Shown piece by piece: positions 1 to 64,000 of a stretch of DNA of 64,000 nt. The number at the start of each line of letters is the position of its first letter. Within the stretch, counting starts at the first letter, position 1. The position numbers and the translations under genes are program-made. The stretch comes from Amycolatopsis sp. NBRC 101858 (lineage in GTDB: Bacteria > Actinomycetota > Actinomycetes > Mycobacteriales > Pseudonocardiaceae), in assembly GCF_030269325.1 (NCBI RefSeq), contig NZ_BSTD01000005.1, positions 391,391 through 455,390 on the forward strand, written 5' to 3'. The notes under the pieces are model-generated. The model had not been told where the DNA came from. It worked only from the letters and a program-made list of their open reading frames with translations, and did not search any database.

Positions 1-243
1 GACGGCACGAAGCACCAGACCGCGCCGAAGACCGTCGGCGAAGGCCTCAACCCGGCCAACTTCAAGGCCGACGCGGCCGGTGGCAACGGCAGCGGGGGTG
101 ACCTCGCCTACTCGACCGCGGAGCAGGGCTTCCTCGCCGACCTCCTCGGCCCGCAGCTGGGCATGAACTCGGCCGACGTCCCGGGCTGGAGCTCGCTGCT
201 CGTCGGACCGCTCTACCGCGGGGCGGAGGTGACGGTGAAGTGA
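1..243 (+). CDS. mceA: MceA family protein, C-terminal end (partial at window start)
   Basis: An open frame enters from the left edge and ends at TGA 241-243, giving the last 80 residues. The tail contains LADLLGPQLGMNSADVPGWS and LLVGPLYRGAEVTV, which resemble the C-terminal tail of Mce proteins. The following gene starts inside its stop codon (GTGA at 240-243), so both are translated together. It is called MceA only because it directly precedes an MceB-F series in the standard order; the diagnostic MCE domain lies outside the window. Confidence 0.8.
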   Translation, partial: DGTKHQTAPKTVGEGLNPANFKADAAGGNGSGGDLAYSTAEQGFLADLLGPQLGMNSADVPGWSSLLVGPLYRGAEVTVK

Positions 244-1268
244 GGGGCCTGCTCGCGCCGCTGATCAAGCTCGGCATCTTCGTGGTCGTCACCGTGCTGT
301 TCACGACGATCCTCGGGATCAGCATCGCCAACATCAACACCACCAGCACCAACGCCTACAAGGCGCGCTTCACCGACGCGACGCTGCTGCTGCCCAACGA
401 CGACGTCCGCATCGCCGGCGTCCGGGTCGGGCAGGTCAAGGACGTCAAGATCGTCGACAAGCGCCAGGCCGAGGTCGAGTTCGAGGTCGACGCCGGCCGG
501 CAGCTGCCCGCCGGGGTGACCGCGCAGATCAAGTTCCGCAACCTGGTCGGCCAGCGCTACGTCTCGCTCGGCGAAGGCGACGACTCCTCCGGCAAGACCC
601 TGCAGCCCGGCGGCACCATCCCGCTGCAGCGGACGACGCCGGCGCTGGACCTGACCGAGCTGTTCAACGGCTTCAAGCCGCTGTTCACCGCCCTCAATCC
701 GGACGACGTCAACAAGCTGTCCTACGAGGTCATCCAGGTCCTGCAGGGCGAGGGCGGCACCGTGGAGAGCCTGCTGTCGCACACGGCGTCGCTGGCCACC
801 ACGATCGCGGACAAGGACCAGGTGATCGGCCAGGTCATCGACAACCTCAACTCGGTGCTCGACACGGTCAACGCGCACACCCCGCAGCTCAACGACCTGA
901 TCGTCAAGCTGCAGCAGCTGGTGTCCGGGCTGGCCGCGGACCGCAAGCCGATCGGCGACGCGATCGAGAGCCTCGGCAACCTGGCCGAGACGACGTCCGG
1001 CCTGCTGGGTGACGTCCGGGAGCCGCTGAAGAACGACATCAGCGCCCTCGGGAACCTCACGGACCAGCTCAACAAGAACGAGCCGGAGCTGGAGCACTTC
1101 ATCCAGTTCCTGCCGACCAAGGTGAGCACGCTGACCCGCACCGCGGACTACGGCTCCTGGTTCAACTTCTACGCCTGCGAGTTCTCCGGGAGCGTCAGCT
1201 TGCCCCCACTGATCAACGACGTGCCGATCCCGCTGATCCCGGCCAACCGGGAGAGGTGCAAGGGATGA
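240..1268 (+). CDS. mceB: MCE family protein MceB
   Basis: A 342-residue Mce protein, part of the hexameric substrate-binding shuttle of an actinobacterial lipid/sterol importer in the cell envelope. An N-terminal membrane anchor (about residues 8-30, LGIFVVVTVLFTTILGISIA) is followed by the MCE domain (about 39-115) with the hallmark NDDVRIAGVRVGQVKDV and NLVGQRYVSLG. A long helical segment follows (about 150-310), then a Cys-containing tail. The GTG start at 240 overlaps the stop of the upstream gene, and the end overlaps mceC by ATGA. The position in the series assigns it as B. Confidence 0.93.
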   Translation: MRGLLAPLIKLGIFVVVTVLFTTILGISIANINTTSTNAYKARFTDATLLLPNDDVRIAGVRVGQVKDVKIVDKRQAEVEFEVDAGRQLPAGVTAQIKFRNLVGQRYVSLGEGDDSSGKTLQPGGTIPLQRTTPALDLTELFNGFKPLFTALNPDDVNKLSYEVIQVLQGEGGTVESLLSHTASLATTIADKDQVIGQVIDNLNSVLDTVNAHTPQLNDLIVKLQQLVSGLAADRKPIGDAIESLGNLAETTSGLLGDVREPLKNDISALGNLTDQLNKNEPELEHFIQFLPTKVSTLTRTADYGSWFNFYACEFSGSVSLPPLINDVPIPLIPANRERCKG

Positions 1269-2251
1269 AGTCCTTCCAGAAGCGCAACCCCGTCCCGATC
1301 GCGCTGGTCGGCATCGCCGTCCTGGCCCTCGGTTTCATCGCCGCGCTGAACTCCGACGACCTGCCGGTGATCGGCGGCGGCACGACGTACTCCGCCGAGT
1401 TCAGCGAGGCCTCCGGGCTGCAGAAGGACAACGACGTCCGGATCGCCGGCGTCAAGGTCGGCAAGGTCAGCGACATCGAGCTCGACGGCGCGTCGGTCAA
1501 GGTGTCGTTCAAGGTCAAGGACGCCTGGCTGGGCGACCGGACGAGCGCCGCGATCAAGATCAAGACACTGCTCGGCCAGAAGTACCTGTCGCTGGACCCG
1601 CAGGGCGAGGGCTCGCTGAACCCGGGCACCGGGATCCCGCGGGACCGCACGATGGCCCCCTACGACGTGCTCGACGCGTTCCGCGGGCTGTCGCAGACCG
1701 TCGACAACATCGACACCAAGCAACTGGCGCAGAGCTTCGACACCATCTCGCAGACCTTCGCCAACACGCCGGAAGACGTGAAGGGCGCGCTGTCCGGGCT
1801 GTCGAAGCTGTCGGACACGATCGCCTCGCGCGACACGCAGCTGTCGAACCTGCTGGCCAACACCCGTGAGGTGTCGCAGACGCTGGTCGACCGCGACGCC
1901 GAGGTGCAGAAGCTGCTCACCGACGGCAACAAGCTGCTCGACGAGCTCTCGAAGCGCGAAGACGCGATCACGTCGCTGCTGAACGGCTCCCGCGAGCTGG
2001 CGACGCAGCTGCAGGGCCTGATCGACGACAACGGCAAGCAGCTCGACCCGGTGCTCACGTCCCTGGACCAGCTGACGTCGATGCTGCAGCGCAACCAGGA
2101 CTCGCTGGCCCAGGGCATCGCGAAGTTCGCGCCGTTCATCCGCGTCTTCACCAACACCATCGGCAACGGCCGCTGGTTCGACAACTACATCTGCGGCCTG
2201 GTGCTGCCGTCGTTCGGCCCGATCAACGAAGAGGGGTGCTACACGAAATGA
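1265..2251 (+). CDS. mceC: MCE family protein MceC
   Basis: A 328-residue Mce protein. ATG 1265 is chosen over an in-frame GTG at 1256 because it forms the ATGA overlap with mceB and has GAGAGG (1251-1256) at a good distance. A single N-terminal transmembrane segment (about residues 10-29) is followed by an MCE domain with NDDVRIAGVKVGKV and LLGQKYLSL. Coiled-coil-like helices follow, with many D/N-L-L-x-N repeats that form the tube of the Mce complex. The tail has one Cys (YICGLVLPS). Role as for the other subunits: carrying hydrophobic substrate across the periplasm to the YrbE permease. Confidence 0.93.
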   Translation: MKSFQKRNPVPIALVGIAVLALGFIAALNSDDLPVIGGGTTYSAEFSEASGLQKDNDVRIAGVKVGKVSDIELDGASVKVSFKVKDAWLGDRTSAAIKIKTLLGQKYLSLDPQGEGSLNPGTGIPRDRTMAPYDVLDAFRGLSQTVDNIDTKQLAQSFDTISQTFANTPEDVKGALSGLSKLSDTIASRDTQLSNLLANTREVSQTLVDRDAEVQKLLTDGNKLLDELSKREDAITSLLNGSRELATQLQGLIDDNGKQLDPVLTSLDQLTSMLQRNQDSLAQGIAKFAPFIRVFTNTIGNGRWFDNYICGLVLPSFGPINEEGCYTK

Positions 2252-3429
2252 GTGACACCCGCTTCGGAGTGGCCCTGACCCGGGGTTTCACCATCGCGAT
2301 CGTCCTGGCCCTCGTCGTCGCGGGCGGGATCTGGTGGACCCTCAAGGACGCCGGCCGCAACCACCTGACCGCGTACTTCGCCGGCGCTGTCGGCCTGTAC
2401 GAGGGCAACAGCGTGCGGATGCTCGGCGTCGACATGGGCACGGTCACCAAGATCCAGCCGATGGGCAACCAGGTGAAGGTCGAGTTCGAGTACGACCGCT
2501 CGGTCGCCGTCCCGGCCGACGCCAAGGCGCTCATCGTGGCGCCGTCGCTGGTGTCCGACCGCTACGTCCAGCTCGCGCCCGCCTACACCGGCGGCCCGCG
2601 GATCTCCGACGGCGCGGTCATCGGCCTCGACCGCACCGAGGTGCCCCTCGAGGTCGACCAGCTGGCCTCCAGCCTGGCCCGGGTCAGCGAGACGCTCGGC
2701 CCGAACGGCGCCAACAAGAACGGGTCGCTGTCGAACCTGCTGAACACCGCGGCGGCCAACGTCGACGGCAACGGCCAGGCCCTGCACGACACGATCACCA
2801 AGCTCGGCCAGGCGGCCGGGACGCTGTCGGGCAACAAGGACGACCTGTTCTCCACCGTGGAGAACCTCGGCAAGTTCTCGCAGACGCTGGCCGACAGCGA
2901 CAAGCAGGTCCGCGGCTTCGAGAGCCAGCTTGCTGACGTCAGCGGCTACCTCGCGTCCGAGAAGGACAACCTGGCCGCGACCGTGCAGCAGCTGGGCACG
3001 ACGCTCACCGCGGTGCAGTCGTTCATCGACCAGAACCACGAGCGGCTCAAGTCCAATGTGGACAAGCTGGCCGGCATCACGAAGGTGCTCGTCGACCAGC
3101 GCAGCTCGCTCGCCGAGATCCTCGACGTCGCGCCGGTCGGCCTGAGCAACCTGGTCAACACGTACAACGGCTCGTCCGGCACGCTCGACGCCCGGCCGAA
3201 CCTCAACGAGCTGACCCAGCCGCCGCTGGTGATGATCTGCCGGCTGCTCAAGCAGGCCGGCAAGGGCATCCCGGACGTGCTCGGCAACGCCTGCGAGGGC
3301 ATCGCCAAGGTCGTCGACGGGATCGTGCCGCTGCCGTCGCTGGCGCAGACGGTCCAGGCGCTCCAGGCGGGCCAGCTGCCGCCGCTGCCGCTGCCCATCG
3401 CCGGGCAGCTCTACGGAGGTGGCCAGTGA
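2248..3429 (+). CDS. mceD: MCE family protein MceD
   Basis: A 393-residue Mce protein whose ATG at 2248 overlaps the mceC stop (ATGA). A membrane segment lies near residues 7-28 (GFTIAIVLALVVAGGIWW). The MCE domain contains NSVRMLGVDMGTV and LVSDRYVQLAP, followed by long amphipathic helices and a C-terminal region rich in Leu/Pro (LPPLPLPIAGQL). The upstream in-frame GTG at 2236 is not needed because ATG 2248 fits the local coupling pattern. It belongs to the same operon and complex as its neighbours. Confidence 0.92.
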   Translation: MSDTRFGVALTRGFTIAIVLALVVAGGIWWTLKDAGRNHLTAYFAGAVGLYEGNSVRMLGVDMGTVTKIQPMGNQVKVEFEYDRSVAVPADAKALIVAPSLVSDRYVQLAPAYTGGPRISDGAVIGLDRTEVPLEVDQLASSLARVSETLGPNGANKNGSLSNLLNTAAANVDGNGQALHDTITKLGQAAGTLSGNKDDLFSTVENLGKFSQTLADSDKQVRGFESQLADVSGYLASEKDNLAATVQQLGTTLTAVQSFIDQNHERLKSNVDKLAGITKVLVDQRSSLAEILDVAPVGLSNLVNTYNGSSGTLDARPNLNELTQPPLVMICRLLKQAGKGIPDVLGNACEGIAKVVDGIVPLPSLAQTVQALQAGQLPPLPLPIAGQLYGGGQ

Positions 3430-4604
3430 GGAAGCTCCTGTCCGTCGGGGCACTCGCGACCGTGTCCGCGCTGACGCTGTCCGGCTGCGCGTTCAACGGC
3501 ATCTACGACCTGCCGCTGCCCGGTGGCGCCGACCTCGGCGACCACCCGTACACGGTGAACGTCGAGTTCCGGGACGTGCTCGACCTGACCCCGCAGGCCG
3601 GGGTGAAGGTCGACGAGGTGCCGGTCGGCCGCGTCGAGAACGTCGGGCTCACCAAGGACGGCTGGCACGCGCTGGTCACGCTGAAGGTCAACGGCGGCAT
3701 CAAGCTGCCGGCCAACGCGATCGCCAACGTGAAGCAGTCGAGCCTGCTCGGCGAGAAGTACGTCGAGCTGGCCTCGCCCGGTGACGACCAGGCCCAGGGC
3801 AAGCTCGCCGACAACGCGACCATCCCGCTGGCCCGGACCAACCGCAGCGTCGAGGTCGAAGAGCTGCTCGGCGCGCTGTCGCTGCTGCTCAACGGTGGTG
3901 GCGTCGACCAGCTCAACACCATCACCAAGGAGCTCAACAACGCCACGTCCGGCCGCGAGCCGGACATCAAGGCGCTGCTGGACAACGCGAACCAGCTGGT
4001 GACGAACCTCGACCAGCAGTCGCGCAACATCACCCGGGCCATCGACGGGCTGAACCGGCTGTCCTCGACCCTGAACGGCCAGAAGGACAAGCTCGTCGGC
4101 GCGGTCGACAACCTCGGGCCCGGCCTCGGTGTGCTGGAGCAGCAGCGCGGCCAGCTGGTCACGATGCTGCAGGCGCTGGACAACCTCTCCGGCGTCGCCA
4201 CCGACACGGTCAACCGGTCGCAGAAGGACCTCGTCGCCGACCTGAAGGCGCTGACGCCGACGCTGCAGAAGCTCGGCGAGGCGGGCAACGACCTGCCGAA
4301 GGCCCTGCAGATCCTGCTGACGTTCCCGTTCAGCGACCAGGCCGTCAACGGCGTCAAGGGCGACTACTTCAACCTGTTCGCGAAGGTGGACCTGAACCTG
4401 AAGACCGTCGTGGAGAACCTGGGCAACAGCCGCCAGAACATCCTGTCCGGGCAGCTGCCGCTGGCCGGGCTGACCGGCGGTACCGAAGGCGCGTCGGGCA
4501 ATCCGCCGCTGCCGATCCCCGGGGAGAGCGGCCAGCCGCAGTCCGGGCAGTCGAAGCCGGGGCTCGGCAACCTGTTCGGGCTCCTGCCGGGAGGTGCGGG
4601 CTGA
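3426..4604 (+). CDS. mceE: MCE family lipoprotein MceE
   Basis: A 392-residue Mce subunit carrying a lipobox: the N-terminus ends its signal peptide with LTLSGC, so Cys21 is the predicted lipidated residue. This is the classic mark of the E position in mce operons (LprK type). The MCE domain holds AGVKVDEVPVGRVENV and SLLGEKYVELA. Long helices follow, then a Pro/Gly/Gln-rich tail (PIPGESGQPQSGQSKPGLG). The GTG start overlaps the mceD stop as GTGA. It probably anchors the Mce tube to the outer leaflet of the plasma membrane. Confidence 0.94.
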   Translation: MRKLLSVGALATVSALTLSGCAFNGIYDLPLPGGADLGDHPYTVNVEFRDVLDLTPQAGVKVDEVPVGRVENVGLTKDGWHALVTLKVNGGIKLPANAIANVKQSSLLGEKYVELASPGDDQAQGKLADNATIPLARTNRSVEVEELLGALSLLLNGGGVDQLNTITKELNNATSGREPDIKALLDNANQLVTNLDQQSRNITRAIDGLNRLSSTLNGQKDKLVGAVDNLGPGLGVLEQQRGQLVTMLQALDNLSGVATDTVNRSQKDLVADLKALTPTLQKLGEAGNDLPKALQILLTFPFSDQAVNGVKGDYFNLFAKVDLNLKTVVENLGNSRQNILSGQLPLAGLTGGTEGASGNPPLPIPGESGQPQSGQSKPGLGNLFGLLPGGAG

Positions 4605-5869
4605 TGCTGGTTCGCCGGACGAAGATCCAGTTGATCGCCTTCGCGGTCATTTCCATCGTCGCGATCGTCTACGCGCTGATCCGGTTCGCCGGGCTCGGCA
4701 CCGTGTTCGGGAACAGCGGCTACACGGTGAAGCTGCAGCTCAACGAGTCGGGCGGCATTTTCACCAACGCCGAAGTCACCTACCGCGGCTACAACATCGG
4801 CCGGGTCGGCGAGATGCGGCTGACCCCGACCGGGCTCGAAGCCGACCTGAACATCGACCCGTCGGCACCGCAGGTGCCCTCGGACCTCGACGCGGTCGTC
4901 GCCAACCGGTCGGCCGTCGGCGAGCAGTACGTCGACCTCAAGCCGAAGGCCGACAAGGGCCCGTACCTGGCGGCCGGCTCGGTCATCCCGGCGTCGAAGA
5001 CGACCACCCCGGTCAGCACCGAACGGCTGATCGGCGACCTCGACACGCTCGCCGCGTCGGTCCCGGTCGACTCGCTGCGCACGGTCGTCGACGAGTCCTA
5101 CGACGCCTTCCGCGGCACCGGTGGCGACCTGCAGAAGCTCCTGGACACCGCGCGCAGCTTCACCACGACCGCGCAGGAGTACCTGCCGCAGACGATCCAG
5201 CTGCTCGACCAGGGCGGCAAGGTGCTGGACACGCAGAACGACGAGGCCGAGAACTTCGCGTCGTTCAGCAAGAGCCTCAACGAGCTCACCGGCACCCTGA
5301 AGAACTCCGACGGCGACCTGCGCAAGCTCATCGGCATCACACCGCAGGTGGCGACGCAGATCAGCCAGGTGCTGCAGGAGTCCGGCCCGGGCCTCGGCGC
5401 GCTGACGGCGAACCTGCTCACCACGGCCAACCTGACCGTGACCCGGCTCGACGGCATCGAGCAGGGCCTGGTCACCTACCCGGCGCTGGCCGGCGCGGCG
5501 AGCAGCGTGGCACCCGGCGACGGCACCGCGCACCTCGGCCTGGTGCTCAACCTGTTCAACCCGCCGTCGTGCACCAAGGGGTACCTGCCGTACTCGCAGT
5601 ACCGCACCGGAGCCGACACTTCGCCGAAGGCGGCGAAGGAGGACGCGTACTGTGCCGAACCGAAGGGCAGCCCGATCAACGTGCGGGGCGCGCAGAACGC
5701 GCCGTACGGCGGGGTGCCGGTCGCGCCGTCGGCGAGCGACGTGTCGGCGAACGCGAACCGGCCCGCGGAGGAGCTGGCCGAAGAGCGGGACAGCCGGGGC
5801 GTCCCGGGCATCGTCGGCAGCCCCGGCGTCAGCCTGAACAGCCTGGGTTCGCTGCTCGGCCTCGCCTGA
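4604..5869 (+). CDS. mceF: MCE family protein MceF
   Basis: A 421-residue last member of the Mce series. ATG 4604 shares its A with the mceE stop (TGATG). The N-terminal anchor spans about residues 8-29 (LIAFAVISIVAIVYALI). The MCE domain shows NAEVTYRGYNIGRVGEM and SAVGEQYVDLKP, and the C-terminal region contains two Cys (PPSCTKGYLPYS and DAYCAEP) plus an Ala/Asn-rich tail. It closes the six-gene set; the two following genes are the usual Mce-associated proteins. Confidence 0.93.
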   Translation: MLVRRTKIQLIAFAVISIVAIVYALIRFAGLGTVFGNSGYTVKLQLNESGGIFTNAEVTYRGYNIGRVGEMRLTPTGLEADLNIDPSAPQVPSDLDAVVANRSAVGEQYVDLKPKADKGPYLAAGSVIPASKTTTPVSTERLIGDLDTLAASVPVDSLRTVVDESYDAFRGTGGDLQKLLDTARSFTTTAQEYLPQTIQLLDQGGKVLDTQNDEAENFASFSKSLNELTGTLKNSDGDLRKLIGITPQVATQISQVLQESGPGLGALTANLLTTANLTVTRLDGIEQGLVTYPALAGAASSVAPGDGTAHLGLVLNLFNPPSCTKGYLPYSQYRTGADTSPKAAKEDAYCAEPKGSPINVRGAQNAPYGGVPVAPSASDVSANANRPAEELAEERDSRGVPGIVGSPGVSLNSLGSLLGLA

Positions 5870-5905
5870 CGTGGATTTGATGACCGTTACCTACCCTGGA
5901 GTGCT

Positions 5906-6499
5906 ATGAGTTCGGACGAGCCGGCCGACGTGGCGGTGAAGGAGCCCGAAGCGGCCCCTGCGGCCGACGAGACGCCGTCGACGGAGCCGTCCACGCGGAT
6001 CCTGGTGCTCGGCGCCGCGGCGCTGGCCCTGGCCGCGCTGATCGCGGCGGCGATCTTCGGCGTCCAGTGGTGGGTGGCGGCCAACGACGACAACGCCGAC
6101 CTGGCGGCTTCGCGCGAGGCCGTGGTCAAGGCGGGCACCAACGCGCTGAAGGCCTACACCGAGGTCGACTACACGGACCTGGACGGCTTCTTCGCCCGGC
6201 AGAAGTCGGTGTCGGACGACAAGATGTCGCAGCAGATCGACCAGTCGGCGCCGACGTTCCGCAAGGCGCTCGCCGACGCCAAGACGAAGGTCACCACGGA
6301 CGTCCAGGACATCGCCGTCGAGGAGCTGGACGACCACGAAGGCAAGGCCAGCTTCCTCGCCGCCATCGCCACGACCGTCACCCAGGGGGACAAGAGCAGC
6401 GCGAAGCCGCTGCGCCTCGAGGTGTCGATGACCCGCGTGGGCGAAGACTGGAAGCTGTCCGGCATCGACAGCGTCCCGCTCGTCGCGGCCGGCCAGTAG
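5906..6499 (+). CDS. Mce-associated membrane protein
   Basis: A 197-residue protein with an acidic, Pro/Ala-rich cytoplasmic N-terminus, one transmembrane helix (about 31-56, ending FGVQWWV), and an extracytoplasmic alpha/beta domain of about 130 residues. This is the layout of Mas proteins, which sit at the 3' end of mce operons and stabilise the complex. The start is ATG 5906, with GGAG about six bases upstream (CTGGAG). It lies 36 bp after mceF and 24 bp before a second, longer Mas protein. Confidence 0.85.
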   Translation: MSSDEPADVAVKEPEAAPAADETPSTEPSTRILVLGAAALALAALIAAAIFGVQWWVAANDDNADLAASREAVVKAGTNALKAYTEVDYTDLDGFFARQKSVSDDKMSQQIDQSAPTFRKALADAKTKVTTDVQDIAVEELDDHEGKASFLAAIATTVTQGDKSSAKPLRLEVSMTRVGEDWKLSGIDSVPLVAAGQ

Positions 6500-6523
6500 C
6501 GCGTCACGCAGAAGGAGCTCGTA

Positions 6524-7564
6524 GTGCCCCCCTCCCGCCGCCAGCCGCCTCGCAGCAGCAGCACCCCGCCGTCGCGCCGGCCCCGCGTGGCCGGCCTGCG
6601 CAAGCCCGCGGCGGACGAGTCCGCCGCCGAGCGGACCGGCCAGCTCCCCGCGGTGCCGGCCGAGCCGCGCAAGCCCCGGCCCCGGCCCGCGCCGCGCCCG
6701 GTGCCGCGCCCGGCCGCCAAGCCCGCGGAGCCGTTCGAGGCCGCGAGCGGGCAGCTCGACGCGGACACCGCACCGTCCGCCGAGGACACGGCGGTGTTCG
6801 CGGCGGTCGGGACCGAGGAAGAGCCGAAGGTCGACGCCCTCACGGGTGAGCCCGACGTCGAGGACGCCCCGGCGCGCCCGGCCCCGCGGCGGAAGAAGCG
6901 CGACACGGGGATCGCGAAGCCGACCGACGTCGACGAGGTCCCGGTTTCGGACACCGCGGACGAGCCGGCGAAGCCCGCGGGCTCGAAGGTGCAGCGGCCG
7001 TACGTGGTCGCCGGCGCGCTGGTGCTCGTCGCGCTGATCCTGGGCGGGCTGGCGTTCTGGTTCAAGTCCGAAGAGGTCGACGTGTCGCAGGCGACCAGCA
7101 ACACCGCGCTGCTGGACGTCGCGAAGACGGCCCAGGTCAAGGACGCCGTGTCGAAGGCGGCCGAGGCGCTGTTCTCCTACGATTTCAACAACATCAAGAA
7201 GACCGAGGACGCGGCGAACGACCTGCTCGCCAACGACGACGTCAAGAACAAGTACAACTCGCTGATGGGCGAGGTGAAGCGCCTCGCGCCGACGCAGAAG
7301 ATGGTCGTGACCTGCAAGGTCACCCGCGCGGCGGTGATCATGCTCAACGGCGACCTGGCGAAGGTGATGGTCTTCGTCGACCAGACCTCGACCCGCACGG
7401 ACACGAAGAAGACGACCGCGGGCACCGCCCAGCTCCACTTGAACGCCCAGCTCCAGGGGGACAAGTGGAAGATCACGGACATGGACACGTACAACGCGCC
7501 CAAGGTCCCGGCGGCCACCCAGGCCCCGGCGTCCTCGGCCCCGCCGGCGTCCCCGTCCAAGTAG
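6524..7564 (+). CDS. Mce-associated protein with long disordered N-terminus
   Basis: A 346-residue protein. Residues 1-155 are Pro/Arg/Ala/Glu-rich and probably disordered. One membrane helix follows (about 162-182, GALVLVALILGGLAFWF), then a Mas-like extracytoplasmic domain containing an SYDFNNIKKTEDAANDLLAN-type segment. The GTG start at 6524 has GAAGGAG just upstream. It is the last gene of the mce operon. The tail is Ala/Pro/Ser-rich, and the N-terminal low-complexity region is unusually long for this family. Confidence 0.82.
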   Translation: MPPSRRQPPRSSSTPPSRRPRVAGLRKPAADESAAERTGQLPAVPAEPRKPRPRPAPRPVPRPAAKPAEPFEAASGQLDADTAPSAEDTAVFAAVGTEEEPKVDALTGEPDVEDAPARPAPRRKKRDTGIAKPTDVDEVPVSDTADEPAKPAGSKVQRPYVVAGALVLVALILGGLAFWFKSEEVDVSQATSNTALLDVAKTAQVKDAVSKAAEALFSYDFNNIKKTEDAANDLLANDDVKNKYNSLMGEVKRLAPTQKMVVTCKVTRAAVIMLNGDLAKVMVFVDQTSTRTDTKKTTAGTAQLHLNAQLQGDKWKITDMDTYNAPKVPAATQAPASSAPPASPSK

Positions 7565-7643
7565 TGGTGCCGCCGGGCGACGGGCGCTGCCGCTCGTCGA
7601 CGCCGGGGCTCCGTTGAGGGGCAGCGGGCGGTAGTGCCGCGGC

Positions 7644-7649
7644 TACGCT
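7644..7649 (+). promoter_or_regulatory. Candidate -10 box for a leaderless transcript
   Basis: TACGCT lies 6 nt before the ATG at 7656 and there is no Shine-Dalgarno sequence between them. That spacing puts the transcription start at the start codon. No convincing -35 box was found. Confidence 0.45.
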
Positions 7650-7655
7650 GGGCCG

Positions 7656-8513
7656 ATGGGATTCGAACAGGCGTACGCCAGCCTCGCCGGCCTTGTCGTC
7701 GGTGATGCCTTCGGCGCGCAGATCCTCCTGCCCGGAGACCACCCGGACGTCGCCGGCCGGCTGCTGCCGGCCGCGCCGTGGAGCTGGACCGACGACACCG
7801 AAATGGCCTGCGCGGTCGTCGACGTCCTGCGGCGGCACGGCCACGTCGACCAGGACGTCCTGGCCGCCTCGTTCGCCGAGCACTTCGACCCCGGCCGCGG
7901 CTACGGCGCCGGGGCGCAGTGGCGCCTGAACCAGATCAAGGCCGGCCGGTCGTGGCAGGAGGTCACCGAGCGGAACGGCCGGGGCTCCTGGGGCAACGGC
8001 GGCGCGATGCGCGTGGCGCCGCTGGGGGCGTGGTTCTGCGACAACCTGCCGCAGGCGCTGCGGCAGGCCGAGCTGTCGGCGGTGATCACGCACTCGCACT
8101 TCGACGGGGTCGCGGGCGCGGTGGCCGTCGCGGCGGCGGCCGCGCTGCGGGCCGCGTCACCCGGGCTGGCCGGCGCGGACCTGCTGGACGGGGTGATCCC
8201 GCTCGTGCCGCCCGGCCGGGTGCGCGACGGGCTGACGTGGGCCCTGAAGTTCTCCGACGCGCGGGAAGCCGCCGCCAAGCTGGGCACGGGCCGCGAGCTG
8301 GCCGCGCACGACACGGTCCCGCTGGCCCTGTGGATCGCGGCCCGCTTCGGCGACAGCTTCGTCGACGCCCTGTGGACGGTGGCCCAGGTGGCCGAGGACG
8401 TCGACACGGTGGGCGCCATCGTGGGCGGCGTGCTCGCGGCGGACGGCACGCCGGTCCCGGAGAGCTGGCGCGCGGCCTGTGAGCCCCTTCCCGGCTGGCT
8501 CGCCGAGTCCTGA
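7656..8513 (+). CDS. ADP-ribosylglycohydrolase family protein (DraG type)
   Basis: A 285-residue enzyme of the DraG/ARH fold, which removes ADP-ribose from proteins or small molecules using two Mg ions. Visible hallmarks are LVVGDAFGAQ near residues 13-22, the metal-binding WTDDTEM (residues 44-50), the NGGAMRVAPLG segment, and the C-terminal VAEDVDTVGAIVGGV, equivalent to the DxDT metal site. It appears to be monocistronic between the mce operon and rpoB. The substrate cannot be told from sequence. Confidence 0.9.
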   Translation: MGFEQAYASLAGLVVGDAFGAQILLPGDHPDVAGRLLPAAPWSWTDDTEMACAVVDVLRRHGHVDQDVLAASFAEHFDPGRGYGAGAQWRLNQIKAGRSWQEVTERNGRGSWGNGGAMRVAPLGAWFCDNLPQALRQAELSAVITHSHFDGVAGAVAVAAAAALRAASPGLAGADLLDGVIPLVPPGRVRDGLTWALKFSDAREAAAKLGTGRELAAHDTVPLALWIAARFGDSFVDALWTVAQVAEDVDTVGAIVGGVLAADGTPVPESWRAACEPLPGWLAES

Positions 8514-8550
8514 GCGGCCGCGGCGGCGAGGCGGGTCCGCAACCGGTCCG

Positions 8551-8571
8551 GGAGGCGTCTCGGACGCCTCC
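8551..8571 (+). terminator. Hairpin after ADP-ribosylglycohydrolase
   Basis: GGAGGCGTC, loop TCG, GACGCCTCC: a perfect 9-bp stem 38 nt after the stop codon. There is no T-tract, as is common in high-GC actinobacteria. Confidence 0.5.
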
Positions 8572-8990
8572 GGGCCGCTGAGGCGGGCGGGGTGCGTGGG
8601 GCAGCTGTGACGCCGCCCGAGGGGCCTCCGGCCGGTTACCGAAAACCGTCGCGACACGCCGCCGGCGGCGGAACCGGTGCCGTCCGAAGTGGCCTGGAAC
8701 ACAGGTGCGGGCGGGTGCGAAACGAGGAAAAGGCCCAGGTCCAACGCCTCTTACTGGCGCTACCAGCCAGTAGCTGGAAGACTATTCGGCCGCTCACGCT
8801 CCGCTGACCTTCTCCAACGCTGCGCCAACCGGCGGGACCCCCGTGTGGCATCTTGACTCTCGGGCCCGGTGGGTTCACGCTTACTCCCGAACGGCGAAAC
8901 CGGCGGCCCTTGCGGGAGGGACAACCGGCTCGCCTGGAGGCATACCTGAAGACGTCGCGAGGCAGGCTGGGCCCCATCGGGAGCGCCCCC

Positions 8991-9019
8991 TGGACAGACC
9001 GCGCCGTTCGGGCTAGACT
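8991..9019 (+). promoter_or_regulatory. Candidate principal-sigma promoter for rpoBC
   Basis: TGGACA (8991-8996), 17-nt spacer, TAGACT (9014-9019). This is close to the actinobacterial housekeeping consensus TTGACN-N17-TANNNT, and is the best promoter match in the region. Confidence 0.6.
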
Positions 9020-9153
9020 GCCTCTTTGCGCTGCCCTCTTTCAGGCTGCCCGGAGCCGGTAGTTAGGATAGTGGGCACACGGCACCCTTGACAGTCGCTG
9101 ATAGCTGTTGCTATGGCGGCCGTCACCGCTCATTGTCCCCGGAAGGACGCATC

Positions 9154-12100
9154 TTGGCAGTCTCTCCCGCGAACCAGGCCACTGCTGCGACCACCTCGGC
9201 TGAATCTCGCTCGGAGTCCACGGGAATCCCCGGCGCGCCCAAGCGGGTTTCCTTCGCAAAGATTCGCGAACCGCTCAACACCCCCAACCTGCTCGACGTC
9301 CAGATCCAGTCGTTCCAGTGGTTCACCGGGGACGAAGCGTGGTTCGAACGCCGTGTCGAAGAAGGTGAAGAAAACCCGGTCGGCGGCCTGGAAGAGGTCC
9401 TGAACGAGATCTCCCCGATCGAAGACTTCTCCGGTTCGATGTCCCTGTCCTTCTCCGCCCCGCGCTTCGACGAGGTCAAGGCCTCGATCGAGGAGTGCAA
9501 GGACAAGGACATGACGTACGCCGCGCCGCTGTTCGTCACGGCCGAGTTCGTCAACAACAACACGGGCGAGATCAAGAGCCAGACGGTCTTCCTGGGCGAC
9601 TTCCCGGTCATGACCGACAAGGGCACGTTCATCATCAACGGCACCGAGCGTGTCGTCGTGTCCCAGCTGGTCCGCTCGCCGGGCGTCTACTACTCGAAGG
9701 ACGTCGACAAGACGACCGACAAGGACGTCTTCAGCGTCCGCGTGATCCCGAGCCGCGGCGCGTGGCTCGAGTTCGACGTCGACAAGCGCGACACCGTCGG
9801 CGTCCGCATCGACCGCAAGCGCCGCCAGCCGGTCACCGTGCTGCTGAAGGCCCTGGGCTGGACCACCGAGGCGATCCGCGAGCGCTTCTCCTTCTCGGAG
9901 ACGCTGCTGGCGACCCTCGAGAAGGACCACACGGCCGGCACCGACGAGGCGCTGCTCGACATCTACCGCAAGCTGCGCCCGGGCGAGCCGCCCACGAAGG
10001 AGAGCGCGCAGACCCTGCTGGAGAACCTGTTCTTCAAGGCGAAGCGCTACGACCTGGCCAAGGTCGGCCGGTACAAGGTCAACAAGAAGCTGGGCCTCGA
10101 CACGCCGTACGACACGGGGACGCTGACCGAAGAGGACATCGTCACCACGATCGAGTACCTGGTCCGGCTGCACGCCGGCGAGGACAAGCTCGACGCGCAG
10201 AACGGCACCGAGATCCCGGTCGAGACCGACGACATCGACCACTTCGGCAACCGGCGCCTGCGCACGGTCGGCGAGCTGATCCAGAACCAGATCCGGGTCG
10301 GCCTCTCCCGCACCGAGCGCGTCGTGCGCGAGCGCATGACGACGCAGGACGTCGAGGCGATCACGCCGCAGACCCTGATCAACATCCGCCCGATCGGCGC
10401 GGCGATCAAGGAGTTCTTCGGCACCTCGCAGCTGTCGCAGTTCATGGACCAGAACAACCCGCTGTCGGGCCTGACGCACAAGCGCCGCCTGTCGGCCCTC
10501 GGCCCGGGTGGTCTGTCCCGTGAGCGCGCCGGCATGGAGGTCCGGGACGTCCACCCGTCGCACTACGGCCGGATGTGCCCGATCGAGACGCCGGAAGGCC
10601 CGAACATCGGCCTGATCGGCTCGCTCTGCTCCTACGCGCGGGTCAACCCGTTCGGCTTCATCGAGACGCCGTACCGCAAGGTCGTCGAAGGCCGGGTCAC
10701 CGACCAGGTCGACTACCTGACCGCGGACGAAGAGGACCGGTACGTCAAGGCCCAGGCCAACGCGCCGATCTCGGACGACGGCACCTTCGTCGAAGACCGG
10801 GTCATGGCCCGCCGCAAGGGTGGCGAGGTCGAGCTGATCGACCCGCTCGACATCGACTACATGGACGTCTCGCCGCGGCAGATGGTCTCGGTCGCGACGG
10901 CGATGATCCCGTTCCTCGAGCACGACGACGCGAACCGCGCCCTGATGGGTGCGAACATGCAGCGCCAGGCCGTGCCGCTGCTGCGCAACCAGGCCCCGTA
11001 CGTGGGCACGGGTGTGGAGCTGCGCGCCGCGGTCGACGCCGGTGACGTGCTCGTCGCCGAGCAGTCCGGTGTCGTCGAGGAGCTCTCGGCCGACCTGATC
11101 ACGATCATGCACGACGACGGCACGCGGAAGAGCTACGGACTGTACAAGTTCCGCCGCTCGAACCACGGCACCTGCTTCAACCACCGCCCGATCGTCAACG
11201 AGGGCGACCGGGTCGAGCAGGGTCAGGTCATCGCCGACGGCCCGTCCACCGAGAACGGTGAGATGGCGCTCGGCAAGAACCTGCTCGTCGCGGTCATGCC
11301 GTGGGAGGGCCACAACTACGAGGACGCGATCATCCTCTCGGAGCGCCTGGTGCAGGACGACGTCTTGACGTCGATCCACATCGAGGAGCACGAGATCGAC
11401 GCCCGCGACACCAAGCTGGGCGCCGAGGAGATCACCCGGGACATCCCGAACGTCTCCGAAGAGGTCCTGGCCGACCTCGACGAGCGCGGCATCATCCGGA
11501 TCGGTGCCGAGGTCCGCGACGGCGACATCCTCGTCGGCAAGGTCACGCCGAAGGGCGAGACCGAGCTGACGCCGGAAGAGCGCCTGCTCCGCGCGATCTT
11601 CGGGGAGAAGGCCCGCGAAGTCCGCGACACCTCGCTGAAGGTGCCGCACGGCGAGACCGGCAAGGTCATCGGCATCCGCGTGTTCTCGCGCGAGGACGAC
11701 GACGAGCTGCCCCCGGGCGTCAACGAGCTGGTCCGCGTCTACGTGGCCCAGAAGCGCAAGATCCAGCCGGGCGACAAGCTCGCCGGCCGGCACGGCAACA
11801 AGGGTGTCATCGGCAAGATCCTGCCGGTCGAGGACATGCCGTTCATGGAGGACGGCACCCCGGTCGACATCATCCTGAACACGCACGGTGTGCCGCGACG
11901 GATGAACATCGGCCAGATCCTCGAGCTGCACCTGGGCTGGCTGGCCTCGCAGGGCTGGACGATCGAAGGCAACCCGGACTGGGCGAAGAACCTGTCCCAG
12001 GAGCTCTACGACGTCGCGCCGAACACGAACACCGCGACCCCGGTGTTCGACGGCGCGAAGGAAGAGGAGCTCACCGGGCTGCTCGGGGCGACCAAGCCGA

Positions 12101-12657
12101 ACCGCGACGGCGAGCGCATGGTCAAGGAGAACGGCAAGGCGACCCTGCTGGACGGCCGCTCCGGCGAGCCGTACCCGTACCCGGTCGCGGTCGGCTACAT
12201 GTACATCCTGAAGCTGCACCACCTGGTCGACGACAAGATCCACGCCCGTTCCACCGGCCCGTACTCGATGATCACGCAGCAGCCGCTGGGTGGTAAGGCG
12301 CAGTTCGGTGGCCAGCGCTTCGGTGAGATGGAGTGCTGGGCGATGCAGGCGTACGGCGCTGCCTACACGCTGCAGGAGCTGCTGACGATCAAGTCGGACG
12401 ACGTGGTCGGCCGCGTCAAGGTGTACGAGGCCATCGTCAAGGGGGAGAACATCCCCGAGCCGGGCATCCCGGAGTCGTTCAAGGTGCTCCTCAAGGAGCT
12501 CCAGTCGCTGTGCCTCAACGTCGAGGTGCTCTCCAGCGACGGTGCGGCGATCGAGATGCGCGACTCCGACGACGAGGACCTCGAGCGCGCCGCGGCCAAC
12601 CTCGGCATCAACCTGTCCCGCAACGAGTCGCCCTCGGTGGACGACGTCGTGCACTGA
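9154..12657 (+). CDS. rpoB: DNA-directed RNA polymerase beta subunit
   Basis: A 1167-residue beta subunit of RNA polymerase. TTG 9154 is chosen as start because GGAAGGA (9141-9147) precedes it and the protein then begins AVSPANQ, the form expected for this group; the TTG at 9088 only adds an unrelated 22-residue leader. The rifampicin pocket reads [20 protein letters not shown] with D432, H442 and S447 (E. coli D516, H526, S531) all wild type. The conserved [13 protein letters not shown] and the C-terminal switch region ([20 protein letters not shown]) are intact. It is followed by a hairpin and rpoC. Confidence 0.99.
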
Positions 12658-12666
12658 TCGCGAGCT

Positions 12667-12699
12667 GAGGCGGGCCCCACCTCCCGCGGGGCCCGCCTC
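12667..12699 (+). other. Perfect 12-bp hairpin in the rpoB-rpoC spacer
   Basis: GAGGCGGGCCCC (12667-12678), 9-nt loop, GGGGCCCGCCTC (12688-12699). It begins 10 nt after the rpoB stop and sits upstream of the rpoC RBS. There is no T-tract, so it may be an RNA processing or stability element, or a partial terminator. Confidence 0.6.
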
Positions 12700-12744
12700 G
12701 CCCGCCAACCCCTCTAGCCGAAACAACCCCAAGGGGATCTAGAC

Positions 12745-16656
<3,912 letters not shown>

Positions 16657-16669
16657 AGCTGAGTCACGA

Positions 16670-16705
16670 GAAAGGCCCCTGCCGGGTTTCCGGCGGGGGC
16701 CTTTC
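16670..16705 (+). terminator. Terminator of rpoBC
   Basis: A 16-bp stem with a single G-U pair and a GTTT loop (GAAAGGCCCCTGCCGG / CCGGCGGGGGCCTTTC), 14 nt after the rpoC stop codon. Confidence 0.88.
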
Positions 16706-16834
16706 CCGTTGTGTCCGGAACCGGCCAATCGGCCGGAAAGCCTGTTCCCCTTTTGCCCGCTGTGGCTACAGTGAGGTGGTTCTGCGCGATTCGGGGGCTT
16801 TGCGCGTTCCAGCGGGTAGCAGGGGGAGACTGCT

Positions 16835-18283
16835 TTGACCAATCGATTTGTCCTGCGTTCCGCCGGGCGGAGAGCGGCGGTTCTACTCGCCGTGCTCGTC
16901 ACGGCGATGGCGACGTTGACCAGTGCGTTCGCGGCTCCGGCGGGAGCGGCCTCGGACCGGATCGGCGTTTCGGTCACCTTCGACAAACCGTCCTACGGGA
17001 CCGGTGACGAGGTTCGTGCCACGGTCAAGCTGACGAACAACGGCTCCGGCCGGGCCACCGGGCTCACGGTTTTCCAGGACTTCGACCCGATCGACCTGTC
17101 CGTTCCCTACGGCGGCTGGGGTGAGCTCCAGAACCGGCCGGGGTTGACGATCGAGTCCGGGCAGTCGTTCGAGCTGACGGTTTCCGGGCACGTCCGGGAC
17201 CCCGAGCAGACCACGACGGCCCTGCGCGGCATCGTGTTCGACGAGACCGGGTTCGGGGTCGGCTCGTTCGACTCCCGGGTGCCGGTCACGCGGGTGCCCG
17301 GTCGCGCGACGGGCGTCTTTTACGCGGACCGCAACGGCGACGGTGTCCTCGACGCCGGCGAACCGCTCGCCGGCGCCGAGCTCACCCTGCGGTACGTCAC
17401 CGGCACCAGGAACTACACGGCCACGAGCGACGCCGAAGGGAAGTTCACCTTCGACCTCCCGGCGGGGGACTACACCCTGGGCGGTGACGTCGTCGACGGC
17501 TGGCTGGTGCGGTGGCAGACCGTCCGCATCGCCCCGGACACCCCGGACCTGCTCGTCCGCGGCGCGCCGCCGTTGAACGGCGCCTTGACCGCGTCGCTGG
17601 CGTTCACCCACGACAGCTACCAGCCAGGCGACCTGGCGCACCTCACCGTGACGCTGGCCAACTCGGGTTCGACCCCGCTGACCGGCATCGTGGCCGCGTG
17701 CAACCGCATCGGTGACGGCTACATGCTGAACGGCACCGGCCCGGGCTGGGGTGATCTCGAGTGGAACCGCGGCGTGACGATCGCCGCCGGGGAGACCCGG
17801 ACGTTCGACGTGTCCGAGACGGTGCCGCAGGCATCCTTGAACCGTGGCAAGGTCGTGGCCGCGTGCGACTTCGGGTACAGCGAAGTCGACATCGACAACC
17901 ACGCGAACGCGCGCGCCGAAGCCGCCGTGCCGGGCGCCAAGGCCGTGGTCGAGGGCACCATCGGAGTCATCGACGACCGGGGCGAGGTGACGCGGGGACT
18001 GGCCGGAACCGAGGTCGTGCTGGTGTCCGACCGCCACTGCCCGGTCACCGGCCGGCGCACCAGCGACGAGAACGGGCACTTCCTCTTCGAGGACGTGGCT
18101 CCCGGGCCCGCCTACCAGCTGTACTTCCTGACACCGTCGGGCTGGAAGACGAAGTACGAGAACCCGACCGGGATCGACGTCCAGGGCCCGCCGGAGAACC
18201 ACTACGCGTACCGGATCGCCGCCGAAGAAGGGGGCGCGCCGAAGCCGGAGGTGCCGGTCAACCCCGCGGACTGCACGCCCTGA
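16835..18283 (+). CDS. Secreted protein with repeated Ig-like/carboxypeptidase-regulatory-like domains
   Basis: A 482-residue exported protein; TTG 16835 is preceded by AGGGGGAG. A twin-Arg-containing signal peptide (residues about 1-39, cleaved near GAASD) is followed by two copies of a beta-sandwich unit starting VSVTFDKPSYGTGDEVRATV and ASLAFTHDSYQPGDLAHLTV. Each is followed by a prealbumin/SdrD-B-like domain (GVFYADRNGDGVLDAGEPLA with a DxNxDG calcium-like loop; the second near VEGTIGVIDDRGEV). No catalytic motif was seen, so it is probably a structural or adhesion-like surface protein. The exact role is unknown. Confidence 0.8.
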   Translation: MTNRFVLRSAGRRAAVLLAVLVTAMATLTSAFAAPAGAASDRIGVSVTFDKPSYGTGDEVRATVKLTNNGSGRATGLTVFQDFDPIDLSVPYGGWGELQNRPGLTIESGQSFELTVSGHVRDPEQTTTALRGIVFDETGFGVGSFDSRVPVTRVPGRATGVFYADRNGDGVLDAGEPLAGAELTLRYVTGTRNYTATSDAEGKFTFDLPAGDYTLGGDVVDGWLVRWQTVRIAPDTPDLLVRGAPPLNGALTASLAFTHDSYQPGDLAHLTVTLANSGSTPLTGIVAACNRIGDGYMLNGTGPGWGDLEWNRGVTIAAGETRTFDVSETVPQASLNRGKVVAACDFGYSEVDIDNHANARAEAAVPGAKAVVEGTIGVIDDRGEVTRGLAGTEVVLVSDRHCPVTGRRTSDENGHFLFEDVAPGPAYQLYFLTPSGWKTKYENPTGIDVQGPPENHYAYRIAAEEGGAPKPEVPVNPADCTP

Positions 18284-18288
18284 CGGGC

Positions 18289-18319
18289 AGCGCCCCGGTC
18301 CACAGTGGACCGGGGCGCT
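18289..18319. terminator. Bidirectional terminator between convergent genes
   Basis: Two perfectly complementary 15-nt arms (18289-18303 and 18305-18319) separated by one A; realistically an 11-13-bp stem with a small loop. It lies between the stop codons of the + gene ending at 18283 and the - gene ending at 18326. The centre is the 13-mer GTCCACAGTGGAC. Confidence 0.75.
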
Positions 18320-18325
18320 TCCGGT

Positions 18326-19129
18326 TCAGCGCACGCTGCGGTGCGACACCGGGAAGTCGAAGTACGTGTCCGGGAACGGCTCGCCGTCGAGGGTGAAGTG
18401 CCACCACTCCTCGGGCAAGTTGTGGAAGCCCGCCGCGATCATCGTGTCCCGCAGCAGGTCGCGGTTCTGCCGCGCCACGCCGGTGATCGCCGGGTTGTCC
18501 GTGTGGGCGAGCGGGTCGAAACAGTCGTAGCCGGTGCCCATGTCGACCATGTTGTCCGGGAAGCGCTGGTTCCGCGGCGCGAAGCACGGCACGAGCGGCT
18601 CGCCGGGGAAGTACGGGCGCTGGAACCGCGGTGGGAGCTTCACGATGGTCAGGTCCATGGTGCTGCCCCGGCTGTGCCCGGACTTCTCGGCGATGTACCC
18701 CTCTTCGAACAGCCGGTCCTTGGCGACGTTCGGGTAGAACTCGGCCTTCATCTTCTCGTCGGCGAGGTCCTTGGCCCACCGCACGAAGTGGTCGACCGCG
18801 CGCTGCGGGCGGTAGCAGTCGTAGACCTTGAGGGTGTAGCCCTGCTGCCGCAGCCGAGCCTGGGCCTGCCGCAGGCCTTCGGCCGCCTGCCGGGTCAGGA
18901 TGCAGGTGGGCTCGAGGTAGCCGTCGACGCGCCGGCCGACGAAGTTGTGCCGGGTGGCGTAGCGGATGTCCTGCAGGATCGACGGCGCGACGTCGGAGAG
19001 GGCGACGAACCCGGCGGGGGCGGCCGGCGGCGCGGCCTGGGCGGTGGCGGGGACGGCGAGGGTGGCCAACGTGGTGAGGGTGACGGCCAGGGCACGCACC
19101 CTCCGAGTCAAGATCGGCATACCTCTCAT
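18326..19129 (-). CDS. Secreted D-alanyl-D-alanine dipeptidase, VanX family (peptidase M15D)
   Basis: A 267-residue zinc dipeptidase with a cleavable signal peptide (about residues 1-32, ATAQA). The VanX active-site signatures are present: SGHSRGSTMD gives zinc ligands His152 and Asp159, PEEWWHFTL gives catalytic Glu241 and zinc ligand His244, and Arg107 in CYRPQRA matches the substrate-binding Arg. VanX cleaves D-Ala-D-Ala. Intracellular VanX confers glycopeptide resistance, whereas exported relatives are thought to recycle wall dipeptides. There are no vanHA or vanRS genes nearby. The start could also be the second ATG, nine bases downstream; neither has a well-spaced RBS. Confidence 0.9.
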   Translation of the reverse strand: MRGMPILTRRVRALAVTLTTLATLAVPATAQAAPPAAPAGFVALSDVAPSILQDIRYATRHNFVGRRVDGYLEPTCILTRQAAEGLRQAQARLRQQGYTLKVYDCYRPQRAVDHFVRWAKDLADEKMKAEFYPNVAKDRLFEEGYIAEKSGHSRGSTMDLTIVKLPPRFQRPYFPGEPLVPCFAPRNQRFPDNMVDMGTGYDCFDPLAHTDNPAITGVARQNRDLLRDTMIAAGFHNLPEEWWHFTLDGEPFPDTYFDFPVSHRSVR

Positions 19130-19162
19130 CTAGCAGGTAATCGCTCCCCGATCAGCCGCCGC

Positions 19163-19669
19163 TCAGGGTGAACCCCAGCCTTCCGACGTCGTCGCGCGCA
19201 GGAAGTCGTCCGAAGGCGGCTGCACCGGCCGTCCCTCGAACTGCGTCGACAGCACCACCGACGACCGCAGCTCGCCGTGCTTGCCGAGCCGTTCCAGCAG
19301 CCCTTCGAAGTGCTCGAGCGAGGCTGCACGGATCTTCAGCATCGTGCAGTGGTCGCCGGACAGCCGGTGGATCTCGACGACCTCCGGGTAGTCCTCGGAC
19401 TTCGACGTCTTCAGCAGGCAGCTGCTCAGCGCGCAGCGCATCTCGACGAACGCCTGCAGCGGCTGGCCCGCGCGCCGCGCGTCGACCTGCGCGCGGTAGC
19501 CGGTGATCACGCCGGTCTCCTCCAGCCGCCGCACACGCTCGGCCACCGCCGGCGCCGAGAGGTTGATGCGGCGGCCCAGCTCCTTGAACGACAGCCTCCC
19601 GTCGGCCTGCAGCAGGTCGAGCAGCCGCCAATCGACGTCGTCCAGGGGCTTTTCCGAACGGAAGGTCAT
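19163..19669 (-). CDS. Lrp/AsnC family transcriptional regulator
   Basis: A 168-residue regulator with an N-terminal winged helix-turn-helix (residues about 9-58; LDDVDWRLLDLLQADGRLSF and INLSAPAVAERVRRLEETGV) and a C-terminal RAM ligand-binding/oligomerisation domain (about 65-145). It is transcribed divergently from the MFS transporter starting at 19765 across 95 bp, the usual arrangement for an Lrp regulator controlling an exporter of an amino acid-like compound. The effector is unknown. Confidence 0.93.
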   Translation of the reverse strand: MTFRSEKPLDDVDWRLLDLLQADGRLSFKELGRRINLSAPAVAERVRRLEETGVITGYRAQVDARRAGQPLQAFVEMRCALSSCLLKTSKSEDYPEVVEIHRLSGDHCTMLKIRAASLEHFEGLLERLGKHGELRSSVVLSTQFEGRPVQPPSDDFLRATTSEGWGSP

Positions 19670-19750
19670 GGGCCCTATCTTCCTTCCGAAGAGCGGGCGT
19701 GGCGACGGATTTGCCGTCGATCGTCCCTTCGCGAGATCGCCGGGAGTTCC

Positions 19751-19756
19751 TAAAGT
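19751..19756 (+). promoter_or_regulatory. Candidate -10 box of the MFS gene
   Basis: TAAAGT lies 8 nt before ATG 19765 with no Shine-Dalgarno sequence between, consistent with leaderless transcription. Confidence 0.4.
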
Positions 19757-19764
19757 TGCTGGTC

Positions 19765-20943
19765 ATGGGGACTTTGACGGTGACCGGCCGGGCTCGGTCG
19801 ATGGGCGCGCTGTTCGCCGGCGTCGCGCTGCTCAACACGGCGACGGTCGGCCTGAGCACCGCGGCGACGCTGATCGTCGCCGCGGGCAGCGGGCCGGGCT
19901 GGAGCGGGCTGCCGAGCGTCGCGAGCGTGCTCGGCACCGCCGCCGGCGCGCTCGGCGTCGGGCTGCTGCTGCCGGGCCACGGCCGTCGTCGCGTGCTGGC
20001 CGCCGGCTACGCGATCGCCGCGGCCGGTGCGCTGATCGCGTTCGCCGGCGCGCTGACGACGTCGCTCGTGCCGCTCCTGCTCGGCATCCTGCTGGTCGGG
20101 CTCGGCAACGGCGGCGCGCAGCTGTCGCGGTACCTGGCCGCGGACCTCTACCCGGAGGAACACCGGGGCCGCGCGCTGTCGAACGTCGTGTGGGCCGGAA
20201 CCGTCGGCGCCCTCGCGGGTCCGGCGCTGATGGCTCCGGCGGCGGACGTCGTCACCGGGTTCGGCTGGCCGTCGCTGTCCGGGCCGGTCGCGGTCGCGGT
20301 GCTGGCCACGGCGGGCGCCGCGCTGGCGGCCGCGTTCCTCCCGCGGCACGTCCCGCTCCCGCCGGAGAAGCCGGTGGCCGCGGTTGCCCCAGTGCGCCCG
20401 GCCGGCGTCGCGCGGCCGCTGGTCGCGATGGTCGCCGCGCAGCTGACGATGGTCGCGGTGATGACCATGACGCCGCTGCAGCTGGAGAACCACGGCCACG
20501 GTCTCGACGTCGTCGGCTGGGTGCTGAGCGCGCACCTGTTCGGCATGTTCGCGCTGGCGCCGCTGTCCGGCCGGATCGCCGACCGCTGGGGCCCGCGCGT
20601 GACGATCAACGCGGGGCTCGGTGTCCTGGCGCTGTCGACGGCGACCGCGCTCGCCGCGCCGACCGCGCACACGTCCGGCCTGCCGGTCGCGTTGTTCCTG
20701 CTGGGGTACGGCTGGAACCTGGTGTTCGTCGGCGGCAGCGCGCAGCTGAGCCGTGACCTCGCGCCGGAGACGCGCAGCCGGGTGCAGGGCACGGTCGACG
20801 CGGTGGTCTGGTCCGCGTCCGCTTTGGCCGGTTTGGGGTCGGGACAGCTGTTTGCGGGTGGCGGATACGCGCTCGTCGCGGTCGTCGGCGGCGTGCTGGC
20901 GCTGCTTCCGTTGGCCCTGCTGGTATCCCGTGACGGCCGGTAG
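19765..20943 (+). CDS. MFS transporter
   Basis: A 392-residue membrane protein with about 12 hydrophobic segments and an MFS-like repeat containing GRIADRWGPRVTINAGLGVL, the loop 2-3-type motif at the start of the second half. ATG 19765 is preferred over ATG 19699: it leaves 95 bp for two divergent promoters, and the residues between the two ATGs are hydrophilic and unlike a transporter N-terminus. Probably controlled by the divergent Lrp-type regulator. The substrate is unknown; the context suggests efflux. Confidence 0.85.
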   Translation: MGTLTVTGRARSMGALFAGVALLNTATVGLSTAATLIVAAGSGPGWSGLPSVASVLGTAAGALGVGLLLPGHGRRRVLAAGYAIAAAGALIAFAGALTTSLVPLLLGILLVGLGNGGAQLSRYLAADLYPEEHRGRALSNVVWAGTVGALAGPALMAPAADVVTGFGWPSLSGPVAVAVLATAGAALAAAFLPRHVPLPPEKPVAAVAPVRPAGVARPLVAMVAAQLTMVAVMTMTPLQLENHGHGLDVVGWVLSAHLFGMFALAPLSGRIADRWGPRVTINAGLGVLALSTATALAAPTAHTSGLPVALFLLGYGWNLVFVGGSAQLSRDLAPETRSRVQGTVDAVVWSASALAGLGSGQLFAGGGYALVAVVGGVLALLPLALLVSRDGR

Positions 20944-21004
20944 CCGAGTCGTTGTCGGCAAATCTCTCGTCGCCGAACGCGCGGTGCGCTGGCGAAGATG
21001 GGCC

Positions 21005-21646
21005 GTGGCTGACTCTGTGCCCTTCACGGACAACTTCTCGGACCTCTCCAACACGCAGGGGTACCAGTTCGAGTTCCGCTGTGAACGCTGCGGGAACGGG
21101 TTCCGTTCCGCGTTCCAGCGCGACACCATGGAAACCGGGCGAAGCGTGCTTCGCACGGTCGGCTCGTTCTTCGGCGGGACGCTGCGGGACCTGAGCAACT
21201 CGGCCGACCAGTGGCGCTACGACCGCGCGACCAACTCGCCCGCGAAGGACCGTGCGCTCGCGGCGGCGGTCAAGGAGATCACGCCGAGCTTCCGCCAGTG
21301 CCGTGGCTGCAGCGACTGGATGTGCCACGACCAGTGCTGGAACGAGGAGATCGGCCAGTGCCTGCGCTGCTCGCCGAGTGTCGCCGAGGAGATCTCGCGC
21401 GCGCAGGCGTCGGCCCAGCGCGACCAGATCTGGGACAAGGCCCGCGAGAAGGACTGGACGTCCGACCTGGACATCGACACCCGGGCGAAGGTCACCTGCC
21501 CGGGCTGCGGCCTGAAGGCCGAGGGCGGGAAGTTCTGCTCGTCGTGCGGGACGTCGCTCGCGCTGAAGGTCCGCTGCGGCGGCTGCGGGAGCGAGGGCAA
21601 CAAGCCCGGCGCGCTGTTCTGCTCGGACTGCGGCTCCAAACTCTGA
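21005..21646 (+). CDS. Zinc-ribbon protein of unknown function
   Basis: A 213-residue soluble protein with several CxxC zinc knuckles: FRCERCGNGF near residue 25, a Cys-rich middle (QCRGCSDWMCHDQCW and QCLRCSP), then CPGCGLKAEGGKFCSSCGTS, RCGGCGSEGNKPGALFCSDC at the C-terminus. The last part is a double zinc ribbon. GTG 21005 is used because upstream in-frame starts lie inside the MFS gene; no clear RBS is seen. It may be a scaffold or nucleic-acid/protein-binding protein; nothing here fixes a function. Confidence 0.8.
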   Translation: MADSVPFTDNFSDLSNTQGYQFEFRCERCGNGFRSAFQRDTMETGRSVLRTVGSFFGGTLRDLSNSADQWRYDRATNSPAKDRALAAAVKEITPSFRQCRGCSDWMCHDQCWNEEIGQCLRCSPSVAEEISRAQASAQRDQIWDKAREKDWTSDLDIDTRAKVTCPGCGLKAEGGKFCSSCGTSLALKVRCGGCGSEGNKPGALFCSDCGSKL

Positions 21647-21682
21647 CCGGAGTTCCCGGCACTTCATAACGAATTCGTAACT

Positions 21683-21714
21683 CGCAGCCCCGGCGTTCAG
21701 GCGCCGGGGCTGCG
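21683..21714 (+). terminator. Terminator after the zinc-ribbon gene
   Basis: CGCAGCCCCGGCG, loop TTCAGG, CGCCGGGGCTGCG: a perfect 13-bp stem 36 nt after the stop codon. Confidence 0.8.
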
Positions 21715-21955
21715 CCATTGTGACCAACCGTGACACCGCCGGTTGGTCCAGTGTGTCCGCTCACCCGTTCGGCGCAGCGGCGTACGTCAAATCGGCCCAC
21801 TTCGTGGGAGATTAACCCTTTCGGGTCGGTTCTCATTCTTTGATCACGGCTGGACCCTTTGCCCGCTTGGCGCGACTATCCCGTCCAGGTCGGCTGACGT
21901 CAGCTTTCCGTTGTGTCCCAACGGTTTCCATCCGTGAGAACGAACAGGGAGAACC
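21715..21955 (+). promoter_or_regulatory. Regulatory region upstream of the SBP56-like gene, with two dyads
   Basis: No gene is supported. It contains a 9-bp inverted repeat GACCAACCG (21722-21730) / CGGTTGGTC (21740-21748) and a perfect 12-bp palindrome GCTGACGTCAGC (21893-21904), both candidate operators. The downstream gene has GGGAGA just before its ATG at 21956. Confidence 0.5.
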
Positions 21956-23803
21956 ATGCGATCAACTCCGTCGCGCCCGGGCCGGTGGCGAAAGGTGGTG
22001 ACCGGCGCCGCGGCACTCGCCCTCGCGGCCGGCGCGGTCACGTACACCGGTTCGTCCACCGGCGCCTACGCCGACGTCCAGACCGTCACCGACGCGAAGA
22101 CCGCGTCCGACGGCAAGCAGTACTGGGTGCAGAACCACCTGGTGTCCCAGGATCTCGCGCGTTCGGCGAGCGGCACGCCGAAGAAGTGGCTGCTCGTCTG
22201 GGCCGGCGACGAGAACATCGCCGACACGCTCGTCAAGGACGTCAAGAACCTGCCGGGCACCCTCGGCGGCGGGCTCAACAAGCTCAAGAACGCCTTGCCC
22301 GGCCCGGACTTCCTCGCCGTGATCGACGCGACGCAGGGGTCGCCGACGTACGGCAAGGTCGTCAACACCGCCACCGTCGGGCCGCTGGTCGAGAACGAGC
22401 CGCACCACATGCAGTACGTGTGGCACCAGGGCGACACGATCTACGCCGGCGCGCTGTTCGCCGCGGTGACGTACGCCTTCGACGTCAGCGCGCTGCCGCA
22501 GCTGAAGCTCAAGGGCGTCAGCCTCCCGACGAACACCCTGGGCGGCAGCGTCCCGGACGCCTACTGGGTGCTCAAGGACGGCACCGCGTACGGCACGTAC
22601 ATGGGCGGCCCGGTCGTCCCCGGCCCGCACTCCTACGCCGACGGCTCCACGCAGATCGGCAACGGCTTCGCGGGCAGCCCCGGCGAGGTCGTCCACTTCG
22701 GACAGAACGCCGAGGTCCTCTCGGAGTCCCCGGCGGCGACCCCGCAGGGCGACAACCAGAAGCTCTGCGACAACCTGCCGCAGCTGGGCAAGCCGACGTG
22801 CGCCAACCCGCACGGCATCCAGGCCCGCGAGGACCTGAACACGCTCGTCACCAGCGACTACGCCGAGCCGCGCAACATCATCCTCGACCCGGTGAAGCAG
22901 CCGTCGCCGTACCTACGCCGGCCGACCGTGCGGACCTGGGACATCTCCGACCGCAACCACCCGAAGCTGAAGTCGGTGTCGTACCTGCAGGACGGCCCGC
23001 GTGCCGATCCCGCCGACCCGCTGCACGCCGAGAGCCGCGCGGTCATGGAGACCACGGTGACGAACCTGCCGGGGCACAAGGGCGCGTTCGCCCAGACCAT
23101 GCAGGGCGGCGCGGTGTTCTACACGCCGGACATCACCGCGGCCGAGCCGCACTGGATCGAGGTGTTCGACGACGGCGCCGCGAACAAGTCCATCTACGCG
23201 AACAACGACTCCAACGGCGCCAGCTCCAACGGCGGCTGGATCCAGACGAGCCCGGACGACAAGTACCTCTACCGCGCGATCGTCGGGCGGCAGAAGGGCA
23301 CCCTCTCGGCCGACGACCCCGGTACCACCGGCGGCGTCTACGTCCTCGACATCCGGAAGCTGCTCGCTGCGGGCGACCGGGTCGAGGACATCCAGGGCCG
23401 GGTCGACACCAAGGCGAAGGCGCAGCAGGGCGGGGGCGGCGACCTGCCGACCGTCGTCGGCGCGGCTCCGATCAACCCCGGCACGCCGGGCGCGGGCCCG
23501 CACTGGGGCGCCTACGACAACTGGGCGCTCGGCAGCGACGGTTTCTACCACGAAACCACGTCGCCGCAGCACCTCGCGGTGTCGAACTACTTCGTCGCGC
23601 GGTCCGGTTTGGACGGTGACCACAAGGTCAACCTGCTGAACCTGGGCCCGGACGGGAAGGTCGCGGTCGACCAGAACTTCCGGGACGAGTTCACCGGGCA
23701 GGTCGGCATCAACTTCAACCGCAAGTCGTGGCCGCACGGGGACTTCGGCAACGCCAAGCCGCACTCCGAGCTGTTCGTGGTCGCGGACGCGGACATCAAG
23801 TAG
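21956..23803 (+). CDS. Secreted SBP56/methanethiol oxidase-like beta-propeller protein
   Basis: A 615-residue exported protein. The basic N-terminus and hydrophobic stretch (residues about 12-38) form a signal peptide with a possible Ala-rich cleavage near AYADV. The body resembles selenium-binding protein 56/methanethiol oxidase: NEPHHMQYVWH (His150-151), ANPHGIQAREDLNTLVTSDY (His286), RRPTVRTWDISDRNHPK, GHKG (His374) and GPHWGAYDNW (His516). Members of this family are copper-dependent seven-bladed propellers that oxidise methanethiol. The family call is from recognised motifs, and enzyme activity is inference. It heads a cluster with a membrane protein and small secreted peptides. Confidence 0.72.
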   Translation: MRSTPSRPGRWRKVVTGAAALALAAGAVTYTGSSTGAYADVQTVTDAKTASDGKQYWVQNHLVSQDLARSASGTPKKWLLVWAGDENIADTLVKDVKNLPGTLGGGLNKLKNALPGPDFLAVIDATQGSPTYGKVVNTATVGPLVENEPHHMQYVWHQGDTIYAGALFAAVTYAFDVSALPQLKLKGVSLPTNTLGGSVPDAYWVLKDGTAYGTYMGGPVVPGPHSYADGSTQIGNGFAGSPGEVVHFGQNAEVLSESPAATPQGDNQKLCDNLPQLGKPTCANPHGIQAREDLNTLVTSDYAEPRNIILDPVKQPSPYLRRPTVRTWDISDRNHPKLKSVSYLQDGPRADPADPLHAESRAVMETTVTNLPGHKGAFAQTMQGGAVFYTPDITAAEPHWIEVFDDGAANKSIYANNDSNGASSNGGWIQTSPDDKYLYRAIVGRQKGTLSADDPGTTGGVYVLDIRKLLAAGDRVEDIQGRVDTKAKAQQGGGGDLPTVVGAAPINPGTPGAGPHWGAYDNWALGSDGFYHETTSPQHLAVSNYFVARSGLDGDHKVNLLNLGPDGKVAVDQNFRDEFTGQVGINFNRKSWPHGDFGNAKPHSELFVVADADIK

Positions 23804-23857
23804 CCGACCGCGGGCGGGGTCGTCCGCGGCCCCGCCCGCTCTCCCGGAAGGTCCCTG

Positions 23858-25543
23858 ATGGAACACGACCACTCCGCGCCGACCGGTTCGTCCACAGTGG
23901 ACGTCCTGGCGCTGGTCCTCCGGCTCGCCCTGCTGTTGTCGACGGCGTTCCTCGCCGGCGGCGGTCTCCTGCGGCCGCCGGACCGCCGGGCGCCCCGCGT
24001 GCTGTACGTCCTCGGCGGGGTCTCGGCGCTGCTCGCGGTGGTGTCGTCCTTCGCCGTCGACATCAACGTCGTCGCGCTGGCGATCCACGTCGTGCTCGCG
24101 GTGGCGGTGCCGGTCCTCCCGCGGGCCACGCGCTGGACGTCGCTCGCGCTGCTGGTGCTGGTCGTGCTGGAGACGTCGTCGGGTGGCACGGGTGTCGAGT
24201 TCGCGCTCGACTCGGTGTTCGTCGCCGGGGCCGCCGTCTGGTTCGGCTTCACCCTGCACGGGCCGGTCCCGGCGTCGTCGATCCGGCCCGGACCCCTGGC
24301 CCTCACCCTCGGCGGGCTCTTGGTCCTCGCCGGCGCGGTGCGGTTCGGGCTGTCCGGCGTCGGGTTCGACCGGCGGCTCTACACCACGCTCTTCGGGTTC
24401 GCGGTGCTCGCCGTGGTGGTCCTCCCACTGGCGGTGAGTGGGCTCGCGGTGGTCCTGCGCGGGCGCGCCTACCGGTTCGGCGCGGCCGGCGTCGCGCTCG
24501 GGTTCCTCGCGTGGAGCGCGCTGGGCGCGATCCCCGCGCCGCCGCCGCTGCCGGTGCCCGGGGTGCCGCTGCTGGCCGACGCGCCGGGGTTCCCGGTGCT
24601 GGTCAGCCCGCACCGGCCGGGGCACAACGTCGTCCACTTCCCGCCGAGCGCGGGCGACGACCTCGCCGCCGGCGTCCGCGGCGGGATCATCACCAAGGCC
24701 GTCGCGCGGCCCGGCGCCGAAGGCACCTGGGCCGACGTCGACCTGCCACCCGGTCGCAGCGACCTGGAGATCCACCGGGGTGACGCGACTACGGTCGTCG
24801 AGGTCGACGCGGGCCGTGCGCCCGGTCCGGCGATCACCGAGGCCGACGCGCCGGAATGCGCGTCGGCGGCTCTCGGTGGCCTGGTCGCGGGCCGCTCCGA
24901 CGTCCTGACGGCGTGCCCGTCCGACACGCTGACGCCGGAGGACAGCGGGGCGCTGGTCAAGCTCGTCGAGTTCCTCGCCGGGCGGAAGCCGGCCGCGATC
25001 ACGCTGGCCGAGGACGACTCGCCGCGCGGTGTCGCGGCGGCGAAGCTGGTGCGGGACACCGCCGCGCGCGCCGGGCTGGCCGTGCGGCCGGACGCCGGAC
25101 CGGACACCGCGCTCGTCGTCGTCGCAGGCTGGTCCGCCGGGTACACGGCGATGACGCGGGCCGCCGAGCTGCAACGCCTCGAACCCACCCACCAGTACGG
25201 GCTCTACCTGGCGCCGTGGCTGCTGAACGGGCCGATCGTCAACGCGGTCGCGAGTGCGTCGCTGCCGCTGCGGTTCGACCCGCGGGAGGCGACCGCGGTC
25301 GGGTGCGCCGTGGCGGTCGGCGACCGCTTCGGCGGCGAAAGCCCGACGCTGGGCGGTTTCCGGACCTGGCTGGGCGCCGACCGGTCGGCGGGCGACGTCC
25401 AGATCTTCGCCGCCGCCCAGGTCAACGCCATGCCGATGTACCCCACCGAACCCCACGCCACCGGAATGGTGATGGACCGCGACTACGCGGGCCAGTGGGT
25501 CCCCGACGGAACCATCGTGCCGATCACGTCGGTTCTGCGCTGA
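23858..25543 (+). CDS. Polytopic membrane protein with extracytoplasmic C-terminal domain
   Basis: A 561-residue protein. About seven hydrophobic helices fill residues 12-225 (for example ALVLRLALLLSTAFLAGGGL, LALLVLVVLETS and FGAAGVALGFLAW). A soluble domain of about 330 residues follows, rich in Asp/Ala/Pro, with the look of an alpha/beta ligand-binding domain (ALVVVAGWSAGYTAMTRAAE, GLYLAPWLLNGPIVNAVASA). It starts 55 bp after the SBP56-like gene, with GGAAGG upstream, so it is probably co-transcribed and may be its membrane partner. I recall DUF6239-type proteins with a similar layout but cannot verify this. Function unknown. Confidence 0.75.
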   Translation: MEHDHSAPTGSSTVDVLALVLRLALLLSTAFLAGGGLLRPPDRRAPRVLYVLGGVSALLAVVSSFAVDINVVALAIHVVLAVAVPVLPRATRWTSLALLVLVVLETSSGGTGVEFALDSVFVAGAAVWFGFTLHGPVPASSIRPGPLALTLGGLLVLAGAVRFGLSGVGFDRRLYTTLFGFAVLAVVVLPLAVSGLAVVLRGRAYRFGAAGVALGFLAWSALGAIPAPPPLPVPGVPLLADAPGFPVLVSPHRPGHNVVHFPPSAGDDLAAGVRGGIITKAVARPGAEGTWADVDLPPGRSDLEIHRGDATTVVEVDAGRAPGPAITEADAPECASAALGGLVAGRSDVLTACPSDTLTPEDSGALVKLVEFLAGRKPAAITLAEDDSPRGVAAAKLVRDTAARAGLAVRPDAGPDTALVVVAGWSAGYTAMTRAAELQRLEPTHQYGLYLAPWLLNGPIVNAVASASLPLRFDPREATAVGCAVAVGDRFGGESPTLGGFRTWLGADRSAGDVQIFAAAQVNAMPMYPTEPHATGMVMDRDYAGQWVPDGTIVPITSVLR

Positions 25544-25569
25544 AAAACCCTTGTTGCGAAAGGAAAAGC

Positions 25570-25776
25570 ATGAAGCGTCTTGCTGCCCGCGTCCTGCTGC
25601 CGCTCGTCGCGGCGACGGCGTTCACCGGCCTGGCCGCCGGCGTCGCCGGTGCCGACCCGACCGACGGCTCCGTCTGGCTCGTGCCCGGCGTCGACCTCGG
25701 CAGCCTGCTCGGGCCGATCGGCCAGCCGGTCGGCCTGCTCGCCCCCGTCTTCGACCTGATCACCGCTGTTTCCTGA
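25570..25776 (+). CDS. Small secreted peptide, 68 aa
   Basis: A 68-residue precursor with GAAAGG six bases before the ATG. It has a clear signal peptide (MKRLAARVLLPLVAATAFTG, cleaved near AGADP) and a mature peptide of about 40 residues: DPTDGSVWLVPGVDLGSLLG, then a PIGQPVGLLAPVFDLI segment. It is repeated in style by the next gene: both mature peptides share a hydrophobic, Pro/Gly-rich ending. Position 26 bp after the membrane protein suggests the same operon. No known family recognised. Confidence 0.72.
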   Translation: MKRLAARVLLPLVAATAFTGLAAGVAGADPTDGSVWLVPGVDLGSLLGPIGQPVGLLAPVFDLITAVS

Positions 25777-25789
25777 AAGGCAGGCAACC

Positions 25790-26008
25790 ATGAAGAAGAC
25801 CCTCGCTGTCGCGATCCTCACCGGTGCGGCCCTGTTCGGCGCGGCGGCGCCGGCGCTGGCCGCCGACGCCCCCGGTGTCGTCGTGGTCGACGAGCCGGAC
25901 ACCAGTGGCCTGAACAACATCTGGACGTTCGCGCCGCTCGGCGTCCCGGTGCTCGGCCTGATCCAGTCGGTCAACGGTGTCCCCGGCAAGCTCCTGCCCT
26001 CCTTCTGA
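25790..26008 (+). CDS. Small secreted peptide, 72 aa
   Basis: A 72-residue precursor with AAGG upstream and a textbook signal peptide (MKKTLAVAILTGAALFGAAA, cleaved near ALAAD). The mature part of about 46 residues reads DAPGVVVVDEPDTSGLNNIW, then an FAPLGVPVLGLIQSVNGVPG segment. It follows the previous small gene by 13 bp. The two mature peptides share the pattern of an acidic start and a hydrophobic Pro/Gly/Val/Leu end. A terminator comes directly after it. Function unknown. Confidence 0.74.
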   Translation: MKKTLAVAILTGAALFGAAAPALAADAPGVVVVDEPDTSGLNNIWTFAPLGVPVLGLIQSVNGVPGKLLPSF

Positions 26009-26013
26009 CCCTC

Positions 26014-26041
26014 CGGCGGCCCCTCACCCGAGGGGCCGCCG
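26014..26041 (+). terminator. Terminator of the SBP56-like/peptide cluster
   Basis: CGGCGGCCCCT, loop CACCCG, AGGGGCCGCCG, then TTT: a perfect 11-bp stem beginning 5 nt after the stop codon. Confidence 0.82.
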
Positions 26042-26059
26042 TTTCCCCTGGGAGTCCCC

Positions 26060-26518
26060 ATGGACCGGCAGCTCGTCGGCAGGCTCGGCATCGCGGTGAT
26101 CGCGATCGCGGCGGTCACCGCCGGCATCTTCATCCTGGGCGACCACGGTTCGCCGCCACCCTCGCCGCCGGTCGCGGTCGTGGGGGAGCCGTCGCCGTCC
26201 TCGGTGCCGCCGCGCACGATCATGGCGACGGCGACGTACACCTCGACCCCGCCGGCGCCGTCCGGCTACCAGGTGACCTACGAGCTGGCCGGCACCGGCA
26301 CGGCGACGGTCGTCTACGACTCGAACGGCCTCGGCCTGGTCCACCAGGAGCTCGACGTCGCCCTGCCGTGGCGCAAGGAGCTCTCGTGGCCGTCGGCCGG
26401 GTCGGTCCAGCTGCTCGGGCAGGGGAGCGGCGCGGTGGAGTGCCGCGTCTCGGTCGGCGGTCGCGTGGTGACGACGCACAAGGCGGCGCCCGGCGAAGTC
26501 GCCGCCTGCGTCAGCTGA
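26060..26518 (+). CDS. MmpS-like membrane-anchored protein
   Basis: A 152-residue protein with one N-terminal transmembrane helix (about residues 10-28), a Pro/Ser linker, and a beta-sandwich domain of about 90 residues (YQVTYELAGTGTATVVYDSN). The two C-terminal Cys (VECRVSVGGRVV and AACVS) can form the disulphide seen in MmpS transport accessory proteins. No MmpL partner is adjacent. It is convergent with the GNAT gene; the two coding ends overlap by 8 bp. Confidence 0.75.
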   Translation: MDRQLVGRLGIAVIAIAAVTAGIFILGDHGSPPPSPPVAVVGEPSPSSVPPRTIMATATYTSTPPAPSGYQVTYELAGTGTATVVYDSNGLGLVHQELDVALPWRKELSWPSAGSVQLLGQGSGAVECRVSVGGRVVTTHKAAPGEVAACVS

Positions 26519-26990
26519 GGGCCTTCGCGAACCAGTGCTCGGCGAACTGCCCGTCGTTGAAGGGTTCGACCTCGTCGTAGCCGAGCTTCGCGTAGAGCGC
26601 GCGGGCCTCGACGAGGTCGTCTCGGGTGTCGAGCCGCATGAGGGTGGCGCCGAGCCGCCGGGCCGCGTCCTCGGCGGCTGCCACCAGCAGGGGCGCGATC
26701 CCCGAGCCGCGGTGCGCCGGCTTGACGAACACCTTCGTCAGCTCGCTGACCCCCGGCGCGACGACCCGGGTCCCGGCACAGCCCGCGGCTTCGCCGTCGC
26801 GGTAGCCGACGAGGAACGCCCCGGTGGGGGACACCAGGTCGGTCCCGGGCTCTTCGGCCACGTAGTGCGTGAGCTCGGCTTCGGTGATCGGGCGCCCGTA
26901 GTAGCGCGAAGCGACTTCGTCCATGTACGCGCGCATGATCGCGACGGCGTCCGGGTGAGCGACGTCGATCTGGGTGATCTTCCAGTTCAC
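26511..26990 (-). CDS. GNAT family N-acetyltransferase
   Basis: A 159-residue acetyltransferase. GTG 26990 is chosen because AGGATGAGG lies just upstream and the protein then starts NWKITQIDVAHPDAVAIM; the longer frame adds 59 residues with no domain character. The acetyl-CoA-binding motif A is visible as LTKVFVKPAHRGSGIAPLLV, followed by RLDTRDDLVEARALYAKLGY. The acceptor substrate is unknown. Confidence 0.88.
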   Translation of the reverse strand: MNWKITQIDVAHPDAVAIMRAYMDEVASRYYGRPITEAELTHYVAEEPGTDLVSPTGAFLVGYRDGEAAGCAGTRVVAPGVSELTKVFVKPAHRGSGIAPLLVAAAEDAARRLGATLMRLDTRDDLVEARALYAKLGYDEVEPFNDGQFAEHWFAKALS

Positions 26991-27048
26991 GTCCTCATCC
27001 TGGGGACGCTGTCCAGCGAATTGCCCGGGCCCCGGGCACCATGAAGGT

Positions 27049-27270
27049 ATGACGACGATCACGAAGCGCCTGACAGTGGTGGCCGTCCTGCTGATCACGG
27101 TGGGAGCGATCCTGCTGTCGGTGGGCGCACTCGGCTTCCGGTCCGACGAGCAGGCCGACGCCAACATCGGCGCGGGGTTCGCCCTGCTGGCCGGGCCCTA
27201 CATCGTCGGCTTGGGCCTGGTGTTCGCGCTGTCGGCGGGCTTGACGCACCTCACGACGCGCCGTCGCTGA
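27049..27270 (+). CDS. Small membrane protein, two transmembrane helices
   Basis: A 73-residue protein from ATG 27049, with AAGG immediately upstream. It has two hydrophobic helices (about 10-29, VVAVLLITVGAILLSVGALG; about 44-66, GFALLAGPYIVGLGLVFALS) and a basic C-terminus (TTRRR). Its end overlaps the end of the convergent gene by 20 bp. No family recognised. Confidence 0.6.
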   Translation: MTTITKRLTVVAVLLITVGAILLSVGALGFRSDEQADANIGAGFALLAGPYIVGLGLVFALSAGLTHLTTRRR

Positions 27271-27877
27271 CGCTCCACAACGCCGCGGGCAGCTCGTCGG
27301 CCAGGTCGGCCAGGTAGCCGGCGTCGGCGACGATGTTCTGCCGGGTCGCGCACCCCTGACCCCAGGTCCGCGCCGAGCCGTGCTCCACGACGACGTCCCG
27401 TTGGGCGAACCGCGGGTTGGCGGCCAGCCACCGGGTGAGCTCGCCTTCGAGCGGCGAATCCGGGGGCAGCGTCGGCATCGAGAGCGCCTTCCCCGGCACG
27501 ATCCGCAGCTCCGGAGACGGCGGCACCTGCACCTGCGTGACGTGGATGTCGCGGAAGTACGTGTGGTCGTCGAAGTGCCGGTACGGCTCCTGCCCGTCGA
27601 CGGCGATCACCGGCCGGTCGCGGTGGCGGAACTCGACCCACGACTTGTGGCCGCTTTCGGCCAGCGGGCGCCCGGTCGGGTGGATGACCCCGAACGTCGG
27701 CGCCGGGTTCGCGTCGCCGGCGACCCCGCTGTGGAACGTGCCGCCGCGCTCGGCCGCGAAGGCCTTGAACCAGTGCTCCTTGCGGCCTTCGACGTACTTC
27801 GTGTGCGATCGCCACCAGAGCGCGGCCGCGCCCGCGAAACCGGCCACGATCAGGACGATCACCAGTGCCAGGATCAT
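27251..27877 (-). CDS. Membrane-anchored protein of unknown function, T7SS-like operon
   Basis: A 208-residue protein with an N-terminal membrane helix (about residues 2-22, ILALVIVLIVAGFAGAAALW) and a soluble domain of about 185 residues containing FKAFAAERGGTFHSGVAGDA and a region like a DUF of bacterial membrane proteins. Its ATG overlaps the stop of the upstream WXG-like gene as ATGA (27877-27880), so it is the fourth and last gene of that operon. Function unknown; it may assist or neutralise the upstream secreted protein. Confidence 0.72.
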   Translation of the reverse strand: MILALVIVLIVAGFAGAAALWWRSHTKYVEGRKEHWFKAFAAERGGTFHSGVAGDANPAPTFGVIHPTGRPLAESGHKSWVEFRHRDRPVIAVDGQEPYRHFDDHTYFRDIHVTQVQVPPSPELRIVPGKALSMPTLPPDSPLEGELTRWLAANPRFAQRDVVVEHGSARTWGQGCATRQNIVADAGYLADLADELPAALWSVSDGAS

Positions 27878-29067
27878 CAGAAGTCCAGGTCCTCGCGGGT
27901 TTCTTCGTCGGATTGGGTGCGGCCCGTCTCGCCGTAGTCGCTCGCCTTCTTGGCGTTCTTGACGTGGCTGTTGAGCTTGCCGAGGTGGTCGTTCAGCGTC
28001 TTGGCCGGGTTGTCGCCGGGCTTGGCCGGGTTGAAGCCGAACACGCCCTTGGCCGCCGCCTCGCCGCCCTTCTTCGCGATCTCGGACAGCGCGTTCTTGC
28101 CGGCCCGCTTGCCGATCATCCCCTCGGCGCCCTTGAGCTTGTCCACCATGCTCTTGCCCGCGTTCGTTTCGGCGATTTCCTTGAGCTTGTCCGCGGTCTT
28201 GCCTTCGGTGAACACCTTGCCCAGCTTCGTCGCGGCCAGCTTGGCCTTCATCTTCTGCAGCCAGGCGAGGATCTTCTGCAGCAGCTCGCGGACCTTCGAT
28301 ACCTTCTGCGTCGTCTTCGCGGCGGTCGTGCCGAGTTTGACCTCGGACGCCGTGCCCGCGGTGGCGACCGACGCCCCGCAGGTGGGCACCGCGGCCGCCA
28401 GCGCCGGGATCCAGATCATGACCAGCCAGGTGATCAGCTCGGTGAGGATCGCCTTGATCAGGTCTTCGATGAAGCTCATCAGCATGCTGCTCAGCTGCAG
28501 CATCTGCGCCAGGTCACCGGACTTCGCGGAGACCCCGCCGATGCCGTGGGCGAACTCGCCGAGCGACGTGCGCGCCGCGTCGCCGGCGTTCCCCTTCCAG
28601 TTCGCCAGCGACGTGTCCGCGACCTCGGCGAAGTTCTTCGCCAGCTGGTCCAGCCCGGTCGCGATGGCGGTGAAATTGTCCGCCGCGATGCCGAGCGCGG
28701 GCCCGTCGCCGCTGACGAAGTGGATCGCGTCCTGGATCGGCTGGACGGCGCCGATCAGGAAGTTCAGCCCCTGCCCGACGAGCCAGCCGAGCGGGTCGGT
28801 GGCGATGTCGGTGATCGTGCTCGCGCTCGACTGGATGAAGCTCGTCGTGTCGGTCGCGATGCTGCCGAGCCCGAGGGCGATGTCGACGCCGTCCGGGTGC
28901 GGTGCCGTCGCGGCCTTCGCCACCGAGACGAAGTCCTTGCCGACGGTCACCGCGCTGCCCACGAAGGGCGTCGCCTTGACCGCGTTGTCGACGTTCACCC
29001 CGAGCACGGTCGCCGGGTCGTCGCTCTTCACGCCGACGCCGCTCGCGACGTCCTGGAACTCCGCCAT
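27877..29067 (-). CDS. WXG-like T7SS substrate-type protein with central membrane segment
   Basis: A 396-residue protein. Residues about 120-195 form a WXG-like helical hairpin with LANWKGNAGDAAR (W157-K-G159). A hydrophobic segment follows (about 208-228, LITWLVMIWIPALAAAV). The C-terminal 165 residues are Lys/Ala/Glu-rich helices (KILAWLQKMKAKLAATKLGK). Start ATG 29067 lies 13 bp after the EspC-like gene. It is co-operonic with an EbfC-like and an EspC-like gene, suggesting an ESX/T7SS-exported protein. No catalytic motif was seen at the C-terminus. Confidence 0.75.
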   Translation of the reverse strand: MAEFQDVASGVGVKSDDPATVLGVNVDNAVKATPFVGSAVTVGKDFVSVAKAATAPHPDGVDIALGLGSIATDTTSFIQSSASTITDIATDPLGWLVGQGLNFLIGAVQPIQDAIHFVSGDGPALGIAADNFTAIATGLDQLAKNFAEVADTSLANWKGNAGDAARTSLGEFAHGIGGVSAKSGDLAQMLQLSSMLMSFIEDLIKAILTELITWLVMIWIPALAAAVPTCGASVATAGTASEVKLGTTAAKTTQKVSKVRELLQKILAWLQKMKAKLAATKLGKVFTEGKTADKLKEIAETNAGKSMVDKLKGAEGMIGKRAGKNALSEIAKKGGEAAAKGVFGFNPAKPGDNPAKTLNDHLGKLNSHVKNAKKASDYGETGRTQSDEETREDLDF

Positions 29068-29080
29068 CGTGCTGCCCCCC

Positions 29081-29422
29081 TCAGGGCTGCTTCGGGCCGT
29101 CGAGCAGGACCTCGACCTGCCCGAAGAAGGCCTTGTGGTCGTCTTCGATGCCCTGGTAGACGTTCGCCGCGTCGGTGAACTTGCCCTGCGCCGACGTCAG
29201 GCCCTCGGCCATCGACGCCAGCAGGTCGCGCAGCTCGTGCAGCGTCTCGTCGTACCCGTGCTTGGTGAACAGGCCGACCACGCCCCACGACTTGTCGCCG
29301 ACGTCGGACTGGCCGACCTTCTCGGTGAACTTCGCGCCCTGGTCCTGGTACTTGCCGAGCACGCCGACGTACTGGCGCAGCGCGTCGATCTCCACCTGGT
29401 AGCCGCCGGCTCCGTCGGGCAT
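29081..29422 (-). CDS. EspC-like type VII secretion target
   Basis: A 113-residue helical protein beginning MPDGAGGYQVEIDALRQYVG, with a predicted helix-turn-helix hairpin of the ESX/EspC (DUF2580-like) kind. ATG 29422 overlaps the stop of the EbfC-like gene as ATGA. The longer open frame upstream is a shadow of that gene. It probably pairs with the following WXG-like protein for export. Confidence 0.75.
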   Translation of the reverse strand: MPDGAGGYQVEIDALRQYVGVLGKYQDQGAKFTEKVGQSDVGDKSWGVVGLFTKHGYDETLHELRDLLASMAEGLTSAQGKFTDAANVYQGIEDDHKAFFGQVEVLLDGPKQP

Positions 29423-29979
29423 CAGTCCTCCTCGTCGAACAGGTTGCGCAGGAACGTGTCGCCGGCGGACCCGGCCGCGGGCGGTGCCTGCGGCGGCGGG
29501 GGAGGCGTGTCGGCCTGGCGCAGCACCCGTTCCTCGGAGAAGTCCTCGGCGGGGGCCGGCGGCTCCGGCGTTCCTTCCGCGAGCTTCGACCGCATTTCCT
29601 CGACGGTGGTTCCGAACGCGACGGCCTGGGTTTCGATGACCTGGTCGACCAGGCCGAGGTGGTCGCCCAGGTGTTCCTGCACGAGCACCGCCTGCCGGCG
29701 GGCCGCTTCGCCGACGGCTTCGCGCAGGGTGCCCATGAGCGCGGCGGACAGCGCCTGCGGGCCCTTCGCGAGCGCCGCGTCGGTGAACTTGACGTCGAGG
29801 ACCGCGCCGCCGGGGCCGGTGACCACGGTCACGCCGCCGTCCGGCGAGGACGCGCTCGCCCGGAGCTCGGTCAGTTCCTGCCGCATCGCGCCGACGCCGG
29901 CGAAGCGGTCGTCGACGTCGCGGATGCTCGATTCGAACCGCTCGAACTCCGCCACCAGCTGGTCGAACTCGGCCGACAT
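29422..29979 (-). CDS. YbaB/EbfC-like protein, first gene of a T7SS-type operon
   Basis: A 185-residue protein. The N-terminal part (residues about 1-105) resembles the YbaB/EbfC DNA-binding fold: helix FDQLVAEFERFESSIRDVDD, then a beta strand pair DGGVTVVTGPGGAVLDVKFT and a helix ALSAALMGTLREAVGEAARR. The C-terminal tail is Pro/Glu-rich (TPPPPPQAPPA). ATG 29979 is used because upstream codons run into the intergenic region. In actinobacteria such proteins often accompany WXG-type secretion genes. Its role here is unknown. Confidence 0.78.
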   Translation of the reverse strand: MSAEFDQLVAEFERFESSIRDVDDRFAGVGAMRQELTELRASASSPDGGVTVVTGPGGAVLDVKFTDAALAKGPQALSAALMGTLREAVGEAARRQAVLVQEHLGDHLGLVDQVIETQAVAFGTTVEEMRSKLAEGTPEPPAPAEDFSEERVLRQADTPPPPPQAPPAAGSAGDTFLRNLFDEED

Positions 29980-30144
29980 GTCTCTGTTCCTCCCCGCTCG
30001 CCCGGTGCTCGCCACCCATCGTGGCCCCTCGGCGACGGTGTGACGCACGGAACGCCCGATCCGATCCCACTGCGTCACCCGACCGGGTAATGGGTAGGTT
30101 TCCGGCCGCAAGGGGAAGCAGGGAAGAGTCGCTAGGAGTGTGTG

Positions 30145-30300
30145 ATGAGCAGCAGCGAAGGGGCCGAGCGGCCCGACGAAGAGCCGAAGTCGACCGGCAG
30201 CCACGCGGCTCCCGAGGGAGCGGACGTGCACCCGCTCATCGACCTCTCGCGCGACCCGAACCCGGGCAAGCCGGACCACGCGAAGCCCGACGAGGACTGA
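30145..30300 (+). CDS. Small acidic ORF, 51 aa
   Basis: ATG 30145 is preceded by TAGGAGTG at RBS distance and the frame ends at TGA 30298-30300. The product is 51 residues, very rich in Asp/Glu/Pro/Lys (starts MSSSEGAERPDEEPKSTGSH; ends GKPDHAKPDED), with codons biased to G/C in the third position as in real genes here. No homologue recognised; probably disordered. Confidence 0.55.
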   Translation: MSSSEGAERPDEEPKSTGSHAAPEGADVHPLIDLSRDPNPGKPDHAKPDED

Positions 30301-30310
30301 TCCACCGCCC

Positions 30311-30424
30311 GGAGGGTCGGCTCGCGTACTCGAAGGGTCGGGTCGCGTACCTGGAGGGTCGGCTCGCGAGCCGACCGTCGGAGTACGCGAGCCGACTGTC
30401 CGGGTACGCGAGCCGACCGTCCGG
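30311..30424. repeat. Array of 21-bp repeats in inverted orientation
   Basis: About three copies of a 21-bp unit (GGAGGGTCGGCTCGCGTACTC type; 30311, 30332, 30353) are followed by about three reverse-complement copies ending at 30424. The centre is a perfect 20-bp palindrome (30357-30376). The RNA could fold into a long imperfect hairpin. It directly follows the 51-aa ORF. Confidence 0.85.
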
Positions 30425-30846
30425 CCTGGGAACATTCCCGAGGCGGGCAGTGTTGTAGAAAACGCCTGGGGAGGGCGTATCTCCTGTGCCGGGCCGGAAA
30501 CGGCGTCCGGTACCCAGGCACGACCGCCTGGCGGAACATCCCGCGGCGCTGTGCTGTTCGGAGGTAGGCTGGAGGTTCGCCGACCTTCGGACCCCCCGCC
30601 GCGCTCTGCCCGGACCCGGGCGGGTATCTTTGGAGACCGTGCCCGGCAGGCGTCGGGCCGCTCCGCGTGCCGTGCGGCATGGGCGGGGTGCTCAGGCACC
30701 CGGTCACCGGCTTCGGCAGGTCGGGGTTCCGACGGAAAATCCCTCCGGGAAGTTACCGGTCGAGAGACCGTGACGCGGGCCGACACGCCCGACCGCGGGG
30801 GCCGGTGAAGACACGAAGAAGCAGATCACGACAGGAAGCTGGTCCA
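30425..30846 (+). promoter_or_regulatory. Leader and promoter region of the str operon
   Basis: No gene is supported. TATCTT at 30625-30630 (followed by TGGAGACC) is a possible -10 box, with no good -35. A 28-nt block at 30781-30808 matches the S10 operon leader in 25 of 28 positions. CGGGC/GCCCG (30776-30791) can form a short hairpin here. The rpsL RBS AGGAAG lies just before TTG 30847. Confidence 0.5.
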
Positions 30847-31221
30847 TTGCCCACGATCCAGCAGCTGGTCCGCAAGGGCCGCCAGGACAAGGCTGCCAAG
30901 CAGAAGACCGCGGCCCTCAAGGGGAGCCCGCAGCGGCGTGGCGTGTGCACTCGCGTGTACACCACGACCCCCAAGAAGCCGAACTCGGCGCTTCGCAAGG
31001 TCGCGCGTGTGAAGCTGACCAGCGGCATCGAGGTCACCGCCTACATCCCCGGTGAGGGCCACAACCTGCAGGAGCACTCGATGGTGCTCGTGCGTGGTGG
31101 TCGTGTGAAGGACCTTCCGGGTGTCCGTTACAAGATCATCCGCGGTTCGCTCGACACGCAGGGTGTCAAGAACCGCAAGCAGGCGCGCAGCCGGTACGGC
31201 GCGAAGAAGGAGAAGAGCTAA
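30847..31221 (+). CDS. rpsL: 30S ribosomal protein S12
   Basis: A 124-residue S12 from TTG 30847 ([14 protein letters not shown]). The decoding-centre residues are wild type: [20 protein letters not shown] holds the Lys that mutates in streptomycin resistance, and [15 protein letters not shown] holds the second such Lys. First gene of the str operon. Its stop shares the A with the rpsG start (TAATG). Confidence 0.99.
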
Positions 31222-31691
31222 TGCCCCGCAAGGGTCCGGCCCCGAAGCGGCCGCTGATCTCCGACCCCGTCTACGCCTCCCCGCTGGTCACCCAGCTGGT
31301 GAACAAGGTGCTGAAGGACGGGAAGCGGTCCCTGGCCGAGCGCATCGTGTACGGCGCGCTCGAAGGCGCTCGCGAGAAGACGGGCACCGACCCGGTCGTC
31401 ACGCTGAAGCGCGCCCTCGACAACGTGAAGCCCACCATCGAGGTGAAGAGCCGCCGCGTCGGTGGCGCCACCTACCAGGTGCCGATCGAGGTCAAGCCGG
31501 GCCGCTCCACCACGCTGGCCCTGCGCTGGCTGGTCTCCTTCTCGCAGGCCCGCCGCGAGAAGACGATGATCGAGCGCCTGCAGAACGAGCTCCTGGACGC
31601 TTCCAACGGCCTCGGTGCCTCCGTGAAGCGTCGCGAGGACACGCACAAGATGGCCGAGTCCAACCGGGCCTTCGCGCACTACCGCTGGTGA
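31221..31691 (+). CDS. rpsG: 30S ribosomal protein S7
   Basis: A 156-residue S7, the primary 16S rRNA 3' domain binder that nucleates the small-subunit head. It begins [16 protein letters not shown] and has the conserved [16 protein letters not shown] and LALRWLV segments. ATG overlaps the rpsL stop, so the two are translationally coupled. Full family length. Confidence 0.99.
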
Positions 31692-31754
31692 TGACCGCCC
31701 GGCTGTCGACCAAGCCATGCCGGGCCCCAAGCTTGAGAACAGGGGAACACTCTC

Positions 31755-33854
31755 GTGGCACGTGACGTGCTGACCGACCTGACACAGGTCCGCAACATCG
31801 GCATCATGGCCCACATCGACGCCGGCAAGACGACCACCACCGAGCGGATCCTGTTCTACACCGGGGTCAACTACAAGATCGGTGAAGTCCACGACGGCGC
31901 CGCCACCATGGACTGGATGGAGGAGGAGCAGAAGCGGGGTATCACCATCACCTCGGCTGCGACCACCACCTTCTGGGACGACCACCAGATCAACATCATC
32001 GACACCCCGGGCCACGTCGACTTCACCGTCGAGGTGGAGCGCAACCTCCGGGTGCTCGACGGTGCGGTCGCCGTCTTCGACGGCAAGGAAGGCGTCGAGC
32101 CGCAGTCCGAGCAGGTCTGGCGGCAGGCGGACAAGTACGACGTCCCGCGCATCTGCTTCGTCAACAAGATGGACAAGCTGGGTGCGGACTTCTACTACAC
32201 CGTGAAGACCATCGTGGAGCGCCTCGGCGTCCGCCCGCTGGTCATCCAGCTGCCGATCGGCGCCGAGAACGACTTCGAAGGCGTCGTCGACCTGGTCCGC
32301 ATGAAGGCGCTGACCTGGCGCGGCGAGGTCCAGAAGGGCGAGGACTACTCCGTCGAGGACATCCCGGCCGAGCTGGCCGAGCTGGCCGCGGAGTACCGCG
32401 AGAAGCTCGTCGAGACCGTCGCCGAGGCGGACGACGCGCTGATGGAGAAGTTCCTCGAGGGCGAGGAGCTGACGGAGGCCGAGATCAAGTCCGGCATCCG
32501 CAAGCTCACCATCACCCGCGACGTCTTCCCGGTGCTGGCCGGTTCCGCGTTCAAGAACAAGGGCGTCCAGCCCATGCTCGACGCGGTCATCGACTACCTG
32601 CCGTCGCCGCTGGACATGCCGCCGGTCGAGGGCACGCTGACCGACGGGGAGACCCCGGCCACGCGTACCGCTTCGGTCGACGAGCCGTTCGCCGCGCTCG
32701 CGTTCAAGATCGCCGCGCACCCGTTCTTCGGCAAGCTGACCTACATCCGGGTGTACTCGGGCAAGGTCGCCGCCGGCGCTCAGGTCATCAACGCGACCAA
32801 GGAGCGCAAGGAGCGCATCGGGAAGATCTTCCAGATGCACTCCAACAAGGAGAACCCGGTCGACGACGCCCAGGTCGGCCACATCTACGCGGTCATCGGG
32901 CTGAAGGACACCACCACGGGTGACACCCTGGCGGACCCGCAGAACCCGATCGTGCTGGAGTCGATGACGTTCCCCGAGCCGGTCATCCGGGTCGCGATCG
33001 AGCCGAAGACGAAGGCCGACCAGGAGAAGCTGTCCCTGGCGATCCAGAAGCTGGCCGAAGAGGACCCGACGTTCCAGGTCAAGCTGGACGAGGACACCGG
33101 CCAGACGATCATCGCGGGCATGGGCGAGCTGCACCTCGAGGTGCTGGTGAACCGCATGAAGTCCGACTACAAGGTCGAGGCGAACATCGGTAAGCCGCAG
33201 GTCGCCTACCGCGAGACGATCAAGCGGACGGTCGACAAGCTCGACTACGTCCACAAGAAGCAGACCGGTGGTTCCGGCCAGTTCGCGAAGGTCATCGTGA
33301 AGCTGGAGCCGCTCGAGCGCACCGATGGCGCGCTCTACGAGTTCGACAACAAGGTGACCGGTGGTCGCGTGCCGCGGGAGTACATCCCGTCGGTGGACGC
33401 GGGCGCGCAGGACGCGATGCAGTACGGCGTCCTGGCCGGCTACCCGCTCGTCGGGTTGAAGTTCACCCTGTTGGACGGTGCTTACCACGAGGTCGACTCT
33501 TCGGAGATGGCGTTCAAGATCGCCGGTTCCATGGCGATGAAGGAAGCCGCGAAGAAGGCCGGCCCGGTGATCCTGGAGCCGATGATGGCGGTCGAGGTGA
33601 CCACGCCCGAGGACTACATGGGTGACGTCATCGGTGACCTCAACTCCCGCCGTGGTCAGATCCAGGCCATGGAGGAGCGGTCGGGTACCCGCGTCGTGAA
33701 GGCGCTGGTCCCGCTGTCGGAGATGTTCGGCTACGTCGGCGACCTGCGGTCCCGCACCCAGGGCCGGGCGAACTACTCCATGGTGTTCGACTCCTACGCC
33801 GAGGTTCCCGCGAACGTCGCGAAGGAAATCATCGCGAAGGCGACGGGGGAGTAA
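31755..33854 (+). CDS. fusA: Elongation factor G
   Basis: A 699-residue translocase GTPase. Motifs: P-loop AHIDAGKT (19-26), switch [10 protein letters not shown] (83-90), NKMDK (137-141). Domains II-V follow, with the usual YRETIKRTV and the C-terminal [23 protein letters not shown] 31755 has AGGGGA upstream. The product moves tRNA-mRNA through the ribosome and acts with the ribosome recycling factor. Part of the str operon. Confidence 0.99.
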
Positions 33855-33921
33855 AACCCCTCACCGCGCGCGGGCATTAAGGGACTCTCCTGAACGTCCG
33901 CTAGCACCGACGAAGGAACAT

Positions 33922-33951
33922 TCGGGGGTCGGCAGCCACGCCGGCCCCCGA
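33922..33951 (+). other. Hairpin in the fusA-tuf spacer
   Basis: TCGGGGGTCGGC, loop AGCCAC, GCCGGCCCCCGA: a 12-bp stem with one G-U pair, 20 nt upstream of the tuf RBS. It could be a partial terminator or an RNA processing site that sets the higher EF-Tu level. Confidence 0.6.
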
Positions 33952-33985
33952 GCACAAAGCGAAATCAGTCCAGGAGGACATTCCA

Positions 33986-35179
<1,194 letters not shown>

Positions 35180-35191
35180 TTCGGCGCCCAG

Positions 35192-35214
35192 CCCGGGGGC
35201 AATACACCCCCGGG
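35192..35214 (+). terminator. Terminator of the str operon
   Basis: CCCGGGGG, 7-nt loop CAATACA, CCCCCGGG: a perfect 8-bp GC stem 12 nt after the tuf stop. Confidence 0.7.
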
Positions 35215-35588
35215 TCAGGGGCGTCAAATCACGTGTGCGACACTATTCAGGTTGCTCGTCCTGGGGCGGCCGATCCTCATCGGGGTTTTCCTCGAGAGGG
35301 TCCGGCCGCCCTGGTGCGAGTGGCCACGGTCCGCCGAGCTCTTCCTTCGGGTTGCAGGCGAGCGGGCAAAGGCAGTGAGACGGTCAGCCGGCTCATAGCC
35401 TCCTCACGTTGAGGAAGACCAGGCAAGACGACGATCCCGCGGGATCGGTCTGTGCGTCGGGCGCGACACGCCCGACCGCGTGGACCGGGGACAGGGCCGT
35501 TGAACTGCGGAAACCCAGGCCAAGGGTGGGAACACCCGGCGGGGTTTGTGAGATAGCGGCACGAGACGACAAGGAACGAGCAGCCACC
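35215..35588 (+). promoter_or_regulatory. Leader and promoter region of the S10 operon
   Basis: No gene is supported in these 374 bp. A stable hairpin lies at 35447-35484: stem GTCGGGCG (35456-35463), loop ACA, CGCCCGAC (35467-35474), extended by GGTC/GACC outer pairs. Its 3' half is the block shared with the str leader. No convincing -35/-10 pair was found. RBS-like AAGGAACGAG precedes ATG 35589. Confidence 0.55.
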
Positions 35589-35894
35589 ATGGCGGGACAG
35601 AAGATCCGCATCCGGCTCAAGGCCTACGACCACGAGGCGATCGACACCTCGGCGCGCAAGATCGTGGAGACGGTCACGCGCACCGGCGCCCGGGTTGTCG
35701 GGCCGGTGCCGCTGCCCACCGAGAAGAACGTTTACTGCGTCATCCGCTCGCCGCACAAGTACAAGGACTCGCGCGAGCACTTCGAGATGCGCACGCACAA
35801 GCGTCTGATCGACATCCTCGACCCGACGCCGAAGACGGTCGACGCGCTCATGCGCATCGACCTGCCGGCGAGCGTCGACGTCAACATCCAGTAA
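35589..35894 (+). CDS. rpsJ: 30S ribosomal protein S10 / NusE
   Basis: A 101-residue S10, which binds the head of the 30S subunit and also acts in antitermination as NusE. It begins [20 protein letters not shown] and contains [16 protein letters not shown] and [10 protein letters not shown] longer upstream frame (starting 35409) was rejected because the conserved N-terminus is at ATG 35589. First gene of the S10 operon. Confidence 0.99.
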
Positions 35895-35925
35895 GCGTTG
35901 GGCGAGCGGCGGAGATAAGAGACTC

Positions 35926-36582
35926 ATGTCTGACAGGCAAATGAAGGGCATCCTGGGCACGAAGCTCGGCATGACCCAGGTCTTCGACGAGCAGAACCGG
36001 GTTGTCCCGGTCACCGTCGTGAAGGCCGGCCCGAACGTGGTGACCCAGGTTCGGACCCAGGAAAAAGACGGCTACAAGGCCGTGCAGCTGGCGTTCGGCG
36101 CGGTCGACCCGCGCAAGGTGAACAAGCCGCGCACCGGCCACTACGACAAGGCGGGCGTGACGCCGCGCCGGTACCTCGCCGAGCTGCGCACCACCGACGC
36201 CGAGACCTACGAGGTCGGCCAGGAGATCACCGCCGAGGTGTTCGCCGCCGGCGTCGAGGTCGACGTGACCGGTACCAGCAAGGGCAAGGGCTACGCGGGT
36301 GTCATGAAGCGCCACGGTTTCAAGGGCCAGGGCGCGAGCCACGGTGCCCAGGCCGTGCACCGCAAGCCGGGTTCGATCGGTGGCTGCGCCACCCCCGGCC
36401 GCGTCTTCAAGGGCCTGCGCATGGCGGGCCGGATGGGCAACGACCGGGTCACCACGCAGAACCTGACTGTGCACGCCGTGCGTGCCGAGGACGGCCTGCT
36501 GCTGATCAAGGGCGCCGTGCCCGGTCCCAAGGGCGGCCTGCTGTTCGTGCGCAGCGCCGCGAAGGGTGGTAACTCCGAATGA
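35926..36582 (+). CDS. rplC: 50S ribosomal protein L3
   Basis: A 218-residue L3, an early 23S rRNA assembly protein near the peptidyl transferase centre. Typical segments: [37 protein letters not shown] and [17 protein letters not shown] 35926 has GGAG upstream. Its stop overlaps the rplD start (ATGA). Confidence 0.99.
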
Positions 36583-37268
36583 CAAGCGTCGAGCTGAAGA
36601 CCCCGGCCGGTAAAGCCGACGGCACCGTGGACCTCCCCGAGGAGATCTTCGACGTGCAGGCCAATGTCGCGCTGATGCACCAGGTCGTGGTGGCCCAGCA
36701 GGCCGCCGCCCGCCAGGGCACGCACGACACGAAGACCCGTGGTGAGGTCTCCGGTGGCGGCAAGAAGCCGTACCGGCAGAAGGGCACCGGCCGTGCCCGC
36801 CAGGGTTCGACCCGCGCGCCGCAGTTCGTCGGCGGTGGCGTCGTCCACGGCCCCACGCCGCGTGACTACTCGCAGCGCACCCCGAAGAAGATGAAGGCCG
36901 CCGCTCTGCGTGGCGCCCTCTCCGACCGGGCCCGCGCCGGCCAGCTCCACATCGTCACCGAGCTGGTGACGGGTGAGAAGCCGTCCACGAAGGCCGCCAA
37001 GGCCGTGCTCGCCGCGGTGACGCAGGCGAAGCGCGTGCTCGTGGTGCTGCACCGGGACGACGAGTACAGCTGGGTCTCCCTGCGGAACCTGCCCGAGGTG
37101 CACCTCCTCTGGGCCGACCAGCTCAACACCTACGACGTGCTGGTCAACGACGACGTCGTGTTCACCAAGGCCGCGTACGACGTGTTCGTCGCCGGCCCCG
37201 CCCGCGGCAAGACCGTCAAGGCTTCGGCGCGGTCGGGCGAGGTCACGGAAGGGAGTGACGAGAAGTGA
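36579..37268 (+). CDS. rplD: 50S ribosomal protein L4
   Basis: A 229-residue L4 that lines the peptide exit tunnel. Contains [20 protein letters not shown] followed by [20 protein letters not shown], the tunnel loop. In E. coli L4 represses its own operon; whether that happens here is unknown. The start overlaps rplC (ATGA) and the end overlaps rplW (GTGA). Confidence 0.99.
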
Positions 37269-37576
37269 GTTCGGTCGCCATTCCGGACCCCCGCGACATC
37301 CTGCTCGCGCCGGTCATCTCCGAGAAGTCCTACGGGCTGCTCGAGGACCACAAGTACACGTTCATCGTCCGCCCGGACGCCAACAAGACCCAGATCAAGA
37401 TCGCGGTCGAGAAGGTGTTCGGCGTCAAGGTGGTCAGCGTCAACACGGCCAACCGTCAGGGCAAGCGGAAGCGGACTCGCGCAGGCTTCGGCAAGCGCAA
37501 GGACACCAAGCGCGCCATCGTGACTCTTTCGCCCGAGAGCAAGGCGATCGAGATCTTCGGCGGACCCACCGCGTAA
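37265..37576 (+). CDS. rplW: 50S ribosomal protein L23
   Basis: A 103-residue L23, which surrounds the tunnel exit and docks trigger factor and SRP. Contains [20 protein letters not shown] and [23 protein letters not shown] 37265 overlaps the rplD stop by GTGA. Full family length for actinobacteria. Confidence 0.98.
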
Positions 37577-37591
37577 AGGACTGAGCTGACA

Positions 37592-38428
37592 ATGGGCATC
37601 CGCAAGTACAAGCCGACGACCCCGGGTCGTCGCGGTTCGAGCGTCTCGGACTTCGCCGAGATCACCCGCTCCACCCCGGAGAAGTCGCTGCTTCGTCCGC
37701 TGAGCGGTTCGGGCGGTCGCAACTCGTCCGGCAAGATCACCACCCGGCACAAGGGTGGCGGCCACAAGCGCGCGTACCGAGTCATCGACTTCCGTCGCAA
37801 CGACAAGGACGGCATCCCCGCCAAGGTCGCGCACATCGAGTACGACCCCAACCGGTCCGCTCGCATCGCGCTGCTGCACTACGCCGACGGCGAGAAGCGC
37901 TACATCATCGCGCCGGAGAAGCTGCGTCAGGGCGACACGGTCGAGAACGGCCCCCGCGCCGACATCAAGCCGGGCAACAACCTGCCGCTGCGCAACATCC
38001 CGGTCGGCACCGTGATCCACGCGATCGAGCTCCGCCCCGGCGGCGGCGCGAAGATGGCGCGGTCCGCGGGCGCGAAGGTGCAGCTCGTCGCCAAGGACGG
38101 TCCGTACGCCCAGCTGCGTCTCCCCTCGGGCGAGATCCGCAACGTGGACGTGCGCAACCGCGCCACGGTCGGCGAGGTCGGCAACTCCGAGCACGCCAAC
38201 ATCAACTGGGGCAAGGCCGGCCGCAACCGCTGGCGCGGCAAGCGCCCCACGGTCCGCGGTGTCGTCATGAACCCGGTCGACCACCCGCACGGTGGTGGCG
38301 AGGGCAAGACGTCCGGTGGTCGTCACCCCGTCAACCCGAACGGTAAGCCCGAGGGTCGCACGCGCCGGCGCAAGCCGAGCGACGCCCTCATCGTCCGCCG
38401 CCGGCGTACCGGCAAGAACAAGCGCTGA
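37592..38428 (+). CDS. rplB: 50S ribosomal protein L2
   Basis: A 278-residue L2, required for subunit association and peptidyl transferase activity. Starts [20 protein letters not shown]; the conserved C-terminal [20 protein letters not shown] contains the catalytically linked His. 15 bp after rplW. Confidence 0.99.
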
Positions 38429-38446
38429 GCAGGGAGGTAGAACAAC

Positions 38447-38728
38447 ATGCCACGTAGCCTCAAGAAGGGCCCGTTCGTGGACGACCACCTGCTCAAGAAG
38501 GTGGACGCGCTGAACGAATCGGGTAAGAAGACGGTCATCAAGACCTGGTCGCGACGCTCGACGATCATCCCGGACTTCCTGGGACACACGATCGCCGTGC
38601 ACGACGGCCGCAAGCACGTCCCGGTGTTCGTCACCGAGGCCATGGTGGGTCACAAGCTGGGCGAGTTCGCCCCGACGCGGACCTTCAAGGGTCACATCAA
38701 GGACGACCGCAAGTCGCGCCGCCGCTGA
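38447..38728 (+). CDS. rpsS: 30S ribosomal protein S19
   Basis: A 93-residue S19 of the 30S head. Begins [20 protein letters not shown] and includes [20 protein letters not shown]; ends [18 protein letters not shown] precedes the ATG. 18 bp after rplB. Confidence 0.99.
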
Positions 38729-38757
38729 GCGGGCACGAAACCAGACAGGAAGTAGCG

Positions 38758-39176
38758 ATGAACGCCCAGAACGACGTGACGACCGAGGCTGAACTGCCTA
38801 CGGCGTACGCGCGGGCTCGCTTCGTCCGGGACTCGCCGACCAAGGTGCGCCGGGTGATCGAGCTCATCAAGGGACGTAGCGCCGCCGACGCCTTGGCCGT
38901 GCTCCGGTTCGCCCCGCAGGCGGCCAGCGAGCCGGTCGCGAAGGTGCTCGCCAGCGCCGTGGCCAACGCCGAGAACAACCTTCAGCTGGACCCGGAGACG
39001 CTCTGGGTCAAGAACGCGTACGCCGACGAGGGCCCCACCCTCAAGCGGATCCGTCCGCGGGCCCAGGGCCGCGCGTACCGGATCCGCAAGCGGACCAGCC
39101 ACATCACCGTCGAGGTGGAGTCGCGTCCGGCCGTCGCGCAGAAGGCTCAGAGCAAGAAGAAGGCAGGTGGCCGGTA

Positions 39177-39177
<1 letters not shown>
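38758..39177 (+). CDS. rplV: 50S ribosomal protein L22
   Basis: A 139-residue L22, part of the peptide exit tunnel wall and macrolide site. Has [20 protein letters not shown] and the beta hairpin region [21 protein letters not shown] Lys/Ala tail follows. GGAAGTAG precedes the ATG. The stop shares one base with the rpsC start (TAGTG). Confidence 0.98.
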
Positions 39178-40004
<827 letters not shown>

Positions 40005-40007
40005 GAC

Positions 40008-40427
40008 GTGCTCATCCCGCGCAGGGTCAAGCACCGGAAGCAGCACTCCCCGAAGCGCCACGGCGCCGCCAAGGGTGGCACGAAGGTCAGCTTCGGCGAG
40101 TACGGCATCCAGGCGCTTGAGCACAGCTACGTGACGAACCGGCAGATCGAGTCCGCTCGTATCGCCATGACCCGTCACATCAAGCGTGGTGGCAAGGTGT
40201 GGACGACCATCTACCCGGACCGCCCGCTGACCAAGAAGCCGGCCGAAACCCGCATGGGTTCCGGTAAGGGTTCGCCCGAGTGGTGGATCGCCAACGTGAA
40301 GCCGGGCCGCGTGATGTTCGAGATCTCGTTCCCGAACGAGGAGACCGCCCGTGAGGCGCTCCGCCGCGCGATCCACAAGCTGCCCATGAAGTGCCGCATC
40401 GTGACCCGTGAAGGTGGTGAGTTCTGA
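40008..40427 (+). CDS. rplP: 50S ribosomal protein L16
   Basis: A 139-residue L16, which organises the A-site tRNA region. Begins [20 protein letters not shown] with the conserved [20 protein letters not shown] and [23 protein letters not shown] 40008 is 3 bp after rpsC. The stop overlaps the rpmC ATG. Confidence 0.98.
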
Positions 40428-40672
40428 TGGCGAACGCTGGTGCTCTGGCATCGGAGCTGCGTGAGCTCACCGCGGAAGAGCTCGTCCTGCGTCTGAAGGA
40501 ATACAAGGAGGAGCTCTTCAACCTCCGCTTCCAGATGGCGACCGGGCAGCTCGACAACAACCGCCGTCTGCGCACCGTCCGCACGGACATCGCGCGGATC
40601 TACACGGTCATGCGCGAGCGCGAACTCGGCCTGTCCGTTGCCCCCGACTCCGAGAGTGAAGGTGCCGCATGA
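40427..40672 (+). CDS. rpmC: 50S ribosomal protein L29
   Basis: An 81-residue L29 at the tunnel exit: two long helices, with [20 protein letters not shown] and [23 protein letters not shown] overlaps the rplP stop (TGATG), and the end overlaps the rpsQ start (ATGA). Confidence 0.97.
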
Positions 40673-40947
40673 GCGAGCCCACCTCCGAGACGCCGGCCCG
40701 GAACGACCGCAAGGTCCGCGAGGGCTATGTCGTCTCGGGCAAGATGAACAAGACGATCGTGGTCGAGCTCGAGGACCGCAAGAAGCACCCCCGTTACTCG
40801 AAGGTTCTCCGCAGCACCACCAAGGTCAAGGTGCACGACGAGAACAACGAGGCGGGCGTGGGCGACCGGGTCACCCTGATGGAGACCCGCCCGCTGTCGG
40901 CGACGAAGCGGTGGCGCCTGGTGCAGATCGTGGAGAAGGCCAAGTAA
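40669..40947 (+). CDS. rpsQ: 30S ribosomal protein S17
   Basis: A 92-residue S17, a primary 16S rRNA binder with an OB fold. Contains [20 protein letters not shown] and [23 protein letters not shown] overlaps the rpmC stop. Last gene of the S10 group; an 89-bp spacer with a dyad follows. Confidence 0.97.
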
Positions 40948-40980
40948 GCAGGGCTCTTCGGAGTCTTTAGTTCCGCAAGG

Positions 40981-41010
40981 CTCGCCAATGTGAACTCACA
41001 AGCGGGCGAG
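40981..41010 (+). other. Nested dyad upstream of rplN
   Basis: CTCGCC (40981) pairs with GGCGAG (41005-41010), and inside them TGTGA (40989) pairs with TCACA (40996). The spacer marks the border between the S10 and spc groups. The core GTGAACTCAC also occurs upstream of infA. Confidence 0.5.
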
Positions 41011-41036
41011 AACCGGCGCGACATACAGGAGTTGAC

Positions 41037-41405
41037 GTGATCCAGCAGGAGTCGCGGCTTCGGGTAGCCGACAACACGGGTGCGAAGGAAATCCTCTGCA
41101 TCCGCGTTCTCGGTGGTTCCGGGCGGCGCTACGCCGGCATCGGTGACATCATCGTCGCCACCGTGAAGGACGCCATCCCGGCCGCCGGGGTGAAGAAGGG
41201 CGATGTCGTCAAGGCCGTCATCGTCCGCACGGTCAAGGAGCGTCGTCGTCCGGACGGTTCCTACATCCGGTTCGACGAGAACGCCGCCGTGCTCATCAAG
41301 AACGACAACGAGCCCCGGGGCACCCGCATCTTCGGCCCGGTGGGCCGCGAGCTGCGCGACCGAAAGTTCATGAAGATCATTTCGCTCGCGCCGGAGGTGC
41401 TGTGA
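41037..41405 (+). CDS. rplN: 50S ribosomal protein L14
   Basis: A 122-residue L14, which forms an intersubunit bridge. Begins [20 protein letters not shown] and contains [23 protein letters not shown] 41037 has CAGGAG upstream. First gene of the spc group. The stop overlaps the rplX start. Confidence 0.98.
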
Positions 41406-41719
41406 TGAAGGTGAAGAAGGGCGACACGGTCGTCGTCATCGCCGGCAAGGACAAGGGCGCCAAGGGCAAGGTCATCCAGGCTTACCCGGAGCGCGACCGC
41501 GTGCTGGTCGAGGGCGTGAACCGGATCAAGAAGCACACGCGGATCACCCAGACCCAGCGCGGTGCGCAGTCCGGTGGCATCGTCACGCAGGAGGCCCCGA
41601 TCCACGTCTCCAACGTGATGGTCGTCGACTCGGACGGCAAGCCGTCCCGGGTGGGTTACCGCATCGGCGAGGACGGCAAGAAGGTCCGGATCTCGCGCCG
41701 GAACGGTAAGGACATCTGA
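41405..41719 (+). CDS. rplX: 50S ribosomal protein L24
   Basis: A 104-residue L24 that starts 50S assembly. Begins [20 protein letters not shown] (KOW motif). ATG 41405 shares a base with the rplN stop (TGATG); a GTG three bases earlier would overlap by GTGA and add one Met. The stop overlaps the rplE start. Confidence 0.97.
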
Positions 41720-42282
41720 TGACCACCGCAGAGAAGGTCGCGCCGCGCCTCAAGGTGCGCTACCGCGAAGAGATCAAGGGCCAGCTGCAGGCGGAGTTCT
41801 CCTTCGCCAACGTCCACCAGATCCCGGGCGTGACGAAGGTCGTCGTGAACATGGGTGTCGGCGACGCCGCCCGTGACAGCAAGCTGATCGAGGGCGCGGT
41901 CAAGGACCTCGCCCTGATCACCGGCCAGAAGCCCGAGGTCCGCAAGGCCCGCAAGTCCATCGCGCAGTTCAAGCTGCGCGAGGGCCAGCCGATCGGCGCG
42001 CGCGTCACGCTGCGCGGCGACCGGATGTGGGAGTTCCTCGACCGGCTGCTGACCATCGCGCTGCCGCGTATCCGCGACTTCCGCGGGCTTTCGCCGAAGC
42101 AGTTCGACGGCCACGGCAACTACACGTTCGGTCTCAACGAGCAGTCGATGTTCCACGAGATCGACCCTGACTCCATCGACCGCCCGCGCGGCATGGACGT
42201 CACCGTCGTCACGACCGCCACGAACGACGACGAGGGCCGGGCGCTGCTGCGCAAGCTCGGCTTCCCGTTCAAGGAGAACTGA
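41719..42282 (+). CDS. rplE: 50S ribosomal protein L5
   Basis: A 187-residue L5, a 5S rRNA binder that contacts the P-site tRNA. Has [40 protein letters not shown] and [16 protein letters not shown] overlaps the rplX stop. Confidence 0.98.
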
Positions 42283-42286
42283 GCCG

Positions 42287-42472
42287 ATGGCCAAGAAAGC
42301 ACTGGTCCACAAGGCCGCGAAGAAGCCGAAGTTCGCCGTGCGCGCCTACACCCGCTGCCAGCGGTGCGGCCGCCCGCACGCCGTGTTCCGCAAGTTCGGG
42401 CTCTGCCGGATCTGCCTTCGCGAGATGGCACACGCGGGCGAGCTGCCCGGCGTCCGCAAGTCCAGCTGGTAA
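42287..42472 (+). CDS. rpsN: 30S ribosomal protein S14, type Z (zinc-binding)
   Basis: A 61-residue short S14 with the zinc site [20 protein letters not shown]. This zinc form is the main housekeeping type in the spc operon; actinobacteria often have a zinc-free paralogue elsewhere, used under zinc limitation. 4 bp after rplE. Confidence 0.98.
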
Positions 42473-42499
42473 GAGCATTAACTCCCACTTCGCCACAGG

Positions 42500-42528
42500 C
42501 CCCGCTGTCCGTTTTCCGGGCAGCGGGG
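42500..42528 (+). other. Hairpin between rpsN and rpsH
   Basis: CCCCGCTGTCCG, loop TTTTC, CGGGCAGCGGGG: a 12-bp stem with one G-U pair, 28 nt after the rpsN stop and 29 nt before the rpsH start. A mid-operon control or processing site is possible. Confidence 0.6.
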
Positions 42529-42557
42529 AACCAGGCGAGAAAGGTTGACAGGTCACC

Positions 42558-42956
42558 ATGACGATGACCGACCCCATCGCAGACTTCTTGACGCGTCTGC
42601 GTAACGCGAACTCGGCGTACCACGACGAGGTCAAGCTCCCGCACTCGAAGCTCAAGGCGAACATCGCCGAGATCCTCAAGCGCGAGGGCTACATCGCGAG
42701 CTACCACGACGAGCCGGGCGAGAAGCACAAGAACCTCGTCGTCGTTCTCAAGTACGGCCCCAACCGTGAGCGGAGCATCGCCGGCCTCCGGCGCGTCTCC
42801 AAGCCCGGTCTGCGGGTCTACGCAAAATCGACCGAACTGCCGTCCGTTCTCGGTGGCCTGGGCGTCGCGATCATCTCGACGTCCGGCGGCCTCCAGACCG
42901 ACCGGCAGGCCAAGCGCAACAGCGTGGGCGGCGAAGTCCTCGCCTACGTCTGGTAA
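42558..42956 (+). CDS. rpsH: 30S ribosomal protein S8
   Basis: A 132-residue S8, a primary binder of the 16S central domain and the translational repressor of the spc operon in E. coli. Contains [20 protein letters not shown] and GGEVLAYVW. Two ATGs lie six bases apart (42558 and 42564), and the first is kept. Confidence 0.98.
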
Positions 42957-42972
42957 GGAAGGGGGCACAGAC

Positions 42973-43512
42973 ATGTCACGCATCGGAAAGCTGCCGGTCG
43001 CCGTCCCCTCCGGGGTCGAGGTGACCATCGACGGTCAGCACATCAGCGTCAAGGGCCCCAAGGGGACCCTGGAGCACACCATCGCCGAGCCGATCACGGT
43101 CGAGCGCGACGACGACGGCACCCTGCTGGTCAAGCGCCCGGACGACGAGCGCACCAGCAAGGCTCTGCACGGCCTCACCCGTACCCTGGTGAACAACCTG
43201 GTCGTGGGTGTGACCGCGGGCTACGAGAAGAAGCTCGAGATCCACGGTGTCGGTTACCGCGTGCAGGCCAAGGGCTCGGACCTCGAGTTCGCCCTCGGCT
43301 ACTCGCACCCGGTGAAGATCGAGGCCCCGGAGGGCATCACCTTCAAGGTGGAGACCCCGACCCGGTTCTCGGTCTCCGGTATCGACAAGCAGAAGGTCGG
43401 CCAGATCTCGGCCGTCATCCGCAAGCTGCGGCGCCCGGACCCGTACAAGGGCAAGGGCCTGCGGTACGAGGGTGAGAAGATCCGCCGCAAGGTCGGAAAG
43501 ACGGGTAAGTGA
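42973..43512 (+). CDS. rplF: 50S ribosomal protein L6
   Basis: A 179-residue L6 at the base of the L7/L12 stalk. Begins [20 protein letters not shown] and includes [20 protein letters not shown] and [23 protein letters not shown] 42973 is the conserved start, with AAGGAAGGGGG upstream; a longer frame overlaps rpsH and is rejected. Confidence 0.98.
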
Positions 43513-43514
43513 TC

Positions 43515-43913
43515 ATGAGCGACACGACTACGAAGCGCAAGCCGGTGGGCAAGGACATCTCGACCCGCCGCCGCGTCGCGAAGGCCCGTCGGCACTTCCG
43601 GCTCCGCAAGAAGGTCTCGGGCACGGACCAGCGTCCGCGCCTGGTCGTCAAGCGGTCCTCGCGGCACATCGCCGTGCAGGTCATCGACGACCTGGTCGGC
43701 CACACCCTGGTGTCGGCGTCCTCCCTCGAGGCGGACCTCCGGTCGTTCGACGGCGACAAGAAGGCCAAGGCCGCCAAGGTCGGGGCGCTCGTCGCGGAGC
43801 GGGCCAAGAACGCCGGGATCTCGGCTGTGGTGTTCGACCGTGGTGGCAACGCCTACCACGGCCGCATCGCCGCGCTCGCCGACGCCGCCCGTGAGGCGGG
43901 GTTGGAGTTCTGA
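43515..43913 (+). CDS. rplR: 50S ribosomal protein L18
   Basis: A 132-residue L18, a 5S rRNA binder. Contains [20 protein letters not shown] and [19 protein letters not shown]. The ATG at 43515 is chosen; GTG 43509 would add two residues and overlap rplF by GTGA. Confidence 0.97.
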
Positions 43914-43947
43914 CGATGCAGAAGCTTGTTAACGGAAGGAATGCCTG

Positions 43948-44595
43948 ATGCCGGGACGTACACGGCAATTCGGCGGCGGACAGGGCGGACCCGGCGGGCA
44001 GGGCGGCAACGACCGCAATGAACGTCGCGGTGGCGGCCGGGACCGGCGCGACAGCGGCCGTGGCGGGGCCGGCCAGGACAAGACCCCGCACCTCGAGAAG
44101 GTCGTGACGATCAACCGCGTCGCCAAGGTCGTCAAGGGTGGTCGTCGCTTCAGCTTCACCGCCCTGGTGGTCGTCGGTGACGGCGACGGTCAGGTCGGCG
44201 TCGGCTACGGCAAGGCCAAGGAAGTTCCCGCGGCGATCGCCAAGGGCGTCGAGGAAGCGAAGAAGAACTTCTTCCGCGTTCCCCGCGTCGGCGGCACCAT
44301 CCCCCACCCGATCCAGGGTGAGGAGGCCGCCGGTGTCGTGCTGCTCCGTCCGGCGTCCGCCGGTACCGGCGTCATCGCCGGTGGCCCGGTGCGCGCGGTG
44401 CTGGAGTGCGCGGGTGTCCACGACGTGCTGTCGAAGTCGCTCGGCTCCGACAACGCGATCAACATCGTGCACGCGACCGTGGCGGCCCTGAAGGGCCTGC
44501 AGCGTCCCGAAGAGGTCGCGGCCCGCCGCGGTCTCCCGCTCGAGGACGTCGCGCCGGCCCGGATGCTGCGCCAGCGCGCGGGCCAGGGGGTCTGA
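43948..44595 (+). CDS. rpsE: 30S ribosomal protein S5
   Basis: A 215-residue S5 that guards decoding accuracy and the mRNA channel. The first 45 residues are a Gly/Arg/Gln-rich extension ([20 protein letters not shown]), longer than in E. coli. The core starts at [20 protein letters not shown], then [27 protein letters not shown] precedes the ATG. Confidence 0.98.
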
Positions 44596-44596
44596 C

Positions 44597-44782
44597 ATGG
44601 CTGAGCTCAAGGTCACCCAGGTCAAGAGCAAGATCGGCACGAAGCACGCTCACCGCGAGTCGCTGCGCACCCTCGGGCTGCGCAAGATCCGCCAGAGCGT
44701 CGTGCGGGAAGACACCCCCCAGGTGCGCGGCCTGATCCACACCGTCCGCCACCTGGTGGAGGTCGAGGAGGTCAAGGCATGA
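44597..44782 (+). CDS. rpmD: 50S ribosomal protein L30
   Basis: A 61-residue L30: [20 protein letters not shown], then [20 protein letters not shown]. It starts one base after the rpsE stop and overlaps rplO by ATGA. Confidence 0.98.
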
Positions 44783-45225
44783 CGGCCATCAAGATCCACC
44801 ACCTGCGCCCGGCTCCGGGCTCGAAGCGCGAGAAGATGCGCGTCGGTCGTGGTGAAGGCTCGAAGGGCAAGACGGCCGGTCGCGGTACGAAGGGCACCAA
44901 GGCCCGGAAGAACGTGCCCGCCGGGTTCGAGGGTGGGCAGATGCCCATCCACATGCGGCTCCCGAAGCTGCGTGGCTTCAAGAACCGCTTCCGCACCGAG
45001 TACCAGCCGGTGAACGTGGGCGACATCGCCCGCGTCTTCCCGGACGGTGGCACGGTCGGCACCGAAGAGCTCGCCGCCGCGGGTCTCGTCCGCAAGGGCA
45101 AGCTCGTCAAGGTGCTCGGCAACGGTGACGTCAACGGCGTCAAGCTCGACGTGACCGCCGACGGTTTCTCCGGCTCCGCCAAGGAGAAGCTCGAAGCGGC
45201 CGGTGGCTCCGCCACCACCAACTGA
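44779..45225 (+). CDS. rplO: 50S ribosomal protein L15
   Basis: A 148-residue L15, a late 50S assembly protein. Has [20 protein letters not shown] and [20 protein letters not shown]. Overlaps rpmD by ATGA. It ends the spc group here: secY lies 3 kb further on, past an accessory island. Confidence 0.98.
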
Positions 45226-45237
45226 GCGGTAGCTCGT

Positions 45238-45273
45238 CCGAAGGCCCGTCTGGTTCGCCAGGCGGGCCTTCGG
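45238..45273 (+). terminator. Terminator of the S10/spc gene string
   Basis: A 16-bp stem with a TTCG tetraloop and one G-U pair (CCGAAGGCCCGTCTGG / CCAGGCGGGCCTTCGG), starting 13 nt after the rplO stop. Confidence 0.88.
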
Positions 45274-45325
45274 CGTTTCCCGGGTTCGCTTGTGGTGACC
45301 TCGGTCCGACGGAAGGATCGGCGGG

Positions 45326-45949
45326 ATGGACGTCACCCCGCCGGCGGCTCGCCGTGGTCCGGTCTTCCCGGTTTTCCTGGCGCCCGTGCTGGTGGTGCTG
45401 TCGCTCGCGCTGACGGTCTTCGGGACGTTCCTGCCGTTCTTCCGCACCGAGCAGACGCTGGGGATGGAACCGTCCGGGGTCGCGCGGTCGACCCTGCGGG
45501 CCTGGCGGATCGACTACTCGTTCCCGGGTGAGGGCGAGTTGAGCGCGCCTTCGGTGCCGCTCGGGTTCCCGCTGCTGCTGGCGAGCGCGATCCTCCTGGT
45601 GGCAGCGGTCCTGGGCATCCGCCAGGCGGCAACCCACCGCCCGTCCGCGGCGGCGCGCCGGACGACGCTGGCGGGAGCGGCGTTCCTGGCGGGAGCGGTC
45701 GGCACGATCGGCATGCAGGGCGCGCGCGGGCTTTTCGCCGACAGCGCACCCCCGGTGACCACGACGGCCCTGGCAGGCATGTGGGTGCTGACGGCGGCAG
45801 TCTTGGCAGCGGTGGCGGCAGCACTGCTGAACCACCGCCGGCTCGCGGAGCGCCGCCCGGAGTGGGCCGACCCGGCGGTGGCGTTCGCGGACACCCGGAC
45901 ACCGCCCTCGGGCGTGGTGATCACGGTCCTGCCCCCGGAGGACGACTGA
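45326..45949 (+). CDS. Membrane protein, four transmembrane helices (paralogue of next gene)
   Basis: A 207-residue protein with four hydrophobic segments: about 13-38 (VFLAPVLVVLSLALTVFGTF), 75-95, 112-130 and 145-165. The C-terminus is a short cytoplasmic tail WADPAVAFADTRTPPSGVVI followed by TVLPPEDD. The same four-helix core and tail recur in the protein at 46009-47340. No known family recognised. ATG 45326 has GGCGGG close upstream. It lies between rplO and secY. Confidence 0.72.
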   Translation: MDVTPPAARRGPVFPVFLAPVLVVLSLALTVFGTFLPFFRTEQTLGMEPSGVARSTLRAWRIDYSFPGEGELSAPSVPLGFPLLLASAILLVAAVLGIRQAATHRPSAAARRTTLAGAAFLAGAVGTIGMQGARGLFADSAPPVTTTALAGMWVLTAAVLAAVAAALLNHRRLAERRPEWADPAVAFADTRTPPSGVVITVLPPEDD

Positions 45950-46008
45950 CCGGACAGGTTCCGGGCCGTTTCCTTGCCGTGGCGCGGATCCGGACGGAGG
46001 ATCACAGG

Positions 46009-47340
46009 GTGGACAGACCGTCGCAGAACCCACCCGAGCGGCCAGGCCCAACGCCGGAGTCACCGCTGAGCTTCCCGGTCGAGGCCCCGAAGCTCGCGGG
46101 AGTGGAGCCGGGCGCGGGGGAGCCGCTCGAGTTCCCGGCGGAGTTTGCACCGCCTGCGGTGGGGGCTGCCGGTCCGCTGGTGCCGGGGGAGGCCGGGTTG
46201 CCTGCGAATCCGCTCGCCTCCCCAGCCACCGCGGCGCCCGCCGATCCGCCTGTTCCGGTGGAAGCGGCGGCGAATCCCCTGGCCATCCCAGCCACCGCGG
46301 CGCCCGCCGTGCCTGCGAATCCGCTCGCCTTCCCGGCGGAGGTCACCCCGCCTGCGGTCGGGGCTGCCACCCCGCTCGTTCCGGCGGAACCCGCGAGTCC
46401 GCTCGCCTTCCCCGCGGAGGTCACCTCGTCCGCTGGCGGTTCGCCTGTTCCGGTTGAGCCCACGAACCCCCTGGCCTTCCCCTCGGAGGTCGCAACTCCC
46501 GCCGGCGCACCGACGCTCCCGGCGGAAGCGGCGCCGGCGAATCCACTGGCCTTCCCGGCCGCAGCGGCGCCCGCCGATCCGCTCGCCTTCCCCGAGCAGG
46601 CCGCCTCCGCATCCCACCCGGCCGAGCAGCTGCCCTTCCCAGTCGCCGAGCTACCCGGCGCGGTCACCCCCATCCCGCCACCGGCCCCGGCAGCCGCCCC
46701 CGCACCGATCCCCGCCACCGAAGCCGCCGCCGCCCCCTCCGGGCTCCCGCGCTTCCTCGCACCCGCCCTCACCGCCGTTGCCGCCCTCATGGCCGTCGGC
46801 GGGCTCTTCCTTCCTCTCTTCCGGCTGCAGCAGCACATCAACATCCGGCAAGGGTTCTTCGAAGCCCAGCTCACCGTCACCGAGACCGCCTGGGCCAGCC
46901 GCACCGAGATTCCCGGGCAGGAGGTCACCGAGCAGGGGGCGCCGCCGGTCGGCATTCCGCTGATCTTCGCCGTTCTCGTGCTGGCCGTCGCCGCTTTCAC
47001 CGCCTACTCGCGGCCGGACCGGGGCCTGGGACGGTGGCTGATCGCCGCCGGGGCCTTCTTCACCGCCGGCGTGGTCAGCACCGCCGGGATGACCGGGCCC
47101 GGGTGGGCCTCCATGGCGGACGGCCTGGACCTCGACGTCGTCACGGGGGCCGGCATGTGGCTGCTGATCGGGGCCACCGCGCTGGCCGCCGTCGCCGCCG
47201 TGCTCGCCTACCTGCCCGCTCGGCGGCGCACCCTGGGCACCTGGGCCGATCCGGCCTTGGCCTACGCCGACACCCCGACCCCGCCCAGCGGAGTCGCGAT
47301 CACCGTGCTGCCGCCGGAACCGGACGAAAAACACGATTAA
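46009..47340 (+). CDS. Pro/Ala-repeat membrane protein, paralogue of the upstream gene
   Basis: A 443-residue protein from GTG 46009, with GGACGGAGG upstream. Residues about 15-220 are a low-complexity region with about ten copies of a PLAFPAE-like motif (NPLASPAT, NPLAIPAT, NPLAFPAE, SPLAFPAE, NPLAFPSE, DPLAFPEQ). Residues about 250-430 match the 207-residue neighbour: FLAPALTAVAALMAVGGLFL, three more helices and the tail WADPALAYADTPTPPSGVAI. So it is a paralogue with an added cytoplasmic, probably disordered, N-terminus. Function unknown. Confidence 0.74.
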   Translation: MDRPSQNPPERPGPTPESPLSFPVEAPKLAGVEPGAGEPLEFPAEFAPPAVGAAGPLVPGEAGLPANPLASPATAAPADPPVPVEAAANPLAIPATAAPAVPANPLAFPAEVTPPAVGAATPLVPAEPASPLAFPAEVTSSAGGSPVPVEPTNPLAFPSEVATPAGAPTLPAEAAPANPLAFPAAAAPADPLAFPEQAASASHPAEQLPFPVAELPGAVTPIPPPAPAAAPAPIPATEAAAAPSGLPRFLAPALTAVAALMAVGGLFLPLFRLQQHINIRQGFFEAQLTVTETAWASRTEIPGQEVTEQGAPPVGIPLIFAVLVLAVAAFTAYSRPDRGLGRWLIAAGAFFTAGVVSTAGMTGPGWASMADGLDLDVVTGAGMWLLIGATALAAVAAVLAYLPARRRTLGTWADPALAYADTPTPPSGVAITVLPPEPDEKHD

Positions 47341-47358
47341 CCCGCTCGCCATCCCGGC

Positions 47359-47364
47359 TACCGT
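47359..47364 (+). promoter_or_regulatory. Candidate -10 box of the LysE-type gene
   Basis: TACCGT lies 7 nt before ATG 47372 with no Shine-Dalgarno sequence, again a leaderless pattern. Confidence 0.35.
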
Positions 47365-47371
47365 GAAAGCC

Positions 47372-47995
47372 ATGTTGGTCTTCTTCGGGGCGTCCGTGCT
47401 CATCGCGCTTACGCCAGGGGCGAACAACCTGCTCGGTCTCCACCACGGGATGACGCACGGTGTTCGCCGCGGCCTCGCCGGGCTGGCCGGCCGGCTGGCC
47501 GCGTTCACCCTGTTGATCACCGCCGTGGCGGCCGGGCTCGGGCAGCTGCTGGCCGCGTCCGAGACCGCCCTCGCGATCATCAAGTGGGCCGGCGCGGCCT
47601 ACCTCCTCTACCTCGGCGTGCGGATCCTGTGGTCCACCATCCGGCGCAAAGGCGACGAACCCGAAGCCGTCCGGGCGAGCACCGGACCGGCGTCGGCGTG
47701 GCGCGTCGCGCGCAAGGAGTTCGGGGTCGCGATCACCAACCCGAAGGCGATCCTCATCTTCACCGCCTTCGTCCCGCAGTTCATCGACGCAGCTCACGGG
47801 CCCTTTTCGGCCCAGATCGCACTGCTGGGCGCGGTCTACCTGCTGGCCGAGTTCCTGGCCGGCTCGGTGTACGTCGGCGTCGGCGCGGCGGTGAAGTCGA
47901 TCGAGCTCACGCGGCGGGCCCGGCGCAACGTCGACCGCGGCACCGGTGTGGTCCTCGTCGGGCTGGCCGGCGTGCTCGCGACGTCGACCGCTTGA
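47372..47995 (+). CDS. LysE/RhtB family amino-acid exporter
   Basis: A 207-residue inner-membrane protein with about six helices. The N-terminal motif LVFFGASVLIALTPGANNLL matches the LysE signature (TPGPNxL), and AVTNPKA-like GVAITNPKAILIFTAFVPQF is also typical. Such proteins export amino acids or related metabolites. An in-frame GTG at 47363 is an alternative start. Not clearly linked to its neighbours. Confidence 0.88.
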   Translation: MLVFFGASVLIALTPGANNLLGLHHGMTHGVRRGLAGLAGRLAAFTLLITAVAAGLGQLLAASETALAIIKWAGAAYLLYLGVRILWSTIRRKGDEPEAVRASTGPASAWRVARKEFGVAITNPKAILIFTAFVPQFIDAAHGPFSAQIALLGAVYLLAEFLAGSVYVGVGAAVKSIELTRRARRNVDRGTGVVLVGLAGVLATSTA

Positions 47996-48252
47996 TCGAC
48001 AATCTGTCAAGCCATCCGGCCAAGACGGCGATGTGGATCAACCCGCCGGAGCAACCTTGGTACGGAAAACGCACACGCACTGCGGACACGCCCTGTGAAG
48101 CTGTTAGAGTCGGCGACACGCTTCGGGACGAGTGTGCCCCGAAGCGTTCCTGGCTTGCGTGCCAGTAGTGCTGTGTGTTCCCGCCGGCCACCCGTGCCGG
48201 CCAAGCCGATCGTCGGTTGAGGACGGCCGACGACGCCGAGGAGGTCCCCCGC
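47996..48252 (+). promoter_or_regulatory. secY promoter and leader region
   Basis: 257 bp with no gene. TTAGAG near 48104 with TGCGGA about 17 nt upstream is a weak promoter candidate. GAGGAGG just before GTG 48253 is a strong RBS. Confidence 0.4.
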
Positions 48253-49560
48253 GTGTTCAGCGCCTTCCGCTCGGCTCTCGCGACGCCGGATCTACGCAAG
48301 AAGATCCTGTTCACGCTAGCCATCGTCGCGGTCTACCGAATCGGTGCGACCATTCCGGCACCCGGGATCTCCTACGGGGCGGTCCAGGCCTGTAGTTCCC
48401 AGGCGCAGCAGGAAGGCGTCTACCAGCTGCTGAACCTGTTCAGCGGCGGTGCGCTGCTGCAGCTGTCGCTCTTCTCGACCGGCATCATGCCGTACATCAC
48501 GGCGAGCATCATCATCCAGCTGCTGACCGTGGTCATCCCGCGGTTCGAGGAGCTGAAGAAGGAAGGCCAGTCGGGCCAGGGCAAGCTGACCCAGTACACC
48601 CGGTACCTGACGGTCGCGCTGGCGATCCTGCAGGCCACCGGCGTGGTCGCGCTCGCGGACCGCAAGCAGCTCTTCCCGGACTGCGACCAGCCGATCATCC
48701 CGGACAACAGCGTCTACTCGCTCGCCATCATCGTGATCACCATGACCGCGGGCACCGCCGTCATGATGTGGCTGGGTGAGCTGATCACCGAACGCGGTGT
48801 CGGCAACGGCATGTCCGTCCTGATCTTCCTGAACATCGCCGCGCGCATCCCGGTCGAGGGCGGCAACATCCTCAGCAACGGCGGTGGCGTCGCGCTGACG
48901 ATGATCTGCGTCTTCGGCCTCGTGATCATCGCGAGCGTCATCTTCGTCGAGCAGGGGCAGCGCCGGATCCCGGTGCAGTACGCCAAGCGCATGATCGGCC
49001 GCCGGATGTACGGCGGCACGTCGACCTACCTGCCGATCAAGGTGAACCAGGCCGGCGTCATCCCGGTCATCTTCGCGTCTTCCCTGCTGTACCTGCCGGA
49101 CCTGATCAGCCGCCTCGTCGGCGACCAGAACGCCAACTCCGGCTGGCAGGTCTTCATCAAGAACTACATCGTGAACCAGTCCAGCTGGGTGCACATCGCG
49201 CTGTACTTCGCCCTGATCATCTTCTTCACGTACTTCTACATCACGATCACGTTCAACGTGGACGAGCGTGCGGAAGAGATGAAGAAGTTCGGCGGGTTCA
49301 TCCCGGGCATCCGCCCGGGCCGCCCGACGGCGGAGTACCTGAGCTTCGTGCTCGGCCGGATCACCCTTCCGGGTTCGCTGTACCTGGGTATCATCGCGAT
49401 CCTTCCGAACTTCTTCCTGTCGGTGACCGGTAGCGGGAACAACCAGAACTTCCCGTTCGGTGGCACGGCTGTGCTGATCATGGTCGGTGTCGGGCTCGAC
49501 ACCGTGAAGCAGATCGAAAGCCAGCTGATGCAGCGCAACTACGAAGGGTTCTTGAAGTGA
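48253..49560 (+). CDS. secY: Protein translocase subunit SecY
   Basis: A 435-residue channel subunit with about ten transmembrane helices. GTG 48253 ([19 protein letters not shown]) is preceded by GAGGAGG; an earlier ATG gives an unrelated leader. Conserved features: the plug region after [35 protein letters not shown] and the cytoplasmic loop [20 protein letters not shown]. The stop overlaps the adk GTG (GTGA). Confidence 0.98.
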
Positions 49561-50111
49561 CGCGGCTGGTTCTCGTGGGTCCGCCCGGCGCGGGCAAAGG
49601 TACGCAGGCGGTGGCTCTGTCGGAGCAGCTGCGCATCCCGCACATCTCCACGGGTGAGCTGTTCCGCGCGCACGTCGGCCAGGAGACCCCGCTGGGCCAG
49701 GAAGCCAAGCGCTACCTGGACTCGGGCGAGCTCGTGCCCGACTCGGTGACGAACGAGATGGTCCGCGAGCGCCTGGCGGAGCCGGACGCGAAGGTCGGCT
49801 TCCTGCTCGACGGCTTCCCCCGCAACACCAAGCAGGCCGAGGTCCTCGGCGAGATCCTCGGCGACGCCGACGTCTCGCTCGACGCCGTGATCCAGCTGCA
49901 GGTGCCGGAGGACGTCGTCGTCGGGCGCCTCATGTCCCGCGGCCGCGCGGACGACACCGAAGAGGTCATCCGCCGCCGCCAGCAGATCTACGTGTCGGAC
50001 ACCGCGCCGCTGCTGGAGTACTACGCCGGCATCCTGGTGACCGTCGACGGCGTCGGCAGCGTGGAGGAGATCTCCGGCCGGGTGCTGGAAGCGCTGCGCG
50101 ACCGCACGTGA
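49557..50111 (+). CDS. adk: Adenylate kinase
   Basis: A 184-residue enzyme: AMP + ATP = 2 ADP. P-loop [13 protein letters not shown] near residues 6-18, substrate LDGFPRN, and the Arg-rich LID ([15 protein letters not shown]) in the short form used by actinobacteria. Overlaps secY by GTGA and map by GTGA. Confidence 0.97.
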
Positions 50112-50932
50112 ATCTCGGAGGATTGCGTGTTCTGCAAGTGCTCCGCCGTGGGCGCATGATCGAGGTCAAGACCCCGAACGAGCTGCAGGCGATGCGGGCC
50201 GCCGGGCTCGTCGTCGCCCGCACGCTGGCGGCGGTCCGCGCCACGGCCAAACCGGGCGTCAGCACGGCCGAGCTCGACGAGCTGGCCGAGCAGACGATCC
50301 GGGACGCCGGCGCGGTGCCGTCCTTCAAGGGCTACCACGGCTTCCCGGCGTCGATCTGCGCGTCGGTGAACGAGCAGATCGTCCACGGCATCCCGGCGAA
50401 GACCCAGGTGCTGGCCGACGGCGACATCATCTCCGTCGACTGCGGGGCGATCCTCGACGGCTGGCACGGCGACTCCGCCGTGACGCTGGCCATCGGCGAC
50501 GTCTCCGACGCCGACCTGGCGCTGTCCGCGGCGACCGAAGCGGCGATGTGGGCCGGCATCGAGGCGGTCAGCGCCGGCGGCCGGTTGACCGACATCTCTT
50601 ACGCCGTCCAGTCGGCCGCCGAACGCGCGGGCCGCGACGACGGCATCGAGTACGGGATGATCGTCGAGTACGGCGGCCACGGCATCGGGCGCCAGATGCA
50701 CATGGACCCGTTCCTGCCGAACATCGGCAAGCCGGGCAAGGGCCCGCGGCTGAAGGCGGGCATGGCGCTGGCCATCGAGCCGATGCTGACCGGCGGCGGT
50801 GGCGAGACCCGCGAGCTGGACGACGGCTGGACGGTTGTCACGGCCGACGGCTCCCGCGCGGCCCACTGGGAGCACACCGTCGCCATCACCGAAGAGGGCC
50901 CGTGGGTCCTCACGGCTCCTGAGGACTCCTGA
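50108..50932 (+). CDS. map: Methionine aminopeptidase, type I
   Basis: A 274-residue enzyme that removes N-terminal Met from new proteins. Metal and active-site residues are in [20 protein letters not shown] (substrate His), [20 protein letters not shown] (two Asp), [19 protein letters not shown] (Glu) and WEHTVAIT. The start is uncertain: GTG 50108 gives the local GTGA coupling and an N-terminal extension, while ATG 50156 begins [13 protein letters not shown] without a visible RBS. Confidence 0.95.
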
Positions 50933-50997
50933 CCTGCGCTTTCACCCTTCCGTGGTGATCGACGTCACGTGCACCTGCGCATCCTCCTAGCATGATT

Positions 50998-51014
50998 ACC
51001 CCCGGTTTGGGGGT
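50998..51014 (+). terminator. Possible terminator of secY-adk-map
   Basis: ACCCCC, loop GGTTT, GGGGGT: a 6-bp GC stem 65 nt after the map stop. It overlaps the start of the infA promoter region. Confidence 0.4.
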
Positions 51015-51036
51015 CGCGACACGGGTTGCGTACACT
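51007..51036 (+). promoter_or_regulatory. Candidate promoter of infA and the alpha operon
   Basis: TTGGGG (51007-51012), 18-nt spacer, TACACT (51031-51036). The -10 fits the TANNNT consensus; the -35 is weak. Confidence 0.45.
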
Positions 51037-51194
51037 GTCAAGTCGGCGCACTTATCGCGCCCGGATCCGCGCGCTCGTGAACTCACGATCTTGGGACCCG
51101 GGCCCCAGTGTGCCACGCACCACCCAACCCAGCACTAGTGCTCGAGTTGATCAGGTGTGGCGACAGGCAATGCTGACAAGGAAATGCGGAGGAC

Positions 51195-51416
51195 ATGGCG
51201 AAGAAAGACGGGGCCATCGAGGTCGAAGGCCGCGTAGTCGAGCCGCTCCCCAACGCGATGTTCCGCGTCGAGTTGGAGAACGGTCACAAGGTCCTGGCAC
51301 ACATCAGCGGCAAGATGCGGCAGCACTACATCCGCATCCTGCCCGAGGACAGGGTTGTCGTGGAGCTCTCGCCCTACGACCTCTCTCGTGGTCGCATCGT
51401 CTACCGCTACAAGTGA
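51195..51416 (+). CDS. infA: Translation initiation factor IF-1
   Basis: A 73-residue OB-fold factor that binds the 30S A site. Begins [20 protein letters not shown] and ends [18 protein letters not shown] lies upstream. Heads the infA-rpmJ-rpsM-rpsK-rpsD-rpoA-rplQ string. Confidence 0.98.
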
Positions 51417-51449
51417 TCACGAAGAGCAGCTACTAGGAGAGCAGAAGAC

Positions 51450-51563
51450 GTGAAGGTCCAGCCGAGCGTCAAGAAGATCTGCGACAAGTGCAAGGTGATC
51501 CGCCGCCACGGCCGGATCATGGTGATCTGCGAGAACCTGCGGCACAAGCAGCGGCAGGGCTGA
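51450..51563 (+). CDS. rpmJ: 50S ribosomal protein L36
   Basis: A 37-residue protein, GTG 51450 to TGA 51561-51563, with AGGAGA upstream. It starts [20 protein letters not shown] and carries the zinc ligands Cys11, Cys14, Cys27 and His32, so it is the zinc-binding form. 33 bp after infA. Confidence 0.98.
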
Positions 51564-51768
51564 TCACTCGCACTCGACCAGAGTGGATTGACGGCTACAC
51601 ACCCTCCCCGCACCTGCCGGGTCACGCGAGTGGCCTGGTTCACCCCCGGACTTCAGGCCGGGGCCGGGACACCCGAAGCGCAAGCCGAGGGCACGACAGG
51701 CGAGTCGGTCCCGGAACCGGACGGGGAGCAGACCTGAAGATGAATTCAATGAAGGAGCATCAACGCCA
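51564..51768 (+). promoter_or_regulatory. 205-bp spacer upstream of rpsM
   Basis: No gene seen. It contains the hairpin CCCCGG-(8 nt)-CCGGGG (51644-51663) and GAAGGAG (51751-51757) as the rpsM RBS. A separate promoter or attenuator for rpsM-rpoA is possible. Confidence 0.4.
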
Positions 51769-52149
51769 ATGGCACGACTCGCTGGCGTAGACCTCCCCCG
51801 CGAAAAGCGGTTGGAGATCGCGCTTACGTACATCTACGGCATCGGCCGTACCCGCTCGAAGCAGCTCATCAAGGCTGCCGAGCTCAACGCGGACACCCGC
51901 GTCAAAGACCTCAGCGATGACGACCTCGCGAAGCTGCGTACGTACATCGAAGAGAACTTCAAGGTCGAGGGTGACCTTCGCCGCGAGGTGAACGCCGACA
52001 TCCGTCGGAAGATCGAGATCGGGTGCTACGAGGGCCTTCGCTGGCGCCGCGGACTTCCCGTCCGTGGTCAGCGCACGAAGACCAACGCCCGTACCCGCAA
52101 GGGTCCGAAGAAGACGGTCGCCGGCAAGAAGAAGGCTGGCAAGAAGTGA
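51769..52149 (+). CDS. rpsM: 30S ribosomal protein S13
   Basis: A 126-residue S13 of the 30S head. Begins [20 protein letters not shown] and contains [20 protein letters not shown]; the tail is basic (GKKKAGKK). Its stop overlaps the start of the 61-aa gene (GTGA), which is not the usual neighbour. Confidence 0.98.
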
Positions 52150-52331
52150 GCGTCCAGGGCAAGAAGGTCGTGCAGATGGGCGGCGTCCACCGCCGCGGCA
52201 CGGCTTGCGTTTCGCCCAAGGCGCTCTACGCCCGCCCGATGGCGCTCCGCAACCTGTACACCGACGCCGGATCGATCATCCGGCGCGGCCAGGCCGAAGC
52301 GGTCGCCGCTCACCAAGAGAACGCGCGCTAA
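52146..52331 (+). CDS. Novel 61-aa basic protein between rpsM and rpsK
   Basis: GTG 52146 overlaps the rpsM stop by GTGA and the frame ends at TAA 52329-52331, 18 bp before rpsK. The 61-residue product starts [20 protein letters not shown], continues [20 protein letters not shown] and ends [10 protein letters not shown]; it is basic, as ribosome-associated proteins are. Codons are strongly G/C-ending, so it is very likely translated. rpsM is normally followed directly by rpsK, and I recognise no family. A role in ribosome assembly or regulation is inference from position only. Confidence 0.75.
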
Positions 52332-52349
52332 CAGGAGAACCCTCAGAAC

Positions 52350-52757
52350 ATGCCACCGAAGTCTCGTACTGCGGCGGGGGCCAAGAAGGTCCGCCGCAAG
52401 GAAAAGAAGAATGTCGCGCACGGTCACGCGCACATCAAGAGCACCTTCAACAACACCATCGTCTCGATCACGGACCCGACCGGTGCCGTGATCGCGTGGG
52501 CGTCGAGTGGTCACGTGGGCTTCAAGGGCTCCCGTAAGTCCACCCCGTTCGCCGCGCAGATGGCCGCCGAGAACGCTGCCCGCAAGGCCGCCGAGCACGG
52601 CATGAAGAAGGTCGACGTCTTCGTGAAGGGCCCGGGTTCGGGCCGCGAGACGGCGATCCGCTCGCTGCAGGCGGCCGGCCTCGAGGTCGGCACCATCCAG
52701 GACGTGACCCCGCAGCCTCACAACGGCTGCCGCCCGCCCAAGCGGCGCCGGGTCTGA
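52350..52757 (+). CDS. rpsK: 30S ribosomal protein S11
   Basis: A 135-residue S11 of the 30S platform. Core: [20 protein letters not shown] and [20 protein letters not shown]; ends [12 protein letters not shown] 52350 has AGGAGA upstream. Confidence 0.98.
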
Positions 52758-52780
52758 GGAACGGGGAGGAGTAAGAAGAA

Positions 52781-53386
52781 ATGGCTCGTTACACCGGCCC
52801 CGCGACGCGTATTTCGCGTCGCCTCAAGGTTGACCTCATCGGCGGCGACCAGGCTTTCGAGCGTCGCCCCTACCCGCCGGGCCAGCACGGCCGCGGGCGC
52901 ATCAAGGAGTCCGAGTACCTCCTGCAGTCGCAGGAGAAGCAGAAGGCTCGCTACACCTACGGCGTTCTCGAGCGTCAGTTCGTCCGGTACTACAAGGAAG
53001 CCGTCCGGCGTCCCGGCAAGACCGGTGAGAACCTGCTGCAGATCCTCGAGTCCCGCCTGGACAACGTGATCTACCGCGCCGGCATCGCCCGCACCCGCCG
53101 TCAGGCGCGTCAGCTGGTGAGCCACGGCCACTTCCTGGTCAACGGCGTCAAGGTCAACGTCCCGTCCTTCCAGGTCTCGAAGTGGGACATCATCGACGTG
53201 CGGCCGAAGTCGTTCGCGATGCTGCCCTTCGTCGTGGCGAAGGAGTCCTACGGCGACCGCCCGATCCCGGCGTGGCTGCAGGTCGTCCAGTCCAACCTCC
53301 GCGTGCTGGTCCACCAGCTGCCGGAGCGTGCGCAGATCGACGTTCCGGTTCAGGAACAGCTGATCGTCGAGCTCTACTCGAAGTAG
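52781..53386 (+). CDS. rpsD: 30S ribosomal protein S4, zinc-free form
   Basis: A 201-residue S4 that starts 16S rRNA folding. Has RRPYPPGQHGRGRIKESEYL and the S4 domain RLDNVIYRAGIARTRRQARQ. No Cys cluster near the N-terminus, so it is the C-minus form. In E. coli S4 represses the alpha operon. Confidence 0.98.
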   Translation: MARYTGPATRISRRLKVDLIGGDQAFERRPYPPGQHGRGRIKESEYLLQSQEKQKARYTYGVLERQFVRYYKEAVRRPGKTGENLLQILESRLDNVIYRAGIARTRRQARQLVSHGHFLVNGVKVNVPSFQVSKWDIIDVRPKSFAMLPFVVAKESYGDRPIPAWLQVVQSNLRVLVHQLPERAQIDVPVQEQLIVELYSK

Positions 53387-53404
53387 TCCGGCACCGTCGG
53401 ACAA

Positions 53405-53433
53405 GGCGGCGGCGCGACAGGTGCGCCGCCGCC
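53405..53433 (+). other. Hairpin between rpsD and rpoA
   Basis: GGCGGCGGCGC, 7-nt loop, GCGCCGCCGCC: a perfect 11-bp stem 19 nt after the rpsD stop. It may lower read-through into rpoA or protect an RNA end. Confidence 0.6.
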
Positions 53434-53488
53434 GCGCCATCCCTTCGACGTCATATGGCGGGCGTCGTCTGGAAAGGAATTTGGAAGA

Positions 53489-54559
53489 ATGCTGATTTCC
53501 CAGCGGCCGGCTCTCGGCGAAGAGACGGTCAACGAGACCCGCTCCCGGTTCACCATCGAACCGCTGGAGCCCGGCTTCGGCTACACGCTCGGCAACTCGC
53601 TGCGTCGTACGCTGCTGTCGTCCATCCCGGGCGCGGCCGTGACGAGCATCCGCATCGACGGCGTGCTGCACGAGTTCACCACCGTTCCGGGGGTGAAGGA
53701 AGACGTCACCGACATCATCCTGAACCTCAAGGAGCTCGTGGTGTCCTCGGAAGAGGACGAGCCGGTCACCATGTACCTGCGCAAGCAGGGCCCGGGTGAG
53801 GTCACGGCGGCCGACATCGTGCCGCCGGCGGGTGTCACCGTGCACAACCCGGATCTGCACATCGCGTCGCTGAACGGCAAGGGCAAGCTCGAGATCGAGC
53901 TCGTCGTCGAGCGCGGCCGCGGTTACGTTCCGGCCCTGCAGAACAAGCAGGCGGGCGCGGAGATCGGCCGGATCCCGGTCGACTCGATCTACTCGCCGGT
54001 GCTCAAGGTGACGTACAAGGTCGAGGCCACCCGTGTCGAGCAGCGCACCGACTTCGACAAGCTGATCCTGGACGTCGAGACCAAGCCGTCGATCACGCCG
54101 CGCGACGCGGTCGCGTCGGCCGGCAAGACGCTGGTGGAGCTGTTCGGTCTCGCCCGCGAGCTGAACGTCGACGCCGAGGGCATCGAGATCGGCCCGTCGC
54201 CGCAGGAGGCGGACACCATCGCCGCCTACGCGATGCCGATCGAGGACCTGGACCTCACCGTCCGGTCGTACAACTGCCTCAAGCGCGAGGGCATCCACAC
54301 GGTGGGCGAGCTCGTCTCGCGCTCCGAGGCGGACTTGCTCGACATCCGCAACTTCGGCGCCAAGTCGATTGACGAGGTCAAGCTCAAGCTCGTCGGCCTC
54401 GGCCTCGCGCTGAAGGACAGCCCGCCCGGGTTCGACCCGACCGCGGCTGCCGCCAGCTACGACGGTGAAGGCTGGTCGGAGGGTGTCGGTGGCATCGCCG
54501 ACGGGATTTCGGACGGCCACGACGATGGCCAGGACTACGCAGAGACCGAGCAGCTCTAG
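53489..54559 (+). CDS. rpoA: DNA-directed RNA polymerase alpha subunit
   Basis: A 356-residue alpha subunit. N-terminal assembly domain: [21 protein letters not shown]-terminal DNA-binding domain (about 245-315): [20 protein letters not shown] and [20 protein letters not shown]. The last 35 residues are an acidic Asp/Gly tail ([14 protein letters not shown]). ATG 53489 has GGAAGA upstream. Confidence 0.99.
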
Positions 54560-54603
54560 GGCTCTGTGCCTGGACGCTGCGAGCTGAACTAGTAGGAGAA
54601 CCA

Positions 54604-55275
54604 ATGCCCACCCCTACCAAGGGAGCCCGGCTCGGCGGGTCGTCCGCGCACGAGCGGCTGATCCTGGCCAACTTGGCCACGCAGCTGTTCGAGCACGGCA
54701 AGATCACGACGACCGAGGCGAAGGCGAAGCGGGTCCGTCCGCTGGCCGAGAAGCTGATCACCAAGGCGAAGCGGGGCGACCTGCACAACCGCCGTCAGGT
54801 GCAGCGCGTCGTCCGTGACAAGGACGTCGTCCACAAGCTGTTCGCCGAGATCGGCCCGCACTTCGCGGAGCGCGACGGTGGCTACACCCGGATCACCAAG
54901 ACGATGCCGCGCAAGGGCGACAACGCCAAGATGGCGGTCATCGAACTGGTGCCCGAGAAGACCGTGACGAGCGAGGCCGAGCGCGCGCGCAAGACCAAGT
55001 TCGCCAAGGACGAGAAGCCGGCCGCCGTCGAGGCCCCGGCCGCCGAGGAAGCCGCTTCGGAGGCTCCCTACGGCGAGGGCAGCCACGCCGCGCTCGAGGA
55101 CGGGACGCAGCCCGAGGGCTTCCCGATCAAGGGCAACGACGAGTCGAAGTACTACCACACCGAGGACAGCCCGTACTACGAGCAGACCAAGGCCGAGGTG
55201 TGGTTCGCCACCGCCGAGGCCGCGGAAGCCGCGGGCTTCTCGCTGCCGCCGTCGCAGCAGGACGACGAGTCCTGA
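54604..55275 (+). CDS. rplQ: 50S ribosomal protein L17 with fused C-terminal domain
   Basis: A 223-residue L17. The core (1-117, [40 protein letters not shown]) is complete. An Ala/Glu linker (118-165) leads to an extra module, residues about 166-212: [48 protein letters not shown]. Its KGN/KxYH/AExxF/EAxAAGF pattern resembles the small sunset-type domain known from nuclease-linked proteins (recalled, not searched). GGAGAACC precedes the ATG. Confidence 0.96.
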
Positions 55276-56168
55276 CGACGGAAGCCGTTCCGGACGAGCC
55301 CGCCATCCCCGCTGGGGAAGGCGGGCTCGTTCGTCTGCGCCTGGACGTCTCCTACGACGGCACGGACTTCTCGGGCTGGGCTCGCCAGCCGTCGCGCCGC
55401 ACGGTGCAGGGCGTCCTGGAAGAGGCGTTGCACCGGCAGCCGCCGGGGGCTTCGGTGCCGAAGTCCGTGGTGGTCGCGGGCCGCACGGATGCCGGGGTGC
55501 ACGCGACGGGCCAGGTGGTGCACGTCGACGTCGTGCCGCTCACGGAGTCCTCCGGGCGGATTCCGGTGTCCCCGGAAGGGATCCCGGACCTGACCCGCAT
55601 GGCGGGCCGCTGGAACCGCCTCCTGCCCGGTGACGTCCGGGTGCTGGGCGCCCGGGTGGCCCCGGAGGGTTTCGACGCGCGGTTCTCCGCCGTGCGCCGG
55701 CACTACCGCTACCGCGTGTCCGACGCGCCGTGGGGCGTGGACCCGTTGCGCCGCAACGACACTCTCGCGTGGAACCGTCCACTGTCGACGGACGCGATGA
55801 ACGAGGCGGCGGCGTCCCTGCTGGGCCTGCAGGACTTCGCGGCGTACTGCAAGCAGCGCGACACGGGCACGACGATCCGCGAGCTGCAGCGCCTGGAGTG
55901 GCGGCGGGTGGACGAGCACCTGCTGGAGGTGGCGGTCTCGGCGGACGCGTTCTGCCACTCGATGGTCCGCAGCCTGGTCGGCGCCCTGCTCCTGGTGGGC
56001 GACGGCCGCCGAGGGCGCGACTGGCCGGCGGAGGTGCTGGCCAGCGGCGTGCGCGACAGTGCGGTGGCACCCGCGCACGGCCTCACGTTGACGGCGGTGG
56101 ACTACCCGCCGGACGCCGAACTGGCGGCCCGGGCGGAGCAGACACGCAACGTCCGCACGTCACCCTGA
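55200..56168 (+). CDS. truA: tRNA pseudouridine38-40 synthase TruA
   Basis: A pseudouridine synthase acting on positions 38-40 of tRNA anticodon arms. Catalytic core: [18 protein letters not shown] and [20 protein letters not shown], with the nucleophilic Asp in RTDAGVHA; also [18 protein letters not shown]. The start is a problem: there is no ATG, GTG or TTG in frame between the rplQ stop and the core. The options are GTG 55200 (76-bp overlap with rplQ) or CTG 55272, which has AGGA about ten bases upstream and overlaps the rplQ stop. Confidence 0.93.
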
Positions 56169-56173
56169 CAAGA

Positions 56174-56857
56174 TCAACAAATCGGGTGAAGGCGGCGAAC
56201 GTGCCGCCCGGGATGTGGCATGTTCGAGGCATGTCGACAAGCCTTCGTCGCATCACCGCGGGAATCGTGGCCGGCTTCGGCGCCGCGCTGGTGCTCCCCG
56301 CCACAGCCACCGCGGCGCCGCTCCCGTTCCCGTGCGGATACAGCTCGCAGGGCATGGACGCGCACTACCGGCACTGCGCCAACACCTTCGCCCTGATCCA
56401 CGTGGACTGGGACAACGGCAACCACTACACCGACTGCTACGGCCCCTGGGACGAGCAAACCCTCTGGCACGACGGCAACCACCGCCAGGTCAACGCGTAC
56501 TTCGTGAACACACCGCCGCGGCTGCTGAAGAACGCCTCCGGCAACTGGATCTGCAGCGCGTCCCAGCCGGACGCCTAGCGAAAGCCGTGAGGGGCATTCA
56601 TAGCCTGGGAAGAGGCACATGCCTCGCGGATGGTTGCTGATCACCCAGATCGCGTGGACGACGCCCTGCCCGCGCAAGTCGGGGGAGCCCCATTCGAACG
56701 AGGCCATCCGGCTGGTGTCGTTCTCGCCGGTGTTGAGGCAGATCTTGCCCGCCGGGCAAGCGGCCTGCGTCGCCGCGGATGCCGTCGGGGCGAATCCCGC
56801 CGCCAGAAGCGCGGCAGATGCGGCGAACACGGCAACATGCGCGACCGGGCCGGACAA
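56174..56857 (-). CDS. Secreted I36-like protein, truncated or run-on C-terminus
   Basis: The first 90 residues look real: a signal peptide ending PTASA, then CPAGKICLNTGENDTSRMAS and FEWGSPDLRGQG, like small secreted peptidase-inhibitor I36-type proteins. After GMCLFPGYECPSR the frame simply runs antisense through the + gene at 56231-56578 to a stop at 56174. The normal C-terminus (a further Trp/Gly/Tyr-rich strand and Cys) is not seen. It may be a truncated gene or a decayed copy; the true end is unclear. Confidence 0.42.
   Translation of the reverse strand: MSGPVAHVAVFAASAALLAAGFAPTASAATQAACPAGKICLNTGENDTSRMASFEWGSPDLRGQGVVHAIWVISNHPRGMCLFPGYECPSRLSLGVRLGRAADPVAGGVLQQPRRCVHEVRVDLAVVAVVPEGLLVPGAVAVGVVVAVVPVHVDQGEGVGAVPVVRVHALRAVSARERERRRGGCGGEHQRGAEAGHDSRGDATKACRHASNMPHPGRHVRRLHPIC
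56231..56578 (+). CDS. Small secreted Cys-rich protein
   Basis: A 115-residue exported protein: signal peptide (residues about 1-28, ending ATATA), then PLPFPCGYSSQGMDAHYRHC, IHVDWDNGNHYTDCYGPWDE, with four Cys in the mature part, likely two disulphides. It resembles short secreted proteins of the DUF6355 kind (recalled, unverified). No clear RBS. Codon use favours this frame over the opposite strand. Confidence 0.7.
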   Translation: MSTSLRRITAGIVAGFGAALVLPATATAAPLPFPCGYSSQGMDAHYRHCANTFALIHVDWDNGNHYTDCYGPWDEQTLWHDGNHRQVNAYFVNTPPRLLKNASGNWICSASQPDA

Positions 56858-56860
56858 GAA

Positions 56861-56895
56861 GAAGCGGGTGGCTCCCGAGGGGAACCACCCGCTTC
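56861..56895 (-). terminator. Terminator of the eccE operon
   Basis: GAAGCGGGTGG / CCACCCGCTTC, an 11-bp perfect stem with a 13-nt loop; on the - strand TTCTT follows. It lies between the end of the eccE-partner gene (56913) and the start of the next - gene (56857). Confidence 0.65.
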
Positions 56896-56912
56896 CGTTC
56901 GTCCGGAGAACC

Positions 56913-57632
56913 TCAGTCGCCGCGGCGGACCGGGCCCAGGAGTTGCTGCTCCTTGCCCGTCGTCACCAGGCGCAGGGGCCGCCACAGGTTGCGGCCCAGG
57001 GCCACCACCTGGTCGTCCTTCAGCATCGTCAGCTGGCGCATCATCTGCGGCGGCAGGTTCCAGATGCGGCCCGCCAGCTCGGCCTGGCCGGCCGGGAGGC
57101 GCTGCATCAGCACCAGGTCCGCCGCGTTCGCCGTCACGCCCGCCTGGGGGTGCAGGTACGGCAGCACGTACACCGTCGTCTGCCACGGCGACCGCGGCGG
57201 GAACAGGTCCTGCGGGGTCGGGCCGCCGTCGGTCACCACCAGCAGCGGTGCGTCCTCCGACGGCCGCGGCAGCTCGACCGGCGACAACCGGCGGATCTGC
57301 ACCAGCGGCGACGGACGGCCGTCGCGGCTGCCGGCCGCGCGGGACAGCACCTGCCACTCGGTCGGGCGGCCGGTGGCCACCACGACCCACGCGCCGACCG
57401 CCATCGCGCGCATCGCCACCTGGCGGGCCAGGTACAGCCCGCCCACCAGCACGATGCGGGTCGGCGTCGAGCGCAGCGCCGAGATCGTCAGGGGCTCGCC
57501 CTTGAGGCCCGAGCCGAGCACGATGCCGCCGCGGTCGCCCGAGGGGCTGACCGCGTCGAGCATCGCGGGGTCCACCGTGAACTCCGGCGCCACACCGGTG
57601 TTCTGCCCGGCGTCACGAACACGGGAGCTCAT
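56913..57632 (-). CDS. Uncharacterised protein coupled to EccE
   Basis: A 239-residue soluble-looking protein. Starts MSSRVRDAGQNTGVAPEFTV and contains IVLVGGLYLARQVAMRAMAV, PLLVVTDGGPTPQDLFPPRS and LVLMQRLPAGQAELAGRIWN. Its ATG overlaps the eccE stop (ATGA), so the two are co-translated. It probably acts with the ESX membrane complex. No family recognised. Confidence 0.72.
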   Translation of the reverse strand: MSSRVRDAGQNTGVAPEFTVDPAMLDAVSPSGDRGGIVLGSGLKGEPLTISALRSTPTRIVLVGGLYLARQVAMRAMAVGAWVVVATGRPTEWQVLSRAAGSRDGRPSPLVQIRRLSPVELPRPSEDAPLLVVTDGGPTPQDLFPPRSPWQTTVYVLPYLHPQAGVTANAADLVLMQRLPAGQAELAGRIWNLPPQMMRQLTMLKDDQVVALGRNLWRPLRLVTTGKEQQLLGPVRRGD

Positions 57633-59302
57633 GCTGTTCCTCCGATCGGCAGCGTCGCGGCGAACGCCGAGACCTGGAGCCCGCGCAGCGGCGTCAGGTT
57701 CACGTCCAGCCGCTCGGACAGTCCCTGCAGCCGCTGGTCGGCGGCGTCGAGCTCACGCGGGTTGCGCGCGCTCAGCCGGACCACGCCGCGCAGCCCGATC
57801 TTGCCTTCGTCGGACGCCGGGGAAATCGACATCGCGAGCGTCGACGACAGCGCGCGGACGCTCGTCAGCGCGTTCAGGCTGCCGGCGATCTTGCCCTTCG
57901 GCCAGCCGGTGATCGCGTAGCTCGCGTGGCCGATGCCGGCCGCGGTCACCCCGGACCAGCGCTCCTGCAGCGTCACCTTGCTGGGCGAACCGGCGACGGC
58001 CGTCAGCTCCGCGGCCGAAATGCTCGCGCGCAGCAGCTCGTCCGGGTCGAGCGGCCGGGTCGGCACGCCCTGCGACTCCAGTGCGTTGCGCACCCGCGAA
58101 AGCGCGCCGATCAGCGCGCGGTGGGCGCCGACGACGCCGCCGCCGCGTTCCCGGATCGCCGCCGGGCAGCGCTTCGGGTCGAGCCGGATCGCGACCCACG
58201 TCGTCCGCCGCGCCGCCGCGGGCAGCGGCCCGAGCACCTCCATGTAGGAGCTCAGCGCGGGGGAATCCGCCGGCAGCGCCGCGCTGCCCGGGTAGCAGTG
58301 CCAGATCATCTGGATCGAATCGAGGACCACCCCGCGGTCTTCGAGGCACGGCGCGAGCGCCGACAGCGGCAGGCTCGGCGCGCCGCCGGCCTGGGTGATC
58401 AGCGCCGGCGTCGGCTCGACGAGCAGCACCGCCGTCCAGGTGCCGTCGTTCCAGGCGAGCCCGACCTGCTGGCGCTCGTGGTCGACGCCGTGCGCGACGA
58501 CGAGGTCCGGCACGGCGATCCGGAGCAGGTTGACGCGGGCGTCGTCCGGGCCGGTCACCGCGGTCTCTTCGGCGGCCAGCTCCTCGACCGTGCTCGGCGG
58601 CAGCGGCTCCGCGACGCGGTCGTGCGAGCGGAAGGAATAGCGCATCGTCAGCCCGATCCACTGGGTGAACCAGCGGCCGCGCCAGCGCAGCAGCGCGACG
58701 ATCAGGGCGAAGCCGACCACGCCGATCGCGACGTACTTCGTCGACATGTTGATGGCGAGCAGCACGAGCCCGACCGCGAGCCCGACCTCGAGCACGACGA
58801 GGTTCGCCACGGGGAGCGGGCCGAGGTTGACCCCCGAAGACCGGCGCCGCGCGGGGGGCGCCATCCGCACCGGGCTGGGCGGGGGAGTGGCAGGGCCGCT
58901 GTCGTCGGGTCCTTGCGGGCCACCGGGGCCACCGGGCCCACCCGGGCCGCCAGGACCACCGGGGCCGCCGCCACCGGGACCGCCAGGTCCGCCGGGACCA
59001 CCGGGGCCGCCAGGTCCACCTGGGCCACCGGGACCGCCGCCACCCGGGCCACCGGGACCACCGGGACGTCCGCCGGGACCACCGGGACCGGGTCCACCGG
59101 GGCCACGCGGGGGCATGGCCGGTCCGCCGGGGCCACCACCGGGTCCGCCGGGAACACCACCGGGTCCACCGGGGCCGCCCGGCACAGCTCCCGGACCGCC
59201 GGGACCACCGGGTCTCCCGGGCCGCGGCGGCGGGCCCGGCGGGCGGCCGGACGGCGGGGGCCCGGGCGGGCCAGGCGGACGTGGAGGAGTGGTGACGGAC
59301 AT
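57629..59302 (-). CDS. eccE: Type VII secretion protein EccE with collagen-like N-terminus
   Basis: A 557-residue ESX membrane-complex component. Residues 1-135 are almost pure Gly/Pro in GGP triplets. Two membrane helices follow (about 165-185 and 190-207, STKYVAIGVVGFALIVALLR), then WFTQWIGLTMRYSFRSHDR, the typical EccE join, and a C-terminal domain of about 330 residues. ATG 59302 is chosen as start with GGGGAAGAG upstream; the longer frame adds 30 non-conserved residues. Divergent from eccB. Confidence 0.85.
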   Translation of the reverse strand: MSVTTPPRPPGPPGPPPSGRPPGPPPRPGRPGGPGGPGAVPGGPGGPGGVPGGPGGGPGGPAMPPRGPGGPGPGGPGGRPGGPGGPGGGGPGGPGGPGGPGGPGGPGGPGGGGPGGPGGPGGPGGPGGPQGPDDSGPATPPPSPVRMAPPARRRSSGVNLGPLPVANLVVLEVGLAVGLVLLAINMSTKYVAIGVVGFALIVALLRWRGRWFTQWIGLTMRYSFRSHDRVAEPLPPSTVEELAAEETAVTGPDDARVNLLRIAVPDLVVAHGVDHERQQVGLAWNDGTWTAVLLVEPTPALITQAGGAPSLPLSALAPCLEDRGVVLDSIQMIWHCYPGSAALPADSPALSSYMEVLGPLPAAARRTTWVAIRLDPKRCPAAIRERGGGVVGAHRALIGALSRVRNALESQGVPTRPLDPDELLRASISAAELTAVAGSPSKVTLQERWSGVTAAGIGHASYAITGWPKGKIAGSLNALTSVRALSSTLAMSISPASDEGKIGLRGVVRLSARNPRELDAADQRLQGLSERLDVNLTPLRGLQVSAFAATLPIGGTA

Positions 59303-59458
59303 CCGCGCTTTCTCTTCCCCTCGTGCTTGCTGCGTACCCGGAAGCCGGGTCCCGGGGAATCCGACCCTAGCCGGAGTTGGTAGAAACCCCACACCAGACG
59401 GTCCCCGTACGGCTATCCTGCGGAACCGTACCGCGACGGGGAGAGCTGTAGGTCGAGA
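59303..59458. promoter_or_regulatory. Divergent promoter region eccE / eccB
   Basis: 156 bp between the two start codons. TATCCT at 59413-59418 is a possible -10 for eccB, without a clear -35. Control of both directions by shared sites is likely, but no operator was recognised. Confidence 0.35.
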
Positions 59459-61090
59459 ATGCCATCAACACCCACGACTAAGTCTCAGGTTCAGGCGTAC
59501 AAGTTCGTCCTGCGCCGGATGCAGTCGGCGCTGGTCCGGCGCGACGCCGTGATGCTGCACGACCCGATGCGCACCCACACGAGGGCGACGATCGTGGGGG
59601 TGGTGCTCGGCGCCCTCGGCATGATCGTGTTCGTCGTCTGGGGGCTGCTCAGCCCGGCCCCGTCGGTCCCGGAGGCCGGCAACATCGTGATCGGCGAGCA
59701 GTCCGGCACGGTCTACGTGGTGATGGGCAACCCGAAGATGCTCGTCCCGACGTTCAACCTCGCGTCGGCGCGGCTTCTCCTGCTGGCCCAGCAGAAGCAG
59801 CCGACGGGCAACAACCCCGGCGCCGCGCCGGCGGCCACCCCGGCCGCGGCCACCCCCGCGGCTGTGAAGAATCCCACTGTCGTTTCCGACGACCAGCTGA
59901 AGGACATTCCCCGCGGGAAACTGACCGGAATTCCGGACGGACCGCAGCTGATCCCGACGGATTCCCAGCGGATTTCCCCCAATTGGGCGGTGTGCGACCA
60001 GGTTCAGCTCGACCCGACGCTGCCGGTGCCGGACAGCGTCAACCAGACCAACACCTACGTCTTCGGCGGCGTCGCCCCGAGCGCCCTCGGCACCGAGCTG
60101 GGTGACAACGAGGCGCTGCTGGCGAAGGCGGACAACGGCAAGACCTACCTGGTCTACCGGCTGCCCAGCACGCAGAACCGCCCGAACGCCAACACCGTCC
60201 GCGCCGAGATCGACGCCAGCGACACCCGCAACGCGGTCTCGACGGCGCTGCAGCTGAACCAGAAGCCGCGCAAGATCACGCAGGGGCTGCTCAACGCGAT
60301 CCCCGAGGTCCCGCCGCTGACGCCGCCGCAGGTCGCGGACGGCTCGCCCCCCGCCGACCTCGGCGGCCTGACCGCCGGCGACGTCTTCTCCACGCAGCCC
60401 ACCGGTGAGCAGCCGCAGTACTGGGCCATCACCACGACCGGCATCCAGCGGGTGTCGCAGGCAGTCGCCGACGTCATGCGCGTCGCGAAGCACGGCAGCG
60501 CGAGCGAGCTGCGCACCCTCGGTCTCGACAAGCTGTCCGGTGTCCACGTCCTGCAGCCCGGCGAAGCGGGCTACATCCCGGTCGACGAGTTCCCGCGTTC
60601 GGTCCCGACGGTCCTCGACGCGACGAAGAACTCGGCGGTGGCCTGCCTCGGCTGGTCGGTGGTCGGCGACGGCGCCAACCGCGACGGCCACACGTCGGTC
60701 TACATCGAAACCCAGCTGCCCGGCCAGAACAGCCGCGGCGCCAAGTTCACGACGACCAAGGTCACCACGCCGGGCCCGAACCGCGTGCCGATCAACGGCT
60801 TCTACCTCCAGCCCGGCTTCGGCGCGGTGGTCCAGTCCGCGACCGGCCAGGCCAGCTTCGGCAAGGGCGCGATCCAGCTGATCTCCGACCGCGGCATCCG
60901 CTACAGCGTCCCGGACGCCACGACGGCGGACGCGATCGGCCTTGGCAACCGCCAGCCGGCGCCCGAGTCGATCATCGGGCTGCTGCCGACCGGGGCTTCG
61001 CTGAACACCCAGGACGTGCTCAAGCAGTTCGACTCGGTGCCGATCGACCCGAACGCCGGTTCGTTCCCGACCGCGCAGGCGGGCGGCTGA
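59459..61090 (+). CDS. eccB: Type VII secretion protein EccB
   Basis: A 543-residue ESX core component. Classical N-terminus MPSTPTTKSQVQAYKFVLRR and AVMLHDPMRTHTRA, one membrane helix (about residues 42-62, IVGVVLGALGMIVFVVWGLL), then a large periplasmic domain with repeat units. An Ala/Pro insertion (about 120-140) is present. EccB anchors the periplasmic side of the ESX channel. Its eccC and eccD partners are not in the window. Confidence 0.94.
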   Translation: MPSTPTTKSQVQAYKFVLRRMQSALVRRDAVMLHDPMRTHTRATIVGVVLGALGMIVFVVWGLLSPAPSVPEAGNIVIGEQSGTVYVVMGNPKMLVPTFNLASARLLLLAQQKQPTGNNPGAAPAATPAAATPAAVKNPTVVSDDQLKDIPRGKLTGIPDGPQLIPTDSQRISPNWAVCDQVQLDPTLPVPDSVNQTNTYVFGGVAPSALGTELGDNEALLAKADNGKTYLVYRLPSTQNRPNANTVRAEIDASDTRNAVSTALQLNQKPRKITQGLLNAIPEVPPLTPPQVADGSPPADLGGLTAGDVFSTQPTGEQPQYWAITTTGIQRVSQAVADVMRVAKHGSASELRTLGLDKLSGVHVLQPGEAGYIPVDEFPRSVPTVLDATKNSAVACLGWSVVGDGANRDGHTSVYIETQLPGQNSRGAKFTTTKVTTPGPNRVPINGFYLQPGFGAVVQSATGQASFGKGAIQLISDRGIRYSVPDATTADAIGLGNRQPAPESIIGLLPTGASLNTQDVLKQFDSVPIDPNAGSFPTAQAGG

Positions 61091-61157
61091 GGCGGAACCA
61101 TCGGGCGGCGCCGGACGTCACACGCTCGACGGATCTTCTGGTGAGCGGAGAGGTGCC

Positions 61158-61475
61158 ATGGCCGGCATGAGGATGGACGGCGTGGTCGTCACCGACTACG
61201 CCCGGACGGCCGAGGAGGCCGCTGACGACCTGAACGCGGCGGCGGCGATCGTCGGGGGCGAGGGCGTCTCCGGCGAGTCCTACGGGCCGCTGGGGGCGCA
61301 GATCGGGCTCGGCGAGTCCTACGGTCGCGCGGCCGGCGCACTGCGGCGTCAGCTGGTCGACGGCGCCGACGCCCTGAAGTCGGCCGCGGAGGCGCTGCGG
61401 CACGTGACGGTCCGCCACAGCGGGCAGGACGCCGAAGCCGCGGAGCTGATCAAGCGGGCCGGTGAGATCGGATGA
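61158..61475 (+). CDS. EspC-like type VII secretion target
   Basis: A 105-residue helical protein, starting MAGMRMDGVVVTDYARTAEE, with AALRRQL-like GALRRQLVDGADALKSAAEA. This is the size and pattern of EspC/WXG100-type secreted partners. GAGAGG precedes the ATG. Its stop overlaps the next start (ATGA), forming a pair with the larger WXG protein. Confidence 0.78.
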   Translation: MAGMRMDGVVVTDYARTAEEAADDLNAAAAIVGGEGVSGESYGPLGAQIGLGESYGRAAGALRRQLVDGADALKSAAEALRHVTVRHSGQDAEAAELIKRAGEIG

Positions 61476-62614
61476 TGTTCGCCGAACCGGAAGCCACGGA
61501 TTCCATCCCGCACCCGCTGGCCAAGCAGGCCGCCCCGGCGCCCGCCGCGCCCGTGGTGGCCTTCGCCCCGGACGCGGAAGGCGACGAGATCGCCGCGACG
61601 GCCGAGCCGTACCTGGCGTACCTCACCGATGTCTCGCACCAGCTCGGGCTGATCGATCCGGTCGAGACGTACTTCCGCCCGCTGATCGGCCGCTGGGGCG
61701 ACCTCGGCGCCGAGGCCGGGCGGCTGCGCCAGGCGGCGAGTGCCGCGGCCGAGGTGTCCACGCGGCTGGACGAAGGCCTCGGCCGTCTCGACGGTGGCTG
61801 GGAGGGCCGGGACGCCGACGCGTTCGTCGCGTACATGCGCGAGATCGGGGCGGCGGGCGGCGACCTCCAGGAGGCGATGACCGTCCTCGCCGGCGCGCTC
61901 GACGAGCTGGTGACGACGCTCCGCCACGTGGTCGTGGACCTCGTCGAGGTGCTGGTCGACGCCGCGGACCTGATCTCCGAGACGATGACGTTGCCCAGCG
62001 GGGGCACCAAACGGGCGCGGGTCCAGCTGCGGGAGACGCAGGATTCGGCGAAGGCGCTGTACGAGACCGCGCGCGACGTCCTCGAGGCGTTCGACCGGCT
62101 TTGCGACGGCGTCGACGACCCCGACGCGACGGCCCGGAGCATCGAGATCGCGCACCGGTACCCGGAGGAGCGGTTCCAGCTGCACGACGAGGCGTCGAAC
62201 GGCGCTTCCGCGGGCGAGGAACCGGCTTCCGCGGACTCGGCTTCCGCCGACTCGGCGACGTCGGCAGCTTCGGCCGACGACGTCACCACGCCGTCGTCGG
62301 CGAGCGGAGACCCGGCGGCGCCGAAGCACACCGCCGCGGGCACGCCGGACGCCGCGCAGCCCGCCGACGCGGCCCCGCAGCCGGCCCCGCCGGAGCAGGA
62401 CAACCACAACAGCACGTCGGGCGGAGTCCCGATGATGCCGATGATGGGCTTCGGAGCGTTCGGCGGAGGCGGCGGCCAGGGCCGTCGCCAGTCGAAGACC
62501 CGCCCGACGACGACCCCGTCGGAGCTCCTGGGCGATCCTGGTTTGGTGGCGCCGCCGGTGATCGGCGAGGACGAGAACCCGCAGCAGCAGAAGAAGAACC
62601 CGCCGACCAAGTGA
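61472..62614 (+). CDS. WXG100-type ESX protein with disordered C-terminus
   Basis: A 380-residue protein. Helical hairpin about residues 45-165 with the WXG turn LDGGWEGRDADAFVAYM (W110-E-G112). The C-terminal 150 residues are Ala/Ser/Pro/Asp-rich and include GGVPMMPMMGFGAFGGGGGQ. ATG 61472 overlaps the EspC-like gene. Probably a secreted ESX substrate or chaperone-bound partner of it. Confidence 0.8.
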   Translation: MMFAEPEATDSIPHPLAKQAAPAPAAPVVAFAPDAEGDEIAATAEPYLAYLTDVSHQLGLIDPVETYFRPLIGRWGDLGAEAGRLRQAASAAAEVSTRLDEGLGRLDGGWEGRDADAFVAYMREIGAAGGDLQEAMTVLAGALDELVTTLRHVVVDLVEVLVDAADLISETMTLPSGGTKRARVQLRETQDSAKALYETARDVLEAFDRLCDGVDDPDATARSIEIAHRYPEERFQLHDEASNGASAGEEPASADSASADSATSAASADDVTTPSSASGDPAAPKHTAAGTPDAAQPADAAPQPAPPEQDNHNSTSGGVPMMPMMGFGAFGGGGGQGRRQSKTRPTTTPSELLGDPGLVAPPVIGEDENPQQQKKNPPTK

Positions 62615-62618
62615 CGCG

Positions 62619-62646
62619 GTTTCCCCGGCCCGCGGGCCGGGGAAAC
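62619..62646. terminator. Perfect 28-bp palindrome, bidirectional terminator
   Basis: A 28-bp perfect palindrome (GTTTCCCCGGCCCG arm) centred on CGCG, between the stops of convergent genes at 62614 and 62648. Both transcripts would form the same hairpin with a T-rich end. Confidence 0.8.
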
Positions 62647-62647
62647 G

Positions 62648-64000
62648 TCAGCGGCGGGAAGCGGTTTCCGCGGGCCGGTTGCGGCGGATCGTGCGCATGA
62701 CGAACAGCGTGATCAGCAGCGCCACGACCCCACCGCCGGTGCCGGCCAGCGCCACGATCATCGGGGTCGAGCTGCGGTCGTTCGACGGCGGGAGCTGGGC
62801 CAGCTGCGGAGGCGGGATCGGCGCCTGGTTCCCCACCTCGGACGGCAGGCTCTGCGTCAGCGCCGCCACCGGGTCGATGACGCCGTAGCCGACGAAGTTG
62901 TCGCGGCCGCCCGGAGCGGCGGGGTGCTGGGCCGTCTCCTTGATCCGGTTGACGATGCCCTTGGCGTCGAGGCTCGGGAACTTGGCCTTGACCAAGGCCG
63001 CGAGGCCCGCGACGTACGGCGCGGCGAAGCTCGTTCCCTGGATTTCGCTGGCCTTGTCGCCGCTTTCGAACGTCAGGTTCGCCAGGCTGTTGGAGCCTTC
63101 GGCGGGGTCGAGCGAGATGATCTTCGTCCCCGGCGCCGCGACGCCGACCCACGGGCCGTGCACGCTGAACGACGCCACGCTGCCGAATTCGTCGATCGCC
63201 CCGACCGACAGCACATCGTCGGCGAACCACGGCGGCGTCACGATCGTCTTGGGCTTCTTCGCGTCCGGCTGGTCGTTCTGCGGGCAGGTGTCCGTCGCGT
63301 TGCCGGCGGCCGCGATGATCACGATGCCCGCCTGCGCCGCGTAGTGCACGGCTGCTTGGACCTGCTGCTCGCCTTCGGTGATCGACCCCGTCGCCGTGCG
63401 GCAGTTGTCGACCGACATGTTGATGACGTCGGCGTCCTTGCGGTCGGCGATGCCGCGGATGATCTCGGCCAGCGTCTTCAGCGTGCCCGCCGTGCCGGCC
63501 TTTTCCAGCTGGCGTCCGCCGTTGGTCTGCCCGGGAGACGTCTGGTCGCCGTCACCGGATCCGGTGCCGCCACCCCCGCTCGGCGGCAGCGAAGACCCGG
63601 ACCCGGTGGGCGGGTTGGTGCTCGACGACGGGGTCCCGCTGCTGCTGGCCGGCGGCGTCGGAGTCGACGTGTCGGGCTCGTAGTTCTCGCTCAGCTGGCG
63701 GTAGGACACGATGGTCGCGTCCGGGGCCACGCCGACGAACCCGACCTCCGGGTTGTCCGGCTTCCCCGCGATGATCCCGGCGACCTCGGTGCCGTGGCCG
63801 TCGCAGTCCTCGAGCCCCTTCGGCTGGCCGTTCGTCGGCGTCGCGACGTACTCGCCGCCGCTCTCGAGGTTGCGCAGCCACGGGTGGCGCGTCACGCCGG
63901 TGTCGATCACGGCCACCTTGACGCCGCCGCCGACACTGCCCGTCGCCGCCTTGACGATCTCCTGCGCCTTCGAGATCTGCAGGTACTCCTGGCCCCACGG
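62648..64000 (-). CDS. mycP: Mycosin-type subtilisin protease MycP (partial, 5' end beyond window)
   Basis: 450 residues of a membrane-anchored S8 serine protease; the N-terminus lies beyond base 64000. Catalytic triad motifs: AVIDTGV (Asp), CDGHGTEVAG (His), QGTSFAAPYVAG (Ser). A low-complexity loop rich in Ser/Pro/Gly/Thr (about 50 residues) sits after the His. A C-terminal helix (STPMIVALAGTGGGVVALLI) and basic tail anchor it in the membrane. Mycosins are needed for ESX stability and cut some substrates. It is convergent with the WXG gene. Confidence 0.93.
   Translation of the reverse strand, partial: PWGQEYLQISKAQEIVKAATGSVGGGVKVAVIDTGVTRHPWLRNLESGGEYVATPTNGQPKGLEDCDGHGTEVAGIIAGKPDNPEVGFVGVAPDATIVSYRQLSENYEPDTSTPTPPASSSGTPSSSTNPPTGSGSSLPPSGGGGTGSGDGDQTSPGQTNGGRQLEKAGTAGTLKTLAEIIRGIADRKDADVINMSVDNCRTATGSITEGEQQVQAAVHYAAQAGIVIIAAAGNATDTCPQNDQPDAKKPKTIVTPPWFADDVLSVGAIDEFGSVASFSVHGPWVGVAAPGTKIISLDPAEGSNSLANLTFESGDKASEIQGTSFAAPYVAGLAALVKAKFPSLDAKGIVNRIKETAQHPAAPGGRDNFVGYGVIDPVAALTQSLPSEVGNQAPIPPPQLAQLPPSNDRSSTPMIVALAGTGGGVVALLITLFVMRTIRRNRPAETASRR

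Follow-up and report, generated by a model that had tools for sequence, protein, structure and literature searches.

In most bacteria, the genes of the ribosomal proteins uS13 (rpsM) and uS11 (rpsK) are adjacent. Small lineage-specific ribosomal proteins, namely bS22 and bL37, are described in actinobacteria (PMC5876184, PMC10085706). For coupled gene pairs, the NTGA overlap is given as the commonest spacing (PMC12548453), and short overlaps are reported to be enriched among subunits of one complex (PMC10666635). Here we analysed a 64,000-nucleotide stretch of DNA (the window) from Amycolatopsis sp. NBRC 101858, in which a small gene is predicted between rpsM and rpsK. The features of this locus are listed below.

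51769–52149, forward strand: rpsM (uS13), the partner upstream of the small gene
52146–52331, forward strand: small gene of 61 codons, GTG start, TAA stop (52329–52331), basic product, assigned to a new family
52146–52149, forward strand: GTGA, in which the GTG start (52146–52148) overlaps the rpsM stop TGA (52147–52149)
52155–52211, forward strand: variable N-terminal tail, residues 4–22, dN/dS 0.48
52233–52283, forward strand: conserved core RPxALRxLYxDAGxxIR, residues 30–46, predicted helix, dN/dS 0.17 (residues 23–47)
52333–52337, forward strand: AGGAG, Shine-Dalgarno-like site of rpsK
52350–52757, forward strand: rpsK (uS11), the neighbour downstream of the small gene, ATG at 52350

The preliminary description of this DNA had proposed a basic 61-residue frame that starts within the rpsM stop (GTGA), ends 18 bp before rpsK, uses codons as G/C-biased as those of its neighbours and leaves rpsK its own ribosome-binding site. 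Our reading agreed with it on all of these points. The gap from the stop of the small gene to the rpsK ATG is 18 bp, and AGGAG stands behind the gene. The predicted product of 61 residues has a net charge of +7 and a pI of 10.9. The GC3 of the small gene is 0.90, and that of rpsM, rpsK and rpsD is 0.82, 0.90 and 0.90. When rpsM, rpsK, rpsD, infA and rpoA were used as the reference, the frame of the gene had a codon-adaptation score of 0.72; the two remaining forward frames scored 0.28 and 0.23, and the three reverse frames 0.43, 0.48 and 0.24.

The frame was matched without any internal stop in all 80 genomes of the window's genus, which is more than chance would give. An intact frame was also found at 55 loci in named records (Amycolatopsis, Prauserella, Qaidamihabitans). 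At 145 of 145 loci (some genomes were counted twice, via two collections), rpsM and rpsK were both present with an open frame between them, whose start lies at or adjoins the rpsM stop. The products at these loci have 59–69 residues and comprise 72 distinct proteins. Their pI stays at 10.4–12.0 at every locus, and the gene sits inside a ribosomal protein operon. Another 14 loci, from divergent genera, also carry the small gene between rpsM and rpsK, with its place and overlap conserved. A frame disrupted or absent in close relatives had been named beforehand as evidence against the gene; no such case was seen within the genus, whereas 27 of the 46 genera of the family are without the gene.

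Substitutions among the relatives fall mainly at codon position 3. For the small gene, 44 distinct loci of the genus gave a dN/dS of 0.28, 75 distinct loci of a wider set gave 0.30, and 15 of a divergent clade gave 0.49. The neighbours evolve more slowly: within the genus, rpsM has a value of 0.12 and rpsK one of 0.03. When 80 distinct sequences were divided into segments, dN/dS was 0.48 for residues 4–22, 0.17 for residues 23–47 and 0.27 for residues 48–61, and M1, P31, A33, L34, R35, L37, Y38, G42 and R46 were invariant in 23 divergent members. Within the genus, synonymous change in the small gene is intermediate between rpsM and rpsK, and it exceeds both neighbours in the wider set and in the divergent clade. 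The conservation with purifying selection that the preliminary description had named as support was thus found (dN/dS 0.28–0.49 overall, 0.17 in the core). Judged by these substitution patterns, 52146–52331 is a true protein-coding gene under purifying selection, which is strongest in the core.

The same data bear on two explanations in which the frame has no product. Chance open frames are common at such G+C, and a 217-aa antisense frame (52068–52721) spans the site. We nevertheless regard it as barely conceivable that the small frame is open by chance or that the antisense frame is the real gene, given the dN/dS and codon-position pattern, the codon score of 0.72 versus at most 0.48 in the other five frames, and the frame being open at 145 of 145 loci. 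An RNA element, such as a ribosomal-protein binding site, could also lie here and be open as a frame by accident; the place inside a ribosomal protein operon would suit it, and RNA control sites are common in such operons. This is highly improbable, as changes are concentrated at codon position 3 and no reduction in synonymous change is seen. In addition, the rpsM–rpsK spacer folds no better than its shuffles (z-score −0.86), and no Rfam match was found within 50900–55500.

The overlap of start and stop is kept in 141 of the 145 loci, as GTGA in 139 and TGATG in 2, which bears out the overlapping start proposed at the outset. In the other 4, the GTG stands just downstream of the rpsM stop, and that stop is TAA. 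A comparison of the rpsM–rpsK spacer across relatives had also been suggested. We read 29 loci without the gene, from 28 genomes of 27 family genera and one genome of another family. In all of them rpsM directly adjoins rpsK, with a spacer of 23–57 nt at 26 loci and −1 nt at 3; 28 loci have TAA or TAG as the rpsM stop. TGA therefore goes with the overlap: it is used in the overlap loci, TAA in the loci with a moved start, and TAA or TAG in 28 of the 29 loci without the gene. These results suggested that the small gene is probably co-translated with uS13 through the overlap.

We found no credible relative of the product in Pfam, NCBIfam, PHROGs or the PDB sequences, and no match to any PDB ribosomal chain by sequence at E up to 10. 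The following matches were judged to be chance: NCBIfam PRK11264 (E 0.0057, 15.9 bits versus a cut-off of 406), NCBIfam PRK14725 (E 0.05), PDB N-acetylglutamate kinase/synthase (E 0.19), Pfam PF08115 (one member, E 0.18) and PHROG 5624 (one member, E 0.083). Literature searches on the gene and on new small or ribosomal proteins returned no description of the gene among the matches listed (the best 20 of 139 and the best 20 of 404). Consistently with the earlier statement that the gene was undescribed, it is by these sequence comparisons an orphan, a new family without relative in the searched libraries.

The AlphaFold2 model, built with 27 sequences, has a low-confidence start followed by a helix at residues 31–60 (ten-residue pLDDT means of 68, 84 and 82). 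The model is weak overall (mean pLDDT 66.5, pTM 0.33). Foldseek against the PDB gave 0 matches at E up to 10, an empty result that says little because it was obtained with a weak 61-residue model. Residues 31–48 are amphipathic, with a moment of 0.54 that only 3.7% of shuffles reached. The core RPxALRxLYxDAGxxIR probably forms an amphipathic helix, which follows a tail that is basic and variable.

A search of the family with a single sequence matched 102 of 297 genomes, and a profile search raised this to 115 of the 297, from 19 of the 46 genera, with one match per matching genome. Wider samples were searched with the profile as well. Among 397 genomes of the order, 46 matched, of which 45 belong to the window's family and 1 was judged a chance match; among 394 genomes of the class and 296 of the phylum, 3 and 1 matched, respectively, each of them from the window's family. 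No credible carrier outside the window's family was found in these order-, class- and phylum-wide samples. The one match outside the family, in genome G479 (E 1e-4, model positions 18–52, internal stop), was rejected, because that genome has rpsM on a different contig, where rpsK follows it directly (TAATG). The gene is clade-specific and limited to part of one family in the samples searched, as it is absent from 27 of the 46 family genera. The interpretation given in the preliminary description thus stands for a conserved basic gene with purifying selection, no library match and a kept overlap, but has to be restricted to one clade. The roles it had proposed, a ribosome-associated factor, an assembly helper or an operon regulator, are told apart below by their plausibility.

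Trees were built from the cluster proteins of 52 genomes (one for each of the 46 family genera and 6 others). In the FastTree tree, 13 and 5 carrier genera form two firm groups and genus g12 stands apart, whereas a quick IQ-TREE tree placed all 19 carrier genera in one supported group of 28 that includes nine non-carriers. The deep branches differ between the two trees, and the outgroup rows are not on one side in the IQ-TREE tree. The IQ-TREE tree requires four changes of presence, for which one gain with three losses would suffice. With all carriers in a single clade, the log-likelihood was lower by 54.8, but this arrangement was not rejected (p-AU 0.21). The simplest reading of these trees is one gain with none to three losses; there may also have been multiple gains.

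We also looked at uS13 for residues that vary with the gene. A column was counted if it is conserved in carriers but differs in two or more of three related lineages that lack the gene; there were 5 such columns of 117 in rpsM versus 17 of 4054 in 25 other proteins. Residue 92 of uS13 is W in 18 of the 19 carrier genera (H in g12) and in 4 of the 27 genera without the gene. Overall it is W in 22 and H in 24 of the 46 family genera, and H in 6 of 6 genomes of other families. The DNA pattern for W92 was present in 66 of 147 family genomes; a comparison by hand with the profile matches placed it in 58 of the 60 carriers and in 8 of the 87 remaining genomes. In the whole-cluster control, W92 ranked 17th of 8203 column states by association with the gene, behind states in secY (several), rplR, rpsK, rpsH, rpsC, adk, rplV, rpoA and rplO and another rpsM column. 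Only 2 to 4 independent pairs were available in this control, which does not suffice for a test. The co-variation, at first strong in appearance and suggestive of a contact site, failed the control, and W92 is not taken as a contact. Since sixteen cluster states track the gene better, W92 is best read as a mark of shared carrier descent. Residue 92 itself lies in a 13-residue stretch that is otherwise highly conserved.

How the product might act can be outlined as follows. The small gene would be translated by termination-reinitiation behind rpsM, so that the amount of the product would follow the amount of uS13. The basic flexible N-terminus may touch rRNA, and the C-terminal amphipathic helix may pack on a protein partner, for which uS13 would be the first candidate because of the coupling to rpsM. 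The gene would have arisen once, inside the window's family, and bacteria in general would do without it. The least certain part of this outline is that the product, through such contacts, serves the 30S subunit or newly made uS13 as a small accessory protein.

That a gene was gained between rpsM and rpsK, was retained there and has its start merged with the rpsM stop speaks for a task linked to the ribosome. A ribosomal role for the product is likely but unproven. Evolving faster than its neighbours and occurring in only part of the family, the product looks more like an accessory part or an assembly helper than like a core ribosomal protein. For an accessory protein we counted the conserved place and overlap, the TGA pattern, the purifying selection, the pI, the amphipathic helix and the precedent of bS22 and bL37 in actinobacteria; against it, the faster evolution than the neighbours, the 27 of 46 genera without the gene, the weak model and the failed co-variation control. 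On this balance, our best explanation is a clade-specific gene, probably coupled to rpsM, whose product is accessory to the 30S subunit or to freshly made uS13, and we regard it as tentative, at slightly less than an even chance. The wider statement, that a new ribosomal accessory protein or a uS13-dedicated chaperone was inserted between rpsM and rpsK in one actinobacterial family and wired to uS13 synthesis by the overlap, so that these bacteria would have a 30S component or assembly factor particular to their lineage, seems to us evenly poised between right and wrong.

Part of this evidence would also fit a dedicated chaperone, bound to uS13 (or uS11) in its free state and gone by the time the 30S subunit is mature. 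The predicted coupling to rpsM, the small size, the evolution faster than that of ribosomal proteins and the restricted presence all suit such an assembly helper. The same evidence is common to a resident 30S protein, however, and we know of no dedicated uS13 chaperone in bacteria, so we consider the helper possible but rather doubtful. A function unrelated to the ribosome, with a small basic protein (e.g. nucleoid- or membrane-associated) exploiting the strong expression of the operon, would agree with the finding that the product has no sequence relative of any known function. It is unlikely in view of the conserved overlap with the uS13 gene, rather than a separate gene elsewhere, and of the one copy per genome at the same place in all loci read.

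The product could instead bind mRNA or the transcription machinery and tune the expression of rpsM-rpsK-rpsD-rpoA. It is a basic protein inside the operon, and the long rpmJ–rpsM spacer (205 nt) would offer a possible target. But this spacer is 145–238 nt in 18 genera with the gene and 158–256 nt in 27 without it, and a spacer so similar in both does not go with the gene. The region 50900–55500 gave no Rfam match, and an operon regulator appears distinctly unlikely.

The rpmJ–rpsM spacer itself (51564–51768) was measured in 45 of the 46 family genera and spans 145–256 nt there, against 14 nt in two genomes from a different family of the same order. Its fold z-score is −1.79, and it may hold a promoter or leader.

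If the product has its place on the 30S subunit, these bacteria would have a new ribosome component specific to their lineage, with a possible bearing on the origin of new ribosomal proteins and on living with ribosome-directed antibiotics. The group is known for antibiotic producers.

Compared with described systems, the GTGA overlap of the small gene resembles the −4 nt overlap (NTGA) of coupled gene pairs. It differs in that the coupling is a predicted one here and the downstream member is not a known ribosomal protein. bS21 (PF01165) is a small basic helical 30S protein next to uS11 and in this is like the product. A relationship to bS21 was rejected, with no PF01165 match in 22 members of the small-gene family. 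The bS21 profile also gave 0 matches in the window genome, while in the control it matched 6 of 14 known genomes. The product is therefore at most an analogue of bS21.

bS22 of the actinobacterial 30S subunit (AURKAIP1/COX24 family, PF08213 COX24_C) is likewise small, basic, partly helical and restricted (PMC10085706), but it is much shorter and more basic. No PF08213 match was obtained in the 22 members scanned (Pfam, E up to 1), and the window genome has its own PF08213 match at C5:233635–233733, some 210 kb away. Replacement of bS22 by the small gene was rejected, as PF08213 was matched in 43 of 46 genera, including all 19 carriers. The three genera without a PF08213 match (g6, g35 and g38; genomes G084, G113 and G116) are grouped together in the trees, and a loss of bS22 is possible there.

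At E up to 10, only N-acetylglutamate kinase/synthase was matched when the product was compared with the PDB by sequence. bL37 of the actinobacterial 50S subunit offers the other likeness, as a small unannotated protein that was found only by cryo-EM (PMC5876184); it differs in having 24 residues and in being a 50S protein.
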